Below are positions 1 to 64,000 of a stretch of 64,000 bases of DNA, piece by piece. A program made the position numbers and the translations under genes. Numbering within the stretch: the first letter of the stretch is position 1; each line of letters begins with the position of its first letter. The notes below the pieces were generated by a model, which searched no databases, was not told where the DNA came from, and was given only the letters and a program-made list of their open reading frames with translations. Source of the DNA: Microbacterium esteraromaticum (lineage in GTDB: Bacteria; Actinomycetota; Actinomycetes; Actinomycetales; Microbacteriaceae); assembly GCF_014084045.1 (NCBI RefSeq), contig NZ_CP043732.1:2108001-2172000 (forward strand). Direction: 5' to 3'.

Positions 1-331
1 TGCCGCCGGCGCGGCCCTCGCGTACTACGCAGGCGACCTGCGCGCGATCGATTCGGTGCGAGTCCTGCAGCGCGGCACCGCGATGCAGGCTGCGGGGTGG
101 GAGGCGCTGCGCCGCATCGAGCCCGGCCGCCCGCTCAGCTACAGCGAGTTCGCCCTCGAGCTCGGCAGCCCGCAGGCGGTGCGCGCAGCCGCGTCGATCT
201 GCGCTCGCAATGCGCCGGCGCTGTTCGTGCCCTGTCACCGTGTGCTGCGCTCCGACGGCTCCCTCGGCGGTTTCGCCTGGGGACTGCCGGTGAAGCAGAG
301 CCTTCTCGCCCGCGAGCGCGGGGAGCTCTGA
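1..331 (+). CDS. Methylated-DNA--protein-cysteine methyltransferase (3' part, truncated by window edge)
   Basis: Repairs O6-alkylguanine by moving the alkyl group onto its own active-site cysteine. The reading frame is open from base 2, so the 5' end lies outside the window and the GTG at 56 is internal. The visible 109 residues show the winged-helix DNA-binding part ([13 protein letters not shown], then [10 protein letters not shown]) and the acceptor motif VPCHRV. This is followed by GSLGGFAWG, which matches the usual GSLTGYAGG-like substrate loop less closely. The family is clear. Whether this is a stand-alone Ogt-type enzyme or the C-terminal half of an Ada-type fusion cannot be decided from here. 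The next gene lies about 130 bp downstream under its own promoter. Confidence 0.88.
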
Positions 332-378
332 CACATCCGGCGCCGCCTCGTCGGCGCCGGATCGCCCCACCCGGACTC

Positions 379-408
379 TTGCGCAGAAAGCGTCTTCCCC
401 AATAGGCT
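379..408 (+). promoter_or_regulatory. Promoter for leader peptide and ABC exporter
   Basis: A -35-like TTGCGC (379-384) and a -10-like TAGGCT (403-408, TANNNT type) lie 18 bp apart. They are about 50 bp upstream of the leader peptide start, so the transcript would carry a 5' leader of roughly 200 nt before the exporter gene. Confidence 0.5.
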
Positions 409-459
409 CGAAGGCTGTCGCGCCGACCGGGCGACGAAGCCGATGCCCAGGAGGACGCC

Positions 460-519
460 ATGACCAAGACGACTGTCACCCCACTCCTCGGCTCGCGCGC
501 ACTCCGCCTGCGCGACTGA
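460..519 (+). CDS. Putative leader peptide with Arg-Leu-Arg motif (19 aa)
   Basis: The short frame encodes MTKTTVTPLLGSRALRLRD. A perfect Shine-Dalgarno AGGAGG (449-454) sits 5 nt before the ATG, stronger than the one in front of the exporter gene itself. The peptide ends about 100 nt before the exporter and is followed directly by a hairpin. The segment RALRLRD holds an R-L-R tripeptide. In ErmD-type leader peptides such a +X+ motif stalls ribosomes when a macrolide is bound, and in Bacillus the heterodimeric exporter BmrCD is controlled by a translated leader. Inference: this is an attenuator peptide sensing ribosome-targeting drugs. Translation is well supported by the ribosome binding site; the sensing role is a hypothesis. 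Confidence 0.65.
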   Translation: MTKTTVTPLLGSRALRLRD

Positions 520-529
520 GCGTGCGGCC

Positions 530-547
530 GGCGACCTCGGGGTCGCC
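530..547 (+). promoter_or_regulatory. Hairpin immediately after leader peptide
   Basis: Perfect 7-bp stem GGCGACC/GGTCGCC around a TCGG tetraloop, starting 10 nt after the leader-peptide stop codon. It is placed where a ribosome paused on the last codons would alter folding. There is no T-run, so a classical intrinsic terminator is not evident. Confidence 0.45.
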
Positions 548-564
548 TCGCGCCACGCCCGCAC

Positions 565-582
565 CGGATGCCATGGCATCCG
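565..582. repeat. 18-bp perfect palindrome upstream of ABC exporter
   Basis: cggatgccatggcatccg reads identically on both strands. It lies between the leader peptide hairpin and the exporter start at 622. It could be a regulator-binding site or a second RNA stem. It is also built from two copies of the ggatgcc oligomer that is abundant in this genome, so it may be less special than it looks. Confidence 0.5.
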
Positions 583-621
583 CACCCGTCTTCGTCACCC
601 ACTCGCCACGCAACGAGAGTC

Positions 622-2496
622 ATGTCTGCCACCTCCTCTTCGTCGTCCCTGTCAACGTTCGCCGCGCTCTGGCGCCTGAAGCCCTTCGTGCGGCCGATCA
701 TCGGCCGCCTGATCGGCGGTGCGCTCAGCGCACTCGCCGCCGCCGTCATCGCCCTGATGATTCCGATCGTGCTCGAGCAGGTCGTCAAGAACTTCGACCT
801 CGGCGGAGGCGCGGACGCGGCCCTCGGGTTCGTCTTCGCCGGGGCATTCGGCGTCCTGGCGCTCGCTCTCGGCGAGGCGGTCATGGTGTGGCTGCGCCGC
901 TGGTTCGTCCTGACTCCGGCCACCGAGGTCGAGTTCCAGATGCGTGCCGAGCTCTACTCGCGGCTTCAGAGCCTTCCAGTCGCGTTCCACGACCGCTGGC
1001 AGTCGGGCCAGCTGCTCAGCCGGATGATGCAGGACATCGGCCTCATCCGACGCTGGATCGCGTTCGGCCTGATCCTGCTCGTGGTCAATGTGCTCACCAT
1101 CGCCATCGGCGCCGTGCTGCTGTTCCGCTGGCACTGGCTGCTTGGTGTGATCTTCCTGGTCACTGGCGTGCCGATGTGGATCCAGGGGTACCTGTTCGAG
1201 AAGCGCTACGGCACCCTTGCCCGCCGCAGCCAGGACCAGGCGGGCGATCTCGCCACCAGCGTCGAGGAGAGCGTGCACGGCATCCGCGTGCTGAAGGCGT
1301 TCGGGCGCGGCAAGCACGCGCTGACGCGCTTCAGCCGCCAGGCCGAGACGCTGCGCGAGACGGAGCTGAGCAAGGCGCGCGCGATCGCCGAGATCTGGTT
1401 CTGGCTCGACCTCATGCCGCAGATCGCATTCGGGCTCAGCCTCATCTCGGGCATCTGGCTGATCGCACAGGGGCAGATCGACGTGCCTCAGCTGTTCGCG
1501 TTCTTCGCGATGGCCGCGGTGCTGCGCTGGCCCATCGAGTCGATCGGCTTCCTGTTCTCGTTCATGCTCGATGCCCGCACGGCCACCGACCGCGTGTTCG
1601 ACATCTACCAGGAGACGAACACGATCACCGACCCCGCTGCTCCGGTGCGACTGGGACAGCCACGCGGTGAGCTCGCGTTCGAGGGAGCGCACTTCCGCTA
1701 TCAGGACGCGGGGGCGCACGAGCGCGACCTGCTCGACGGCATCGACCTGGTGCTGCGGCCCGGCGAGACGATGGCGCTGGTGGGTCTGACCGGCTCGGGC
1801 AAGACCACGCTGACCACGCTGCCGGCGCGCCTGTACGACGTGACCGCCGGTCGCGTCACGCTCGACGGCGTCGATGTGCGCGATCTCGAGCTGTCCGAGC
1901 TGCGCCGGCATGTGGCGATGGCCTTCGAGGACGCGACCCTGTTCTCGGCATCGGTCCGGGAGAACGTGCTGCTGGGTCGCGCCGACCTCGACATCCACAG
2001 CGAGGAGGGCGAGCGGGTGCTGCGTGAGGCTCTCGACGTCGCGCAGGCCGGCTTCGTCGACACCCTGCCCGAAGGCGTCGAGACGATCATCGGCGAGGAG
2101 GGGCTGAGTCTCTCGGGCGGCCAGCGCCAGCGTCTCGCGCTCGCCAGGGCCGTCGCCGCCGACCCCCGGGTGCTCGTGCTCGATGACCCGCTGTCGGCGC
2201 TCGACGTCGACACCGAGGCACTTGTCGAAGAGGCGCTGCGTCACGTGCTCGCCGACACGACCGCGCTGATCGTCGCGCACCGGCCGTCGACCGTCGCGCT
2301 CGCCGATCGTGTCGCGCTGCTGGAGCGCGGCCGCATCACCGCCGTTGGTACCCATTCCGAGCTGCTGCGCTCGAGCTCGCACTACCGCCACGTCATCTCG
2401 AGCCTCGAGGCCGAGGAGGCGGCGCGCACCGGCGCGATCGACATCATCCCCGACACGAGTGACGAACCCGAGACCGAGAAGGAGGTGCAGGCATGA
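622..2496 (+). CDS. ABC exporter half-transporter, degenerate-site subunit (624 aa)
   Basis: Half-transporter with six membrane helices (about residues 20-320) and a C-terminal ATPase domain. Walker [10 protein letters not shown] is near residue 390, the signature LSGGQRQ near 497 and Walker B near 515-521. Walker B ends in [11 protein letters not shown]: the catalytic glutamate is replaced by aspartate. This is typical of one subunit of heterodimeric exporters (TM287/288, BmrCD, LmrCD). The ATG at 622 is chosen because upstream codons are non-conserved; its ribosome binding site (gagag) is weak. It overlaps the partner gene by 4 bp (ATGA), implying translational coupling and equal stoichiometry. 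The likely role is drug or lipid export from the cytoplasm; the substrate is unknown. Confidence 0.9.
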
Positions 2497-4301
2497 GCAT
2501 CGCAGGCACCAGGGGCGAGGACCGCTCCAACTACACCAAGGACGAGAGCAGGGCCATCAGGCAGCGCTCGCTGCGCCTGCTCGGCTCGCTCGTCGAGCCG
2601 CTGCGTCTGCGTATCGTCATCGCCGCGCTCGTGCTCGTCGTGTCGACCGCGCTGCAGGTGGCGGGCCCGATCCTGATCGGCATCGCCCTCGACCGCGCCC
2701 TGCCCCACCTTCTCGAGACCGCCGACTGGATGCCCGCGATCACCGTCACGGTCGTGTACCTGCTCGCCGGGATCATCGGCTCCGCGCTGATCGGGCTGTA
2801 CGTCGTGCTCGCCGCGAGGATCACCCAGGCGGTGCTGCTCGACCTGCGCAAGCGGATCTTCCTGCACACCCAGAGGCTCAGCCTCGAGTTCCACGAGTCG
2901 TACACCTCGGGCCGCATCATCTCGCGCCAGACCAGCGACCTCGACTCGATCCGCGAGCTGCTCGACGGCGGCCTGAACAACCTCGTCTCCGGCGTGCTGT
3001 TCGGTCTGTTCACCTTCATCGCGCTCGTGATCGCCGACTGGCAGTCCGGCGTGATCCTGCTGGTCGCAGGCATCCCGCTGCTGCTTCTGATGCGCTGGTT
3101 CTACTCCCGCTCCCAGGTGGTCTACCGCGAGTCGAGGGTGATCAGCGCCAAGGTGATCGTGCAGTTCGTCGAGACGATGACCGGCATCCGGGCCGTGAAG
3201 TCGTTCCGGAAGGAGCCGCGCAACGACGAGACGTTCCGCAAGGTCGCCGGAGACTACCGCGACGTGAACCGGCGCTCGATGGTGCTCTACGGCACCTTCG
3301 AGCCTGGCCTGATGGGCATCGCCGCGCTGACTCTCGCCGGTGTCGTCCTGTGGGGCGGCCTTCGCGTCGCAGACGGCGCACTGGGCGTCGGCGTGCTGCT
3401 GGCGACCGTGCTGTACGTGCGCAACTTCTTCGCGCCCATGCAGGAGATCGCGATGTTCCTGAACTCGTACCAGTCGGCCACGGCCGCACTCGAGAAGGTG
3501 TCCGGAGTGCTCGAGGAGCAGCCCACCGTGCCCGATCCCGAGAAGCCGGTCGATCTGTGGGAGTCGCGCGGCGCGCTGCGATTCGACGGGGTCACCTTCG
3601 CGTACAACGACGACAGGACGATCCTGCCGGACTTCACGCTCGACATACCTGCCGGGCAGACGATCGCGCTGGTCGGCACGACGGGGGCGGGCAAGTCGAC
3701 GCTGGCCAAGCTCGTGTCGCGGTTCTACGACCCGACCGCTGGTCGTGTGACTCTCGACGGCGTCGACCTGCGCATGCTGCACCCGAAGGACCTGCGCCGG
3801 GCCATCGTCATGGTGACGCAGGAGGCCTACCTGTTCAGCGGCACCGTCGCAGACAACATCGCGCTCGGCAAGCCCGATGCGACGCTCGAAGAGATCCGCG
3901 CCGCCGCTCGCGCCGTGGGCGCCGACGAGTTCATCTCATCGCTGCCCGACGGCTACAGCACCGACGTGAACAAGCGCGGCGGGAGGGTCTCGGCCGGACA
4001 GCGTCAGCTGATCTCGTTCGCGCGCGCGTTCCTCGCCGACCCCGCCGTGCTGATCCTCGACGAGGCGACGGCCTCGCTCGACATCCCGTCGGAGCGGCTC
4101 ATCCAGCAGGCGCTGCAGACGCTGCTCGCCGACCGGACCGCGATCATCATCGCGCACCGCCTGTCGACGGTCGCGATCGCGGATCGCGTGCTGGTGATGG
4201 AGCACGGTCGCATCATCGAGGACGACACCCCTGCCGCGCTGATCGGGGGCACCGGGAAGTTCGCCCAGCTGCATGCGGCCTGGCAGGAGACGCTCGTCTG
4301 A
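2493..4301 (+). CDS. ABC exporter half-transporter, catalytic-Glu subunit (602 aa)
   Basis: Partner of the preceding gene, with the same six-helix plus ATPase architecture. Walker A is GTTGAGKST near residue 395 and Walker B is [11 protein letters not shown] with the catalytic Glu intact. The signature reads VSAGQRQ instead of LSGGQ. Combined with the Asp-for-Glu partner, the degenerate nucleotide site would pair the partner's Walker motifs with this VSAGQ signature. The consensus site would pair this subunit's Walker motifs with the partner's LSGGQ. That asymmetry is characteristic of heterodimeric exporters. The start ATG at 2493 overlaps the upstream stop. The N-terminal 35 residues are charged and cytoplasmic. 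Confidence 0.9.
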
Positions 4302-4340
4302 CATCGGTCGGCGGCCTGGCCGCGGGCGCTGGTCGGAGAT

Positions 4341-4346
4341 TAGGTT
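4341..4346 (+). promoter_or_regulatory. -10 element TAGGTT, probable leaderless start
   Basis: TAGGTT is followed by exactly six nucleotides and then the GTG start at 4353. This is the spacing expected when transcription starts at or next to the start codon. Confidence 0.5.
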
Positions 4347-4352
4347 GGAAGA

Positions 4353-5117
4353 GTGGAACCGATCCTGCTGCTGGCCGCCGAACTGTGGTGGGTCGCCCCT
4401 GCAGCGGCGGCCGGCGCAGGAGCGACCGGATACGCGATCGTGCGAAGGCGGGGAACGGTGAACGGCAGAAGGCTCGGCTACGACGCTGCGCGGCTCGAGC
4501 TGCGCCGGGCGCAGCTCGACGCGCGTGCCGCCGCCGACGCGGCCAGGGTCGCCAGGGCCGACGCCGCAAGAGTCGCCGCCGAGAAGGCCGCGGCACGGGC
4601 GGACGCCTCGGCCGTGGCATCCGCGCGTCGGGCGCTGCGCGAGGCGCAGCTTGCATCGCGAGCCGCGGTCGCGCGGGTGAAGGTCAGCCGGGTGCGCGTC
4701 TCGACGGAGCGATCGGCGATGGCGGCCGGCGGGATGCTGCCGCTGGAGCGACTGCGCGGACGGCACGACGTCCTGCTCGCGCGGTGGATGGAGTACGAGA
4801 CCGATGCCGCCCGCGCCATCGCGTTCCCCGCGATGAGCGACGGACGTCAGCCGGCGACGGCCGCGTTCCTCGCCGCGCTCGAGCGGGCTCGGGATGCCAG
4901 GCCGCGGCCCGACTCGCGGGTCACCGCCGAGGACTTCGCGGCGTACCGTGCATCGATCGACGACCTTGAGCGCGCGTTCGACGTCGCCGAGCGCGCCGCT
5001 CGCGGAGAGCAGGTGCCGTCCGAGCTGCCGGATGCCTTGTGGGACGCCGCGCGCACGATCGCCATGCGCACGTCGGACTCGGTGATCGCCTGGACGACCA
5101 GAAGGCGGCGTCAGTAG
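4353..5117 (+). CDS. Hypothetical membrane-anchored coiled-coil protein (254 aa)
   Basis: I do not recognise a named family. Residues 5-28 form one hydrophobic helix (ILLLAAELWWVAPAAAAG), so the protein is probably anchored with its C-terminus in the cytoplasm. Residues 45-125 are Ala/Arg-rich heptad-like sequence typical of a long alpha-helical coiled coil. The C-terminal half (130-254) is a mixed helical region with aromatic residues (WMEYETDAA, ALWDAARTIAMR). The GTG start follows a TAGGTT -10 box by six nucleotides, suggesting a leaderless message rather than read-through from the ABC genes. Its proximity to the exporter is not enough to infer a function. Confidence 0.7.
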   Translation: MEPILLLAAELWWVAPAAAAGAGATGYAIVRRRGTVNGRRLGYDAARLELRRAQLDARAAADAARVARADAARVAAEKAAARADASAVASARRALREAQLASRAAVARVKVSRVRVSTERSAMAAGGMLPLERLRGRHDVLLARWMEYETDAARAIAFPAMSDGRQPATAAFLAALERARDARPRPDSRVTAEDFAAYRASIDDLERAFDVAERAARGEQVPSELPDALWDAARTIAMRTSDSVIAWTTRRRRQ

Positions 5118-5144
5118 CCGACCCTGCGGGACGCTCGCGTCGGG

Positions 5145-6581
5145 TCACACGGGGAGGGCTCGGGTGCGGATCAGGTCCCGGTACCAGTGACCTGAATCCT
5201 TGACGGTCCGCTGGAGCGTATCGAAGTCGACCCGCACGATGCCGAACCGCTTGGCGTAGCCGTAGCCCCACTCGAAGTTGTCCAGCAGCGACCACACGAA
5301 GTAGCCGCGCAGATCGACGCCCCGCTGCAGCGCCCGATGCGCCGCGGTGAAGTGCCTGCGCAGGTAGTCGGTGCGCTCGGGATCGGGGACCGTGCCGTCG
5401 TCTGCGACGTGGTCGTCGAAGGCTGCTCCGTTCTCCGTCACCATGAGCGCCTGATCAGGGAACTGCTCCGACAGTGAGACGAGCAGCTCCTCGAGCCCTT
5501 CCGGCGCGATGTTCCAGCCCATCGCGGTGTACGGACCCGGCTGCTCGACGAACTCGACGAGCTGATCGCTGCCAGGCCACGCCGTGCCGCCGACTGCGCC
5601 CTTGTGACCGTCGTTCTGCTGCTTGGGCGAGATCCCGTCCCACAGTCGCACCGTGGCGGTCGAGTAGTAGTTCACGCCGAGCACGTCGATCGGCTGGTGC
5701 ACGGTCGCCAGATCTCCTTCGCGGACGAAGGACCAGTCGGTGACGCTCGATGTGTCCGCCAGCAGATCCGCGGGATACTCGCCCCTGAGCATCGGCCCCG
5801 TGAACGATCGGTTCGCGAGGGCGTCGATGCGCCGCATCGCCTCGGACGCACCATCGCCCTGTCCGCGCAGAACGTGGAAGTTGAGCGTCACCGAGTAGTC
5901 GGGGTCGCCGGTCGAGGTCGCCCTCAGCGCCTGCAGCGCCCGGCCGTGCGCGAGGTTGAGGTGATGGACGGCGGCGAGGGCGGACGCCGGTTCGTGCCGG
6001 CCGGGCGCGTGACCGCCCTGGCCGTACCCGAGGTACGCCGAGCACCAGGGCTCGTTCAGCGTGGTCCAGGTGTCGACGCGGTCGCCGAGCGCCCGGCCCA
6101 TCACCTCGGCGTACCGCTCGAAGGCATCCGTGGTCTCGCGAGCCGCCCATCCGCCCGCATCCTCCAGGTACTGCGGCAGATCCCAGTGGTACAGCGTCGC
6201 GACGGGTCGGATGCCGCGCTCCCGCAGTCCGTCGACCAGGCGGGAGTAGAAGTCGATGCCCTTCTGATTGATCTCACCGGAAGCAGTCGGAACGATGCGC
6301 GGCCACGCGATCGAGAACCGGTAGGCCTCCAGACCGAGCTCGGTCATGAGATCGAGGTCCTGCTCCACCCGGTGGTAGTGATCGCAGGCGATGTCTCCGG
6401 TGTCGCCGTTCCAGACCCGGCCCGGCGTGCGGCTGAACGTGTCCCAGATCGACGGCGTGCGGCCGTCCTCGCCTGCCGCACCCTCGATCTGGTACGACGC
6501 CGTCGCCGACCCGAAGACGAAGTCAGGGGGGAACAGCAGCCCGCTGCCGCGGTAGTCGTCGGCGGGCGTCGACGGGCTCAC
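5145..6581 (-). CDS. GH1 beta-glucosidase (478 aa)
   Basis: Retaining beta-glycosidase that hydrolyses terminal beta-glucose (or related) units from oligosaccharides. Both GH1 signatures are present: TLNEP with acid/base Glu177 and VTENG with nucleophile Glu383. The N-terminal [15 protein letters not shown] and the [12 protein letters not shown] stretch near the C-terminus are also diagnostic. The length is normal and there is no signal peptide, so it acts in the cytoplasm on imported sugars. The GTG start overlaps the stop of the GH31 gene by 4 bp (GTGA), making it the last gene of the sugar operon. Pairing with an alpha-xylosidase suggests stepwise removal of xylose and then glucose from xyloglucan-type oligosaccharides. 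Confidence 0.92.
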
Positions 6582-8809
6582 AGGGTCACCGCCGACAGGT
6601 CGACGTCATACGATCTCTCGAGGCCATCCGGGCTCGTCACGGTCACCGTGCTGCGGCCCGCGCCGCCGGGGAAGACCCGAAGCTGCAGTCCGTCGTGGTA
6701 GTCGTAATCGGGTCGATCCGTGCGCGCACCCCAGGGCAGCGCGGTGCCAGGGCGCACGTACAGCGGAAGCGAAGAGAAATCGTGCGACTCGCGACGCCAT
6801 CCGCCCCCGGTCACCGTCTCGCCAGTCAGCAGAGACGTCCATTCGCCTGCCGGCAGATAGAAGTCCACCGACCCGTCGGCCGAGAACACCGGGGCCACGA
6901 GCAGGCTCTCGCCCAGCATGTACTGCCTGTCGAGATGGCCGACCGCCGGATCGTCGGGGAACTCCAGCTGCATGGGGCGCATGAGCGGCACGCCGGTGGC
7001 CGCCGCAGCCAGCCCCTGCTGGTAGAGGTAGGGCATCAGGCGCATCTTGAGGTGCGTGAACCGGCGGGTGACATCGACTGCCTCCTCGTCGAACATCCAC
7101 GGCACACGGTAGGAGCTCGAGCCGTGGAAGCGGGAGTGCGACCCGAGCAGGCCGAAAGCCGTCCAGCGCTTGAAGACGCCGGCATCGGGCATGCCTTCGA
7201 AGCCGCCGATGTCGTGACTCCAGAAGGCGAAGCCACTGAAGGCGAGCGACAGCCCGCCACGGAGGGTCTCGGCCATGGAGGCGTAGGACGAGGTCGAGTC
7301 GCCGCCCCAGTGCACCGGCATGCTCTGACCGCCGGCGGTCGCCGAGCGCGCGAACAGCACCGCGTCATCGGCGCCGCGCGCCTCGGTCAGCACGTCGTGC
7401 ACGGCACGGTTGTACAGGTCGGTGTACAGGTTGTGCATGCGCGCCGGATCGGACCCGTCGGACCAGGCCACCTCGGTCGGGATGCGCTCGCCGAAGTCGG
7501 TCTTGAAGCAGTCGACGCCCTGATCGATGAGCCGGCGGAGATGCCCCTGGTACCACGCGGTGGCGTCGGGGTTCGTGAAGTCGACCAGGGCCATGCCGGC
7601 CTGCCACAGATCCCACTGCCACACCGAGCCGTCGACGCGCTTCACGAGGAAGCCCTGGTCGGCCGCCTCGCGGAACAGGGGCGAGCGCTGGGCGATGTAC
7701 GGATTGATCCACACGCAGACCCGCAGGTCCTTCTCGTGGAGTCGGGTGAGCATGCCCTCCGGGTCGGGGAACACCCGCGGGTCCCATTCGAAATCGCACC
7801 AGTTGAACTCGCGCATCCAGAAGCAGTCGAAGTGGAACACCGAGACCGGCAGCTCGCGCGCGGCCATCTCGTCGATGAACGAGGAGACGGTCTGCTCGTC
7901 GTAGTCGGTCGTGAAGCTCGTCGAGAGCCACAGACCGTACGACCAGGCAGGGACGACCGGAGGGCGTCCTGTCAGCGCCGTGTAGCGACGAAGCACGTCC
8001 TTCGGAGTGGGACCGGCGATCACGAAGTACTCGAGGACTTCGCCCGACACCGAGAACTGGACGCGCTCGACGGCCTCGGAGCCGATCTCGTACGAGACGT
8101 GACCCGAATCGTTCACGAGCACGCCGTAGCCGCGGTTCGACAGATGGAACGGGATGCTCTTGTACGCCTGCTCGCTGGAGGTGCCGCCGTCGGCGTTCCA
8201 GATGTCGACCGACTGCCCGTTCTTGACCAGGGGACCGAAGCGCTCGCCCAGGCCGTACACGAGTTCGCCGACACCCAGGTCGAGCTGCTCGTGCACGAAC
8301 GTCTTCGACGAGAGCGATGAACCGCCCTGGCGAGCATTGTCGATGATTCCGGCGTCGACCTGGGCGTCCGCCGCCAGGCGCACGTACCCCTGGGCACGGT
8401 GACCGCTGCCGGTCACGCGACGACCGTCGACCTCGAAGGAGAGGTTCCAGGGCGCTCCCGGGGTGATGCGGGCGACGAGGGCACCGGAGTCCAGCTCGCC
8501 GCCGGCATCGCTCACCGTGGTGCGGGCCGATCCGGAACCGGCGCCGGGAAGGGAGAAGCCCCCATGCCAGCGCCCGCCCTCGTGGTGAGCGACCCGCACG
8601 CGGATCACGCCCTCGGCAGGGGAGGACAGCGTCGTGGTGATCACGGGGCGGTTGAGCGTGTCGCCGCGCTTGCTGATCACCATGGTGGGGGCGGTGATGA
8701 CGATGCCTGCGCCATCGGGGGTGGACGTCTCGGCGATGTCGTGCGCTTCCTGCGCGTAGAGCGCCGTGACGCCCGGTCGCAGTTGCCAGAACCCGTCGGT
8801 GAACTTCAT
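6578..8809 (-). CDS. GH31 alpha-xylosidase, YicI type (743 aa)
   Basis: Cytoplasmic retaining alpha-glycosidase. The segment around the nucleophile, [11 protein letters not shown] with Asp438, is the YicI form rather than the maltase form. The acid/base Asp504 lies in HWGGDS. The 66-residue spacing equals that of E. coli YicI (416 and 482). An N-terminal beta-sandwich occupies about residues 1-260 and the TIM barrel 285-610. YicI-type enzymes release alpha-xylose from isoprimeverose-like units. The start MKFTDGFW at 8809 shares one base with the permease stop (TAATG), with an upstream GGAG. In-frame codons further upstream lie inside the permease gene and are rejected. Alpha-glucosidase activity remains possible. 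Confidence 0.9.
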
Positions 8810-9696
8810 TACTTGACTGCTCCTGCCGTGATGCCGCGCGTGAGGGTGCGCTGGAAGATGAGGAAGAAGATGAGCGTGGGGATGACGCCGAGCAGAGCCG
8901 AGGCGCTCGTCGTGGTGACATCCATGAGCCGGTCGCCCTGCAGCACGCTGATCGCGACCGGAACGGTCTGATTCGCATTCGATGCCAGGAACGTCAGCGG
9001 GATGAGGAACTCGTTCCACGTCCAGATGAAGAAGAAGATGAGCAGCACCGACAGGGTGGGGCGGCTGATCGGGAACACCACGCGCCAGAGGATCTGCCAT
9101 CTGCTCGCGCCGTCGAGGGACGCGGCCTCGAGCACCTCCTTCGGGAAGGTGCCGTAGACGGATGACAGCAGGTACGTGCCGAACGCCGCCTGGACGACCG
9201 TGAAGACGATGATGACCGACCAGACGTTGTCGTACAGGCCGACCGACTTGAACATGTAGTACAGGGGGTAGAGCAGCGCCTCCTGGGGGAGGAGGTTCGC
9301 CATCAGGAAGAGGAGCACGATCCACGAGCGCCCGCGCACTCGCCCGATGCCGATCGCGAACGCGTTGAGCATGGAGATCACGACCGCCAGCACGGCGACG
9401 ATGCCGGAGATGAAGATCGAGTTCCACACCTTCTCCGGGAAGTTCACGCGCTCCCAGAACGTGATGATGCCCCCGAAGTCGAGCGTCTCGGGAAGGGCGA
9501 GCGGACCCGAGGTCGCGTAGTCGACGGGCGACTTGAACGAGTTCACCAGCACGAGATAGAACGGCGCGACGACCAGCAGTGCGCCGATGACGACGAGTGC
9601 GAGCATCAGCCAGTCGACGGGGCGCTTCTTGGTCATGCCGCCCCTGGCGCGGGTCCTGCCCGGCTTGCCGGTGATGATGGCGGTGGTGGCGTGCAT
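8809..9696 (-). CDS. Carbohydrate ABC transporter permease, MalG family (295 aa)
   Basis: Inner-membrane permease of a CUT1-type sugar importer with six predicted helices. The EAA loop that contacts the ATPase is seen as EAASLDGASRWQILWRVVFP, with the conserved EAA...G pattern. The ATG at 9696 overlaps the upstream permease stop by one base (TGATG). A GTG one codon earlier is possible but less likely. No ATPase gene is present in the operon, as is usual in Actinobacteria where one MsiK-like ATPase serves several importers. The specific sugar is inferred only from the neighbouring GH31 and GH1 enzymes. Confidence 0.9.
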   Translation of the reverse strand: MHATTAIITGKPGRTRARGGMTKKRPVDWLMLALVVIGALLVVAPFYLVLVNSFKSPVDYATSGPLALPETLDFGGIITFWERVNFPEKVWNSIFISGIVAVLAVVISMLNAFAIGIGRVRGRSWIVLLFLMANLLPQEALLYPLYYMFKSVGLYDNVWSVIIVFTVVQAAFGTYLLSSVYGTFPKEVLEAASLDGASRWQILWRVVFPISRPTLSVLLIFFFIWTWNEFLIPLTFLASNANQTVPVAISVLQGDRLMDVTTTSASALLGVIPTLIFFLIFQRTLTRGITAGAVK

Positions 9697-10661
9697 CACA
9701 GACCCGCCCTTTCCTTGCGTTCGAGCGAGTTCTGCACCCGGATGAAGATGATCGACACGATGACCACGACGATCGTGAGGACCGTGGCTATCGTGGCGCC
9801 GTACCCGACGTTCCTCTTCGTGAAGAACTCCTGGTAGGCGTAGTAGGCCGGCACGAGCGTGGAGCCGGCCGGGCCGCCGCGCGTGATGATGTAGACCGGG
9901 CCGAAGACCTTGAGCGCCGCGATCGTGCAGGTCAGCGTCACGACGAAGATCTCGGGTCGGATGATGCTCATCGTGATCGCCGAGAAGCGCTGGAACCAGT
10001 TCGCTCCGTCGAGCTCAGCGGCCTCGTAGAGCTCGGGGTCGACCCGCTGCAGCGCTGCCATGAACACGACGACCGGGTAGCCGAGCTGCACCCAGACCAT
10101 GACGACCATCAGCACGATGAGCGCCGAGGGCATCTGACCGAGCCAGTCGTACGCGGGGATGCCGAACCAGCCGAGCATCTGGTTGAGAGCGCCGTCGCTG
10201 CCAGGGCGCACGATCCAGCCGATGACGATGCCCGCCACGGCGATGGGAAGGATCTGCGGGAGGTAGTACGTGGCGCGGAGGAAGCTGCCGACCTTGCCGC
10301 CGAACTTGCGCCCGACCACATCGAACAGCAGCGCGGCGACGATCAGGCCGAGGATCGTGGGCACCACGACCATGGCGATGATCATCCACACCGAGTTGGT
10401 GAACGACGTCCAGAAGTCGCCGTCGCCGAGGATCTTCTGCCAGTTCTCGAGGCCTATGAACTCCGGGCTGCGCACGCCTCGCCATCGGGTGAAGGTCAGG
10501 TACACGTTCCAGACGAGGGGCACGATCACGACGATCAGCAGCAGCACGAAGCCGGGCAGCAGGTACATCCAGTAGGCCCCGGTGCCCCCGCGACGCTGGG
10601 GGATGGAGGGCTGTTCGGGCGGCAGCTTCGTGCGGCCCTCGCGGCGGGTGACGAGTGACAT
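9696..10661 (-). CDS. Carbohydrate ABC transporter permease, MalF family (321 aa)
   Basis: Partner permease of the sugar importer, with six helices and the EAA loop YEAAELDGANWFQRFSAIT near residue 215. The start MSLVTRREG at 10661 is chosen because AGGAG lies six nucleotides upstream. An ATG two codons earlier would sit directly on the AGGAG. Located between the binding protein gene (58 bp upstream) and the second permease (overlapping). It imports the oligosaccharide captured by the lipoprotein encoded upstream. Confidence 0.9.
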   Translation of the reverse strand: MSLVTRREGRTKLPPEQPSIPQRRGGTGAYWMYLLPGFVLLLIVVIVPLVWNVYLTFTRWRGVRSPEFIGLENWQKILGDGDFWTSFTNSVWMIIAMVVVPTILGLIVAALLFDVVGRKFGGKVGSFLRATYYLPQILPIAVAGIVIGWIVRPGSDGALNQMLGWFGIPAYDWLGQMPSALIVLMVVMVWVQLGYPVVVFMAALQRVDPELYEAAELDGANWFQRFSAITMSIIRPEIFVVTLTCTIAALKVFGPVYIITRGGPAGSTLVPAYYAYQEFFTKRNVGYGATIATVLTIVVVIVSIIFIRVQNSLERKERAGL

Positions 10662-10719
10662 GTTCATCTCCTGTGGGATGCGGGGGCGGCGCCGCGCAGC
10701 GTCCGCCCCCGCAGACGGA

Positions 10720-12021
10720 TCAACGGAATTCCGCGGTGCCTTCGTCGTACTGCTCGCCGAGGTTCGCATTCGTGGTCTCGGCGTCCTGAACGCCCGTCAC
10801 CAGACCCTGCAGCTCCTGCACCAGCACGTCGTAGAAGCCGGGTGCAGGCCAGTCCGGGTAGAACGAGAGGCCGTCGGCCTCCAGGACGCCGTTGAACGTC
10901 TCGATGAGCTCTGCGCTCTTCTCGTCGGTGATGTCGTCGATCTCGGCAGCCACCGGAAGACCGCCGTTGTTGCCGATGATGGCCTGGATCTCGGGGCGCA
11001 TCGTGATGTCGATGAACTCGTAGGCGAGCTCCTTGTTCGCGGCGTTCTCCGGCACGACCCAGAGGTTGCCGGATGAGCCGAGCGAGAGGTCCGCGCCGGG
11101 GAACGCGGTCATCGTCCAGTCGAAGCCGGTGGCCTCGGCGACGAAGCGGCCGAACCACCATGAACCCGAGACGAAGATCGGCGAGGTGCCGTTGATGAAC
11201 GAGACTCCGGCATCCTCCGCCTTCACCGAGGAGACGTCGGAGGCGATGTAGCCCTTGTCGACGTACTCGGCGATGGTCTCGGTCGCCGCGGTGACCTCAG
11301 GACCCTGCCAGTCGACCTCTCCGTCGTACAGCTGGTACTGATCGACGAATCCGCGGTCTCCCGCATTGAGCGCGAGCTGGTACCAGAGCTGACCGAGCGG
11401 GTACTCGGCTCCCGCTTCGGCGAGCGGCGTGACGCCCTTGGCCACGAAGGCGTCGAGCACGTCGACGAACTCGTCGTACGTGGTGGGGATCTGCAGGCCG
11501 GCTTCAGCGAACGCGTCCTCGTTGTAGTAGACGCCGACGAACTCGCCGTAGTTCGGCACTCCGAACCAGGTGTCGCCGCCCATCACGCCGTCTTCGGAGT
11601 ACTTGGCCGTCGTCTGCAGCGACGGGGCGAGCTTGTCGTCCCAGCCGTACTCCTCCACGGCATCCGAGATGTCGGCGATCAGCCCGGTCGACGCGAGGAA
11701 GCCGGCCGTCGCGTTGCCCTTGTTGAACTCCATGAGGTCGGGGGCCGCGTCGGTGTCGAGCACCTGGCTCGCGGTCTTCTGGATCTGCTCGAAGGACTTC
11801 TCCTCGAACTCGACGGTGGCGCCGGTCTCCTTCTCGAAGATGTCGATGGCCTCGGCCCATGCCTTGCCCATCGCGCTGTCGGCGCCTTCGTAGTGCCAGA
11901 GCTTGAGGGTCTGGCCGTCGCCGCCCTCGTCTGTTCCGGCGGTGCAGCCGCTCAGGGCCACTCCCGTCGCGGTCAGCGCGGCCAGGGCGGCCACTGTCGT
12001 GCTGCGAATCCTGCGTGCCAT
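10720..12021 (-). CDS. Sugar-binding lipoprotein of ABC importer (433 aa)
   Basis: Extracytoplasmic family 1 solute-binding protein, first gene of the sugar operon. A lipoprotein signal ends in the lipobox LSGC with Cys26 as lipidation site. The mature part starts with Gly/Asp-rich linker and LKLWHYEGADS, typical of sugar-binding proteins. Several aromatic residues in the central region (WYQLAL, SGSWWFGRF) are of the type that stacks on sugar rings. The ATG at 12021 follows AAAGGAG. A palindromic LacI-type operator lies 78-91 bp upstream of the start, so the operon is probably induced when its sugar inactivates the repressor. Confidence 0.92.
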   Translation of the reverse strand: MARRIRSTTVAALAALTATGVALSGCTAGTDEGGDGQTLKLWHYEGADSAMGKAWAEAIDIFEKETGATVEFEEKSFEQIQKTASQVLDTDAAPDLMEFNKGNATAGFLASTGLIADISDAVEEYGWDDKLAPSLQTTAKYSEDGVMGGDTWFGVPNYGEFVGVYYNEDAFAEAGLQIPTTYDEFVDVLDAFVAKGVTPLAEAGAEYPLGQLWYQLALNAGDRGFVDQYQLYDGEVDWQGPEVTAATETIAEYVDKGYIASDVSSVKAEDAGVSFINGTSPIFVSGSWWFGRFVAEATGFDWTMTAFPGADLSLGSSGNLWVVPENAANKELAYEFIDITMRPEIQAIIGNNGGLPVAAEIDDITDEKSAELIETFNGVLEADGLSFYPDWPAPGFYDVLVQELQGLVTGVQDAETTNANLGEQYDEGTAEFR

Positions 12022-12098
12022 CGTCGGCACTCCTTTCTGGGCGGCCCTCTCGGGCCGGACACTGCGGTGGGTCGGGATGTTCAGTTGTGGGAGGATCG

Positions 12099-12112
12099 TC
12101 GAAGCGTTTCGA
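12099..12112. promoter_or_regulatory. LacI-type operator, sugar operon
   Basis: tcgaagcgtttcga, an inverted repeat centred on CG as in most LacI-family operators, sits upstream of the sugar-binding lipoprotein gene. It matches the operator upstream of the repressor gene in 13 of 14 bases when one is reversed. Confidence 0.7.
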
Positions 12113-12145
12113 CTCGCGTCATGACGATCTGTCGGGCTGTCGCGT

Positions 12146-13165
12146 TCAGCGCGAAGGCGGTGGTGGGGCGACCGAGCCTGCGTCGAGGTACTCGGGCGGG
12201 ATGAGGTGGATGCGGGGGGCGGCCGTGCGGTCGTCCAGGTGCTCGAGGGCGAGGTCCACCGCGAGCTCACAGGATGCCTGGGGGCTCAGCGGAATGGTGT
12301 CCACCGGCGTCGTCAGCGTGCCCGTGTCGAACGATGCCGCCGCCGACACGACAGAGACATCGCGTCCCACTCGCAGGCCGCGGGAGTCGATGGTCTGCAG
12401 CAGGGCCTCGTGCGCATCGCCCACGGCATGGACGATGAACGCCCGGTGACCGGCGTCGAGGGCGGACTCGGCCGCTGCCCGGACCGCGGCCCGGTCGGTC
12501 TCGGATGCCCCGGTCGTGACCCAGTCGAGCTTGAGCGAGCGCTCCGATGCCCGCGTCTGCACGCCGCGCAGCAGTCGCCGGGGGAAGTTCGACTTCCGGT
12601 ACGCGACCTCCGTCTGCCCGAGGAGGGTGACGCGGCGATGCCCGGCATCGGCAAGGCGGTCCACGGCGAGATGGCCGGCGCCTTCGAAATCGAGGTCGAC
12701 GCAGGTCAGGCCGCTCGCGTCGCGGGGGACGCCGATGAAGATCGTGGGAGTGCGCACGCTGCGCGCGATCTCGGCTCGTTCGTCATCGGGAGCGACGTCG
12801 AGGACCAGGATCGCGTCGACGAGCCGGCTCGCGGCGACCCTGTTCATCCCGTCCGAGGCCTGCTCGTCGGTGAGCAGCAGGATGTCGTAGCCGCGGCGCC
12901 TGGCTGCGACCGCCGTGGCGAGGACGAACGCCATGTGGGTGGGTGCGTGGGTGTCGGCTCTCAGCGGCTCGGTGAGGGCGAAGATATGAGTGCGGCGACC
13001 GGCGAGCATCCGTGCCCCGGCGTCCGGCTGGTACCCGAGCGATTCCGCCGCGTCCTCGATGCGTCGCCGTGTCTTCTCGGACACCGGGCGTTTGCCGCTC
13101 AGCGCATACGACACGGTGCTGATCGACACCCCGGCAGCCTGTGCCACCTCGTGGATCGTCGTCAT
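12146..13165 (-). CDS. LacI-family transcriptional repressor of sugar operon (339 aa)
   Basis: The N-terminal helix-turn-helix TIHEVAQAAGVSISTVSYAL and hinge region (residues 1-60) are classical LacI. The rest is a periplasmic-binding-protein-like effector domain with dimerisation surface. It is encoded directly upstream of, and in the same direction as, the sugar operon. Near-identical operators precede both its own gene and the operon, so it probably represses both and is released by the imported sugar or a breakdown product. The ATG at 13165 has a GAGG five bases upstream. The effector is unknown; a xylose-containing disaccharide is a guess from the enzymes. Confidence 0.9.
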   Translation of the reverse strand: MTTIHEVAQAAGVSISTVSYALSGKRPVSEKTRRRIEDAAESLGYQPDAGARMLAGRRTHIFALTEPLRADTHAPTHMAFVLATAVAARRRGYDILLLTDEQASDGMNRVAASRLVDAILVLDVAPDDERAEIARSVRTPTIFIGVPRDASGLTCVDLDFEGAGHLAVDRLADAGHRRVTLLGQTEVAYRKSNFPRRLLRGVQTRASERSLKLDWVTTGASETDRAAVRAAAESALDAGHRAFIVHAVGDAHEALLQTIDSRGLRVGRDVSVVSAAASFDTGTLTTPVDTIPLSPQASCELAVDLALEHLDDRTAAPRIHLIPPEYLDAGSVAPPPPSR

Positions 13166-13185
13166 CGGGACCTCGTCTGCGGATC

Positions 13186-13199
13186 ATCGAAACGCTTCG
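13186..13199. promoter_or_regulatory. LacI-type operator, autoregulatory
   Basis: tcgaaacgcttcgc, 20 bp upstream of the LacI gene start, with the same CG-centred inverted repeat as the operon operator. A further cttcgctagcg half-repeat overlaps its right side. Confidence 0.65.
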
Positions 13200-13331
13200 C
13201 TAGCGCTTCCGGGTCGATGATACGCATACCGTGTCAGAGAAGGCAAGGTTTTTGTGGTTGAAGACAACAAATCGATGCCACGCACGCTCCCGGCCGGCCC
13301 GACGCCGACGGGGGAGCGCTCTCAGAGAGAG

Positions 13332-13378
13332 CGGCGACGAGGTCTCGATGGGGGAGGGGATTCGAGACCCCGCCGCCG
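13332..13378 (-). terminator. Terminator hairpin after GNAT gene
   Basis: A 17-bp stem with loop of 13 nt lies directly after the acetyltransferase stop codon. The two imperfect pairs become G-U wobbles only in the minus-strand RNA, so it is oriented for the GNAT transcript. Confidence 0.65.
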
Positions 13379-13380
13379 GT

Positions 13381-13839
13381 TCAGCTCGTGACGCGTATCT
13401 GCGCGATGACCTCGGAGTACTCGGTCTCGCCCACCGGCTCGAAGCCCACGCGGCGGAAGAACGCCTCGGGCCCGGCCTCGCCGGCTTCATAGATCACGTT
13501 CACGTGATCGACGCCGCGGGAGCGGGCCTCGTCGATCAGGGCTTCCACGGCGAATCGTCCGACGCCGCGCCGCTGCTCATCGGCGTCGACGTTGATTCGC
13601 CACAGCACACTGCGGAAGTGCTCGTCGGCCGTGTCGGCGTCGAAGCTCGCGCTCACGAAACCGACCACCTCGTCGCCATCGAGCACCACGCGCTGCCACG
13701 ACGTCTGCGGGTTCACGACGGTCGCGGCGATCCCGTACGACACGGGAGCGAGGAACTGCTCCTGTCCCGGACGCAGGGACAGATTGTTCACGGCGACGAT
13801 CGTCGCAGCCGAGAGCTCTTCCACGCGCAGTTCCGTCAT
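13381..13839 (-). CDS. GNAT family N-acetyltransferase (152 aa)
   Basis: Acetyl-CoA-dependent acetyltransferase of unknown acceptor. The acetyl-CoA pyrophosphate loop is seen as [13 protein letters not shown] (about residues 88-100), followed by the beta-5/alpha-4 segment [21 protein letters not shown]. The N-terminal region resembles BltD/spermidine-acetyltransferase-like members ([16 protein letters not shown]), but substrate assignment on that basis is weak. The ATG at 13839 is preceded at exactly six nucleotides by TAGCCT, indicating a leaderless transcript. Monocistronic, with its own terminator; it runs divergently from icd. Confidence 0.85.
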
Positions 13840-13845
13840 GATCCC

Positions 13846-13851
13846 AGGCTA
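13846..13851 (-). promoter_or_regulatory. -10 element TAGCCT, probable leaderless start of GNAT gene
   Basis: On the minus strand TAGCCT, six nucleotides (gggatc), then ATG. No Shine-Dalgarno sequence is visible. Confidence 0.5.
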
Positions 13852-13920
13852 GCGCCTCGGCGGCGTTCCGTGTCGTCCGAGGCCAGTGAACTCCTGCGGG
13901 GTCCGCACGACGGACTCGGG

Positions 13921-13938
13921 TATCTTGGTATCGAGATA
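13921..13938. promoter_or_regulatory. Palindromic operator upstream of icd (MarR-type candidate)
   Basis: TATCTTGGTATCGAGATA is an imperfect 18-bp palindrome (14 of 18 positions symmetric) ending 27 bp before the icd start. Its shape resembles MarR-family sites. In Streptomyces the MarR protein TamR controls several citric-acid-cycle genes including isocitrate dehydrogenase; assignment to such a regulator here is inference. Confidence 0.5.
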
Positions 13939-13965
13939 AATCTGCCCTCGCGAACGGAGATCCCG

Positions 13966-16182
<2,217 letters not shown>

Positions 16183-16190
16183 CCCATGAC

Positions 16191-16229
16191 GCAGAAGAGG
16201 CCGGATGCTCAGCATCCGGCCTCTTCTGC
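16191..16229. terminator. Bidirectional terminator between icd and L,D-transpeptidase gene
   Basis: Perfect inverted repeat with an 18-bp stem around the loop TCA, 8 bp after the icd stop. It serves the converging icd and transpeptidase genes. Confidence 0.85.
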
Positions 16230-16259
16230 GTCGGCGGGCGTCTTCGCGCGCCGCGTGGA

Positions 16260-17729
16260 TCAGTCGTGGACCCAGACCTCGGTGCCCTTGGTCGCGAACT
16301 CCCACACGTACCGAGCGGCGTCGACCGGCATGTTCACGCAGCCGTGGCTCATCGGCGTGCCGAAGTTGGAGTGCCAGTACGTGCCGTGCAGAGCCTCATC
16401 TCCGTTGTAGTACGAGATGTACGGCACGTTCGGCGTGTAGTAGTACGGGGCGACCGAGGTGTCCTCGCGGCCCATGTTCTGCGTCCTCAGCTGCGCGTAG
16501 ACGCGGAAGCGACCCTTGTCGGTCGCGTTCGCGCCCTTGCCGGTGGACACCGACCACGACTTCACGAGCTTCTCGTTCTCGTACAGGTAGGTGCGCTGCT
16601 CGCTGAGATCGACCTCGACCCGACGGAACAGGTTGGTGGCCTCGAACGGCGTCGACGTCACGGTCAGCGCGAAGGCGGCGTCACCGCTGCCCAGCTTCTC
16701 GGCGAAGTCGGCCGCGGTCGTGGAGGTGTCGCCGAGCACACGGCCGTCCTTGCCCTCGGTCAGCGCCTTGAGCACCTTGCCGCCGGAGTCGACGATGTTG
16801 CTGGCGTTGACCACCTCGCGATTCACCTGGGCGGGGAGGGTTTCGACCACGGTCTGGATCTTCGCCGGGTCGGCGGTGATCTCCAGCTCGCCGTCGACCG
16901 CCTCGACGGTGAGCCACGACGCGACGACCTCCGGAGCGACGGGGACGGTGCGCTCCTCGCCGACGTAGAAGCCGGCGTTCGCGAGCATCCCGTTCAGCTT
17001 CTCGACGGTGGTGGCGGCCTTCGCGTCGGTGATCAGGGGGTCGACCTCCGCAGGATCGCCGGAGTACTCGAACGAGGTCTCGCCCGCGGCGAGGGCTGCG
17101 GTGAACTCGGCGGCGAGGTCGTCGACCGAGATGCCGGTACCCGGCTCGGCGGGCGTGGCGACGTAGGTCTGGGCGGTGGCGTCGAAGGCGACCGTCGCGT
17201 CGGTCGCGGGGGTGTAGCTGGCGGGCACGGCGGCGCGCAGCGCGCTGTCGGCGACCTCGGCATCGAGGGTCACCTCCGCCGTGATCGGCTCGCCCATCCA
17301 GGCGCCCAGGTTCCACATCGGGCGATCCGCGAAGGCCTGGTCGACGAGGGCCGTCGCGTCGACACTCGCGCCCAGGTCAGCGCCGGCCACGGTGGTGCCC
17401 TCGCCGGCACCGGTCAGTTCCGCCTCGGTCGAGGCCAGCCGCGAGCTGACCGCCTCTGCCGCCATGCCGGGGGTCATGAAGCCGACCGGAACCCCGGCCA
17501 CGGTGGTGCCAGGGGCGATGAGCAGGAGCGACGCCGCGCCGGCGGCGATCACGAGCGCACCGGCGCCGAGGCCGACCCACAGACCTATGCGGCGCTTCTT
17601 CGGGGCGGGCTCCATCGGCGCCCACTCCATGGGCTGAGTGCCGTCGATCGGCGGCTGCGCCATGGCCGTGTCGTCCGGTGAGACGGCGTTCGACTGGCCG
17701 GTCCCGGGGCCGGAGATCAGATCGGTCAC
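16260..17729 (-). CDS. L,D-transpeptidase with membrane anchor (489 aa)
   Basis: Cell-wall enzyme that makes 3-3 peptide cross-links in peptidoglycan. A short cytoplasmic tail is followed by one membrane helix (about residues 48-72, [15 protein letters not shown]). Next come two extracytoplasmic repeat-like regions, probably peptidoglycan-binding domains (about 80-340). The C-terminal YkuD domain has [10 protein letters not shown] and the catalytic SHGCVN with Cys464. The domain ends only 26 residues after Cys464, as is usual. The GTG start at 17729 has a purine-rich GGGGGGTGAG upstream. It is a single gene, convergent with icd. Such enzymes give resistance to many penicillins in Actinobacteria; that is family knowledge. 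Confidence 0.9.
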
Positions 17730-17905
17730 GGACTCACCCCCCTCGATGCTTCGTGACGTGTCTTTTCATGGTACGGGACAGGGGGTAACGAGGAGGCAAC
17801 GTCCACCGCCGACCGAGGTGACACGGGTAACGTTTCGGTAAAGCGGCGCCTGCATCCCTCGTTCGCGCTTGCGTGGACCAGGGTTCGTAAGGTGTACTAA
17901 CAAAT

Positions 17906-19087
17906 ATGAGTATTCCGATCGATCGTCGAGGATCCACCCCCGTGCAGGCGGTCATCAGCGCCTCTTTCGGCGGGGGGCGTGGCCTGCGCACGACGGGCAA
18001 GGTCCTGCCGGAGCAGGCCCGCTCGCACAATCGATCGCTCGTGCTGCAGACCCTGTTCCACGGCGGTGAGATGAGTCGTGCCGACCTGTCGCGTGAGACC
18101 GGCCTCACCCGGGTGACCATCTCAGATCTCGTCGCGGAGTGCATCGCCGACGGCATCGTCCGCGAGATCGGCGTGCGCGAGGTCGCGGGCCCCGGCAAGC
18201 CGCCGATCGTCATCGACATCGACCGCGAGGGCCACCAGATCATCGGCGTCGACCTGTCAGGCACCGACGCGTTCCAGGGGGCGGTGCTCAACCTCGACGG
18301 GCGCATGCTGCACCGCCGCACCGTCTCGCTGCCTGCTCACGCCGAACCCGAGCAGGCGTACGCGGCCGTGGTCGAGCTGGTGCGCGAGCTCATCTCCGCG
18401 GCCGACCGGCCCGTGCTGGGCGTCGGGGTCGGGAGCCCGGGGATCGTCCGGCCGGACGGCACGGTGCTCAGCGCTCCCAACCTCAGCTGGAGCGACCTGC
18501 CGCTCGAGCAGCGGCTGCACGACGAGTTCGAGCTGCCCGTGCTCGTTCGCAACGACGCGAACGCCGCAGTGCTCGCGGAGTACACATTCGGTGCCGCGCG
18601 ATCCGATCTGATGCTGATCCGCATCGGCCGCGGCGTCGGCGCAGGCCTCATAGCCGGCGGGCAAGCCGTCGTCGGCGGACGCTTCGCGGCAGGGGAGATC
18701 GGGCATGTCGTCGCAGGCACGGACGATGGTCCGCTCTGCGCCTGCGGCAACCGCGGATGCCTCGAAGCCTGGGTCAACGCGCCGCACCTCACCGGTCTGA
18801 TCGAGGCCGAGCCATCGCGTCGCGCGGAGATCCTCGCCCAGGCGGGAACGAGGCTGGGCATCACGATCGCCCCGATCGTCGCAGCCCTCGACCTCTCGCA
18901 GGTCGTGCTCGCGGGCTCGCCCGCGCTGCTCGGCGAGGAGTTCGTCACCGCCGCGACGCGCACGCTGCACGCCAGGACCCTCGACGGCGTCTTCGCCGAT
19001 GTCGAGATCCGCCTCACCGAGCAGCGCGACATCGTGCTGAGGGGAGCAGCGGTGATGGTGCTCTCGGCGCAGCTGGGGGTGTCATGA
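17906..19087 (+). CDS. ROK-family transcriptional regulator (393 aa)
   Basis: NagC/XylR-type regulator with an N-terminal winged helix (about residues 40-95, LVLQTLFHGGEMSRADLSRETGLTR in part) and a C-terminal sugar-kinase-like ROK domain. The zinc motif is visible as GHVV followed by CACGNRGCLEAW. The kinase fold in such regulators binds amino sugars or their phosphates. It overlaps the downstream ROK kinase by 4 bp (ATGA) and shares an operon with nagB. It therefore probably senses N-acetylglucosamine metabolism and may control nagA and the hexosaminidase 7 kb away. The start region gtactaacaaatATG is AT-rich without a ribosome binding site, so the message may be near-leaderless. Confidence 0.88.
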   Translation: MSIPIDRRGSTPVQAVISASFGGGRGLRTTGKVLPEQARSHNRSLVLQTLFHGGEMSRADLSRETGLTRVTISDLVAECIADGIVREIGVREVAGPGKPPIVIDIDREGHQIIGVDLSGTDAFQGAVLNLDGRMLHRRTVSLPAHAEPEQAYAAVVELVRELISAADRPVLGVGVGSPGIVRPDGTVLSAPNLSWSDLPLEQRLHDEFELPVLVRNDANAAVLAEYTFGAARSDLMLIRIGRGVGAGLIAGGQAVVGGRFAAGEIGHVVAGTDDGPLCACGNRGCLEAWVNAPHLTGLIEAEPSRRAEILAQAGTRLGITIAPIVAALDLSQVVLAGSPALLGEEFVTAATRTLHARTLDGVFADVEIRLTEQRDIVLRGAAVMVLSAQLGVS

Positions 19088-20049
19088 CCGGAATCGCCGG
19101 CAGCGGCATCCGCATCGGCCTCGACGTCGGCGGCACGAAGATCGCCGGGCTGGCCGTCGCCGACGACGGGACGCACCTGGCCGCCGTGCGTCGCCCCACA
19201 GGCTGGGGCGACGCCGCGGTCGTCGACGGCGCAGTCGCCGCGGTCACGGCGCTGATCGAGCAGCTGGGGGAGTCGTCCCGGAGCATCCGATCGATCGGCA
19301 TCGGCATCCCGGGTCTGGTGGACGCGTCCGAAGGTCTCGTGCTGCACGCGGTCAACCTCGGCGTCGCCTCTCTCGGCCTCGCCTCGAGGGTGCGCGAGGC
19401 CCTCGGCATCCCGTGCTTCGTCGAGAACGACGTGAAGGCCGCCGCACTCGGCGCAGCGTCGCTGCGGCCGGGCGCCGAGCCGATGGCATACCTCAACCTC
19501 GGCACGGGAGTCGCGGCCGGCCTGATCATCGGCGGCCGCATCTGGCGCGGTGCGCGCGGCACCGCGGGAGAGGTCGGCCACCTCGTCGTCGACCCTCAGG
19601 GTCGCGTATGCGGGTGCGGGCAGCGCGGCTGCATCGAGACCCTCTGCGGCGGCGGTGCGCTGGCCCGCGCGTGGGGTCGCGGCGGCGACCTGCCCGTGAA
19701 GGACATCCTCGACGCGGCCGACTCCGGCGACGAGAGAGCAGCCGGCCTGCGCGCTGACCTGTTCCGCGGAGCAGCGGCCGCCGTGCGCGCGCTCGTGCTC
19801 TCCACGGATGTCGAGACGGTCGTCATCGGCGGCGGACTCACCGCACTCGGTCCGCGCATCGAGCCGGGCATCCGCGCTCGACTCCGCAGCGATGCCGCCG
19901 AATCGCCGTTCATGCAGTCGCTTCACCTCGATGAGAGAATCGAGCTGCTGACCGGCGACTCACCGGTCGCGGCCATAGGCGCTGCACTGCTGGGCGCCGC
20001 GATCGCAGTGCCCTCACCCCTCGATAAGGAGATGCCCTCCCATGGCTGA
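19084..20049 (+). CDS. ROK-family sugar kinase, probable N-acetylglucosamine kinase (321 aa)
   Basis: ATP-dependent hexose kinase. The phosphate-1 motif IGLDVGGTKIAG is at residues 10-21. A catalytic Asp lies in VENDVKAAALG. The ROK zinc motif is CGCGQRGCIETLCGGG. There is no helix-turn-helix, so it is an enzyme rather than a regulator. Placement between the ROK regulator and nagB, each with overlapping ends, argues for phosphorylation of GlcNAc entering by an unphosphorylated route. Glucokinase activity is the main alternative. Confidence 0.85.
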   Translation: MTGIAGSGIRIGLDVGGTKIAGLAVADDGTHLAAVRRPTGWGDAAVVDGAVAAVTALIEQLGESSRSIRSIGIGIPGLVDASEGLVLHAVNLGVASLGLASRVREALGIPCFVENDVKAAALGAASLRPGAEPMAYLNLGTGVAAGLIIGGRIWRGARGTAGEVGHLVVDPQGRVCGCGQRGCIETLCGGGALARAWGRGGDLPVKDILDAADSGDERAAGLRADLFRGAAAAVRALVLSTDVETVVIGGGLTALGPRIEPGIRARLRSDAAESPFMQSLHLDERIELLTGDSPVAAIGAALLGAAIAVPSPLDKEMPSHG

Positions 20050-20821
20050 AGTCGTGATCCTCGACAGCAGGGCCGCCGCCGGCGCCCTCGTCGCAGATGA
20101 GATCGTCCGACTCATCGACGACGTGGAGAGCCCTGTGCTCGGCCTCGCCACGGGCTCGACCCCTCTGCCGGTGTACGAGGCGCTCCGCGAGAGGCTGGCG
20201 GGCCACGACGTCACGCACGTGCGCGGCTTCGCGCTCGACGAGTACGTGGGACTCGACGTCTCGCACCCCGAGAGCTACCGCTCCGTCATCACCCGCGAGG
20301 TGATCGAGCCGCTGGGGCTCGATCCCGAGCTGGTCCGCGTCCCCAACGGTGCGCTCGAGACCATCCGCCACGCCGGAGACGACTACGAACGGGAGATCAT
20401 CGAGGCGGGCGGTGTCGACCTGCAGCTGCTGGGGATCGGCACCGATGGCCACATCGGCTTCAATGAGCCTGGTTCGTCGTTCGCGTCGACCACGCGGCTG
20501 AAGACCCTGACCGAGCAGACCCGAGAGGACAACGCGCGCTTCTTCGACTCGATCGACGAGGTGCCCCGCCATTGCATCACTCAGGGACTCGGCACGATCC
20601 TTCGCGCTCGCCACCTCGTGCTGCTGGCGTTCGGCGAGGCGAAGGCCGACGCGGTCGCCGCCGCCCTCGAGGGGCCGATCAGCGCGGTGATGCCTGCCTC
20701 GGCCGTGCAGCTGCATCCGCACGTCACGGTGGTGCTCGACGAGGCCGCGGCGTCGAAGCTCGAGCTCGCCGACTACTACCGCTACACCTACGACAACAAG
20801 CCGTCCTGGCAGGGCATCTGA
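20042..20821 (+). CDS. nagB: Glucosamine-6-phosphate deaminase (259 aa)
   Basis: Converts glucosamine 6-phosphate to fructose 6-phosphate and ammonia, feeding amino sugars into glycolysis. Family motifs are GLATGSTPLPVYEAL (phosphate loop, about residue 34), ALDEYVGL (general base Asp) and GIGTDGHIGFNEPGSSF. The length matches the family. It overlaps the kinase gene by 8 bp, with the start ATG inside the last codons of the kinase and GGAG 7 bp upstream. Together with nagA at 27522-28709 the route from GlcNAc-6-P to fructose-6-P is complete in this window. Confidence 0.96.
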   Translation: MAEVVILDSRAAAGALVADEIVRLIDDVESPVLGLATGSTPLPVYEALRERLAGHDVTHVRGFALDEYVGLDVSHPESYRSVITREVIEPLGLDPELVRVPNGALETIRHAGDDYEREIIEAGGVDLQLLGIGTDGHIGFNEPGSSFASTTRLKTLTEQTREDNARFFDSIDEVPRHCITQGLGTILRARHLVLLAFGEAKADAVAAALEGPISAVMPASAVQLHPHVTVVLDEAAASKLELADYYRYTYDNKPSWQGI

Positions 20822-20831
20822 CGCAGCCCGG

Positions 20832-20866
20832 ATCCTGCCGCCGGGCTCTGCCCCCGGCGGGAGGAT
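20832..20866. terminator. Hairpin between nagB and Nudix gene
   Basis: A 14-bp stem with one mismatch and a 7-nt loop, 11 bp after the nagB stop, between converging genes. No T-run. Confidence 0.55.
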
Positions 20867-20899
20867 GCAGGCGGACGGCCCTGGCGACGGTGAGCTGGT

Positions 20900-21295
20900 T
20901 CAGGCCCAGGCGATCGGCAGCAGGTGCTCGCTGCTGAGCGGCGCGAGCGGCACGCTCGTCCAGTCCCCGCGCTCGAGCCATCGCAGCTCGGCCAGCTCCG
21001 CCTGCACCACGACGTCTTCCGCCTGGGCGCGCAGCGCGAAGGCATCGGCGACGACCCGATGATCAGGCTCGTTCGCCGCCGCCGACACGAAGGTGCCGAG
21101 CGGAGTGAGATCGGCTTCGTCGACGCGCAGGGCGAGCTCCTCGTGCAGTTCGCGGATCAGCGTCCGCGCGGCGCTCTCGCCTGCCTCCGGCTTGCCGCCC
21201 GGCTGCATGAACCTCGTCGTGCCGCGCTTGCGCACGACAAGCGCGCGCCCGCGGTCATCGACGATGACGGCGGCGCTGACGTGGATGTCAGGCAT
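20900..21295 (-). CDS. Nudix hydrolase (131 aa)
   Basis: Hydrolyses a nucleoside diphosphate linked to another moiety. The Nudix box is seen as GGKPEAGESAARTLIREL followed by HEELAL: G, E, RE and EE are in place, while the usual final Gly is Ala. The start MPDIHVSAAVIVDD at 21295 overlaps the end of the FAD-oxidase gene by 8 bp. The longer upstream frame has no conserved sequence. MutT-like sanitising activity is possible but the substrate cannot be read from the sequence. Confidence 0.88.
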   Translation of the reverse strand: MPDIHVSAAVIVDDRGRALVVRKRGTTRFMQPGGKPEAGESAARTLIRELHEELALRVDEADLTPLGTFVSAAANEPDHRVVADAFALRAQAEDVVVQAELAELRWLERGDWTSVPLAPLSSEHLLPIAWA

Positions 21296-22649
21296 CGGGG
21301 AACACCTTTCCCGGGTTGAGGATGCCCTGCGGATCGAACACCCGCAGGATCTGCTGCTGGATCTCCCACTGGTCGTCACCGAGCTCCTCGGCGAGCCAGC
21401 GACGCTTCAGGATGCCGACCCCGTGCTCTCCGGTGAGCGTGCCGCCGAGGCGGATGGCGGCACGGAACAGCTCGTCGGCGGCCGCCCAGATGACCGGAGG
21501 CACCGTCTCGCCCTCGAACACGAAGTTCGGGTGCAGGTTGCCATCGCCCGCGTGCGCGACGGTCGGTATGCTGACGCCGAACTCCCGCTCGATGCGTGCG
21601 ATCTCGTCGAACATCGCGGCCATCGCGCTTCGTGGCACCGCGACGTCCTCGATCAGGGTGGTTCCCAGAGATGCCATCGCCGGATGCATGGAGCGGCGCA
21701 CGGCCAGCAGCCGCTCGCCCTCGGCCGGGTCGTCTGACATGGTGACTGCAGCGCCGGCGGACTCGAGCACCTCGGCGATGCGGTCGGCCTCCTCCCTGGC
21801 GGCGGGGCCATCGGTCTGGATCGTCAGCTGCGCGGCACCCGCCGCGGGTGCCGGAAGGCCCAGGAGCGCGTGCACGGCGACGAGGGACGCGGCATCCATC
21901 AGCTCCATGATCGCCGGCTGCACACCCGCGGCGGTCACCGCGGATGAACCGGCGGCGGCATCGCGAACCGTCGGGAACGAGGCCACCATGGTGCAGACGA
22001 GGCCCTGAGTGAGGCGGCGCAGCTTGAGGGTCGCGCCCACGATGACTCCCAGCCGACCCTCGGAGCCGATCACGAGGGACGTGAGGTCCAGACCCGTCAC
22101 ACCTTTCACTGTGCGGTGGCCGAGTCGCAGCATCCGGCCGTCGGCGAGAACGATGTCGACGCCGAGTACGGCGTCGCGGACTACGCCGTACTTGGCGCAG
22201 AGCAGCCCGCCGGCGCCGGTTGCGATGTTTCCCCCGACGGTCGAGATCTCTCGGCTCGCCGGATCCGGTGGCCACCACAGACCGTGCTCGGCCAGGTGGG
22301 CGTTCACGTCGGCGTTCAGGATCCCGGGCTCGACGACGGCGAGCAGGTCGTCCGGTCGCACCTCGAGCAGCCGGTCCATCCGCGCCGTCGACAGCACGAT
22401 CTCTCCCGGCCCGGCGTTCGCAGCACCGGCGAGCCCGGTTCCGGCTCCGCGCACGACCACCGGGGTCCTGGTCTCCGAGGCGATGCGCATGACCTGCTGC
22501 ACGTCGTCCACCGAACGGGCGCTGACGACGGCCAGCGGCGCGCCGGCGGAGCGGTGCCCGCTGCGGTCGGCACGCGCGTCCTCGAGGGCGGGCGCCGAGG
22601 TGTCGACTCTGTCGCCGAGTTCGCTGATCAGGCGTGCGACGACGGACAT
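21288..22649 (-). CDS. FAD-linked oxidase, GlcD/D-lactate dehydrogenase type (453 aa)
   Basis: Flavoprotein that oxidises a 2-hydroxy acid such as D-lactate or glycolate. The FAD-binding part has VVVRGAGTGLAGAANAG (residues 64-80) and STVGGNIATGAGGLLCAKYG. The C-terminal substrate domain has HAGDGNLHPNF and GTLTGEHGVGILKR, both diagnostic for the GlcD/DLD/AGPS group. No iron-sulfur domain or GlcE/GlcF partner is nearby, so a single-subunit D-lactate or D-2-hydroxyglutarate dehydrogenase is likely. Coupled to the Nudix gene by an 8-bp overlap. Confidence 0.88.
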   Translation of the reverse strand: MSVVARLISELGDRVDTSAPALEDARADRSGHRSAGAPLAVVSARSVDDVQQVMRIASETRTPVVVRGAGTGLAGAANAGPGEIVLSTARMDRLLEVRPDDLLAVVEPGILNADVNAHLAEHGLWWPPDPASREISTVGGNIATGAGGLLCAKYGVVRDAVLGVDIVLADGRMLRLGHRTVKGVTGLDLTSLVIGSEGRLGVIVGATLKLRRLTQGLVCTMVASFPTVRDAAAGSSAVTAAGVQPAIMELMDAASLVAVHALLGLPAPAAGAAQLTIQTDGPAAREEADRIAEVLESAGAAVTMSDDPAEGERLLAVRRSMHPAMASLGTTLIEDVAVPRSAMAAMFDEIARIEREFGVSIPTVAHAGDGNLHPNFVFEGETVPPVIWAAADELFRAAIRLGGTLTGEHGVGILKRRWLAEELGDDQWEIQQQILRVFDPQGILNPGKVFPDA

Positions 22650-22673
22650 GGCGGCAGGTTCTCTTCGCGAGGC

Positions 22674-23045
22674 TCAGCCCAGCGCGCGTCGTCCGGCGAT
22701 GACGCCCGACGTGACGGCGACGACGGCGAACGCGATTCCGGCCCACGTCTGGCCGATCGACCACCAGGCGAGCGTGACGCCCACGTAGATGAGCACTTCG
22801 ACGAGAGCGCGAAGGAACGGGTGCAGACGGAGCACGGGGCGCGGCGACAGGAAGAGCGCCCAGATCAGCAGCGTGACGAGGGGCGCGCCGACCCCGACGA
22901 CGATGTTCCACGGCATGTCCCACTCGCCGAAGCCCCACAGGGCGAGCGACGCGAGGGCGGCGAGCAGCACCAGCACACGGATGATGTCGAGCGGTGTGAC
23001 GGCGGGGCGCTGCACGCCCGGTTCGGCGGCGGAGTGCGAGGACAT
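22674..23045 (-). CDS. Small four-helix membrane protein, YrdB/DUF2568-like (123 aa)
   Basis: Four hydrophobic segments are visible (about residues 22-40, 46-66, 78-96, 99-118). Features such as GFGEWDMPWNIVVGVGAPL and the conserved ends resemble YrdB-like DUF2568 proteins of unknown function. The ATG is preceded at six nucleotides by TAGACT, indicating a leaderless message. It is followed after 24 bp by the FAD-oxidase gene, so the two plus the Nudix gene may form one transcript. Confidence 0.72.
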   Translation of the reverse strand: MSSHSAAEPGVQRPAVTPLDIIRVLVLLAALASLALWGFGEWDMPWNIVVGVGAPLVTLLIWALFLSPRPVLRLHPFLRALVEVLIYVGVTLAWWSIGQTWAGIAFAVVAVTSGVIAGRRALG

Positions 23046-23051
23046 GCCCCC

Positions 23052-23057
23052 AGTCTA
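23052..23057 (-). promoter_or_regulatory. -10 element TAGACT, probable leaderless start of YrdB-like gene
   Basis: Minus strand TAGACT, then gggggc (6 nt), then ATG. Confidence 0.5.
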
Positions 23058-23086
23058 TTCGGCGCGGCCGACGGGCATCCCCGACG

Positions 23087-24826
23087 TCATTCGTCCGGCG
23101 TGCCCTCGTCCTCCGGGACGACGGGGGCGGCCAGCGCGGACTGGGCGAGCTGCAGGAGCTGCTGCAGACCGGACACCGTGCAGTCCGCCGACTCGCCCTG
23201 ATAGCAGAAGCGCACGGCCACGTCGTTGTCGACATCGCTGCGGTGCGGGAAGATCTCGGCGACGCCGAAGCCGGAGCCGTCGAGGGAGACGGTCTCCATC
23301 GGGAAGCCCTCCACTCGCATCCAGACCTCGACGATCTCGTCGGGCTCGCCGATCAGGGGGATCGAGAAGGCGTAGCCCTTGGGCGTCTGGAGCACGGTCG
23401 GCACGCCGACCTCGATGTCGCTGGTCTCTCCGCCGGGATCGGGCGTAGGAGTCGGCTCAGGCGTCGGTGTAGGAGTGGGCTCGGGCGTCGGCGTCGGCGT
23501 CGGAGTGGGCTCGGGCGTCGGCGTGGGCTCCGGTGTCGGAGTGGGTGTCGGCGTCGGAGTGGGCTCGGGGGCGGGGATCGGAGAGGGAAGGATCGGCCGC
23601 GAGGCGAGCGGAGCCTCTTCGATCACCGGGGCCGGCGGAACCTGCGGCGCGGGTTCGACCTCGCGCTCATCGTCGTCGACCTCGATGATCAGAGGTGCGT
23701 CTGCGGTCATCGAGTCGTCGGGCGCGACCTCGGAGGCGATGGACGACGAATCGGGTTCGGCGGCGCTCGGACGCGAGGTCGCGGGGCTGGCGCTCATCAT
23801 CGCGGGCACCACGGCGGCGGCGGCCACCACTCCGGCCACGATGAGCGCGGCCGATCCGGCACCGACAAGTGCGCCGATCCCGGAGACCGAGCCGGAGGTC
23901 GTCGCGCCGGCACCTGCTCCGGAGGCACCGGCTGAGGCTCCGGCGAATGTCGCGCCGCCGGCGCCCGTCACGACGACCGCGCCTTCGACGACGCTGCTCG
24001 GCATCGCGGCGAGTGCGACGACCGGGGTCGATCCGCTCTGCAGCGACGCGAGGTAGGCGCCGGCACCCCCGACGCCGAGCACCAGCGGCAGCAGCACGAG
24101 GGCGAGGCGACTCGAGACGTCCTGCGCCTCGGCCGCGACGATCATGCACCGCGCGCAGGATTCGAGATGCCGGTCGACCCGCTGCTGCGCGCGGGATCCG
24201 AGGTTGCCGCGTGAGTGCGCGCCGAGGTTCTCGATGGTCCAGTGGCACTCCGACCCCTCGCCTGCGCTGCGCAGGTGCGCCTGCACCCACGCCTCGCGCA
24301 GCCCCTCGCGGGCGCGGAAGCTCAGCTGCGACACCGCACCGGCGCTCATGCCGAGCAGCGGGGCGATCTCAGCAGGCTTCATCCGCTCGATCTCGGAGTA
24401 CCAGAGCACCTCCTGCCAGCGGGAGGGCAGAGAGCGGAAGGCCTGTGCGGTCAGTCCTCGGTCGAGCGCCTCATCGGCGGCGGAGTCGGTGGACGACGGG
24501 TCTGGCACGGTGTCCAGCTCGTCGATCGGGGTCTCGCGGCGTGCGCGACCCCAGGCGGCCGCGGTGTTGCGGATGCTCGTGAACAGGTATGCGCGGAACG
24601 ACCCGTTGGGCCCGCCGCCCTTGAGGATCGCCTGGTAGATGCGGGCGTACGACTCCTGCACGAGGTCGTCGGGGTCGATCGAAGAGGTCACCGAGCGGGC
24701 GACCGTCATTCCGGACGGGTAGTGACGACGCCAGAGCTCGCCGAACGCGTCGGTGTCGCCGGATCGCGTGCGCAGCACGAGGTCGGCGTCAGCCAGCGCC
24801 TCGCTGCTCGTGTTCTCGATCGTCAC
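23087..24826 (-). CDS. ECF sigma factor fused to anti-sigma-like zinc motif, membrane helices and exported domain (579 aa)
   Basis: Sigma-2 region at about residues 27-95 ([15 protein letters not shown]) and sigma-4 at 125-185 ([24 protein letters not shown]). Then a ZAS-like anti-sigma segment ending in HLESCARC (His220, Cys224, Cys227, Hx3Cx2C). Then come two membrane segments (about 242-260 and 318-345), a Pro-Thr linker of PTPTPEPT type (about 420-470), and a C-terminal exported domain of about 100 residues ([17 protein letters not shown]...). The sigma factor, its tether and a sensor-like surface domain are thus on one chain. A paralogue with the same order lies directly upstream. The GTG start has AGGA upstream. 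Release of the sigma part would need proteolysis; that is inference. Confidence 0.85.
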
Positions 24827-24865
24827 GCCCTGTCCTCACCTCGTCTCGCGGGAACGCTCTCACAA

Positions 24866-24905
24866 GAAGAGACGCGTGAATGCTCGTTTCATCACGCGTC
24901 TCTTC
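24866..24905. repeat. Hairpin in the leader region of the first sigma-fusion gene
   Basis: 14-bp perfect stem (gaagagacgcgtga and complement) with 12-nt loop, 40 bp upstream of the GTG start. In minus-strand RNA the loop contains an ATG that opens a 10-codon frame; no clear ribosome binding site, so a leader peptide is only a possibility. Confidence 0.5.
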
Positions 24906-24962
24906 CATTCTCACCCGAAATCGGCAACCTGGCCACCCCTGTGGAGAAGTAGGAAGAGCGCT

Positions 24963-25009
24963 CCCACGCATCTCCGGAAGTTTTTTGTCGAAACCGCGTA
25001 ATGAATCCG
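24963..25009 (-). promoter_or_regulatory. Conserved upstream block of sigma-fusion gene 1
   Basis: Contains gcgtaatga (24996-25004) plus flanking cccacg and ccggaag segments that also occur, in the same order, upstream of the second sigma-fusion gene at a similar distance (about 170-190 bp). Probably shared promoter material from the duplication. Confidence 0.45.
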
Positions 25010-25158
25010 CGGAGGCGACGTCTCTTCATGCAGAGCAGGTCTGACGCACCACCGGGGGGCGGCTGCGGAGGGCCTCCGGTGCTGGGGATGCGCCGCGGTG
25101 GGCTCGGCCGGAAGCCTCGGGGGAGGAGTTCTCGGCCACAGTCGGCTCAGGGGAACAG
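25010..25158. other. Intergenic stretch without recognised gene
   Basis: Part of the 488-bp gap 24827-25314. Short open frames here have no ribosome binding site, no homology I recognise and no codon bias like the neighbours. I see nothing else between the conserved block and the terminator. Confidence 0.5.
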
Positions 25159-25192
25159 GAGGGCCGCTGCACTGGGGAGTGCGGCGGCCCTC
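25159..25192 (-). terminator. Terminator after second sigma-fusion gene
   Basis: 15-bp stem with one wobble around a 4-nt loop (gggg/cccc), about 120 bp after the stop at 25315. Between stop and hairpin a duplicated 21-bp segment (tctgcgcaggtgc / tctgcgcgggtgc core) is present. Confidence 0.6.
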
Positions 25193-25314
25193 ATTCCGTC
25201 TGCGCAGGTGCCCGTTCTGTCTGCGCGGGTGCTCGCCGTCGCGTTCGCGGCCCGCACCGGCGATCACCTCGTCGACCGATCAGTGCTCCGGCACCCAGAC
25301 GCGACGACCCACCG

Positions 25315-27288
25315 TCACAGCGCTGTCGGTGTCGGAGCCGACACGGTGCTCGCCAGCGCCATGAGCGTCTCCTGGGGAACGAGCTCGTATCTGGCCACGA
25401 CCACCGGGGCGCCGGCCTGGTCCTGATCGGCGGGTCGCCCCGGCTCGGTCGGCGCAGCGACACCACCCACGGTCTCCTGGTCGACGGGTGTCTCGGGGTC
25501 GACGGGTGTCTCGGGGTCGACGGGTGTCTCGGGGTCGACGGGTGTCTCGGGGTCGACGGGTGTCTCCGGGTCGACGGGTGTCTCGGGGTCGACGGGTGTC
25601 TCGGGGTCGACGGGTGTCTCCGGGTCGACGGGCGTCTCGGGGTCGACGGGCGTCTCCTCGCCCTCGCCGAGCTCCGGTGCGTGCAGGGTCCACAGTGCGA
25701 CCGTCGTCCACGGGCCGGGTCGCCCATCGACGATCTCACGGAAGCCGACGGGCACGTTCGACATCAGCTCCACGGGGTTGGGCTGGATCTCGGCGACGCC
25801 TCGGCCGTCGTCGTCGAGCACGATCTCCGCGCCGCGCGCCTGATTGCTGCCCAGCCACACCTGCACGGTCGTTCCTGCGGTGCCTCTGATCGGGATGACG
25901 TAGAACACCCGCCGGCCCTCGACGCGCAGCGTGGTCTCGCCCCACGACATCGCTGTCGTCGGAGGGACTGGCGGCGGCGCGACGACCGGCGCCGGTGGCG
26001 CATCCGCTGCCACGGATCCCTCCCTGACGACCGGCTGCACGGGCGACGCCGGGTCGGCAGGAGCAGTCGGAGCGGGAGCGGCAGCCTCCGGATCCGGAAC
26101 GGCGGGCTCCGGAGCAGCCGGCGTCTGCGCGGGCAGCTCCTGCTGCGGAGTGGGCGTCGGACCAGGCACGACGATGACCTCGGTCGGCGGTGCGACCGCG
26201 GACATCGGTGCCGCTGTTGTGGTGTCGTGCGGTGCCGGCGGCAGGATCGACGCCGCTGCCACCACTCCGGCGACGACGAGTGCCGCCGAGCCGACGCCGA
26301 TGAGAGCGCCGATGCCCACGTGTACTCCGCCGACGACGAGGCCCGATCCTGATGCCGCCGCCACGGACGCGCCCGTCTCCGCTGCGATGAGGGCGGATCC
26401 GGATGCGCCCGCTCCAGCTGCGGTCGATCCGGATGCGACGACTGCGCCCTCTACGACGCTGCTTGGCATGCCGGCGAGTGCCACGATGGGCGCGCCGCCG
26501 CCCTGGGCGGCCGCGAGATACGTCGATGCCCCGGCGACGCCGACGGTCAGCGGCAGCAGCACGAGCGTCAGGCGACTGGAGACGTCGGTCGCCTCTCCGG
26601 CGGCGACCATGCAGCGGGTGCACACGGCGAGATGCCGCTCTGCCCGCAGCTGCGCGCGCCCGCCGAGCGACCCTCGCGCGTAGGCGCCGAGGTGGCCGAT
26701 GAGCCACTGGCAGTCCGATCCCTCGCCGGCCTGGCGCACATGCGCTTCGATCCACGCCTCGCGCAGGCCCTCGCGTGCGCGGAAGCTGAGCTGCGAGACG
26801 GCGGGTGCAGTCATCCCGAGCAGCGGCGCGATGTGGGAGGGCTTCATCTGCTCTATCTCGGTGTACCAGAGCACCTCCTGCCATCGAGAGGGCAGCGATC
26901 GGAATGCCTGGATGGTCAGACTGCAGTCGATCGCCTCGCTGACCGCAGCATCGGTCGAAGACGGGTCGGGCAGAGAGTCGAGCTCGTCGATCGGCGTCTC
27001 GCGCCGCGATCGTCCCCAGGCCGCTGCCGTATTGCGGATGCAGGTGAACAGGTACGCGCGGAAGGCGCCGACCGGACCGCCGCCCTTCACGATCGTCTGG
27101 TAGATGCGCGCGTACGACTCCTGCACGAGATCGTCGGGATCGAATGCGCCCGTGATCGACCGCGCGACCGTCATGCCTGCCGAGTGATGCCGTCGCCACA
27201 GCTCGGCGAACGCATTCGTGTCGCCGTCCCGCGTGCGCCCCACCAGTTCGATGTCGGATACCGCCGCGTGCACGTCTGCCTTCGTCAT
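25315..27288 (-). CDS. ECF sigma factor fused to anti-sigma-like zinc motif, membrane helices, exported domain and DPETPV repeat (657 aa)
   Basis: Paralogue of the downstream gene over sigma-2, sigma-4, the HLAVCTRC zinc motif (His219, Cys223, Cys226) and both membrane segments. The exported domain ([19 protein letters not shown]...) is homologous to that of the first protein but lies before the repeat. The repeat is ten hexapeptides of DPETPV type encoded by an 18-bp tandem repeat. The C-terminus begins like a LysM domain ([16 protein letters not shown]) and then stops. The +1-shifted frame continues with [12 protein letters not shown] to a stop at 25280, so the tail looks frameshifted. The ATG at 27288 is preferred over a TTG one codon earlier, with GGGGAGG upstream. 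Confidence 0.83.
25483..25662. repeat. 18-bp tandem repeat, ten units, coding for DPETPV
   Basis: Unit gacgggtgtctcggggtc (plus strand) repeated ten times without spacers. Units 5, 8, 9 and 10 differ at one or a few bases. In frame within the second sigma-fusion gene, giving an extended Pro/Glu-rich spacer outside the membrane. Near-identity of the units indicates recent expansion. Confidence 0.95.
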
Positions 27289-27454
27289 CAACGCTCGCCC
27301 TCCCCAGGAACAACGTCAGCGCGACGGCTCGCCGATGGCTCGCGGCCGGAAGCTGCAGCGACGGTCGAGCGTCACGCCTGTCGGACGAGGGTACTGGCGG
27401 CGCAGGCTCAGCCCGGAGGGCTGTAACCCGCGATGGGTCGCCAGGGCGACGGAG

Positions 27455-27488
27455 CCCACGGATCCGGGGAAGTGGCGTAATGATCCGG
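27455..27488 (-). promoter_or_regulatory. Conserved upstream block of sigma-fusion gene 2
   Basis: Contains gcgtaatga (27475-27483) and the flanking cccacgg and ccggggaag segments shared with 24963-25009. A small hairpin (gtcgcc/ggcgac, 27437-27450) lies next to it. Confidence 0.45.
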
Positions 27489-27521
27489 CGAAAGCGGTGT
27501 CTGACGCGGCGAAGACGACCT

Positions 27522-28709
27522 TCAGCGAGGGATGGAGCCGCCCACCCACACGGCAGCCACCTCGTGGTCGGCACCGAGCAGCACTGCATCGGCGAGATAG
27601 CCCGGCTGCAGCAGACCGAGGGACGCGCCGTACCCCACGGCGGCGGCGGGGGTCGCCGTGAGCGCGCGCACCGCATCGCCGAGCGCGACGCCCGCCTCGA
27701 CCGCACGTCGCAGCGCGACGTCCTGTGTGAGCGTCGACCCGGCGATCGAGCCGGTGTCGTCTGTCCTCGCCATGCCGTCCTTCACCGTCACCTTCACGGC
27801 GCCGAGGTCGTAGTGCCCGTCGGCGCTGCCGGCCGCGGCCATGGCATCCGTGATCAGCGCGACGCGACCGGGGGCGACATCGAAGAGCAGCTTGATGACG
27901 GGCGGTGACAGATGGAAGTTGTCGGCGATGCCCTCGAGCACGACTCGATGGTCGGCCGCCGCGGCGAGCACGGGACCCGGCGCGCGGTGGTGGATGCCGT
28001 TCATCGCGTTGAACGCATGGGTGAGGATCGAGGCGCCGGCCTCGAATGCCTGGCGGGCGATCGTCTCGTCTGCGTCGGTGTGCCCGACGGCCGCAGCCGC
28101 CCCGGCCGCGACCACCGCCCGCACCGCGTCGATTCCGCCGGGAAGCTCGGGGGCGATGGTGACCTGTCTGACCGTGCCGCGGCCCGCATCGAGGAGCCGC
28201 GCCACGTCGGAGGGCTCGGGGTGCCGCAGCAGCGACGGCTCATGCGCTCCCTGGTGCCCCGGGTCGAGGAACGGCCCCTCGAGGTGGCTGCCGAGGATGT
28301 CGGGGTCGGTCTCGGTGAGGTCGGCGATCGTCGCGACCGACGAGGCGAGCTCGTCGACGGTCGCGGTGACCAGCGAGATGACGGCGCGGGTCGTGCCGTG
28401 CGAGCGATGCATCCGGCGGCCGCGACGGATCGCCTCGACGCCGTCGTCGTACGCGGCCCCCGCACCGCCATGGCCGTGGATGTCGATGAAGCCAGGGGTG
28501 AGCACGGCATCCGGACCCGCCACGGCATGGGCGTCGACGACGTCGTCGGCTGGCGTCCAGTCGCGGCCGGTGCCGCGGGCGACGACGCGTCCGGCTTCGA
28601 AGCGCACCCAGCCGTCCTCTGTGACGGAGCCGTCGCCGTCGACGATCCGCGCGGAGTGGATCACCCGCGAGCCGCGGGTGTCGGTGATGATCGTTCGCTC
28701 CAGGGTCAT
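27522..28709 (-). CDS. nagA: N-acetylglucosamine-6-phosphate deacetylase (395 aa)
   Basis: Amidohydrolase giving glucosamine 6-phosphate and acetate, the substrate for NagB. Motifs: metal-binding DIHGHGGAG (about residue 73), GSHLEGPFLDPGHQGAH, VGHTDAD, THAFNAMNG and the catalytic Asp in ALITDAMAAAG. The start ATG at 28709 overlaps the hexosaminidase stop (ATGA), so an in-frame TTG four codons upstream is not needed. It forms a two-gene transcript with the upstream GH20 gene: hexosaminidase releases GlcNAc, and NagA acts after the kinase. Confidence 0.95.
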   Translation of the reverse strand: MTLERTIITDTRGSRVIHSARIVDGDGSVTEDGWVRFEAGRVVARGTGRDWTPADDVVDAHAVAGPDAVLTPGFIDIHGHGGAGAAYDDGVEAIRRGRRMHRSHGTTRAVISLVTATVDELASSVATIADLTETDPDILGSHLEGPFLDPGHQGAHEPSLLRHPEPSDVARLLDAGRGTVRQVTIAPELPGGIDAVRAVVAAGAAAAVGHTDADETIARQAFEAGASILTHAFNAMNGIHHRAPGPVLAAAADHRVVLEGIADNFHLSPPVIKLLFDVAPGRVALITDAMAAAGSADGHYDLGAVKVTVKDGMARTDDTGSIAGSTLTQDVALRRAVEAGVALGDAVRALTATPAAAVGYGASLGLLQPGYLADAVLLGADHEVAAVWVGGSIPR

Positions 28710-30223
28710 CGTGCGCTCCAAGGGATCTCGTCGACGGGATGGAATCGGATTCGCTCAGACTGCCACAGCGGCGACAGCCTGCCCACGCGCTCGCGGAAGT
28801 CGCCCCAGTCGCGTGCGGTCTCGCCCGGCTGCGACCAGGCGAGCTCCGCAACGGCCGCGATGCGCGGGTACATGAGCAGTTCGGCATCCGGCAGGCTGCG
28901 CACGGTCTCGCTCCACAGCGGGGCCTCGATTCCGGCGATCGCCTCATCGGGCAGATCGAGAAGCGCTGCCGGATCCCAGCCGTAGGCCCGCTCGACGCTC
29001 ACCGTGCCCGCCCAGGCGAGTCCGAGCGGGAAGTCGGCGTCGTACTTCATGTCGAGGTACGCGGCATCCGATGGCGAGAGCACGATCTTCCCGCCGCGGG
29101 CGACGAAGTGCGTCGCATGGGCGGCGTGCGTCTGCTCAGGGGCGAGCGAACCCCAGTACTGCCCGACGGTTCCCTCGGCCAGCGCCGGTGCGGCGCCGGC
29201 TTCGTGCCAGGCGACCGGGATGCGGCCGAGCTCGCGCACGATCGACGTGGCGCGTTCGATGGCGTACGCGAAGTCGTCGGCCGAGGTGCCGAGCGACTCG
29301 TCGCCGCCGATGTGGATCCATGGCCCAGGAGACATCTCGGCGATCTCGGCGAGCACGTCGCGGACGAAGTCCCAGGTGCGCTCGTCGCGGATGCGGAGGC
29401 TCGAGTGTCCGACTCCCCAGCCGGTGTACGGCTCGCCCTTCACTGGCAGCGCATGCCCGAGGCGCTCCGCATCGGCGAGCAGCGCAGGGTGCAGATGGGG
29501 TTCGTCGACGAGGTCGGGATAGGCCACGCCGACAGCGTGCGTGTGGCCCGGCAGGTCGATCTCGGGGATGACGATGATGTGGCGGGATGCCGCATGTGCG
29601 ACGATCTCGCGGAAGTCCTCCTTGGTGTAGAAGCCGCCCTGGTCTCCTGGATCGGCGGCGAACCCGGACGCCCGCTCGGTGAGCAGCGGCCAGGCGTCGA
29701 TCTGGATCCGCCAGCCCTGATCGTCGCTGAGGTGCAAGTGCAGGCGGTTGAGCTTGAGCGCGGCGGCGCGGTCGATGACGGTCTTCACCTCGTCGACGGG
29801 GAAGAAGTGCCTGGCGACGTCGAGCATCAGCCCGCGGTGTGCGAACCGCGGTGCGTCTTCGATCCGCACGGCCGGCCACCCCCAGCCCTCGCCGGTGGCG
29901 GAGACCAGCTGGATCAGCGTCTCCACGCCGTGCTGGAGCCCCGCAGAGTCGGCGCCCGCGATGTCGACGCTCTCTCCCACGATGAGGCGGTAGCCCTCGG
30001 CATCCGGGATGGTGTCGTCGACGCGCAGCACGACGGTCGCGTCGGAGGCGTCGTCGGCCCAGCCGGGGCGGATGCCCGTGCGCCGGGCCACGGCGTCCTG
30101 AAGGCGCTCGACGGCGGCGGGCGGACCGGACACGGTCGTGCCGGTGCCGATCATGAGGACGTCGTCGCCGAAGTCGACGGACGTGGGCGCGGGAACCAGC
30201 CCCGACGCAACAGGAAAGACCAT
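28706..30223 (-). CDS. GH20 beta-N-acetylhexosaminidase (505 aa)
   Basis: Removes terminal GlcNAc from chitooligosaccharides or glycans. An N-terminal GH20b-type domain (1-110) precedes the barrel with LMLDVARHFFPVDEVK, HLHLSDDQGWRIQID and the catalytic pair in HIGGDES. No signal peptide is evident (MVFPVASGLVPAP), so it likely acts in the cytoplasm on imported chitobiose. The ATG at 30223 follows TAGATT by exactly six nucleotides with no ribosome binding site, indicating a leaderless transcript. It overlaps nagA by 4 bp. Confidence 0.93.
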   Translation of the reverse strand: MVFPVASGLVPAPTSVDFGDDVLMIGTGTTVSGPPAAVERLQDAVARRTGIRPGWADDASDATVVLRVDDTIPDAEGYRLIVGESVDIAGADSAGLQHGVETLIQLVSATGEGWGWPAVRIEDAPRFAHRGLMLDVARHFFPVDEVKTVIDRAAALKLNRLHLHLSDDQGWRIQIDAWPLLTERASGFAADPGDQGGFYTKEDFREIVAHAASRHIIVIPEIDLPGHTHAVGVAYPDLVDEPHLHPALLADAERLGHALPVKGEPYTGWGVGHSSLRIRDERTWDFVRDVLAEIAEMSPGPWIHIGGDESLGTSADDFAYAIERATSIVRELGRIPVAWHEAGAAPALAEGTVGQYWGSLAPEQTHAAHATHFVARGGKIVLSPSDAAYLDMKYDADFPLGLAWAGTVSVERAYGWDPAALLDLPDEAIAGIEAPLWSETVRSLPDAELLMYPRIAAVAELAWSQPGETARDWGDFRERVGRLSPLWQSERIRFHPVDEIPWSAR

Positions 30224-30229
30224 GAACAA

Positions 30230-30235
30230 AATCTA
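30230..30235 (-). promoter_or_regulatory. -10 element TAGATT, probable leaderless start of hexosaminidase gene
   Basis: Minus strand TAGATT, then ttgttc (6 nt), then ATG at 30223. Confidence 0.55.
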
Positions 30236-30290
30236 TCCCGACCCGGATCGAATGTGACGCCGCGGAGTCGGCTGCACGGGGCCGATCCGC

Positions 30291-30296
30291 TAAGCT
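30291..30296 (+). promoter_or_regulatory. -10 element TAAGCT of glyA promoter
   Basis: TANNNT hexamer about 7 nt upstream of the first conserved riboswitch nucleotide, placing the transcript start near 30303. Confidence 0.45.
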
Positions 30297-30302
30297 TCTT
30301 GC

Positions 30303-30379
30303 GTCGCGACTGGCGTCTGGGTGGGTCACCACCGGGGAGCGGCCTCATAGGAATCGACCGCGCGCCTGGGCCGATGAGG
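30303..30379 (+). promoter_or_regulatory. ZTP riboswitch (pfl motif)
   Basis: The conserved pieces appear in order: cgcgactggcg at the 5' end, accaccggggagcg in the middle, and the 3' pseudoknot part ccgcgcgcctgggcc. An additional pairing cctcat (30343-30348) with atgagg (30374-30379) closes the second domain. ZTP riboswitches sense the purine intermediate ZTP/ZMP that accumulates when 10-formyl-tetrahydrofolate is low. They commonly precede purH, glyA or folD in Actinobacteria; here glyA and folD follow. The downstream expression platform is not resolved by eye. Confidence 0.88.
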
Positions 30380-30414
30380 AACACCCCTAATTCCCTTGTG
30401 AACAGGAGACTGTC

Positions 30415-31689
30415 ATGACCGACCGCTACTTCAACGCCCCGCTCGCCGAGGTCGACCCCGAGATCGCCGAGGTCCTCGACCGGGAGCTCGCGCGTCAGCA
30501 GACCTTCCTCGAGATGATCGCATCCGAGAACTTCGTGCCGGTGTCGGTGCTGCAGTCGCAGGGGTCGGTGCTCACCAACAAGTACGCCGAAGGCTACCCC
30601 GGCCGTCGTTACTACGGCGGCTGCGAAGAGGTCGACGTCGCGGAGGAGCTGGCGATCGCCCGCGCCAAGGAGCTCTTCGGCGCCGAGTTCGCCAACGTCC
30701 AGCCGCACTCCGGCGCGACCGCCAACGCCGCCGTGCTGCATGCCATCGCTCGCCCCGGCGACACCCTGCTCGGACTCTCGCTCGACCAGGGCGGTCACCT
30801 CACGCACGGCATGAAGATCAACTTCTCGGGTCGTCTGTACGACATCGTCGCCTACGGAGTGAACCCCGAGACCTCGACCATCGACATGGACGAGGTGCGC
30901 CGCCTGGCCGTCGAGCACAAGCCGAAGGTCATCATCGCCGGCTGGTCGGCCTACCCGCGCACCCTCGACTTCGCCGCGTTCCGCGAGATCGCCGACGAGG
31001 TGGGCGCGCTGCTCTGGGTCGACATGGCGCACTTCGCCGGTCTTGTCGCCGCGGGCCTGCACCCCAACCCGGTGCCGCACGCCCATGTCGTCTCGTCGAC
31101 CGTGCACAAGACCATCGGCGGCCCGCGCTCGGGCTTCATCCTCACCAACGACGCCGACATCGCCAAGAAGATCAACTCGGCCGTGTTCCCCGGCCAGCAG
31201 GGCGGGCCGCTCATGCACGTGATCGCCGCCAAGGCGACCGCGTTCAAGATCGCCGGCACCCCGGAGTTCAAGGAGCGCCAGGAGCGCGTGCTGCGCGGCG
31301 CGGCGATCATCGCCGACCGCCTGTCACAGCAGGACGTCAAGGACGCCGGGATCGCCGTGCGCTCGGGCGGCACCGACGTGCACCTCGTGCTCGTCGACCT
31401 GCGCGACGCCGAGATCGACGGCAAGCAGGCAGAGGACCTGCTTCACGAGATCCACATCACCGTCAACCGCAACGCCGTGCCGAACGACCCGCGTCCGCCG
31501 ATGGTCACCTCGGGGCTGCGCATCGGCACGCCGGCCCTGGCCACCCGAGGCTTCGGCGACGCGGAGTTCACCGAGGTCGCCGACGTGATCGCGCTCGCGC
31601 TGCAGCCCGGCGCCGACGTGGAGGCGCTGCGCGCCCGCATCGACGCGCTCGCCGGAGCCTTCCCGCTCTACCCGGGCCTCCAGCAGTAA
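30415..31689 (+). CDS. glyA: Serine hydroxymethyltransferase (424 aa)
   Basis: PLP enzyme interconverting serine plus tetrahydrofolate and glycine plus 5,10-methylene-tetrahydrofolate. Motifs: [18 protein letters not shown] near the N-terminus, [14 protein letters not shown], the PLP-lysine motif [17 protein letters not shown] and the C-terminal [16 protein letters not shown]. The ATG at 30415 has AGGAG 8 bp upstream. It is under a ZTP riboswitch and followed by folD, so one-carbon supply is coordinated with purine demand. The length is normal. Confidence 0.97.
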
Positions 31690-31706
31690 GCATCCGGAAC
31701 CCACCC

Positions 31707-31775
31707 GCGAGACGTCACCTCCGGCACGAGACGGGGCGCACGGCGCGCCGTCTCGTGCCGGAGGTGAGGTCTCGC
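31707..31775. repeat. 28-bp intercistronic inverted repeat between glyA and folD
   Basis: Arms 31707-31734 and 31748-31775 match at 27 of 28 positions, with a 13-nt loop (ggcgcacggcgcg). It occupies most of the 115-bp gap. It may act as a partial terminator that lowers folD relative to glyA, a processing site, or a REP-like element. There is no T-run. Confidence 0.85.
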
Positions 31776-31804
31776 CGGTATGACAGCGGAGAGAAGAGGC
31801 AGAC

Positions 31805-32692
31805 ATGACTGCGAAGATCCTCGACGGCAAGGCAGCGGCCGCCGCGATCAAGACCGAACTGGCGGAGCGGGTCGCGGCGCTGCGCGCACGGGGCGTCGTG
31901 CCCGGCATCGCGACCGTGCTGGTCGGCGCCGACCCGGCGTCGCAGCTGTACGTCGGCATGAAGCACCGCCAGTCCGAGGCGATCGGGATGAACTCGATTC
32001 AGCGCGAGCTGCCCGCCGACGCCACCCAGGCCGAGGTCGAGGCGCTGATCGACGAGCTCAACGCCGATCCGGACTGCCACGGCTACATCGTGCAGCTGCC
32101 GCTTCCCAAGCACCTCGACACCGACGCGATCCTCGAGCGGATCGACCCCGCGAAGGACGCCGACGGCCTGCACCCGACGAACCTGGGCCGCCTCGTGCTC
32201 AACGTCAACGGTCCGATCCACACTCCGCTGCCCTGCACGCCGCGAGGCGTGATCGAGCTGCTGCTGCGCAACGGTCAGGACCTCGAGGGCAAGCACGTCG
32301 TGGTCGTGGGCCGCGGAGTGACGATCGGACGCCCGATGGGCCTGCTGCTCACGCGCCGCGCGATCAATGCGACGGTCACGCAGGTGCACACGGGCACCCC
32401 CGACATGTCGCCCTTCCTGCGTCAGGCCGACGTGATCGTCGCCGGTGCGGGGGTCAAGCACCTCATCAGGGCCGAGGACGTCAAGCCGGGTGCCGCTGTG
32501 CTCGACGTGGGCGTCACGCGCGAGACGGATGCCGAAACCGGCAAGGCGAAGGTCTACGGCGACGTGCACCCGGATGTCGCCGAGGTCGCCGGCTGGATCT
32601 CTCCCAACCCGGGCGGGGTGGGGCCGATGACCGTCGCCCTGCTCATGACGAACGTGGTCGAGGCCGCCGAGCGGCAGGTCGCGGCGGGCTGA
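31805..32692 (+). CDS. folD: Bifunctional methylenetetrahydrofolate dehydrogenase/cyclohydrolase (295 aa)
   Basis: Converts 5,10-methylene-THF to 10-formyl-THF with NADP, the donor used in purine synthesis. Motifs: [14 protein letters not shown] with the catalytic Lys, [14 protein letters not shown], the NADP loop [17 protein letters not shown] and [19 protein letters not shown]. In FolD the motif is usually GRSxIVGxP; here GRGVTIGRP is an actinobacterial variant. GAGG lies about 9 bp before the ATG. Cotranscribed with glyA unless the intervening hairpin terminates. Confidence 0.96.
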
Positions 32693-32720
32693 CTCCGCGT
32701 CGGCGACCCGGCGTCGGGGC

Positions 32721-33443
32721 TCAGGCCCCGCCGAGCGCGCCGCTGATCCCGCTGATGCGCGCGTACTGGTCGAAGCGGAAGGTCGCCGCGCCCGTGGTGT
32801 CCGACACCTCCGCCGCGGAGAACTCGTCGTCGAGCCACGCCAGCCGCCAGCCGGCGAGGCGAGCGAGGTCCCACACGGACGAACGCGGATCGGTCGGCGC
32901 CAGCTCGGTGAGAACACGGGGGAGCGCTGCGAGGGCAGCGGCGACGGTGAGCGGAGGCAGGGGCGCATCGAGCAGCAGCACGGCTCGCGAGCCTCCGCCG
33001 AACGGCGCTGAGTAGTACGGCGAGCGACCGGTGATCTCGACGGCGGCGCCGCCGATCACGTGGGCGATCTCGGCGATCCAGTCGTCGATGCCGTCGGCCG
33101 CGTCATCGGGGAACGGGACCTCGCCCTGAGTCAGTTCGGGGATGCCGTGCTGCTCGCCGTACGCACGCAGCTCGTCGGTCACTCCCGTGCGATCGCCCTG
33201 CGGCAGCGCCCACGACCAGACCAGCGAGCGCGGACCCGGTGCGATCGATGTCAGCAGGTGCGGGATCGCGTCGATCGTGGTCGCAGGATCGTCATTCGAG
33301 GCGAAGGTGAACGTCCCGGCGGCGAGGTCGACATCCCATCGGTGCTCTCCCAGCGACCCGGTCGCGGTCGCCAGCTGATCCTGGCGGAGGGCTGTGAAGA
33401 TGGCGGCGCGGTCGGCGAGCGCGCGAAGGGTCTCGAAGCTCAT
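32721..33443 (-). CDS. DUF6882-like protein of unknown function (240 aa)
   Basis: The N-terminal part (LGEHRWDVDLAAGTFTFAS followed by SLVWSWALPQ) resembles DUF6882 proteins, recalled rather than searched. There is no signal peptide or membrane segment. The start MSFETLRAL at 33443 is preceded at six nucleotides by CAGACT, a near-match to the TAGNYT boxes seen elsewhere. The adjacent 15-bp palindrome ccgccagtctggcgg (33445-33459) could be an operator. It is 104 bp after the MFS gene in the same direction and converges with folD. Confidence 0.7.
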   Translation of the reverse strand: MSFETLRALADRAAIFTALRQDQLATATGSLGEHRWDVDLAAGTFTFASNDDPATTIDAIPHLLTSIAPGPRSLVWSWALPQGDRTGVTDELRAYGEQHGIPELTQGEVPFPDDAADGIDDWIAEIAHVIGGAAVEITGRSPYYSAPFGGGSRAVLLLDAPLPPLTVAAALAALPRVLTELAPTDPRSSVWDLARLAGWRLAWLDDEFSAAEVSDTTGAATFRFDQYARISGISGALGGA

Positions 33444-33547
33444 CCCGCCAGTCTGGCGGAGGTTGCTGTGACGCGCCGACGCGCTGCCTGCGAGATCGCT
33501 ATGCCGCGCGGCGAGCCTCGTGATCCGCTGACCGCTCGGAGCAGTGA

Positions 33548-34777
33548 TCAGCTCCTGACGGTCGCCGCCTCGGTCCGGCCCATCTTCCACACACTCGGCA
33601 CGAAGGTCGTGCTCGCGGCGATCACCGCGTACAGGATGCCAGAGGTGATCAGCACCGTCGCCGGCTCTGCATGGGTGATCAGCCAGCCGTAGACGAGCGT
33701 TCCGATCGGCATGACGACGAAGCTGCCGAGCATGTCGTAGCTCGACACCCGGCTCAGCTTGTCGAGCGGGATGTTCTCCATCATCGCGACGTTCCAGCCG
33801 GTGCTGAACACCTCGGCGCCGGCGCCGGCGAGGAAGGCTGCGATCGCGACGAGGACCACGGCCGGGTGCACGCCGAGCATGGTCAGCGGGATCGCGAAGA
33901 GGCTCATGCCGAGCATCCCGTACCGCAGCGGGCGCTTCAGGGGGAACCACATCAGCACCAGCGTCATCAGCAGCACGCCGACGCCCTCGGCGCTGACCAC
34001 CCAGCCCCAGCCCGCGATGCCCAGCCGCTCGTCGTTCTTCGCGATGTACGGGCCGACGACCCCCCACGCGCCGACGTGGATCGCATTCATGATCATGAAC
34101 GCGAGCACCACGGCGACCAGCCAGGACCGGCTCCAGAACTCGGTCCATCCGGTGCGCAGATCGGAGAACAGCGAGAAGCCCCCGTCGCCGGCGGGCGGAG
34201 GCAGCCTGACCATCGCCAGGATCGGGATGGCGATCAGCCAGCCGGTCATCTGCACGACCATCGCCCAGGCGGGGCCGGCCGTGGTCACCAGGATGCCGGC
34301 GATCACCGGTCCGCCGATGGTCACCGCCGAGCGCACGAACGAGAGCATGGCGTTGGCCTGCTGCAGGTTCTCAGGACTCGTCAGCTGCGGGATGATGCCC
34401 TGCATCGCGGGCATCACGAACGCGGTCGAGGCGCCGTTCAGCGCGGCGAGCGCGGCGACCGCCGGAATGCTCGCGGTGCCCGTGAAGAGCAGCAGGGCGA
34501 TCGTGCCGATGGAGAGGATGTCGATCACGTAGCAGACCTGGATGACCAGCGCGCGGGGGAGCCGGTCGGCGACGACCCCGCCGAACAGCACGAACACGAT
34601 GTTGGCCAGCGTGAACGCCGTCAGGACGAGCGAGAGGCTGAACGGGTCGTTGTCGATCTCGAGCACTGCGAAGGCAAGAGCGATCGACGACATCGATCCT
34701 GTCACCATGGTGATCGCGCGTGCGAGGAAGAACCAGCGGAAGTTGCGGTCGGTCATCGCCGCGAGGCCGCGGTTCAC
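33548..34777 (-). CDS. MFS exporter, EntS/MFS_3-like (409 aa)
   Basis: Twelve hydrophobic segments and the MFS loop motif GGVVADRLPRALV after helix 2. The N-terminus TDRNFRWFFLARAITMVTGS and the FSLFSDLRTGWTEFW linker are typical of the MFS_3 group of siderophore and drug exporters. The GTG at 34777 is preferred because GAGGA lies 7 bp upstream; MTDRNFRWFF at 34756 is the alternative. It lies behind the IclR gene in the same direction; substrate unknown. Confidence 0.85.
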   Translation of the reverse strand: MNRGLAAMTDRNFRWFFLARAITMVTGSMSSIALAFAVLEIDNDPFSLSLVLTAFTLANIVFVLFGGVVADRLPRALVIQVCYVIDILSIGTIALLLFTGTASIPAVAALAALNGASTAFVMPAMQGIIPQLTSPENLQQANAMLSFVRSAVTIGGPVIAGILVTTAGPAWAMVVQMTGWLIAIPILAMVRLPPPAGDGGFSLFSDLRTGWTEFWSRSWLVAVVLAFMIMNAIHVGAWGVVGPYIAKNDERLGIAGWGWVVSAEGVGVLLMTLVLMWFPLKRPLRYGMLGMSLFAIPLTMLGVHPAVVLVAIAAFLAGAGAEVFSTGWNVAMMENIPLDKLSRVSSYDMLGSFVVMPIGTLVYGWLITHAEPATVLITSGILYAVIAASTTFVPSVWKMGRTEAATVRS

Positions 34778-34911
34778 GACGTCATCCTCGGAGGCTGCAT
34801 CCGTTCATCCTGGCACGGCGCGGAGCCCGGCTCCGTCACCCGTGCGCGACACGCGAGATCCGAGGCCGACCGGGGGTCAGCCGTCGGTGGGGATCGACGG
34901 CAGGAGCGGTT

Positions 34912-35706
34912 TCAGGCGTGGGTCCTCCGCTGAGGCGCGTGTGCGGAGAGGAGGCCGCCGATCTGCTGCGCGGTGCGCAGCAGATCGTCGAGATGATCGC
35001 GGATGTCGCCGAGCTGCTCGCGCTTGTGCTCGCCGATGCTGATGGACCCGATCGGACGTCCCGCGACGAACACCGGGGCGGCGAGGGCGCGGGTGTTCAG
35101 GTCGTATTCGCCCTCGGAGTACGCCCAGCCCGTGTCGGCGACCTTCTGCATGTCGGCTTCGATCTCTGCGGCGTCGAGGGCGGTCAGGTCGCTGAACTTC
35201 GCCAGCGGCCGGTGATACATGAGCTGCTGCCGCTGCCCGGCCGAGAGGAACGCGAAGTACGCGCGCGAGGTGGCGCCCGCGTGTGCGGGGTAGAGCTCGC
35301 CGACGAGGGGGTGATCGCGCATGGGACTGGTGCCCCCGTCGACGGCGGCGACGCACCGCACGTACGAGCCGTCGGCCAGGGCGAACACCGCGGTGCGCGA
35401 CGAGGCGTCGGCGAGCTCGGCGAGCAGGGGCTCGACGAGCGACGCCATCCCGCCGCGACGCTCCCAGGTCGAGGCGATGCGCCACAGGGCGGGACCGAGC
35501 CGATAGCGCCGCGTCGTCGAGTCGGCGTGGAGGAATCCCCTGGCGGCCAGCGTGCTGAGCAGACGCTGAGCGGCGGACTTGTCGAGGTCGAACTCCTTCG
35601 CCAGATCGGTGACGCCCCAGTCGGTGCGTCGCTCGGTGAACGACAGCAGGATGCTGAGCGCTCGGTCGACGGTCTGCAGCGGCGCTCGCCCGCTCGAATC
35701 GGCCAT
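34912..35706 (-). CDS. IclR-family transcriptional regulator of the peptide-type ABC operon (264 aa)
   Basis: Winged helix at residues 8-70 (LQTVDRALSILLSF, VTDLAKEFDLDKSAAQRLLSTLAARGFL), then the effector-binding domain (80-250) with the YPAHAGATSRAYFAFLS and TRALAAPVFVAGRPIGSISI strands. Divergent from the ABC operon with a palindrome in the shared 142-bp gap, so it most likely controls that operon and itself. The ATG follows GAAGGAAG. The effector is presumably the transported compound or its product. Confidence 0.88.
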   Translation of the reverse strand: MADSSGRAPLQTVDRALSILLSFTERRTDWGVTDLAKEFDLDKSAAQRLLSTLAARGFLHADSTTRRYRLGPALWRIASTWERRGGMASLVEPLLAELADASSRTAVFALADGSYVRCVAAVDGGTSPMRDHPLVGELYPAHAGATSRAYFAFLSAGQRQQLMYHRPLAKFSDLTALDAAEIEADMQKVADTGWAYSEGEYDLNTRALAAPVFVAGRPIGSISIGEHKREQLGDIRDHLDDLLRTAQQIGGLLSAHAPQRRTHA

Positions 35707-35765
35707 GTCTTCCTCCCCCTCGGTGACATCAGCCTATGGCTCGGACGTCGCCATGCGCACCAGTG

Positions 35766-35780
35766 TCTCAAATAATGAGA
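35766..35780. promoter_or_regulatory. IclR operator candidate
   Basis: TCTCA-AATAA-TGAGA, a 15-bp inverted repeat in the AT-rich part of the gap between the IclR gene and the ABC operon. Confidence 0.5.
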
Positions 35781-35848
35781 AAGTGTTGCGCGCGCGATGA
35801 GGGTGCCCTGATAGTGAGGGGATCCCGTCGCCCTGAGCAAGGAGAGCA

Positions 35849-36856
35849 GTGCGCATCATCTTCCGCCGAGTTCTGGCGATGATCCCCACCCTGCTGGGCG
35901 TCGTCGTCTGCATCTTCGTCATCACCCGCGTGCTGCCGGGCGACCCCGCCCGCACCCTCGCCGGTGAGAACGCCGCCGACTCCGTCGTCGCCAAGCTGCG
36001 CGAGCAGATGGGGCTCGACCAGCCCATCTGGGCGCAGTTCTGGGACTACCTGACCGGACTGCTCCGCGGTGACCTCGGGTACGCGTGGCACACGGGGCGA
36101 CCCGTGGCCGAAGACTTCGCCACGCGCTTCCCGGCCACGGTCGAGCTCGGGCTCGCGGCCCTCCTGATCGGGATCCTCGTGGGGGTGCCCCTCGGCATCC
36201 TCGGCGCCACTCAGCGCGGCCGGTTCGCCGACCACGCCACCCGGGTGATCTCGCTGCTGGGAGCGTCGATGCCGCTCTTCTGGCTCGGCCTCATCGTGAT
36301 CTCCGTCTTCTACGGCAGCCTCGGCTGGGCCCCTGCCCCGGTCGGCCGCATCGACGACGCCCTGAACCCGCCGACACGGGTCACCGGCCTGTACGTGATC
36401 GACAGCATCATCACCGGCGACACCGTCGCGCTGCAGAGCTCTCTCGCCCACCTCATCTGGCCGGCCATGGTGCTCTCGGTAGGCGCGGTCGCCATCATCT
36501 CGCGCATGACCCGGTCGTCGATGCTCGAGGTGCTGGGGCAGGACTACATCCGCACCGCGGCCGCGAAGGGCATGGGGCCGGCTCGCATCATCGGCGGCCA
36601 TGCGCTCAAGAACGCCGCGCCCTCGATCGTCACGATCATCGGTCTCGAACTCGGGCAGCTCCTGGGTGGCGCGGTGATCACCGAGACGATCTTCAGCTGG
36701 CCGGGGATCGGCGGCTACGTGGTCGAATCCATCAACGCCACCGACTACGCGCCCGTGCAGGCGATGACCCTGCTCGCCGCCGTCATCTACCTGATCGTCA
36801 ACCTGCTCGTCGATCTGTCACAGGGAATCTTCGACCCCAAGGTGCGCAATGTCTGA
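35849..36856 (+). CDS. Peptide-type ABC transporter permease, DppB family (335 aa)
   Basis: Inner-membrane permease of an oligopeptide/nickel-type importer. N-terminal RIIFRRVLAMIPTLLGVVV and FVITRVLPGDPA are the DppB hallmark. The ATPase-contact loop is YIRTAAAKGMGPARIIGGHALKNA. Six helices. The GTG start at 35849 has AAGGAG 5 bp upstream. It is the first gene of an eight-gene transcript with tight spacing and overlaps the next permease by 8 bp. Confidence 0.92.
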   Translation: MRIIFRRVLAMIPTLLGVVVCIFVITRVLPGDPARTLAGENAADSVVAKLREQMGLDQPIWAQFWDYLTGLLRGDLGYAWHTGRPVAEDFATRFPATVELGLAALLIGILVGVPLGILGATQRGRFADHATRVISLLGASMPLFWLGLIVISVFYGSLGWAPAPVGRIDDALNPPTRVTGLYVIDSIITGDTVALQSSLAHLIWPAMVLSVGAVAIISRMTRSSMLEVLGQDYIRTAAAKGMGPARIIGGHALKNAAPSIVTIIGLELGQLLGGAVITETIFSWPGIGGYVVESINATDYAPVQAMTLLAAVIYLIVNLLVDLSQGIFDPKVRNV

Positions 36857-37751
36857 GACCACGACGCTCTCCATCGCCCAGCAGCAGGCACGTCCGCCGC
36901 GCCGCGGTCGCACGACCGCGCTCACGCTGCTGCTGCGCAATCCCTCCGCCATGGTCGGGGCGGGCATCATCCTGTTCTGGACCCTGGGCGGACTCATCAC
37001 GGCGGTGTGGTCGCCCTATCCGCCCAACCTGACCGACGCCGGGCCGCTGCTGTCGCCGCCGTCGGCCGAGCACCTCTTCGGCACGGACAACTACGGCCGC
37101 GACCTCTTCTCCAGAGTGCTCGCCGGGGCGCGCGTGTCGCTCTGGACCGGGGTCATCGCCATCGCCGTGTCGCTCGTGATCGGTGTGCCGCTCGGCGCGA
37201 TCGCCGGATACTTCCGAGGCGGAATCGGCATGGTCATCATGCGCCTCATGGACATGCTGCTCGCCTTCCCCTCGCTGCTGCTCGCGATGGCTCTCGCCGT
37301 GGCGCTCGGACCAGGGCTGGCCAGCGCGATGATCGCCGTCGGCATCGTCGGCATCCCCGAGTTCGCGCGCATCATGTACGGCCAGACCGTCTCGCTGCGC
37401 GAGCGCGAGTTCGTGGAGTCGTCGAGGGCGATCGGATTGAAGGATGCCGTCATCCTCTTCCGCCACATCCTCCCGAACGGGCTCGTGCCGATCATCGTGC
37501 GCTGCGCCCTCGGCATGGGCTACGCGATCCTCACCGCCGCCGCGCTGAGCTTCATCGGCCTCGGCGCGCAGCCGCCCCTCGCCGAGTGGGGCGTCATGAT
37601 CTCCGACGCGCGCGGCTACATCATCTCGGGGGAGTGGTGGATGACCCTGTTCCCCGGCATCGCGATCGCCACCTCGATCCTCGGATTCAACCTCCTCGGC
37701 GACGGTCTGCGCGACGTGCTCGATCCCCGCCTGAGAACCTCAGCCCGCTGA
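36849..37751 (+). CDS. Peptide-type ABC transporter permease, DppC family (300 aa)
   Basis: Partner permease. The LFGTDNYGRDLFSRVLAGARVSL motif after helix 1 and the EAA loop EFVESSRAIGLKDAVILFRHILPN are diagnostic. An N-terminal cytoplasmic tail of about 30 residues (SETTTLSIAQQQARPPRRGR) precedes helix 1. Starts 8 bp inside the DppB-like gene. Confidence 0.92.
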   Translation: MSETTTLSIAQQQARPPRRGRTTALTLLLRNPSAMVGAGIILFWTLGGLITAVWSPYPPNLTDAGPLLSPPSAEHLFGTDNYGRDLFSRVLAGARVSLWTGVIAIAVSLVIGVPLGAIAGYFRGGIGMVIMRLMDMLLAFPSLLLAMALAVALGPGLASAMIAVGIVGIPEFARIMYGQTVSLREREFVESSRAIGLKDAVILFRHILPNGLVPIIVRCALGMGYAILTAAALSFIGLGAQPPLAEWGVMISDARGYIISGEWWMTLFPGIAIATSILGFNLLGDGLRDVLDPRLRTSAR

Positions 37752-37805
37752 GATGCGTGCCCCGCATCCGCGTACCCGATCCCCTCACCATGAAAGGCAC
37801 CATCC

Positions 37806-39386
37806 ATGCGCAAGCAGAGAATGATCTCCGCAGCCGCACTCGCCATCGCCGTCGTGCTCTCGAGCGCCGGCTGCGTCGCGAATGCGAACTCCAACGCGAA
37901 CAGCGGCGGAGGAGAGGCCGATCAGACGCTCACCATCGCCTACTCCGAGGGCGGCAACACCCTCGATCCGGCGGAGGCCAATGACGGCACGAGCGACACC
38001 CTGGTCGTCGCCTCATACGACCAGCTCGTCACCTACGGCACCAAGGAGGTCGACGGCAAGCGCGTCTCCGACACCGCGACGATCGCGCCCATGCTCGCCA
38101 CGGAGTGGGAGGTCGACGCGACCGACACCGTCTACACCTTCACGCTGCGCGACGACGTCACGTTCCAGTCGGGCAAGAAGCTCACGGCGGACGACGTGGT
38201 GCGCTCCTTCGAGCACATCAAGTCGTCCGCATCCGCCAGCTTCCTGTACGAGATGGCGGGCATCTCCACCGTGGAAGCAGCCGGCGACGACAGCGTCGTG
38301 TTCACCCTGACGGGACCGAACCACCTGTTCCTGCAGATCCTGCCGATGTACTCCTTCTCGATCCTCGACATGGACCTGGTCGAGAAGAACGGCGGTGCCG
38401 AGTGGCTCGCCACCCACACGGCCGGCACCGGTCCGTACGTCATCGAGAGCTGGGACCCGGCGAGCGCCGCCAAGCTCACGCGCAACGAGGAGTACTGGGG
38501 AGACGAGCCGGCACTGGGCACCGTCAACCTGAAGTTCATCACCGACGCCTCCAACCGCCTGCAGCTGCTCAAGAAGGGATCGGTGGACGCCGCCCTCGAG
38601 ATCGCGCCCAAGGACCTGCAGGGACTGGACGGCGACGGCATCGTCGTCGACTCGCGTCCGAGCAACAAGGTGCTGTTCTTCGCGATGAACAACGAGATCG
38701 CTCCCTTCGACGACCCGAAGGTGCGCGAGGCCATCAGCTACGCGATCCCCTACGACAAGCTCATCGACGACGTGATGAAGGGACAGGCGAGCCCCATGCG
38801 CTCGTCGGTCGCGAGCTCCACCCCCGGTTACACGGACGAGGGCAACAGCGCCGAGCACGACCTCGACAAGGCGAAGAAGCTCCTGACAGAGGCGGGCTAC
38901 CCCGACGGCTTCACCTTCGAGTTCACGCTCGGCTCCGGGTTCTCCGACTGGAACGACGACGCCGTGCTCATCCAGGCGGAGCTGGCGAAGATCGGCGTGA
39001 CGATGAACATCACGAACATGGCGCGCGCGCAGTTCCTCGAGGCGCTCGCCGGCAAGCAGGTGCAGTCGTACATCAGCCGCTGGACCTCGTTCGTGAACGA
39101 CCCGGGCTACCACCTCGGACTGCTGCTCACCTCCGAGGGCACCAGCAACTACATGAACTACTCGAACAGCCGGGTCGACGAGCTGTGGAAGCAGGCCGCC
39201 ACCGAGTCCGACGCCGACGTGCGCAACGAGATGTACGGCGAGATGCAGCAGATCATCAACGAGGAGACGCCCTGGGCCTACCTGTACGAGTACAACATCG
39301 CCGTAGCGCACGGCGAGGGCCTCGAGGGCTACACCTCGTACCCCGACGGACTCATCCGCTTCTTCCAGCTGAGCAAGTCCGAGTGA
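37806..39386 (+). CDS. Peptide-type ABC transporter substrate-binding lipoprotein (526 aa)
   Basis: Family 5 solute-binding protein. The signal peptide ends in the lipobox SSAGC (Cys23), followed by an Asn/Ser/Gly-rich linker. The mature domain starts TLTIAYSEGGNTLDPAEA and contains the usual FTLRDDVTFQSGKKLTADDVV and AISYAIPYDKLIDDV segments. Family members bind peptides, nickel chelates, opines or plant-derived compounds. The partner genes (M20 peptidase, DUF1177, AroM-like) suggest an amide-containing ligand. GAAAGG precedes the ATG. Confidence 0.92.
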   Translation: MRKQRMISAAALAIAVVLSSAGCVANANSNANSGGGEADQTLTIAYSEGGNTLDPAEANDGTSDTLVVASYDQLVTYGTKEVDGKRVSDTATIAPMLATEWEVDATDTVYTFTLRDDVTFQSGKKLTADDVVRSFEHIKSSASASFLYEMAGISTVEAAGDDSVVFTLTGPNHLFLQILPMYSFSILDMDLVEKNGGAEWLATHTAGTGPYVIESWDPASAAKLTRNEEYWGDEPALGTVNLKFITDASNRLQLLKKGSVDAALEIAPKDLQGLDGDGIVVDSRPSNKVLFFAMNNEIAPFDDPKVREAISYAIPYDKLIDDVMKGQASPMRSSVASSTPGYTDEGNSAEHDLDKAKKLLTEAGYPDGFTFEFTLGSGFSDWNDDAVLIQAELAKIGVTMNITNMARAQFLEALAGKQVQSYISRWTSFVNDPGYHLGLLLTSEGTSNYMNYSNSRVDELWKQAATESDADVRNEMYGEMQQIINEETPWAYLYEYNIAVAHGEGLEGYTSYPDGLIRFFQLSKSE

Positions 39387-39426
39387 CGCGCCGCGCGCCC
39401 CTGACCCGAGAAGAGAGAAGAGAATC

Positions 39427-40704
39427 ATGACGCAGGCCGACTGGGAGAACCGGATCCTCACGGCAGTGGACGAGACCAGCGACGAGCTCCTCGAGCTCGC
39501 CGGGCTCCTGATCCGCACTCCGAGCGAGAACCCGCTCGGAGACTGCACCGAGATCGCCGACGTCATCGCCGGGCACCTCCGCGGTGCCGACATCGACGCC
39601 GAGCTCTTCGACGCGGGTCAGGGGCGCGTGAGCGTCGTCGCCCACCGTGGCGAGAAGGCCGAGGGGCAGCGCCACCTCGTCTTCGCCGGCCACCACGACG
39701 TCGTCCCGGTCGGCGACGTCAGCCGCTGGTCCTTCCCGCCGTTCGCCGGAGACGTCGTCGACGGGTGGCTGCGCGGTCGCGGAGCCAGCGACATGAAGGC
39801 CGGTCTCGCCGGTCTCATCCACGTCTTCATCCTGCTGGAGCGGCTCGGAGTGCCTCTCGCGGGGCGGCTGTCGCTGGCATCCGTCCCCGACGAGGAGACC
39901 GGCGGACGCCTGGGCGCCGACTGGCTGCTCGACCAGGGCGTGCTCGACGGAGCCGACGGAGGCATCATCGCCGAGCCGGCCGAGCGCGACCATCCGACCA
40001 TCGGCCAGAAGGGCAGCAACTGGTTCCGGCTGACGATCCAGGGCAGGCCGGGTCACGGCAGCCTCCAGCCCGTGCACGGCACCAGCGCCAACCTGCTCGG
40101 CGCCAAGGCGATCATCGCACTGCAGCGACTCTGGGACATGACCCCCGATGCGCCGGAGGAGGTGCGGCAGCTGATCGCCGACTCCAAGCACTTCGCCGTG
40201 CAGCGCGAGGGCTATGCCCCAGAGGTGGCCGAGGTCTTCGAGCACGTCACGATCAACGTCGGCACCGTGCACGGCGGGACATCCACCAACGTCGTCGCCG
40301 ACACCTGCGTGATCGAGTTCGACACGCGAGTGCCCATCGGCCTCTCCCGTGCCGAGGTGCTGGCGCGCGTCGAGGAGATCCTGGCCGAAGAGGGCATCGA
40401 GGGCGAGATCGAGCCGCTCGGGTTCACGAGCGAGCCGAACTGGACGGTGCCCACCGATCCGGTCGTCGAGACCCTCGTCAGCGCGCTGCGCGAGCTCTCC
40501 GACCCCGAGGCGCAGGGCGTGCTGCAGTGGGCGTCCTCCGACGCCCGCACGTTCCGCCGCCACGGCATTCCCGTGCTGCAGTACGGCCCGGCAGACCTGC
40601 AGACCATCCACAGCTTCGACGAGCGGGCGCTCGCCGCCGACGTCGTGCTGGCCGCGAAGGTCTACGCGCTGAGCGCCATCCGCTTCCTCGGGCTGACCGA
40701 CTGA
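39427..40704 (+). CDS. M20-family metallopeptidase/deacylase (425 aa)
   Basis: Zinc-dependent amidohydrolase of the ArgE/DapE/carboxypeptidase G2 group. Metal ligands are in FAGHHDVVPVGD (His and Asp), GRGASDMKAG (bridging Asp), SVPDEETGG (catalytic Glu-Glu pair) and the late HSFDER His. A dimerisation domain with GRPGHGSLQPVHGTSAN lies between. No signal peptide, so it acts on the imported compound in the cytoplasm, probably cutting an N-acyl or peptide bond. It directly follows the binding protein gene (40 bp). Confidence 0.9.
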   Translation: MTQADWENRILTAVDETSDELLELAGLLIRTPSENPLGDCTEIADVIAGHLRGADIDAELFDAGQGRVSVVAHRGEKAEGQRHLVFAGHHDVVPVGDVSRWSFPPFAGDVVDGWLRGRGASDMKAGLAGLIHVFILLERLGVPLAGRLSLASVPDEETGGRLGADWLLDQGVLDGADGGIIAEPAERDHPTIGQKGSNWFRLTIQGRPGHGSLQPVHGTSANLLGAKAIIALQRLWDMTPDAPEEVRQLIADSKHFAVQREGYAPEVAEVFEHVTINVGTVHGGTSTNVVADTCVIEFDTRVPIGLSRAEVLARVEEILAEEGIEGEIEPLGFTSEPNWTVPTDPVVETLVSALRELSDPEAQGVLQWASSDARTFRRHGIPVLQYGPADLQTIHSFDERALAADVVLAAKVYALSAIRFLGLTD

Positions 40705-40748
40705 CCGCCGACCGCCACCACAGAACACTCAAGAAGAGAGAGAAACGC

Positions 40749-41693
40749 ATGCTCACCCAGGTACTCGACGTCGTCGACCTGCTCGACTCCCCGCAGACGT
40801 CGGGGGAGTCGCTCGCCGCCTACCTCCGCGCCCAGGGCGCCGAAGGAGCGGAGATCCATGTCGAGACGATCACCGGCGACGACGGCTCGACCGACTTCGT
40901 CCGGGTCGTCATCCCCGGTTCTGCAGGGAAGCGCTCTGGCGGCTCTGCGCCCACCCTCGGCGTGATCGGCCGCCTCGGCGGCGCAGGCGCGCGCCCCGAG
41001 CGGATCGGCTTCGTCTCCGACGGCGACGGCGCAGCGGCGGCGCTGTCGGCAGCCGCCAAGCTGCTGCAGATGAAGGCCCGCGGCGACGAGCTGCCCGGCG
41101 ACGTCATCGTGACGACCCACGTCACCGGGTGGGCTCCGACCGAGCCGCACGACCCGGTGCCGTTCATGGGCTCGCCGGTCGACATGGGCACGATGAACGA
41201 GCATGAGGTCACCGACGAGATGGACGCCATCGTCTCGATCGACACCACGAAGGGCAACCGCACCATCAACCACCGCGGGATCGCCATCTCGCCGACGGTC
41301 AAGGAGGGCTACATCCTGCGACCGAGCGAGGACCTCGTCGGCATCGCCGAGAGCGTCACCGGCGTCTCGGCAGTCGTGTTCCCCCTCGCCACGCAGGACA
41401 TCACGCCCTACGGCAACGACCTGCACCACCTGAACTCGATCCTGCAGCCCGCGGTCGCCACCTCGGCACCCGTGGTCGGGGTCGCCATCACCACGGCAGT
41501 GCCTGTGGCCGGATGTGCGACCGGCGCCAGCCACGAGGTCGACATCGAGCTCGCCGCCCGGTTCGCCGTCGAGACCGCGAAGTACTACGGCGCCGGTCAG
41601 GTGGCCTTCCACGACGAGGAGCAGTTCGCGCACCTCGTCGAGCTCTACGGCACGGCGCACCACCTGCAGACGCTCGGACGCAAGGCGGACTGA
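40749..41693 (+). CDS. DUF1177 family protein (314 aa)
   Basis: I recognise this as DUF1177, a family without established function. Seen: a conserved N-terminus (LDVVDLLDSPQTSGE), VIGRLGGAGARPERIGFVSDGDG, THVTGWAPTEPHDPVPFMGSPVDM, SIDTTKGNRTINHRGIAISP and the ending VEIELAARF-like VDIELAARFAVETAKYYGAGQ. Several His, Asp and Glu in motifs suggest a metal or acid-base active site, but this is inference. No membrane segment. Located between the M20 peptidase and the transporter ATPases, 44 bp and 5 bp away, so it belongs to the same pathway. Confidence 0.82.
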   Translation: MLTQVLDVVDLLDSPQTSGESLAAYLRAQGAEGAEIHVETITGDDGSTDFVRVVIPGSAGKRSGGSAPTLGVIGRLGGAGARPERIGFVSDGDGAAAALSAAAKLLQMKARGDELPGDVIVTTHVTGWAPTEPHDPVPFMGSPVDMGTMNEHEVTDEMDAIVSIDTTKGNRTINHRGIAISPTVKEGYILRPSEDLVGIAESVTGVSAVVFPLATQDITPYGNDLHHLNSILQPAVATSAPVVGVAITTAVPVAGCATGASHEVDIELAARFAVETAKYYGAGQVAFHDEEQFAHLVELYGTAHHLQTLGRKAD

Positions 41694-41698
41694 TCACG

Positions 41699-42538
41699 AT
41701 GACGGCTCTTCTCCGCGTCGAGGATCTCACCGTCGAGGTGCGGTCAGCGCACGGCACCAGCACCCCGGTGAACGGGATCAGCTTCGACATCGAGCGTGGC
41801 GAGACTGTCGGCATCGTCGGCGAGTCCGGCTCGGGGAAGAGCCTCACCGCCATGTCGATCATCCAGCTGCTGCCCACCAGGGCCGTGCGGATGGTCGGCG
41901 GGCGGATCCTGTTCGACGGCGACGACATGGCCGGCTTCGGCGCGTCGCGGATGCGCGACATCCGCGGGCGCCGGATCGGCACGATCTTCCAGGAGCCGAT
42001 GACGGCACTCAACCCCGCCTTCACCATCGGGTTCCAGATCGCCGAGCCGCTGCGCAGGCACCTGAAGCTCAGCCGGACCCAGGCGAAGGCGCGGGTGATC
42101 GAGCTGCTCGACATGGTGGGCATCCACCGCTCTGCGCAGACCGCCGCGTCGTACCCCCATCAGCTCTCGGGCGGCATGCGGCAGCGCGCGATGATCGCGA
42201 TGGCGATGTCGTGCGAGCCCGACCTGCTGATCGCCGACGAGCCGACGACGGCGCTGGATGTGACCACGCAGTCGCAGATCCTCGATCTCGTGCTCGACCT
42301 GCAGGAGAGCCACGGCACGGCGGTCCTGCTCGTGACGCACGACCTCGGCGTCGTGGCAGAGACCTGCCGCCGCGTGGTCGTGATGCGCCGGGGCGAGATC
42401 GTCGAGAAGTCCGACGTCGATGCGCTGTTCCGCGCGCCAGAGCATCCGTACACCCGTGGACTGCTGGAGTCGATGCCGTCGCGCAACGCCGGCAAGGACC
42501 GGCTCCCTACCGTCGCCGAGAGGGCAGGACTGTCATGA
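41699..42538 (+). CDS. Peptide-type ABC transporter ATPase, DppD family (279 aa)
   Basis: ATPase subunit: Walker [15 protein letters not shown] (about residue 40), Q-loop [10 protein letters not shown], signature [14 protein letters not shown], Walker [14 protein letters not shown] and switch His in VTHDLG. The C-terminus [13 protein letters not shown] is present, but the extended iron-sulfur or oligopeptide C-domain of some homologues is short here (279 versus about 330 residues). The ATG at 41699 is 5 bp after the DUF1177 stop and overlaps the next ATPase at its end (ATGA). Confidence 0.92.
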
Positions 42539-43392
42539 GCACGCTGCTGAGCGTCCGAGGACTCGTCAAGGAGTACCAGCAGAGGGGCGCCAAGCGGGGC
42601 GACCCGCTGTTCCGCGCCGTCGACGAGGTCGACTTCGATCTCGAAGAGGGTACGACCCTCGCGATCGTGGGCGAATCGGGTTCGGGCAAGTCGACGACCG
42701 GCCGATGTGCCCTGCGGCTGATCGAGCCGACCGCGGGCAGCGTGGTCTACGACGGCGTCGACCTGGTGGGTCTCAGCGCCGAGGAGATGCGCCGCCGGCG
42801 ATCCCAGATGCAGATCGTGTTCCAGGACACCTACGCATCGCTCGACCCTCGCTGGACGGTGGGCCGGCTGCTCGCCGAGCCGCTGGAGCTGCACGAGCGA
42901 CTCAGCCGCCGTGAGGTGCGCGGTCGAGTGGCCGAGATGCTCGAGACGGTCGGGCTCGAGGCGGCGCACGCCGACCGCTATCCGCACGAGTTCTCAGGCG
43001 GCCAGCGCCAGCGCATCGGCATCGCCAGGGCCCTCATGCTCAAGCCCCGCCTGGTCGTGTGCGACGAGCCGGTGTCGGCGCTCGACGTGTCGGTGCAGGC
43101 CCAGGTGCTCAACCTGATGAAAGACCTGCAGGACGAGTTCGGCCTGAGCTACCTGTTCATCTCGCACGACATCGCGGTTGTCGAGTTCATGGCCGACGAC
43201 GTCATCGTCATGAACCACGGCAGGGTCGTGGAGGCCGGACGCTGCGCCGACGTGCTGGCCGATCCGCAGGAGCCCTACACGCGTGCGCTGCTGGCCGCGG
43301 TGCCGGAGCCGGATCCTGCGGCGGCGCGAGACCGTGCGTCGCGACGTGCCGTCGTGGAGGCAGGACTGCGGGCCGCGGAGGCGGTCGCATGA
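42535..43392 (+). CDS. Peptide-type ABC transporter ATPase, DppF family (285 aa)
   Basis: Second ATPase subunit: Walker [28 protein letters not shown] (Q-loop, DppF-type), signature [15 protein letters not shown], Walker [15 protein letters not shown], switch SHDIAVV. Ends with the usual [14 protein letters not shown]. Starts in the ATGA overlap with the DppD-like gene and overlaps the AroM-like gene by 4 bp. Confidence 0.92.
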
Positions 43393-44063
43393 TCCTCGGA
43401 TGCGTGACGATCGGACAGGCCCCGCGCGTCGACGTCGTGCCGGACATCGAGCCGCTGCTGCCCGGCATCCGGATCGTCGAACGCGGCGCGCTGGATGAGC
43501 TGACTCCCGCGGAGATCGCCGAGCTGACACCCGCTGAGGGCCGTGCGGCGCTCGTGTCGCGGCTGCGCGACGGCTCCTCGGCGGTGCTCGACGAGGAGCG
43601 TATGCTGCCGCTCGTGCAGCGCGCGGTCGACGCGGTGGTCGCCGACGGTGCGGGAGCCGTGCTGGTGCTGTGCACGGGTCACCTGCCCGAGCTGCGTTCG
43701 CCGGTGCCGGTCTACACGGCCGAGCGCCTCGCCCGCGGTGCTGCCGCGACGCTCGTCGGCGAGGACCGGCTGGGGGTGCTCGTCCCCACCCTGCGGCAGG
43801 TCGACGACATCGCCGCACGCTGGCGGCACGACCTCGGCCGTCGGGTCAGCATCGGCGCCGTCGATCCGTACACGGCGGACGACGCGGAGTTAGCCTCGGC
43901 GGCGAGGGGGCTGGCGGCGGAGGGCGTCGACTGGATCTTCCTCGACTGCATCGGCTACTCCGAGCGCATGGCGTCGATCGTGCAGGACGCCTCAGGGGCC
44001 CGTGCTCTGACAGCGCGGGGACTGGCCGCGCGCATGGCCGCCGCGGCGGTCGCGACCGCCTGA
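43389..44063 (+). CDS. AroM-like protein (224 aa)
   Basis: Resembles AroM, a protein of unknown function first named from the aroL-aroM operon of E. coli. Visible: LGCVTIGQAPRVDVVPDI at the N-terminus, IVERGALDELTPAEIAELTP, SRLRDGSS, VLCTGHLPEL, and a C-terminal DWIFLDCIGYSERM. The conserved cysteines (Cys5, CTG, DCIGY) resemble the two-cysteine arrangement of Asp/Glu racemases, so a racemase or isomerase role is a reasonable guess; it is not established. Last gene of the operon, coupled by ATGA. Confidence 0.83.
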   Translation: MILGCVTIGQAPRVDVVPDIEPLLPGIRIVERGALDELTPAEIAELTPAEGRAALVSRLRDGSSAVLDEERMLPLVQRAVDAVVADGAGAVLVLCTGHLPELRSPVPVYTAERLARGAAATLVGEDRLGVLVPTLRQVDDIAARWRHDLGRRVSIGAVDPYTADDAELASAARGLAAEGVDWIFLDCIGYSERMASIVQDASGARALTARGLAARMAAAAVATA

Positions 44064-44064
44064 T

Positions 44065-44090
44065 CGGCGCCGGAGGGGGCTCCGACGCCG
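44065..44090. terminator. Convergent terminator between AroM-like and aldolase genes
   Basis: 11-bp stem with one mismatch (a G-U wobble in minus-strand RNA) and GGGG loop, 2 bp after the AroM-like stop. Confidence 0.6.
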
Positions 44091-44102
44091 TGGCGAACAG
44101 CG

Positions 44103-44906
44103 TCAGTACGCGTCGGCGCTGCCCGATCCCGATGTCGGGATGAACCGCGCCGCGAGCGCCTCCGCGCCACGGGCGAGGACCGTGACGTCGGCGCCTGCGG
44201 AGAGGAAGTGCGCCCCCGCGGCGAGGAACGCGTCGGCTCCTGCCGGGTCGAAGGCGTTCACGCCGACCTTCTTCCCGGCTGCGGTGACCGCCTCGAACAC
44301 GCGCTGGACGGCTCCGAGGACGTCCGGGTGCGACTGCTGACCGGGGTAGCCCATCGACGCCGCAAGGTCGGCCGGCCCGACCAGCACGCCGTCGACTCCA
44401 TCGACCTCCGCGATCTCGGCGGCCGCCTTCACGGCATCCGCCGACTCGATCTGCACGAACAGCGAGATCGTCTCCGACGCGGTCGGAACATACCCGGCCA
44501 CGCGGCCCCAGCGGCCGCTGCGGGCGAGTGCTGAGCCGACCCCGCGCACACCCTCGGGCGGATATCGCACGGCGGCGACCGCCGCCTGCGCCTCGGCAGC
44601 AGACGCGACCATCGGCACCAGGAGGTTCTGCGCGCCGGTGTCGAGCACCTGCTTGATGATCACCGCGTCGTTCACCGGCACCCGCACGACCACGGGCACC
44701 CGGTACGCGGCGATCACCTGCAGCTGCTGCTGCACGGAGACGATGGTGTTCGGACCATGCTCCATGTCGATCAGCAGCCAGTCGATGCCCGATCCGGCGC
44801 AGATCTCGGCGTTCAGGGTGGTTCCGGTGCTCAGCCACATCCCGATCAGCGGGCGAGCGGCGTCAGCCAGAGCGTCGCGAAAGGTGGGCTCTAGACGAAG
44901 CGGCAT
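44103..44906 (-). CDS. hpaI: 4-hydroxy-2-oxoheptanedioate aldolase (267 aa)
   Basis: Class II aldolase that cleaves 4-hydroxy-2-oxo-heptane-1,7-dioate to pyruvate and succinic semialdehyde, the last step of the homoprotocatechuate pathway. Motifs: IDMEHGPN (catalytic His), VVVRVPV (pyruvate-binding Arg), FVQIES and DGVLVGPADLAASMG (metal ligands Glu and Asp). The start MPLRLEP at 44906 overlaps the hydratase gene by 16 bp. Length equals the family. Last gene of the hpa operon. Confidence 0.92.
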   Translation of the reverse strand: MPLRLEPTFRDALADAARPLIGMWLSTGTTLNAEICAGSGIDWLLIDMEHGPNTIVSVQQQLQVIAAYRVPVVVRVPVNDAVIIKQVLDTGAQNLLVPMVASAAEAQAAVAAVRYPPEGVRGVGSALARSGRWGRVAGYVPTASETISLFVQIESADAVKAAAEIAEVDGVDGVLVGPADLAASMGYPGQQSHPDVLGAVQRVFEAVTAAGKKVGVNAFDPAGADAFLAAGAHFLSAGADVTVLARGAEALAARFIPTSGSGSADAY

Positions 44907-45679
44907 GCGATGGTCCCCATCTCGCGGTAGTCGCACAGCACCTCGTCGCCGCGCTCGACCCACATGGGCCGTGTGAACGATCCTGCCAGGATGATCTCGC
45001 CCGCCTCGAGGCGCGCACCGTGCTGGTGGAACTTGTTCGCCAGCCACGCCACGCCCGTGGCGGGATGACCGAGAACCCCGGCCGCGACGCCGGTCTCCTC
45101 GATCTGGCCGTTCTTCGACAGCACGCCGGGCACCCAGCGCAGGTCGATCTCGTCGGGGCGCAGGTGCACGTCGCCCAGCACCATCGCGCCATACGCCGCG
45201 TTGTCGCTGATGGTGTCGACGATGGTGCGGCCCTCGAGTTCGATGTGCGAGTTCAGCACCTCGAGCGCGGGCACGGCGTAGTCGATCGCGGCGAGGGCGT
45301 CGTCGAGCGTGCAGTCCGGTCCTTCGAGCGGCGACTTGAGGACGAAGGCCAGCTCGACCTCGATGCGCACGTTCGAGAAGTCGTCGAACGGGATCTCGTC
45401 ACCCGAGCGGTACACGGTGTCGTCGAACATGACGCCGTAGTCGGGCTCGGTGATCCCGGTCGCCTGCTGCATCGCGCGCGAGGTCAGGCCGATCTTGCGC
45501 CCCACCAGGCGGCGTCCGGCGGCGACCTGCGAGTCGCGCCAGACGCCCTGGATGGCGTACGAGTCCTCGATCGTGGCATCCGGATGCCTGGCGGTGATGC
45601 GCGGCATCACGCCGCGCGTCCGCTCGGCCTCGGCGAGCTCGGCGGCGAGGGCCGCGATCGTCTCGGCGGGCAGCGTCAC
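44891..45679 (-). CDS. hpaH: 2-oxo-hept-4-ene-1,7-dioate hydratase (262 aa)
   Basis: Adds water to 2-oxohept-4-ene-1,7-dioate in the homoprotocatechuate meta-pathway. MhpD/HpcG family motifs: LVGRKIGLTSRAMQQ, EPDYGVMFDDTVY, RIEVELAFVLKSPLEG, ALEVLNSHIE, and the C-terminal GEIILAGSFTRP. The GTG at 45679 gives VTLPAETIAALAAEL, close to the family N-terminus and length, and overlaps the HpaD stop (GTGA). A longer in-frame start upstream would lie inside hpaD. Confidence 0.92.
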   Translation of the reverse strand: MTLPAETIAALAAELAEAERTRGVMPRITARHPDATIEDSYAIQGVWRDSQVAAGRRLVGRKIGLTSRAMQQATGITEPDYGVMFDDTVYRSGDEIPFDDFSNVRIEVELAFVLKSPLEGPDCTLDDALAAIDYAVPALEVLNSHIELEGRTIVDTISDNAAYGAMVLGDVHLRPDEIDLRWVPGVLSKNGQIEETGVAAGVLGHPATGVAWLANKFHQHGARLEAGEIILAGSFTRPMWVERGDEVLCDYREMGTIACRFV

Positions 45680-46842
45680 AGCTGGTGTCCCAGCTTGTAC
45701 TCGCCCTGCTTCCACTCGGGCATCGACTCCGCGCCCTCATCGGGGCGGGTGTACGAGAACCCGTCGGCGCCGATGGTCACCGCCATCTCGCTCGAATCGG
45801 TGCGGGCGAGAACGGACTGCGGGTTGCCGTCGAGGTCGAGCACGAGCGAGGCGTCGGTGTACCAGCTGGGCACGACGGGGTTGCCCCACCAGTCGCGGCG
45901 CTGGTTGTCGTGCACGTCCCAGGTGACCACGGGGTTGTCGGGGTCGCCGGTGTAGTAGTCCTGTGTGTAGATCTCGACCCGGTGGCCGTCGGGGTCGCGC
46001 AGGTAGAGGTAGAACGCATTGCTGACTCCGTGGCGGCCGGGGCCGCGCTCGATGGCGTCGGAGCGACGGAGTGCCCCGAGCTTGTCGCAGATCGCGAGGA
46101 TGTTGTGCTTCTCGTGCGTCGCGAAGCACACGTGGTGCATGCGCGGGCCGTCGCCGCCTGTCATGGCGGTGTCGTGCACGGTGGGCTTGCGGCGCATCCA
46201 CGCCGCGTACACGGTGCCTTCGCCGTCCTGGATGTCCTCGGTGACGCGGAAGCCGAGGTCCTGCATGAAGCGCACGGCTCGCGGCACATCGGGGGTGACC
46301 TGGTTGAAGTGGTCGAGACGCACCAGCTCGCCGGGGATGTGCAGGTCGTAGCGCCACGACATCCTCTCGACATGCTCGCTCTGGTGGAAGAACTCGTACG
46401 GGAAGCCCAGCGGGTCGACCACGCGCACCGAGTCGCCGATGCCCTTGACGAAACCGTCCGGGTTGCGACGGACGTCGCAGCCGAGCTCGGTGTAGAACTC
46501 GACGGCACGGTCGAGGTCCTCTGGCGTGCGGACCCGGTACGAGAACGCCGCGACGGCAGCGAGGTCTCCCTTGCGCAGCACCAGGTTGTGGTGGATGAAC
46601 TCCTCGGTCGAGCGGAGGTAGATCGAGGTGTCGTCCTCTTCGGTGACGTACAGGCCGAGGATGTCGACGTAGAACTGCCGCGACGCGGCGAGGTCGGTGA
46701 CGACGAGCTCCATGTACGCGCAGCGCAGGATGTCCGGCGGCGTCGCGACGGGCGTCGCGATGGGGTCATCGGTGTGGATCGGCGCCTCCTGGCTCACGTA
46801 GAAGCCGGAGGAGGTGAGGGTCTTGCCATCGTGGTCGGTCAT
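45676..46842 (-). CDS. hpaD: 3,4-dihydroxyphenylacetate 2,3-dioxygenase (388 aa)
   Basis: Extradiol dioxygenase opening the homoprotocatechuate ring. It is the vicinal-oxygen-chelate type known from Brevibacterium and Arthrobacter, not the E. coli LigB type. Metal ligands His178 (RLDHFNQV), His237 (RMHHVCF) and Glu290 (GHRVEIYT) are offset by exactly 23 from His155, His214 and Glu267 of the Brevibacterium enzyme. Four beta-alpha-beta modules are present and the N-terminus is about 23 residues longer. Iron or manganese use cannot be read from sequence. AAGGA precedes the ATG by 7 bp. Confidence 0.95.
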   Translation of the reverse strand: MTDHDGKTLTSSGFYVSQEAPIHTDDPIATPVATPPDILRCAYMELVVTDLAASRQFYVDILGLYVTEEDDTSIYLRSTEEFIHHNLVLRKGDLAAVAAFSYRVRTPEDLDRAVEFYTELGCDVRRNPDGFVKGIGDSVRVVDPLGFPYEFFHQSEHVERMSWRYDLHIPGELVRLDHFNQVTPDVPRAVRFMQDLGFRVTEDIQDGEGTVYAAWMRRKPTVHDTAMTGGDGPRMHHVCFATHEKHNILAICDKLGALRRSDAIERGPGRHGVSNAFYLYLRDPDGHRVEIYTQDYYTGDPDNPVVTWDVHDNQRRDWWGNPVVPSWYTDASLVLDLDGNPQSVLARTDSSEMAVTIGADGFSYTRPDEGAESMPEWKQGEYKLGHQL

Positions 46843-46876
46843 GTCAGCGTCCTTGCTTGTCTGTTCCGGCGGCCGG

Positions 46877-48397
46877 TCAGCGCGGGTCCGGGTCGTCGAG
46901 GTCCTGCTTGCCGAAGGCGGGGTTGTGGGGCGCGCCGAGAGTGATGTGCACACTCTGCTGGTCGGTGTAGAAGTCGATCGAGCGGTATCCGCCCTCGTGC
47001 CCGAGCCCGGATGCCTTGACGCCGCCGAACGGTGTGCGCAGGTCTCGCACGTTGTTCGAGTTGAGCCACACCATGCCGGCCTCGACGGCGCCTGCGAAAT
47101 TGTGCGCGCGCTTGAGGTCGTTGGTCCAGATGTAGGCGGCGAGACCGTACTTCGTGTTGTTCGCGAGGGCCAGCGCCTCCTCCTCCGTGTCGAAGGGCGT
47201 GATCGCGACGACCGGGCCGAAGATCTCCTCCTGGAAGATGCGGGCGTCGGGGGCAACATCGGCGAATGCGGTCGGGGCGACGTAGTTGCCGGTGGGGAAG
47301 CCCTCCGGTCGGCCGCCTCCGGCGATCAGGCGACCCTCGGTCTTGCCGATCTCGACGTAGCTCATCACCTTGTCGTAGTGCTCGGGGTGCACCAGCGCGC
47401 CGACCTCGGTGGTCGGGTCGTGGGGGAGGCCCACCTTGACGCGCTTCGCCAGGGCGCCGAAGCGCTCGACGAACTCGTCGTAGATGCCGCGCTGCACGAT
47501 GATGCGGCTGCCTGCGGTGCAGCGCTCGCCGTTGAGCGAGTAGACGCCGAAGATGCAGGCGTCGACCGCGGTCTCGAGGTCGGCGTCGTCGAAGACGACG
47601 GCAGGGCTCTTGCCGCCCAGCTCCATCGAGAGGCCCTTGAGGAAGGGCGCGGAGTTGCCGAAGATGATCTGGCCGGTGCGGCTCTCGCCCGTGAACGAGA
47701 TCAGCGGCACATCCGGGTGCTTCACGAGCGCGTCGCCCGCGTCCTCGCCGAGGCCGTTGACCAGGTTGAAGACGCCCTGCGGCAGGCCCGCCTCCTCGAA
47801 GATCCCGGCCCAGAGCGATGCCGACAGCGGCGTGAACTCTGCGGGCTTGAGCACGACGGTGTTGCCGGTTGCGAGCGCCGGGCCGAGCTTCCACGACTCC
47901 AGCATGAACGGGGTGTTCCACGGGGTGATGAGGCCCGCGACGCCGATCGGCTTGCGGTTGACGTAGTTCATCTGCTTGCCCGGCACCTTGAAGGCGTCAT
48001 CCGCCTGCGCCACGATCAGGTCAGCGAAGAAGCGGAAGTTCTCGGCGGCGCGGCGCGCCTGGCCGAGCGCCTGGGTGATCGGCAGACCCGAGTCGAACGA
48101 CTCCAGCTCGGCGAGGCGGGCGTCGCGCGACTCGACGATGTCGGCGATGCGGTGCAGCACGCGCGAGCGCTCGCGCGGCAGCATGCGCGGCCACGGGCCA
48201 TCGGTGAAGGCGCGGCGGGCGGCGGCGACGGCGCGATCGATGTCGGCCTTCTTGCCCGCGGCGGCGTGCACGTACGTCTCGTTGGTGACGGGGTTGAGCA
48301 CCTCGAACGTGTCGCCGTCGATCGAGTCGGTGAACTCGCCGTCGATGTAGTGCTGGATCTTCGAGGGCAGGTCTGCGGGGGTGTAGACGTCGGTCAT
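46877..48397 (-). CDS. hpaE: 5-carboxymethyl-2-hydroxymuconate semialdehyde dehydrogenase (506 aa)
   Basis: NAD-dependent aldehyde dehydrogenase acting on the ring-cleavage product. Motifs: LITPWNTPFMLESWKLGPAL, the NAD-binding SFTGESRTG, catalytic Glu in LELGGKSPAVVFDD and catalytic Cys in NGERCTAGSRI. The N-terminus DLPSKIQHYIDGEFTDS matches HpaE proteins. The ATG at 48397 overlaps the GntR stop (TGATG), with GAAGGA 5 bp upstream; an ATG one codon earlier is equally close. The gap of 34 bp to hpaD carries its ribosome binding site. Confidence 0.94.
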   Translation of the reverse strand: MTDVYTPADLPSKIQHYIDGEFTDSIDGDTFEVLNPVTNETYVHAAAGKKADIDRAVAAARRAFTDGPWPRMLPRERSRVLHRIADIVESRDARLAELESFDSGLPITQALGQARRAAENFRFFADLIVAQADDAFKVPGKQMNYVNRKPIGVAGLITPWNTPFMLESWKLGPALATGNTVVLKPAEFTPLSASLWAGIFEEAGLPQGVFNLVNGLGEDAGDALVKHPDVPLISFTGESRTGQIIFGNSAPFLKGLSMELGGKSPAVVFDDADLETAVDACIFGVYSLNGERCTAGSRIIVQRGIYDEFVERFGALAKRVKVGLPHDPTTEVGALVHPEHYDKVMSYVEIGKTEGRLIAGGGRPEGFPTGNYVAPTAFADVAPDARIFQEEIFGPVVAITPFDTEEEALALANNTKYGLAAYIWTNDLKRAHNFAGAVEAGMVWLNSNNVRDLRTPFGGVKASGLGHEGGYRSIDFYTDQQSVHITLGAPHNPAFGKQDLDDPDPR

Positions 48398-49077
48398 CAT
48401 CGTCCTTCTTCGCTGGTGTGGGAGTGCCGGGCAGCCAGGAACGCGTCGAGGGTGCGCCAGCGGTGGTTTCGTGCGGCCAGCTCGATCTCGAGCGGCTCGG
48501 CGCCGTCGCGGATCAGCTGCAGGATCTGCTCGTGCTCGTGCACCGAATGCCGGGCCCGGCCCGGTACGAAGGCGAAGGTCGAGTCGCGGATGCCCGAGAG
48601 GCGGCCCCACCCGCGGTGCACGAGGTCGAGGATGTGCGGGTTGGGGCACGGCTCGAAGAGCACGGAGTGGAACTGCTGGTTCAGCTGGGTGAACCGGTGC
48701 GCGTCGAAGTGGTCGAGCAGCTGTCGCATCCGCTCGTTGACCTCCGCGGCGCGGTCCAGCGCCTCGGCGTCGAGCAGCGGAGCGGACAGCGCCGTGGCCG
48801 AGCCCTCGACGAGGCCGAGCGTCTGCATGGTGTGGGCGTACTCGTTCTCGTCGATCAGCGACACGTGAGCGCCCACGTTGCGCTCGAAGGTCACGAGGCC
48901 CTCCGCCTCGAGACGCCGGATCGCCTCGCGCACCGGCACGACGCTCATCTTCAGCTCACGGGCGATCGCGCCGAGCACGAGCCGGTAGCCCGGACCGTAG
49001 GCGTGCGAGGCGATGCGCGCGCGCAGCCACGCGTACGCCTGCTCGGACTTGCTGCCCTCGCGGACGAGGGTGCTCAC
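48397..49077 (-). CDS. GntR/FCD-family transcriptional regulator of hpa genes (226 aa)
   Basis: The winged helix (residues 8-75) shows SEQAYAWLRARIASHAYGPG and VVPVREAIRRLEAEGLVTFER. The FCD effector domain follows (90-215), with metal-ligand-like residues in FTQLNQQFHSVLF and HEHEQILQLI. Embedded inside the hpa operon with overlapping ends (GTG at 49077 over the fusion-gene stop). It likely represses the operon and the divergent transporter through the palindrome at 50661-50672, responding to a pathway intermediate. In-frame sequence upstream belongs to the preceding gene. Confidence 0.9.
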   Translation of the reverse strand: MSTLVREGSKSEQAYAWLRARIASHAYGPGYRLVLGAIARELKMSVVPVREAIRRLEAEGLVTFERNVGAHVSLIDENEYAHTMQTLGLVEGSATALSAPLLDAEALDRAAEVNERMRQLLDHFDAHRFTQLNQQFHSVLFEPCPNPHILDLVHRGWGRLSGIRDSTFAFVPGRARHSVHEHEQILQLIRDGAEPLEIELAARNHRWRTLDAFLAARHSHTSEEGR

Positions 49078-50597
49078 TTCGCCTCGCTCCGCTCGCTCAG
49101 TGCACCGCATCTCGCCTCGCCCCGCTCGCCCGCCGCCGTGTCCGGCCGCTCGCGCGCGTCGTATCTCGCGCGCCACTCGGCGTTCATCGGGAAGAGCCCG
49201 TCGACGGGATTGCCCGCAGCCACCTGCTCGGCGATCCAGGCATCCTCGTCCTCCTGCGCGAGAGCCGCGTCGGCGACCTCCTCGGCGAGATCGGCGGGGA
49301 TGACGATCACGCCGTCGCCGTCGCCGACGATGACGTCGCCCGGCTGCACGGTCGCGCCGCCGCATCCGATCGTGACGTCGAACTCCCAGGGCACGTGCTT
49401 GCGACCGAGCACCGAGGGGTGCGCGCCCTTCGAGAAGACGGGGAGGCCGATATCGGCGACCGCGTCGAAGTCGCGAACGCCGCCGTCGGTGACGACGCCG
49501 GCTGCGCCCCTGGTCTTCGCGCGCAGCGCCAGGATGTCGCCGAGCGTGCCGGTGGTCTCGTCGCCGCGGGCCTCGATGACGATGATCTCGCCCTCGCGGA
49601 CGGCGTCGAAGGCGCGCTTCTGCGCGTTGTAGCCGCCGCCATGGGTCGTGAAGAGATCCTCACGGGCGGGAACGAAGCGGAGGGTCTTGGCCGTGCCGAC
49701 GATCTTCGAGCCGGGAAGGTTGGCGCTGAGCCCGTCGATGAAGCACGAGTGCAGCCCGCGCCTGCGCAGCTGGCTCGACAGGCCCGCGGTGGGAGCATCG
49801 AGCAGCTTGGCGCGCAGCTCGGGGGAGAGGCCAGTGGACTGCTGCTCGACGGGAGGGAGCCCTGCGAGCTCACGCGAGCCCCACGCCTCGGCGCGCTGCA
49901 GGTCGTCGACGGCGGGCATCGAGCCGAGTGCAGGGTCGAACTCCACCTCGCCCTGGGTGACCGTGGTGCGCAGGCGACCGGATGTGGGGCTGCCTGGGGC
50001 ATGCGGGGCGTCGACCTCCACCTCGACGACGTCGCCCGGCGCGATCACGCTCGACCCCGCCGGAGTGCCGGTGAGGATGATGTCACCCGGCTCGAGCGTG
50101 AAGTGCTGCGAGAGATCGGCCACCAGCTGGGGGAGGGGGAAGAGCAGGCCGGCGGTGGTGTCGTCCTGGGCGAGCTCGCCGTTCACCCAGGTGCGCACAC
50201 GCAGGTCGCCGGGATCGACCGACGCCGCGTCGATGAGCGCGGGGCCGACGGGGGTGTATCCGTCGCCGCCCTTGGAGCGGACGTTCGATCCCTTGTCGTT
50301 GGCGCGCAGGTCGTACAGGCCGAGGTCGTTCGACGCGGTGACGGATGCCACGTGCGCCCACGCCTCGGAGATCGGCACGCGCCGGGCGGCGGTGCCGATG
50401 ATCAGGGCGATCTCGCCCTCGAAGGCCAGCAGCTCGGTGCCGGCGGGGCGCTCGACGGTGCCGTCGGTGCCGGCGAGCGAGCTGGCGGGCTTGAAGAAAT
50501 AGGAGGGGGCCGCGGGACGGCGGCCGCGCTGATCGGAGCGCGAGACGTAATTGAGGTGGATCGCGATGATCTTGCCTGCTCCGGCGAGCTCGGTCAT
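49074..50597 (-). CDS. hpaG: Fumarylacetoacetate hydrolase-like/RraA-like fusion, HpaG role (507 aa)
   Basis: The N-terminal half (about 1-270) is an FAH-type domain (HLNYVSRSDQRGRRP, FEGEIALIIG, SNDLGLYDLRAND, DIILTGTPAGSS) matching the HpaG 2-hydroxyhepta-2,4-diene-1,7-dioate isomerase. The C-terminal half (285-480) is an RraA-like aldolase/decarboxylase domain (RGLHSCFIDGLS, GAAGVVTDGGVRDFDA, GDGDGVIVIP). In E. coli HpaG both halves are FAH-like and decarboxylate then isomerise. Here the RraA domain may take over decarboxylation of 5-oxopent-3-ene-1,2,5-tricarboxylate. The last ~25 residues are low-complexity Arg/Glu/Ala. First gene of the operon, AAGGAGG before ATG. Confidence 0.85.
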   Translation of the reverse strand: MTELAGAGKIIAIHLNYVSRSDQRGRRPAAPSYFFKPASSLAGTDGTVERPAGTELLAFEGEIALIIGTAARRVPISEAWAHVASVTASNDLGLYDLRANDKGSNVRSKGGDGYTPVGPALIDAASVDPGDLRVRTWVNGELAQDDTTAGLLFPLPQLVADLSQHFTLEPGDIILTGTPAGSSVIAPGDVVEVEVDAPHAPGSPTSGRLRTTVTQGEVEFDPALGSMPAVDDLQRAEAWGSRELAGLPPVEQQSTGLSPELRAKLLDAPTAGLSSQLRRRGLHSCFIDGLSANLPGSKIVGTAKTLRFVPAREDLFTTHGGGYNAQKRAFDAVREGEIIVIEARGDETTGTLGDILALRAKTRGAAGVVTDGGVRDFDAVADIGLPVFSKGAHPSVLGRKHVPWEFDVTIGCGGATVQPGDVIVGDGDGVIVIPADLAEEVADAALAQEDEDAWIAEQVAAGNPVDGLFPMNAEWRARYDARERPDTAAGERGEARCGALSERSEAK

Positions 50598-50660
50598 GGG
50601 GCGCCTCCTTGCGTGGGTGCACGGGGGTGACTCGTGAAGTCCTTGTGCGTCGTATTCGAA

Positions 50661-50672
50661 ATCGTATATGAT
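50661..50672. promoter_or_regulatory. GntR-type operator overlapping divergent -10 boxes
   Basis: ATCGTATATGAT, imperfect palindrome of the ATNGTATACNAT kind bound by several FCD regulators. It contains a -10-like TATGAT for the plus strand and TACGAT for the minus strand, so one bound repressor would block both the hpa operon and the MHS transporter. Confidence 0.55.
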
Positions 50673-50714
50673 CCTGCCTCGGGTGGCAAGCGTCCCTGAC
50701 CCACCCTGGACGAC

Positions 50715-50735
50715 GGTGTCACAACAGGTGTCACA
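50715..50735 (+). repeat. Direct repeat ggtgtcaca upstream of MHS transporter
   Basis: Two copies of ggtgtcaca (50715-50723 and 50727-50735), 12 bp apart start to start, just before the ribosome binding site. Possible second regulator site. Confidence 0.4.
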
Positions 50736-50749
50736 GCAGAGGAGCTGAC

Positions 50750-52126
50750 ATGAGCGCACAGCCAGACGGAGGGCTCACCCCCACCGGAACCATTGCGAGC
50801 GGCGCCGACCGGCGTCGCGTGATCTTCGCGACAGTGGTCGGCACCACCATCGAGTGGTACGACTTCTTCACCTACGCCGCCATGTCGGGGCTCGCGTTCG
50901 GGGTGCTGTTCTTCGAACCGGCGGGTCCTGAGTTCGGGCGCATCCTGGCCTTCCTGACGGTCGGGCTGAGTTTCCTCTTCCGCCCGCTCGGAGCGTTCCT
51001 CGCCGGTCACTTCGGCGACCGCATCGGCCGACGGAAGGTGCTCGTCATCACTCTGTTCGGCATGGGCGTCGCGACCGCGCTGATCGGTCTTCTGCCGACC
51101 TACCAGGTGATCGGCGTCGTCGCCCCCGCCCTGCTCGTGCTGCTGCGTGTGCTTCAGGGCGTCTCGGCCGGCGGCGAGTGGGGCGGCGCGGTGCTGATGG
51201 CCGTCGAGCACGCACCCCGTTCGCGGCGAGGCGCCTACGGTGCATCGCCGCAGGTGGGAGTGCCGCTCGGCCTTCTTCTCTCGAGTGCCGTGATCGCGAT
51301 CATGTCGATGATCGCTCCCGGCGACGCCTTCCTCGAGTGGGGCTGGCGCGTGCCGTTCCTCCTGTCGGTCGTCCTGATCCTCGTCGGCTGGTGGATCCGC
51401 CGCAGCGTCGAGGAGAGTCCCGTCTTCACCGAGATCGCCGAGCGCGCCGCGCAGACCAAGACTCCGATCGTCGCGCTGTTCCGCAACTACGGCCTGGTCG
51501 TCGTGATCGCGGCGCTCGTCTTCGCCGGCAACAACGCCGTCGGATACATGACCACCGGCGGCTGGATCCAGGGCTACGCGACCAACGGCCTCGGCCTCAC
51601 GCGGCCCGAGGTGCTCTGGGCCGTCGCGCTGGGCGCCATCGTCTGGCTGGTCTCGACCTGGTTCGCGGGCGGTCTCTCCGACCGCATCGGACGTCGGAGC
51701 ACGTACCTCCTGGGCTGGGCGCTGCAGCTGGTCGGCGTGTTCGCGCTGTTCCCGCTCGTCAACACCGGAGAGCTGGTGCCGTTCGCGCTGGGGCTGATGA
51801 TCCTCTCGATCGGGCTCGGCTTCACCTACGGCCCGCAGGCGGCCTTCTATGCCGAGATCTTCCCGGCATCCGTCCGCTTCTCGGGCGTCTCGATCTCGTA
51901 CGCGATCGGTGCCATCCTGGGTGGCGCCTTCGCGCCCACCGTCGCCGAGTGGCTGGTGCAGACGACCGGCGGCACCGGCTCGGTGACGATCTACCTCGCG
52001 ATCATGACGGTGATCGGGCTGCTTGCCACGCTCGCCTTCCGCGACCGCTCGGGTCTGCCTCTGGGCATCGATCACGAGGACGAGCAGGCGCGCAGTCCTC
52101 TGCAGGGAGTCGGCGCGACCGACTGA
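50750..52126 (+). CDS. MHS-family MFS transporter, probable aromatic acid importer (458 aa)
   Basis: Proton symporter of the metabolite:H+ symporter group (KgtP, ShiA, ProP relatives). Family signatures: VVGTTIEWYDFFTYAAMSGLA at helix 1, FGDRIGRRKVLVITL, RVLQGVSAGGEWGGAVLM and GWRVPFLLSVVLI. Twelve helices. AGAGGAG precedes the ATG. It is divergent from the hpa operon across a 152-bp control region, so it probably imports the hydroxyphenylacetate or homoprotocatechuate degraded by that operon. Confidence 0.88.
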   Translation: MSAQPDGGLTPTGTIASGADRRRVIFATVVGTTIEWYDFFTYAAMSGLAFGVLFFEPAGPEFGRILAFLTVGLSFLFRPLGAFLAGHFGDRIGRRKVLVITLFGMGVATALIGLLPTYQVIGVVAPALLVLLRVLQGVSAGGEWGGAVLMAVEHAPRSRRGAYGASPQVGVPLGLLLSSAVIAIMSMIAPGDAFLEWGWRVPFLLSVVLILVGWWIRRSVEESPVFTEIAERAAQTKTPIVALFRNYGLVVVIAALVFAGNNAVGYMTTGGWIQGYATNGLGLTRPEVLWAVALGAIVWLVSTWFAGGLSDRIGRRSTYLLGWALQLVGVFALFPLVNTGELVPFALGLMILSIGLGFTYGPQAAFYAEIFPASVRFSGVSISYAIGAILGGAFAPTVAEWLVQTTGGTGSVTIYLAIMTVIGLLATLAFRDRSGLPLGIDHEDEQARSPLQGVGATD

Positions 52127-52150
52127 GCGCAGTCGCCTCTGAAGCAGCTC

Positions 52151-52196
52151 TGCAGGTCTGAAGGACGATCGATCAGGATCGTCCTTCAGACCTGCA
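52151..52196. terminator. Bidirectional terminator between MHS transporter and IclR genes
   Basis: Perfect 20-bp stem with loop gatcag, 24 bp after the transporter stop, between converging genes. Confidence 0.85.
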
Positions 52197-52209
52197 TCCA
52201 CCTGAGCTG

Positions 52210-52896
52210 TCAGCCCTCGAGGGATGCCCGGATGACCCCGGCTGAGCGCTGCAGGAGCGCGGCGATCTCCGCGTCCTCGATCGGGGACGCCATGTGCACG
52301 ACGGCGAGAGCGGCCGGGCGCTTGCCGCGTAGCGGCAGGGGGACGGCGACCGACGTGAGGTTCGGGATCACCTCGTCGTGACTGACGGCATAGCCGCGTT
52401 CGTGCACGGCGGTGACCTCGGCATGCAGCGCCTCGCCGAGCGCCGGCCACTCGGCATCCCGCAGCTGGGCGAGGATCGCCTTGCCGGGCGCGCCGACCGT
52501 GACCGGATGCCTGGTGCCAGGACGCTGCGCGACGTTCGCGCCCGCATGGCGCGGTTCGACGCTGGTGAGGGTGATCACCTCGTCGCCGTCGAGGACGGCG
52601 AGGAACGCTGTGAGGCCGAGCTCGTTCGCCACGGCCGTCAGCTCGGGGAGCGCCTCGGCCTGCAGATCGTGGGCGACGCCTGCGGCGAGAGCCGCCATGC
52701 GCGGTCCGAGGGCCGCGCGGCCTGACGCGTCCCGGACGACGAGGCGATGGTCCTCGAGGGTTCGCAGCAGGCGGTAGGCGATCGAGCGATGCACCTCGAG
52801 CCTGGTGGCGACCTCGTCGATCGACAGCGGGCCGTCGGCGAGCGTCTCAAGGATCCGGATGCCACGGCTCAGCGTCTGCGATGCGGGGGCGGCCAT
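52210..52896 (-). CDS. IclR-family transcriptional regulator of monooxygenase gene (228 aa)
   Basis: Winged helix (residues 5-65: SQTLSRGIRILETLADG, IDEVATRLEVHRSIAYRLLRTL) and IclR effector domain. The effector domain is shorter than in the IclR protein at 34912-35706. The start MAAPASQT at 52896 has AAAGGAGG 7 bp upstream; in-frame codons further upstream overlap the operator region. It is divergent from the flavin monooxygenase with two GTTC-N7-GAAC palindromes between them, so it likely activates or represses that gene in response to its aromatic substrate. Confidence 0.9.
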   Translation of the reverse strand: MAAPASQTLSRGIRILETLADGPLSIDEVATRLEVHRSIAYRLLRTLEDHRLVVRDASGRAALGPRMAALAAGVAHDLQAEALPELTAVANELGLTAFLAVLDGDEVITLTSVEPRHAGANVAQRPGTRHPVTVGAPGKAILAQLRDAEWPALGEALHAEVTAVHERGYAVSHDEVIPNLTSVAVPLPLRGKRPAALAVVHMASPIEDAEIAALLQRSAGVIRASLEG

Positions 52897-52946
52897 GCGG
52901 TCTCCTCCTTTCCCTTGTCGTGGCGTCGTCGCCTCGGATATCATCT

Positions 52947-52981
52947 GTTCAATAGTAGAACGTTGTGTTCGAATATAGAAC
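52947..52981. promoter_or_regulatory. Tandem IclR-type operators GTTC-N7-GAAC
   Basis: gttcaatagtagaac (52947-52961) and gttcgaatatagaac (52967-52981) are 20 bp apart centre to centre, i.e. on the same face of the helix. The second extends to GTGTTC/GAACAC. They lie between the IclR gene and the monooxygenase gene. Confidence 0.7.
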
Positions 52982-53003
52982 ACGCCGGAAGGAATCGACG
53001 ACG

Positions 53004-54860
53004 ATGCAGTTCCACCACCACGGCTATGTCTCCCACGACCCGAGGGTCCTGCCCGCCGAGGGCATCGGCGTCGACAGGCCGGACGCGCTGCCCGATCGGA
53101 TGGACGTGCTCATCGTCGGATCCGGCCCCGCCGGCATGCTGCTCGCCGCGCAGATGTCGCAGTACCCGAACGTGAGCACGCGCATCATCGAGAAGCGGGA
53201 CGGCCGACTCGTGCTCGGCCAGGCCGACGGCATCCAGCCGCGCAGCGTCGAGACCTTCCAGGCGTTCGGCTTCGCCGAGCGCATCGTGGCCGAGGCCTAC
53301 AACATCGGCTGGATGAACTTCTGGGGCCCCGACCCCGAGAACCGGCAGAACATCGTCCGCACCGCCCGCACGGCCGACTACGCCTACGACATCTGCGAGT
53401 TCCCGCACCTCATCGTCAACCAGGCGCGCGTGCTCGACTACTTCGCCGAGGCGGCCGCGAACGGCCCCGGCCGCATCGTGCCCGACTACGGTGTCGCCTT
53501 CCTCGGGCTCACCGTCCACGACGAGGGCGAGTACCCGGTCGAGGTGCGAGTCGACGACAACGGCACGGAGCGCACCATCCGCGCCAAGTACGTCGCCGGC
53601 TGCGACGGCGCGCGCAGCGGCGTGCGCGAGGCCATCGGCCGCAAGCATGTGGGTGCGATGGCCGCGCACGCCTGGGGCGTCATGGACGTCCTCGTCAACA
53701 CCGACTTCCCCGACTGGCGCACCAAGTGCGCGATCAACGCGGAGGCCGGCAACATCCTGCACATCCCGCGCGAGGGCGGGTACCTGAGCCGCATGTACAT
53801 CGATCTGGGAGAGGTCGCCGCCGACGACAACAGGCAGATCAAGCACACCCCGCTCGACGCCGTGATCGCGAAGGCCAACGAGATCCTGCATCCCTACTCG
53901 ATCGACGTCAAGGACGTCGCCTGGCACAGCGTCTACGAGGTCGGTCACCGCGTGACCGACGGCTTCGACGACGTCATCGACGGCAGCGGACGGACCCCCC
54001 GCGTCTTCCTCACGGGAGACGCCTGCCACACGCACAGCGCGAAGGCGGGCCAGGGCATGAACGTCTCGATGCAGGACGGCTTCAATCTCGGCTGGAAGCT
54101 CGGCTCGGTGCTCACCGGTCGCAGCCCCGAGACGCTGCTGGCCACGTACGGCGCCGAGCGGCATCCCGTCGCGCAGCAGCTGATCGACTTCGACCGCGAG
54201 TGGTCGAGCCTGATGGCGCGCAAGCCTGAGGAGATCTCCGACCCGCAGGAGCTCGCGACCTTCTACCTCGGCACCGCCGAGTTCCCCTCGGGGTTCATGA
54301 CGCAGTACACCTCGTCGATGATCATCGGCTCAGACGCGCACCAGGGGCTCGCCGCCGGATTCCCGCTGGGCAAGCGGTTCAAGTCGGCCCAGGTCACCCG
54401 CGTCTGCGACGGCAACGTGATCCACCTCGGCCATCACGCCAGGGCCGACGGCAGGTGGCGCGTGTACGCCTTCGGCGACGCCTCCGGCGAGCGTCTGAGC
54501 GCCTGGGCCGACGAGGCCGCGCCGGTCCTCGCCCGATTCACGCCGGCCGATGCCGACGTCGACTCCGTCTTCGATGTGAAGGCGATCCACCAGGGCTCCT
54601 ACGAGGACGTCGAGGTCACCACGGTGCCGCAGCTGTTCGCGCCGAAGACCGGCCCGCTCGGCCTCACCGACTGGGAGAAGGTCTACGCGGCGGCACCCAG
54701 CAAATGGAACGAGACGGACATCTACGAGGCGCGCGAGCTGTCGCGCGACGGTGTCGTCGTGGTCGTGCGGCCAGACCAGTACGTCGCCGCGATCCTGCCG
54801 CTCGGTGCCGTCGACGAGCTCGGCGCCTTCTTCGACGGAGCGCTGCTGCCGGCATCCTGA
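53004..54860 (+). CDS. FAD-dependent aromatic monooxygenase, phenol 2-monooxygenase/3-hydroxybenzoate 4-monooxygenase family (618 aa)
   Basis: Flavoprotein hydroxylase. FAD motif DVLIVGSGPAGMLLAAQMS (about residues 34-52), the ribityl-contact motif VAGCDGARSGVREAIG (DG motif) and VFLTGDACHTHSAKAGQGMN (GD motif). The C-terminal thioredoxin-like dimerisation domain starts near residue 450. The length fits MobA-type 3-hydroxybenzoate 4-monooxygenase. Next to the homoprotocatechuate operon, a plausible role is para-hydroxylation of 3-hydroxyphenylacetate to homoprotocatechuate; 3-hydroxybenzoate or resorcinol are alternatives. GGAAGGA lies upstream of the ATG. Controlled by the divergent IclR gene. 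Confidence 0.87.
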   Translation: MQFHHHGYVSHDPRVLPAEGIGVDRPDALPDRMDVLIVGSGPAGMLLAAQMSQYPNVSTRIIEKRDGRLVLGQADGIQPRSVETFQAFGFAERIVAEAYNIGWMNFWGPDPENRQNIVRTARTADYAYDICEFPHLIVNQARVLDYFAEAAANGPGRIVPDYGVAFLGLTVHDEGEYPVEVRVDDNGTERTIRAKYVAGCDGARSGVREAIGRKHVGAMAAHAWGVMDVLVNTDFPDWRTKCAINAEAGNILHIPREGGYLSRMYIDLGEVAADDNRQIKHTPLDAVIAKANEILHPYSIDVKDVAWHSVYEVGHRVTDGFDDVIDGSGRTPRVFLTGDACHTHSAKAGQGMNVSMQDGFNLGWKLGSVLTGRSPETLLATYGAERHPVAQQLIDFDREWSSLMARKPEEISDPQELATFYLGTAEFPSGFMTQYTSSMIIGSDAHQGLAAGFPLGKRFKSAQVTRVCDGNVIHLGHHARADGRWRVYAFGDASGERLSAWADEAAPVLARFTPADADVDSVFDVKAIHQGSYEDVEVTTVPQLFAPKTGPLGLTDWEKVYAAAPSKWNETDIYEARELSRDGVVVVVRPDQYVAAILPLGAVDELGAFFDGALLPAS

Positions 54861-54866
54861 GTCCTG

Positions 54867-54900
54867 CGATGTCGGCATGACATGTGTCATGCCGACATCG
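54867..54900 (+). terminator. Terminator after monooxygenase gene
   Basis: Two 16-bp complementary arms (54867-54882 and 54885-54900) separated by two bases, 6 bp after the stop. Very stable hairpin; no T-run. Confidence 0.75.
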
Positions 54901-54949
54901 TGACATCCGCCTCCGGCGTCGACGAGGCCGAGCCCGCCACGCTGGAGGA

Positions 54950-55935
54950 ATGCAGAGCACAGCACCGGCCCCGGCCACGACGGCTCCCCGAGACGGCGGC
55001 ACCGGACACGACGCGAGCCCCGAGACGCCGTTCGCCGTCGAGCTGAGCGGAGTGCGCCGTGGCTACGGCTCGGGGCACGGCGGGTTCACGCCGTCGACGG
55101 CGTGGATCTCACCGTGCGCCGTGGCGAGATCGTGGCGCTCCTCGGGCCCAACGGCGCGGGCAAGACCACCACGCTCGACATGCTGATGGGTCTGACCGAG
55201 CCTGATGAGGGCGCTGTGCGGGTGCTCGGCCGGCCGCCCGCGCGAGCGACCGCCGACGGGCTCATCGCAGCCGTGCTGCAGACGGGAGGACTGCTCGGCG
55301 ACCTCACGGTCGACGAGACGGTGCGCCTGATCGCCTCCCTCCACGGAAGCGAGGCGCTGCGCCGGGTGCCGGAGGTGCTGCAGCGCACCGAGCTGACCGG
55401 GCTCGCCCGCCGCAAGGTGTCGAAGTGCTCGGGAGGCGAGCAGCAGCGCGTGAAGTTCGCGCTCGCGCTGACCGCCGACCCCGATATCCTCGTGCTCGAC
55501 GAACCCACCGCCGGGATGGACGTGACCGCCCGCAGGCACTTCTGGGAGGTGATGAGAGCGGATGCCGATGCCGGACGCACCATTCTCTTCGCGACTCACT
55601 ATCTCGAAGAGGCCGAGCAGTTCGCGCGACGCACAGTCGTCATGAACCACGGCAGGATCGTCGCCGATGCGCCGACGGCGCAGCTGCGAGCAGGGCTCGG
55701 CGCACGGATCGTCGCGGCGACCCTTCCGGAGCAGACGGGCGACCGCATCGCGGCCGCGCTGCGCGAACGCGCCGACGTCAGCGAGCTGCGCGTCGATGCG
55801 CGAAGACTCACCCTGCGCGCCCGGGACTCCGATGCCGTCGCCGCGTCGCTTCTCGAGGCAGGTGCCTATGACCTGGAGATCCTCGCGCCCACCCTCGAAA
55901 CCGCATTCACCGCTCTCACGGAGAACCGATCGTGA
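54950..55935 (+). CDS. ABC transporter ATP-binding protein with apparent frameshift near residue 45
   Basis: ATPase of an ABC-2 exporter. From about 55087 the frame carries AVDGVDLTVRRGEIVALLGPNGAGKTTT (Walker A), signature CSGGEQQRVKFALAL, Walker B ILVLDEPTAGMD and the switch ATHYLEEAEQ. The N-terminal strand with the conserved aromatic (FAVELSGVRRGYGSGHGGF) is encoded from an ATG at 54950 with GGAGG upstream, but in the other frame. The two join only with a -1 shift at gggttcacgcc. Either one base was lost (mutation or sequencing error), or translation begins at the GTG at 55102 and lacks the first strand. I find no convincing slippery heptamer. Coupled to the permease by GTGA. Confidence 0.75.
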
Positions 55936-56735
55936 CCACGTCGACCGCCCCCGCCATGCGCCGCACTCCTGTGTGCAGTCCACGCATCTCGATGACGATG
56001 CTGCAGATCGAGGCGCTGCGTCAGCTGCGCAACCCGTACACGCTCGCCTTCACCCTGGCGATGCCGGTCGTGATGTACCTGCTGTTCGGCGCAGGCCCCG
56101 GCTACGCCGACCTGTCGGTAGGGCACGGGAACGCATCGTTCTACGTCATGGCGTCTATGGCCGCATACGGAACCGCCGTCGCCATGAGCTCGCTGACCTC
56201 ACTGGCAGCATCCGAGGCGAAGCAGGGCTGGGGACGTCAGCTCGCCATGACCCCGCTCGGCACCGCGGGCTACGCCGTGACCAAGCTGCTCACGGCCGTC
56301 ACGTTCGCCGCGCTGGCACTGGCCGCCGTGTTCGCGGCCGGCATCGCCACCGGCGCCGCGGCCGACGACGCGTGGCGGTGGGTCGCCGTGGCCGCGATCA
56401 TCCTGGTCGGGGGACTCATGTACGGGCTCTACGGACTGGGAGTCGGGCTCTTCTTCAACCCCGACTCCGCCGCCGCGCTCGCCTCCATCTCGATGACGTT
56501 CTTCGCCTTCTTCGGAAACGTGTTCATGCCGCTCGACGGCGTGATGCTCGACATCGCCCGGTTCACCCCGCTGTACGGGTTCGTCGCACTCAGCCGCTGG
56601 CCGATCACCGATGGCGTGCTCACGACGGGCCAGGCCGATCCGCTGTGGATGCCGCTGCTGAGCGTGGCCGTCTGGCTGGCGCTGTTCACGGTGCTCGTCG
56701 TCGCCGGAGTCCGTCGTGCTCGCAGTCGCCGCTGA
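55932..56735 (+). CDS. ABC-2 type transporter permease (267 aa)
   Basis: Membrane partner of the preceding ATPase: six hydrophobic segments with an N-terminal amphipathic start (LQIEALRQLRNPYTLAFTLAMPVVMYLLFG), as in DrrB/YadH-type permeases. The segment FFGNVFMPLDGVMLDIARFTPLYGFV near the end is typical. The GTG start overlaps the ATPase stop. Followed after 21 bp by a two-component system, so it probably exports a cell-envelope-active compound or lipid. Confidence 0.87.
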   Translation: MTTSTAPAMRRTPVCSPRISMTMLQIEALRQLRNPYTLAFTLAMPVVMYLLFGAGPGYADLSVGHGNASFYVMASMAAYGTAVAMSSLTSLAASEAKQGWGRQLAMTPLGTAGYAVTKLLTAVTFAALALAAVFAAGIATGAAADDAWRWVAVAAIILVGGLMYGLYGLGVGLFFNPDSAAALASISMTFFAFFGNVFMPLDGVMLDIARFTPLYGFVALSRWPITDGVLTTGQADPLWMPLLSVAVWLALFTVLVVAGVRRARSRR

Positions 56736-56744
56736 GAGGATCAG

Positions 56745-56750
56745 TAGGTT
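56745..56750 (+). promoter_or_regulatory. -10 element TAGGTT, probable leaderless start of histidine kinase gene
   Basis: TAGGTT, gggaag (6 nt), then ATG at 56757. The gggaag could also serve as a weak ribosome binding site, so both modes are possible. Confidence 0.42.
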
Positions 56751-56756
56751 GGGAAG

Positions 56757-57866
56757 ATGACCTCGACCACCGCCGCTGCGTCGCCCCGCAGGGTGCAGGC
56801 GAGCCACTGGGACAGATACGGCTGGCTCATGGCGGTCGTGTGGATGTGCTTCCTCATCTATCCGCTGCTGGCCCTGCTCGAATCGAGCGCACCGGTCGGC
56901 TGGATCGTCGCCGGGTGGGGAGCGCTGGCTCTGTTCGCCGTGCTGTATGTCGTGGGCTTCGTCCGCGGTCTGCGCGGCGAGGGCGGGCTCGGGCGGCCAC
57001 CGGTGCGCGGGCAGTGGACGATCTTCGCCGCACTCGTCGTCTGCGCCGTGGTGTCGGTGCCGGCCGAAGGCGGCCAGGCGCTGAGCTTTCTGCCGTTCAT
57101 CATGTCGTTCGCGTCGTACGCGCTCACCCGCATCGCGCACTGGGCGACGTTCGCGGGCGCGGTGATCATCGTCGGCCTGTACGCCGTGCTCGCCGAGAAC
57201 GGACCGGGCTACGTCACGATCCTCGCCATCGTGGTCCTGGTCGGCATCGTGAACACCGTGTCGACCTGGTTGATCGTGCGCTCGGGCGAGGCCGAGCAGC
57301 TCGGCCTCGAGCTCGCCATGAGCGAGGGTCGTGAGCATGTGGCCCGAGACGTGCACGACCTGATCGGTCATTCGCTGACGGTGGTGAGCCTGAAGGCGCA
57401 GCTCGCCCGTCGGCTCATCGACACCGACCCCGAGCAGGCGAGACGCGAGCTCGCAGAGATCGAGTCGCTCGCTGCCGAGGCGATCGCGGGGGTGCGCAGC
57501 ACCGTGGCAGGAACGCGCGCCTCATCCTTCGACGAGCAGCTCGCCGCCAGCGGCGAGGTGCTGCGCTCGGCGGGCATCCGGACACTCGTCGAGGGGGACG
57601 CGACGGCGCTCTCGCCCGCCCAGGGGCTGACGGCGAGCTGGATTCTCCGCGAGGCGACCACCAACATACTGCGGCACTCCGAGGCGTCCACGGTCACGGT
57701 GCTGATCGGACCGGGCAGCCTGTCGGTGCACGACGACGGGCTCGGGCCGGGGGAGGGCGAGGGCAACGGCGTGCGCGGCATGCGCGAACGAGCGGCGGCG
57801 GCGGGGGCGCGCTTCACGATCGCGCCGGCAGCAGAGCGCGGCACCCGCGTGGAGGTGGCCTGGTGA
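56757..57866 (+). CDS. Sensor histidine kinase, HisKA_3/DesK-like (369 aa)
   Basis: Five or six membrane helices in residues 22-175 without a large sensor domain, as in DesK-type kinases that sense the membrane or a transporter. The phospho-acceptor His200 lies in REHVARDVHDLIGHSLTVVS. The ATPase region has REATTNILRHSEAS (N-box) and VHDDGLGPGEGEGNGVRGMRER (G-boxes). It overlaps the response regulator by 4 bp and follows an ABC-2 exporter. Confidence 0.92.
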   Translation: MTSTTAAASPRRVQASHWDRYGWLMAVVWMCFLIYPLLALLESSAPVGWIVAGWGALALFAVLYVVGFVRGLRGEGGLGRPPVRGQWTIFAALVVCAVVSVPAEGGQALSFLPFIMSFASYALTRIAHWATFAGAVIIVGLYAVLAENGPGYVTILAIVVLVGIVNTVSTWLIVRSGEAEQLGLELAMSEGREHVARDVHDLIGHSLTVVSLKAQLARRLIDTDPEQARRELAEIESLAAEAIAGVRSTVAGTRASSFDEQLAASGEVLRSAGIRTLVEGDATALSPAQGLTASWILREATTNILRHSEASTVTVLIGPGSLSVHDDGLGPGEGEGNGVRGMRERAAAAGARFTIAPAAERGTRVEVAW

Positions 57867-58471
57867 GCATCCGGATCGTGATCGCCGACGATCAGGCGCT
57901 GGTTCGCGGAGCACTCGCCGCGCTGCTCGCGCTCGAAGCCGACATCGAGGTGGTCGGCGTCGCAGCCGATGGCGCCGAGGCGCTGGCGGTCGTGACGAGC
58001 GCGGTTCCCGATGTCTGCCTGATGGACATCCAGATGCCCGGACTCGACGGCATCGCCGCGACCAGGCAGGTGCGTGCGGCGTCTGCCGGCACGCGGGTCC
58101 TGATCGTGACGACATTCGCTCGCCCCGGCTACCTGCGTTCGGCGCTCGACGCCGGTGCCAGCGGCTTCATCGCGAAGGACGCGCACGCCGAGGATCTGGC
58201 CGAGGCGGTGCGCCGAGTGCACGCGGGCCTGCGCGTGCTGGATCCCGCACTCGCCGAGCAGAGCCTGTTCGACGGAGCGAACCCGCTCAGTGAGCGAGAG
58301 CGTCAGATCCTTCGGCTCGCCGGTGACGGTCGATCGGCCGCTGCCATCGCATCCGAGGTCTTCCTGTCGCCCGGCACCGTGCGCAACCATCTCTCCTCGG
58401 CGATGGGGAAGACCGGTGCGGCCAACCGCCAGCAGGCTGTGCGCGTCGCTCAGGACAAGGGCTGGATCTGA
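57863..58471 (+). CDS. Response regulator, NarL/LuxR family (202 aa)
   Basis: Receiver domain with the acidic pair IADD (9-10), phospho-acceptor Asp55 in CLMDIQMPG and Lys in GFIAKDAH. The LuxR-type helix-turn-helix at 140-198 reads LSERERQILRLAGDGRSAAAIA, VFLSPGTVRNHLSSAMGK. The GTG start overlaps the kinase stop. Expected to control the upstream ABC genes. Confidence 0.94.
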   Translation: MSIRIVIADDQALVRGALAALLALEADIEVVGVAADGAEALAVVTSAVPDVCLMDIQMPGLDGIAATRQVRAASAGTRVLIVTTFARPGYLRSALDAGASGFIAKDAHAEDLAEAVRRVHAGLRVLDPALAEQSLFDGANPLSERERQILRLAGDGRSAAAIASEVFLSPGTVRNHLSSAMGKTGAANRQQAVRVAQDKGWI

Positions 58472-58495
58472 GACGGATCCCGTCCGGCATCCCGG

Positions 58496-60235
58496 TCAGG
58501 AGTTCACGCGGATGATCTCCTCCTGGTACGGAGCGATGACCCGGCCCGAGATGCGCAGATCGAGCACGAGGAAGCGGCGCTCGGCCGGGTCCTCGGATGC
58601 CCAGGAGCGCAGCCGCTCGAGATCCTGCAGGGTGCGCACCACGACTCCCTCGGCCCCTACGGCGCCGGCGAAGGCCGCGAAGTCGACCTCGGGGATGAGC
58701 ATCGGCCCCTCGGCGAGGCCCTTCAGGCCGTAGAGGTTGATCTCGGCGCCGTAGGCCGCGTCGTTCCACACCACCGCGACACCCCGGCCGGCGGCGGCGC
58801 GCACGGCGGACTCGAGATCGGCGATCGCCATCAGGCCGCCGCCGTCGCCCGAGGTCAGCACGATCGTCTGCTCGGGCCGCGCGCGCGTGGCGCCGACGAC
58901 GCTGGGCCAGCCCTGCCCGATCGACTGGAAGGCCGTGCCGACCATCATCATGCGGTCGGGCGCGGCGACCGGCCAGTACATGTTCGCCCACCCGATGAAG
59001 TGCCCGCCGTCCGAGACCACGACGCGATCCTCGGGCAGCAGCTCGGCGATGCGGCGAGCGGCGGAGCGAGGGTCGAGACGGCCGTCGGCTGCGAGCTCAT
59101 CGCCCTCCGCGTAGGCCCGCGCGGCCCCGACATCGACCGACTCGCGCCACGGTGCGTGCGCTGCGTGCGATGAGGTGCGCTCGGCGCGGTCCGGATCGGC
59201 CGATCCGTGATCGGCAGGTGCGCTTTCCCGTGCGGGCCGTGCGCCGCCGGATGCCTGCGCCGCGAGCCGCTCGACGAGCGCCTCGGCCGCGATGCGGGCG
59301 TCAGCGCGCACGAAGCCGCCGACGTGCGCGTGCGTGGCCGCTGGAGCGACATCGACCTGGAAGACCCGTGTGCCCGGTGCGAACAGTTCGCCGAAGCGCA
59401 TCGTGAACTGGTTGAGGGAGGCGCCGAAGACGACGGCGACGTCGGCCTCGCGGACGAGCTGCATCGCGCCGTCCGCGCCGAAGCCGCCGGCGACGCCCAG
59501 GTCGTAGCGGGTGTCGGGGAACACGCCGCGGCCCAGCGCGGTCGATGCGGTGAGGGCGCCCGTCCGCTCGGCCAGAGCGCCGAGGGCCTCGCCCGCGCCG
59601 GCTAGCCAGGCGCCGCGGCCGGCGAGCAGGAACGGCCGCGCAGCCGAGCCCAGGGCCCGGGCGATCTCATCGAGCATCCCGTCGGCGAACTCGCCGCGCG
59701 GTGCCAGGGGCGCCGGGAGGCGCGGCGCCGGAGTCTCGGCCACGGGGCCGGCCTCGAGCGAGGCGACGTCGTAGGGGATGGCCAGCACGACGGGCACCCG
59801 GTAGGTGAGGGCGTGCTCGATCGCGATCACGGTCGTCGCGGCGGCGTCCGCGTGACCGGTCGTATAGGTGCGCGCGCCGACGGCTGACGCCATCGCGATC
59901 TGGTCGACGTCCCACGGACGTGGGCCTGAGGTCGGCTCGTCTCCCACGACGAGCACGAGCGGCACGTGCGCCTGCACGGCCTCGGCCAGAGCGGTCAAGG
60001 TGTTGGTGAACCCCGCGCCGTAGGTCGAGGTCGCTGCGGCGATCCGGCCCGAGGCGCGGAAATGCGCATCGGCGGCGACGACGGCGCCCTGCTCGTGCCG
60101 GACGGCGGTAAACACGGCGTCGGTCTGCTTCTCGATCGCGTCGAGGAAGTAGGCGTTGCCGTTGCCCATCACGCCGAAGACGTGATCGATGTGCTCGGCG
60201 AGGGTGAGGGCGACGTGTGCGGACACGGTGGGCAT
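58496..60235 (-). CDS. Thiamine diphosphate-dependent enzyme, acetolactate synthase/decarboxylase-like (579 aa)
   Basis: Three-domain ThDP enzyme. The catalytic Glu is in RHEQGAVVAADAHFRASG (about residue 50). The central domain runs about 195-330. The ThDP/Mg motif starts SGDGGGLMAIADLESAV and ends VVWNDAAYG (Asp and Asn ligands). The linker between central and C-terminal domains has an Ala/Arg/Ser-rich insertion (about 340-385, SAPADHGSADPDRAERTSSH). It is not close enough to IlvB to assign acetolactate synthesis; benzoylformate-type decarboxylase or another 2-oxo-acid enzyme is possible. MPTVSAH at 60235 has GAAAGG 9 bp upstream. Confidence 0.82.
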   Translation of the reverse strand: MPTVSAHVALTLAEHIDHVFGVMGNGNAYFLDAIEKQTDAVFTAVRHEQGAVVAADAHFRASGRIAAATSTYGAGFTNTLTALAEAVQAHVPLVLVVGDEPTSGPRPWDVDQIAMASAVGARTYTTGHADAAATTVIAIEHALTYRVPVVLAIPYDVASLEAGPVAETPAPRLPAPLAPRGEFADGMLDEIARALGSAARPFLLAGRGAWLAGAGEALGALAERTGALTASTALGRGVFPDTRYDLGVAGGFGADGAMQLVREADVAVVFGASLNQFTMRFGELFAPGTRVFQVDVAPAATHAHVGGFVRADARIAAEALVERLAAQASGGARPARESAPADHGSADPDRAERTSSHAAHAPWRESVDVGAARAYAEGDELAADGRLDPRSAARRIAELLPEDRVVVSDGGHFIGWANMYWPVAAPDRMMMVGTAFQSIGQGWPSVVGATRARPEQTIVLTSGDGGGLMAIADLESAVRAAAGRGVAVVWNDAAYGAEINLYGLKGLAEGPMLIPEVDFAAFAGAVGAEGVVVRTLQDLERLRSWASEDPAERRFLVLDLRISGRVIAPYQEEIIRVNS

Positions 60236-60332
60236 GATGAAGCGCCTTTCAAGACAGGAAACGGAGGGATCCGTATATGTCTCGCGTCTCGCGCCTCGTC
60301 GCGGAGTGCTTCGTGCCCCTTTTTCGAGCATC

Positions 60333-60346
60333 GGCCGCGGGCGGCC
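60333..60346 (-). terminator. Small GC hairpin after amidotransferase gene
   Basis: ggccgc/gcggcc stem of six bases around two, 14 bp after the amidotransferase stop on the minus strand. Weak candidate without T-run. Confidence 0.3.
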
Positions 60347-60359
60347 GGACCCTTCGATT

Positions 60360-61175
60360 CTAGCCGTGGTGGGCGTGCGCCGCGGCGAGCTCGAGAGTGG
60401 ATGCCGATCGGTCGGCGAGCCGGATGGACGTGACGGACTCGGCCGGCAGGGGCGTCCAGCCCTCACCGGCGACGCCGGTCGATCCGACGGTGATCGTGCC
60501 GTCTGCTCCCTCGCGCCAGCGCAGTGCGAAGTAGTCCTCGTTGTGCTCGTCCGGCAGCACGTCGGCCAGCGGGGCGAGCCGCGACAGATCGTGCTCGGTG
60601 AGGATGCTCGTCGCGCTGGCATGCACGACGATGAGCTGCTCGCCGTCGAGCAGCAGTGCGTTGAGGCTGGCGAGCGGGAACAGGTCTCTCAGCGTGCCGG
60701 CGACGCGCGCGGTCGCCTCGTGCAGACCGACGCCGGCGGCGACCTGCTCGCGGATGAGGGCGAAGAACATCTCGCTGTCAGTGGTGCCTGCAAGGGTGGT
60801 GGCGCTCTCGGCGGTGAGCAGGGAGTGCAGTCTGTCGAGCGGCTTGATGGTTCCGTTGTGGCAGAAGGCCATGCCGTCCGCCTCGAAGGGGTGCGCGTTG
60901 CACTCGTTGACCGGAAGCCCTGCCGTCGCCCAGCGCAGGTGCACGATCGCGGCGCGCGAGGGAGTCGAGAGCGCGGCGTCGAAGTCGGGATCGTTCGCCG
61001 CCGACAGCGGCGATCGGAGCACGTGAGGCGTCTCTCCGGGGGTGCGCACACTCGCCCGTCCCCACCCGTCGCCGTGCAATCGCGCGAGCGAGAGCAGGCT
61101 CTCGGCGCCGTCGACCCCGAGCTCGCTTCTGCTCGTGGTGGGAAGCGGGGATACGAAGGCGAACAGCCGGCACAT
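60360..61175 (-). CDS. Class II glutamine amidotransferase (271 aa)
   Basis: Stand-alone GATase_4 domain. The N-terminal Cys2 (MCRLFAFVS) becomes the nucleophile. HGDGWGRAS, VHLRWATAG, NAHPFEADGMAFCHNGTI and TTDSEMFFALI are family motifs. It resembles EgtC-like gamma-glutamyl hydrolases and YafJ-type proteins. No ergothioneine genes are nearby, so the substrate is open. The ATG at 61175 is set by the need for Cys at position 2; GAGG lies 7 bp upstream. Confidence 0.88.
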   Translation of the reverse strand: MCRLFAFVSPLPTTSRSELGVDGAESLLSLARLHGDGWGRASVRTPGETPHVLRSPLSAANDPDFDAALSTPSRAAIVHLRWATAGLPVNECNAHPFEADGMAFCHNGTIKPLDRLHSLLTAESATTLAGTTDSEMFFALIREQVAAGVGLHEATARVAGTLRDLFPLASLNALLLDGEQLIVVHASATSILTEHDLSRLAPLADVLPDEHNEDYFALRWREGADGTITVGSTGVAGEGWTPLPAESVTSIRLADRSASTLELAAAHAHHG

Positions 61176-61278
61176 GCAGGGACCTCGGAACAACAGATGG
61201 GCGATGGGGCGTGGACGCCGGGTCGCGAACATGCCTCTTCGTTTGTACCTCATCCGGGGCGCAGATGGGGCGATTCGC

Positions 61279-61428
61279 TCAGGAGTGGGACTCGACGAGG
61301 GGTCGGCGCTCGAGCGCGAGGATCATTACGAGAGCGGCGATCGCGAGAGGCACGAGGGCGAGGAACAGCGGCGGCAGCGATGCCGCGTACGCCTCGGCAA
61401 TGGCCGACGCCGGCACGAACGGATCCCC
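61279..61428 (-). pseudogene. Remnant of an MFS (DHA2-type) transporter C-terminus
   Basis: The minus frame reads DPFVPASAIAEAYA, then a hydrophobic helix LPPLFLALVPLAIAALVMI, then LALERRPLVESHS and a stop. This resembles the last helix and tail of EmrB/QacA-like drug exporters. A stop codon (TAG) precedes it and no start or upstream gene body exists: the bases beyond 61428 are the promoter region of the next gene. It is therefore a decayed 3' fragment, about 50 codons. Confidence 0.5.
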
Positions 61429-61474
61429 CTAGACCCGGTGCACGCCGGGGGATCGGATGCACGAGAATAGAGCA

Positions 61475-61984
61475 ATGACGGAAACAGCGATCGAGCGCGA
61501 GACGCTCACCTGGGACGGGTTCGGCGACGCGACACGTGATCTCGCACGCGACATCATCGGCAGCGGCTTCGTGCCCGAGGTCGTCGTCGCGATCGCCCGA
61601 GGCGGTCTGCTGCCCGCCGGCGCCATCGCCTACGGTCTCGGCGTGAAGAACTGCGGCGCCATCAACATGGAGTTCTACACCGGCATCGGCACGGTGCTGG
61701 AGGCTCCCGAGGTGCTGCCGCCCGAGCTCGACATGGACTATCTCGACGGCCGCCGAGTACTGCTCGTCGACGATGTCGCCGATTCCGGGCGAACGCTCGC
61801 TCTCGCCGTGCAGCTGCTGAAGGAGAAGGGCGCGGATGTGCGCTCGGTCACCATCTACACCAAGCCGTCGACCATCATCCAGCCCGACTACGCCTGGAAG
61901 GACACCGATCGCTGGATCAACTTCCCGTGGTCGTTCAAGGGCACGGTCGTCGAGGAGGATCAGGGCCTGCCGCCCAGCGCGTGA
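61475..61984 (+). CDS. Phosphoribosyltransferase (169 aa)
   Basis: Type I PRTase: the PRPP-binding motif RRVLLVDDVADSGRTLALA lies near residue 95-110, preceded by a flexible hood region (AIARGGLLPAGAIAYGLG). The hydrophobic ending NFPWSFKG resembles xanthine/guanine PRTases of Gpt type, but the base specificity cannot be read. The start MTETAIERE at 61475 is preferred to the in-frame ATG six codons upstream because upstream codons are not conserved-looking and a GAGAAT box sits six bases ahead. The 3' end has a partial duplicate downstream. Confidence 0.85.
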   Translation: MTETAIERETLTWDGFGDATRDLARDIIGSGFVPEVVVAIARGGLLPAGAIAYGLGVKNCGAINMEFYTGIGTVLEAPEVLPPELDMDYLDGRRVLLVDDVADSGRTLALAVQLLKEKGADVRSVTIYTKPSTIIQPDYAWKDTDRWINFPWSFKGTVVEEDQGLPPSA

Positions 61985-62027
61985 CGGATGCTCGAGCGCA
62001 GGGTAGCCGAGGAGGATCGGGGCCTGC

Positions 62028-63551
62028 TCAGCCGCGCATCAGGGCACGGAGCGTCTTGATCGTGTCGGCCTGATCCGCGGACTTGTCGGAACGGTAGCCC
62101 TTCACTCGGGCGAAGCGCAGTGCGATGCCGCCCGGGTACCGTGGCGAGCGCTGCACGCCGTCTATCGCGATCTCGACAACGATCTCGGGACGCAGGAACA
62201 CCGTGCTCGCCGTGCGCCTGCTCTCCAGCGCGGGGAACGTCGAGGTCTGCCAGCGCAGCAGCTCGTCGGTGAGGCCCTTGAAGGTCTTGCCGACCATGAC
62301 GAACCCGCCGGGCTCGCCGAAGTCCCCGTCCGGATCGCGCGCGCCGAGGTGCAGGTTCGAGAGCATGCCCGTGCGCCGGCCGGATCCCCACTCGGCGCCG
62401 AGCACCACGAGATCGTACGTGAGCACGGGCTTGACCTTCACCCACGATTTCCCCCGGCGACCGGCGGTGTAGGTCGACTCCAGCGCCTTCACCAGCACGC
62501 CCTCGTGACCCGCGGCCAGGGACTCGCGCGACAGGCGCTCGGCCTCGTCGGCATCGTCGGTGACCGTCCCGGGCATCCGCCATTCGCCGGCGACCCGCTC
62601 GAGCTCGGCGAGTCGCACGCTGAGCGGCTCGTCGATGAGATCACGGCCGTCGACGTGCAGGATGTCGAAGAACCACGGCCTGAGGGCGACCTGCCTCGCG
62701 ACGTCGGCGCCGAAGCGGGACATGGTCTCCTGGAAGGGGCGCGGAGCGCCATCCTCGTCGAGCGACAGCGTCTCGCCGTCGAGGATCAGGTCGTGTGCGG
62801 GCAGCGATCGCACGATGTCGACGAGCTCGGGTACGCGGTGCGTCACGTCGGCGAGGCTGCGGGTGTAGACGCCGACGTCGTCGCCGCGACGGTGCACCTG
62901 GATGCGGGCGCCGTCGAGCTTGTACTCCACAGACGCGCGGCCCGTGACCTCGAGCGCTGCGGTCGGGGTGGCGGCGGTGGAGGCGAGCATCGGCATCACA
63001 GGCCTCCCGACGGCCAGGCCGACCGCGTCGAGGTCGTCCTCGGCGCCGGTCAGCGCGATGACCGCCGTCTCGCCGAGATCTCCGGAGAGCATCGCGGCCC
63101 GTCGCACGGAGGCCACCGGCCGATCAGCGGCCCGCGCGATCGCGTCGAGGAGGACGCCGCCGAGCGCTCCGGTGCGAAGCTCGCCCATCATCGCGCGCGC
63201 CAGCAGGTCCCACTCCGCAGCGGTCGACCGAGTGGCGAGTCCTTGCAGGAGGCTCTGCCGCGCGGCGGCAGAGCCGCTTCCGGATGCCAGGGCCAGGGCA
63301 TCCAGCGTGTGATCGACGTCAGTGATCGTGAGGGACGGGGCATCCGCATGTGCGACCTCGACCGAGGTCAGCGTCCGCCACCCGACGCCGAGCCTGCCCT
63401 GACGCGGAGCGGCGATCAGCATGCCGACCAGCGGTCGGATCTCGTCGGTCGACGCGGCAGCCAGCAGCCGCGCAAGAGCATCGATCTTCGCCAGCCGGGA
63501 GGATGTCGCTGCGACGTCGTCGGTGGTCGCGACCAGCTCGGAGAGCATCAT
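62028..63551 (-). CDS. ATP-dependent DNA ligase, LigB type (507 aa)
   Basis: Seals nicks using ATP; in Actinobacteria an accessory to the NAD-dependent LigA. The DNA-binding domain lies at residues 1-190. Motif I is EYKLDGARIQVHR with adenylated Lys211. Motif III is LDGETLSLD, IIIa WFFDILHVDG, IV EGVLVKALESTY and V SWVKVKP. An OB-fold C-domain follows, with MVGKTFKGLTD and RYPGGIALRFARVKGYRSDK. The architecture matches mycobacterial LigB, not the LigD polymerase fusion. Starts ATGATG; the first is taken, with GAGAGG upstream. Confidence 0.93.
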   Translation of the reverse strand: MMLSELVATTDDVAATSSRLAKIDALARLLAAASTDEIRPLVGMLIAAPRQGRLGVGWRTLTSVEVAHADAPSLTITDVDHTLDALALASGSGSAAARQSLLQGLATRSTAAEWDLLARAMMGELRTGALGGVLLDAIARAADRPVASVRRAAMLSGDLGETAVIALTGAEDDLDAVGLAVGRPVMPMLASTAATPTAALEVTGRASVEYKLDGARIQVHRRGDDVGVYTRSLADVTHRVPELVDIVRSLPAHDLILDGETLSLDEDGAPRPFQETMSRFGADVARQVALRPWFFDILHVDGRDLIDEPLSVRLAELERVAGEWRMPGTVTDDADEAERLSRESLAAGHEGVLVKALESTYTAGRRGKSWVKVKPVLTYDLVVLGAEWGSGRRTGMLSNLHLGARDPDGDFGEPGGFVMVGKTFKGLTDELLRWQTSTFPALESRRTASTVFLRPEIVVEIAIDGVQRSPRYPGGIALRFARVKGYRSDKSADQADTIKTLRALMRG

Positions 63552-63611
63552 GCCGGCATCCTCTCACCCGCCGCCGACATCACCCGAGGGGGTTGCGCAC
63601 CTCGTCGCCGC

Positions 63612-63768
63612 TCGGATGGGAAACGCTGGTGGCGGATGCTGGCAGCCGGCGTTTCTCGTCTTCTGCGGGGCAGTCGGATGGGAAACGCTGGTGGCGGATG
63701 CTGGCAGCCGGCGTTTCTCGTCTTCTGTGGGTGTGTCGGATGGGAAACGCTGGTGGGGGATGCTGGGG
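63612..63768. repeat. 62-bp tandem repeat, two and a half copies
   Basis: Units begin at 63612, 63674 and 63736; the first two are nearly identical and the third is cut after about 33 bp. Each unit contains gaaacgc and gcgtttc 22 bp apart, so each transcript copy can form a hairpin. The period is not a multiple of three and it lies between two genes, so it is non-coding. Confidence 0.9.
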
Positions 63769-63772
63769 GCGG

Positions 63773-64000
63773 TCAGCGCCCGCGGAACTGCGGACGGCGC
63801 TTCTGCTGGAACGCGGCGAAGCCCTCGCGATAGTCATCGGTGTCGCAGAGGGCCGCCTGCGCGGCGTTCTCGATGTCGATGGACTCCCACAGCGCGAGCC
63901 GCTCATCGCGGATGCGCGCGATGAGCCGCTTGCTCGCGAGGAAGGCGGCGGTGGCGCCGCCTGCCGCGGCGCGAGCGGCATCCTCCGTCGCCGCGAGCAC
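63773..64000 (-). CDS. Enoyl-CoA hydratase/isomerase family protein, C-terminal part (partial)
   Basis: Only the last 75 residues are in the window; the frame is open to the right edge, so the apparent GTG at 64000 is internal. The segment AAFLASKRLIARIRDERLAL followed by CDTDDYREGFAAFQQKRRPQFRGR is the characteristic crotonase C-terminus (EG...AFxxKRxPxFxG). The catalytic glutamates lie outside the window. The stop at 63773 directly borders the 62-bp repeat array. Confidence 0.85.
   Translation of the reverse strand: MLAATEDAARAAAGGATAAFLASKRLIARIRDERLALWESIDIENAAQAALCDTDDYREGFAAFQQKRRPQFRGR

Follow-up and report, generated by a model that had tools for sequence, protein, structure and literature searches.

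The described system closest in anatomy to the locus reported here seems to be bmrB-bmrCD of Bacillus subtilis, where a small translated frame of 53 residues, with a terminator inside its coding region, precedes a heterodimeric ABC multidrug exporter that is controlled by transcription attenuation (PMC4191407). The closest in working is probably toiL-topAI of E. coli. In the mechanism proposed there, tetracycline traps ribosomes at the start of a short upstream frame (uORF), and the downstream ribosome binding site is freed from its pairing with the uORF region (PMC12121999). The pairing in toiL runs along the whole length of the uORF, the target is a toxin-antitoxin system, and Rho-dependent termination occurs inside the gene. 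The same report mentions the uORF of actinobacterial whiB7 (PMC12121999). Ribosomes on ErmDL, the leader of the methyltransferase gene ermD, are arrested by macrolides at an Arg-Leu-Arg motif at residues 6-8 (PMC8298421). In an actinobacterium, S. lincolnensis, uORF attenuators with terminators are described as working ahead of lmrC, which encodes an ABCF protein; uORF2 overlaps the terminator, and removal of uORF2 resulted in constitutive expression (PMC8546547). The very short uORF of cplR is thought to stall ribosomes with little context (PMC10201436).

The window analysed here is a stretch of 64 kb from the 3.37-Mb one-contig genome of Microbacterium esteraromaticum. A pair of ABC half-transporter genes is separated by 290 bases from the end of the upstream gene, whose frame ends at 331. 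The upstream gene was named methyltransferase-like by eye. The features of the locus are as follows.

379..408, plus strand: putative promoter, TTGCGC (379-384), an 18-base spacer and TAGGCT (403-408), from the conserved columns of 52 aligned leaders
413..448, plus strand: inferred transcript start and 5' stem-loop (GGCTGTCG ... CGAC..AGCC), preceding the leader Shine-Dalgarno
449..454, plus strand: leader Shine-Dalgarno AGGAGG, five bases 5' of the ATG, read from the sequence
460..519, plus strand: uORF of 19 codons, peptide MTKTTVTPLLGSRALRLRD; position, start and Shine-Dalgarno kept in relatives, peptide not kept
505..513, plus strand: Arg-Leu-Arg (RLR) codons CGCCTGCGC, residues 16-18, read from the sequence
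520..558, plus strand: hairpin 1, after the uORF stop, core at 530-547 (GGCGACC-TCGG-GGTCGCC), -24.8 kcal/mol
565..582, plus strand: hairpin 2, CGGATGCCATGGCATCCG, candidate terminator core, absent from the preliminary description of this DNA
615..619, plus strand: weak exporter Shine-Dalgarno GAGAG, read from the sequence and kept in most rows of the 52-leader alignment
622..2496, plus strand: ABC exporter subunit A, start ATG 622, degenerate Walker B and canonical signature, supported by an orthologue search
2493..4301, plus strand: ABC exporter subunit B, canonical Walker B and degenerate signature, overlapping subunit A by 4 bases

The preliminary description had listed a 19-codon frame with a perfect AGGAGG, a hairpin at 530-547 and a weakly initiated exporter gene, and all of these are read directly in the sequence. 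Subunit A has LSGGQ together with LDDP, in which Asp takes the place of the expected catalytic Glu, and subunit B has VSAGQ and LDEA. We take these complementary degenerate motifs to mark a heterodimeric ABC exporter. Among the matches listed (the best 60 of 577), the solved structures related to subunit A included TM288 (E 1e-76) and YheI (E 5.7e-70), and YheI is presumably BmrC. An orthologue of subunit A was present in 148 of 149 Microbacterium genomes (E <= 1e-140). As in bmrB-bmrCD, a heterodimeric exporter lies directly behind a small frame. In contrast to BmrB, the frame has only 19 codons, and the hairpins at 520-558 and 565-582 lie past its stop, with no intrinsic terminator found within the leader coding region.

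The frame and its ribosome binding site are conserved in relatives, as the preliminary description required. A scan of genome contigs with subunit A as the query gave 80 loci, 54 of the Microbacterium type and 26 others. The uORF was present ahead of the orthologous exporter in 51 of the 54 nearest Microbacterium-type loci; the other three were L037 (no upstream sequence), L010 (a run of N) and L002 (frame lost). The 51 leaders and that of the window formed the 52-leader alignment. Their Shine-Dalgarno was AGGGGG in L001 and L006, GGGAGA in L029 and AGGAGG in the rest of the 51 loci.

Because the 54 loci represent the nearest relatives, 149 further Microbacterium genomes were searched. The exact 5' pattern GGCTGTCGCRYCRAYCGG, found once in the window's own genome, occurred in 45 of them, which left 103 orthologue-bearing genomes without it (148 minus 45). 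Upstream sequences were fetched for 60 of these, taken down the list and therefore not at random, and 55 of the 60 had a short frame preceded by a strong Shine-Dalgarno, located between -168 and -281. L165 was unreadable (a run of N and repeats), and L146, L161, L191 and L195 lacked the frame. In L174 the frame begins with GTG; the ATG scan did not pick it up, and it lies outside the 106 leaders used below. With a looser scan that allowed weaker Shine-Dalgarnos and GTG, 15 of the 26 other loci also had a uORF, including those of Agrococcus and Agromyces.

The pattern [AT]GGAGG, ATG and a frame of 8-45 codons was found in 103 of 112 upstream sequences, a set made up of 52 picked for having the frame and 60 not picked in this way. 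In 20 rounds of dinucleotide shuffling of the 112, a mean of 0.05 passed and the largest number was 1. The leader frame is not a chance occurrence. Conservation of its position and ribosome binding site across relatives suggests that it is translated, and a short frame between promoter and gene with both of these kept is what uORF attenuators have in general. Sequence diversity was calculated for 35 relatives; this set, also used for the covariation analysis below, omits 17 of the 52 leaders, including the window's subclade. Diversity was lowest in the Shine-Dalgarno region of the leader (0.04), followed by the 22 bases leading up to the exporter start (0.07), positions 1 and 3 of the late uORF codons (0.09-0.10) and the 5' leader (0.10), and it rose to 0.40 after the leader stop.

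The region 5' of the frame is also conserved. The -10 TAGGCT was exact in 69 of the 106 leaders, most of the others had another TANNNT hexamer, and none was found in 6. The -10 and the adjoining downstream bases are kept between species, as is the presumed transcript start (GGCTGTCGCGCCGACCGG at 413-430). A sigma-70 consensus scan of the promoter, using the E. coli consensus, returned 0 sites. Allowing two mismatches, the leader-start pattern was found at 2 places elsewhere in the genome, and its reversed control at 2 and 4 places on the two strands. Since the extra matches did not exceed the control, the leader start was taken to be unique in the genome. In the 5' stem, 94% of the stem cells of the 52-leader alignment were paired, with no double changes. 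Folding of the 5' leader in 98 leaders gave a mean z of -1.5, which is rough because the start motif was picked up too early in a number of rows (among the rows listed, L011, L017, L020, L026, L043, L144 and L160). Many relatives have GGGAAT 5' of the -35, which had prompted the idea of a WhiB7-type promoter. This reading was dropped: the window lacks GGGAAT, and a WhiB profile gave only two matches in its genome, neither of them recognisable by eye as WhiB7.

The peptide, on the other hand, turns over and is not conserved between clades. It is like MTTIATARIAALGSTPARPLS in the window's wider clade and like MSQAAIAAKTVFVLRIAGPERFRAQG or MDQIDAPVAPAAASSVAARPGRRP elsewhere. Codon-position and synonymous counts are rough, as they were made on related sequences: in the 35 relatives, codon position 2 was the most diverse in the leader, and the first exporter codons followed the normal pattern, in which position 3 varies most. 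The preliminary description had expected silent drift around a conserved motif, and the largest group of leaders (34 leaders of 21 codons) failed to show it, with 820 of 3066 single-base codon differences synonymous (0.27, compared to 0.32 expected without selection). Two groups of four leaders from another clade had 14 of 31 and 15 of 31 silent changes (0.45 and 0.48; about 0.3 expected), and because of this excess, some constraint on the peptide is possible in these small groups.

A ribosome-mediated attenuator of the exporter is the best explanation of the locus, and we consider it likely. The attenuator suggested in the preliminary description is upheld in its kept translated leader, conserved ribosome binding site and suitably placed hairpins, and not in its choice of RLR as the sensor. 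The exporter mRNA would start near 413 with a short leader that has a very strong ribosome binding site, and the hairpins and a weakly initiated exporter would follow. As long as translation runs normally, ribosomes would pass the leader promptly and the RNA would then hold the exporter low. The hairpins would do this as a terminator or a barrier, and many relatives would add pairing between the leader ribosome binding site and the exporter start. Under impaired translation, a ribosome that stays at the leader start or close to it would occupy this region and free the exporter start, and the hairpins may be rearranged at the same time. What is sensed would be ribosome occupancy of the beginning of the leader, not arrest at Arg-Leu-Arg. 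From this layout we infer that translation inhibitors would induce the exporter, in the direction just given, and a role for the hairpins. The gene pair resembles those of drug exporters, which would suggest the kind of substrate.

Another possible explanation, which overlaps with the one above, is transcription attenuation alone in the style of bmrB-bmrCD. The hairpins at 520-558 and 565-582 would be terminators, slowed leader ribosomes would cause read-through, and pairing at the exporter start would not be involved. For its G+C content, hairpin 1 is only modestly special (z -1.64; 16 of 200 shuffles fold equally well). Only the window's subclade has this sequence; other clades have different hairpins at the same place. 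The core palindrome of hairpin 2 (CGGATGC...GCATCCG) occurs at 57 sites in the genome, compared to 0 for the reversed control pattern, and several sites adjoin gene ends (L092, L096, L097 and window 16203). Against this, 12 of the 18 sites examined are inside open frames, with 6 between frames, the four just named among them, and the terminator scan found no terminator-like site. L002 keeps hairpin 2 and lacks the uORF, so that its exporter would stay off under this explanation, and any antiterminator would be hypothetical.

A conserved hairpin between the two frames speaks both for the attenuator preferred here and for transcription attenuation alone. The composite hairpin of the 35 relatives (GGATGCCGGACTC...GAGTCC...GCATCC), which differs from that of the window, covaries. 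It was aligned alone and its structure was written from one sequence, which favours the pairing score of 94.8% of cells paired, compared to at most 44.3% when slid. There were 5 double-changed pairs compared to 2.7 in shuffles (16 of 500 reached 5) and 20 double-changed cells compared to 4.6 (0 of 500), while the number of pair types was not above shuffles (11 compared to 10.7). In all 52 leaders, 87.9% of cells were paired, compared to at most 50.4% when slid, and two of the five pair measures were not above shuffles: double-changed pairs (10 compared to 7.4; 52 of 500) and pair types (32 compared to 31.6; 243 of 500). RNA structure kept between the uORF and the exporter gene, as expected of an attenuator, is thus seen in the 35 relatives, and the result is mixed on all 52. 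Among the rows listed, the hairpin of the other clade lies around GGCATA and then GCGTTC. Pairing of the Gly-Ser codons of the uORF (GGCTC) with GAGCC past the stop was considered and not pressed, with about 80% of cells paired and one double-changed pair. No Rfam family matched window positions 1-5000 up to E = 1. Taken together, we regard transcription attenuation alone as quite possible, if on balance doubtful.

A ribosome-mediated attenuator that also acts at the exporter start was addressed by RNA modelling. In the RNAalifold consensus of 34 leaders, the leader Shine-Dalgarno is predicted to pair with the first exporter codons, and in the window's own fold it is paired with early exporter codons (z -2.23). 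In a blocking model, a stretch of 34 bases was masked at each of 13 positions in every one of the 106 leaders, with a gain threshold of 0.15 in exporter-start accessibility. A block centred on the leader start gave a gain above 0.15 in 46 of 52 leaders. Blocks centred at -20 to +10 raised accessibility by about 0.3, with 41 to 46 of the 52 leaders above the threshold, compared to 0-4 of 52 for blocks from +20 onward and 2 of 52 when the block lay at -30. Of the 54 leaders in the other clade, 7 responded to the block at 0 and 9 at the best position. The window, L001 and L054 responded within the window's subclade (3 of 7), and L003, L006, L009 and L015 did not.

As a control, exporter codons were redrawn synonymously, which weakened the pairing on average (-14.5 compared to -17.0 kcal/mol; 37 of 52 leaders, which are related). 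This control gave no support for the pairing in the window, where 84.7% of draws pair equally well or better, nor in L003, L006, L009, L015 and L020. Locking of the start region therefore models many relatives well, and for the window it would be a candidate only. With the codon control mixed, this computed pairing is retained only within the hypothesis. The resemblance to toiL-topAI is to the short uORF whose region, when a ribosome is held at its start, would no longer pair with the downstream ribosome binding site. The differences are that the target here is an exporter and that the pairing is predicted, by computation, solely at the leader start.

In its strictest form, the attenuator would have a sensor independent of the peptide: the leader Shine-Dalgarno would lock the exporter start, and any ribosome held at initiation or on the first codons, whatever the drug, would open the exporter. 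We hold this form only tentatively and think it unlikely, and it is weakened by the two small leader groups with excess silent change. If it were true, selection would keep the leader start, the peptide and hairpins would turn over, and the whole module would be lost repeatedly, as it is in the genus.

Natural losses of the leader were identified. The frame is gone, with the promoter and transcript start kept, in L002/G036 (M. commune), G041, L146, L161 and L191, and less clearly in L195. The stretch missing from L002 is flanked by GATGCC repeats, which the window has at 442-447 and 567-572. Because these repeats bound the missing stretch, the loss suggests a simple deletion. Repeated loss of the leader would fit a dispensable regulator.

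It is also conceivable that the leader is no sensor and only loads ribosomes near the 5' end, through RNA protection or reinitiation at the exporter, with constitutive expression. A very strong Shine-Dalgarno ahead of a changing peptide would suit such a role, and reinitiation at leader frames has been proposed to raise expression (PMC4833913). However, the window has 102 bases between the leader stop and the exporter start, and the distance is about 90 to 195 among the rows listed. Reinitiation would probably be poor over this distance with structured RNA in between, and the covarying hairpin between the frames would have no role. This makes ribosome loading improbable as an explanation.

The ribosome-mediated attenuator preferred here would not need RLR, which the preliminary description had put forward as the sensor. 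Of the 106 leaders, 8 have RLR and 27 have R-X-R, so an Arg/Lys-X-Arg/Lys motif as in ErmDL-type leader peptides is not conserved. In the window's subclade, which was delimited by eye on the similarity of leaders and exporters, with no tree, RLR is present in the window, G069, L001, L003 and L015, all five reading RLRD, and absent from 3 of the 8 uORF-bearing leaders: L009 (ending in HHQRD), L006 (ISARD) and L054 (LLRR). L002, which has lost the frame, belongs to this subclade too. RLR also occurs with different peptides in L147, L150 and L152 of another clade. Arg clusters at the leader C-terminus. Among 33 dissimilar leaders, 10 had R-X-R in the last nine residues, compared to 5.7 with tails shuffled (p 0.018), and RR, R-X-X-R and R-X-X-X-R were not enriched in these tails over shuffles. 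R-X-R may thus play a role in some lineages, as a weak remnant.

On ErmDL-type arrest, a macrolide-bound ribosome would stall at Arg-Leu-Arg, rearrange the next hairpin and turn the exporter on, as the arrest at this motif in ErmDL, the shared motif in the window and its relatives, the enriched R-X-R tails and the silent changes in two small groups would allow. The motif lies at residues 6-8 in ErmDL and at 16-18 of 19 here, ahead of an exporter and not a methyltransferase gene, and RLR is called dispensable for erythromycin arrest on ErmDL itself (PMC8298421). In the blocking model, which ignores transcription termination, a late stall at the RLR position had no effect on exporter-start accessibility. 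With the motif rare and the largest leader group free of excess silent change, ErmDL-type arrest is very unlikely.

As a ribosome-mediated attenuator, the Microbacterium exporter leader would, on the best explanation, be a further example alongside the known uORF attenuators. The actinobacterial whiB7 uORF answers several classes of ribosome inhibitors and controls a transcription factor, whereas the target of the uORF in the window is an exporter. The attenuator of lmrC likewise joins a uORF with a hairpin under ribosome-mediated control in an actinobacterium, where the hairpin is a terminator, overlapped by uORF2, and the target is an ABCF protein (PMC8546547). Among the matches listed in the open-licence literature, no earlier description of a Microbacterium exporter leader was found. 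In Microbacterium, the leader would amount to a widespread switch that links an intrinsic exporter to the ribosome. More than 100 natural leader variants and several losses provide a ready test of a specific arrest peptide against ribosome position alone.

In the other large clade, among the upstream regions of further Microbacterium genomes listed (L142-L194), the stretch 3' of the uORF stop repeatedly showed a hairpin around GGCATA, with GCGTTC coming after it. This hairpin was partly present in L191 as well, a relative's locus that has no uORF. Palindromes were seen at the following positions, those containing CGGATGC sharing the core of the second window hairpin:

Window 16180-16240: long palindrome flanked by two converging genes; its core is CGGATGCTCAGCATCCG
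G000:C1 1243624-1245642 (genome-wide palindrome scan): CGGATGC palindromes, closely spaced group 1
G000:C1 1487878-1488453 (same scan): CGGATGC palindromes, closely spaced group 2

The long palindrome looks like a two-way terminator, and its core was found 57 times in the organism's own genome. Spacing within the two CGGATGC groups was partly regular, at about 99 and 88 bases.

The second WhiB match in the same genome (locus L090, 1304-1644) covered profile positions 17-65 only. On the strand of the match, an open frame with a WhiB-like beginning continues in a different frame, which is possibly due to a frameshift or an assembly error.

Matches to exporter subunit A spanned 2510 bases in L004 and 2612 bases in L015, compared to the usual span of about 1800. 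Upstream of the exporter in four other scanned family loci, L056, L058, L063, and L077, we found a TAGNCTGNARGGCTG-like transcript start and a promoter similar to those of the window (403-420), and the leader frame was not found there. Since they precede the exporter in loci without a detected leader frame, the promoter and transcript start may be older than the uORF.
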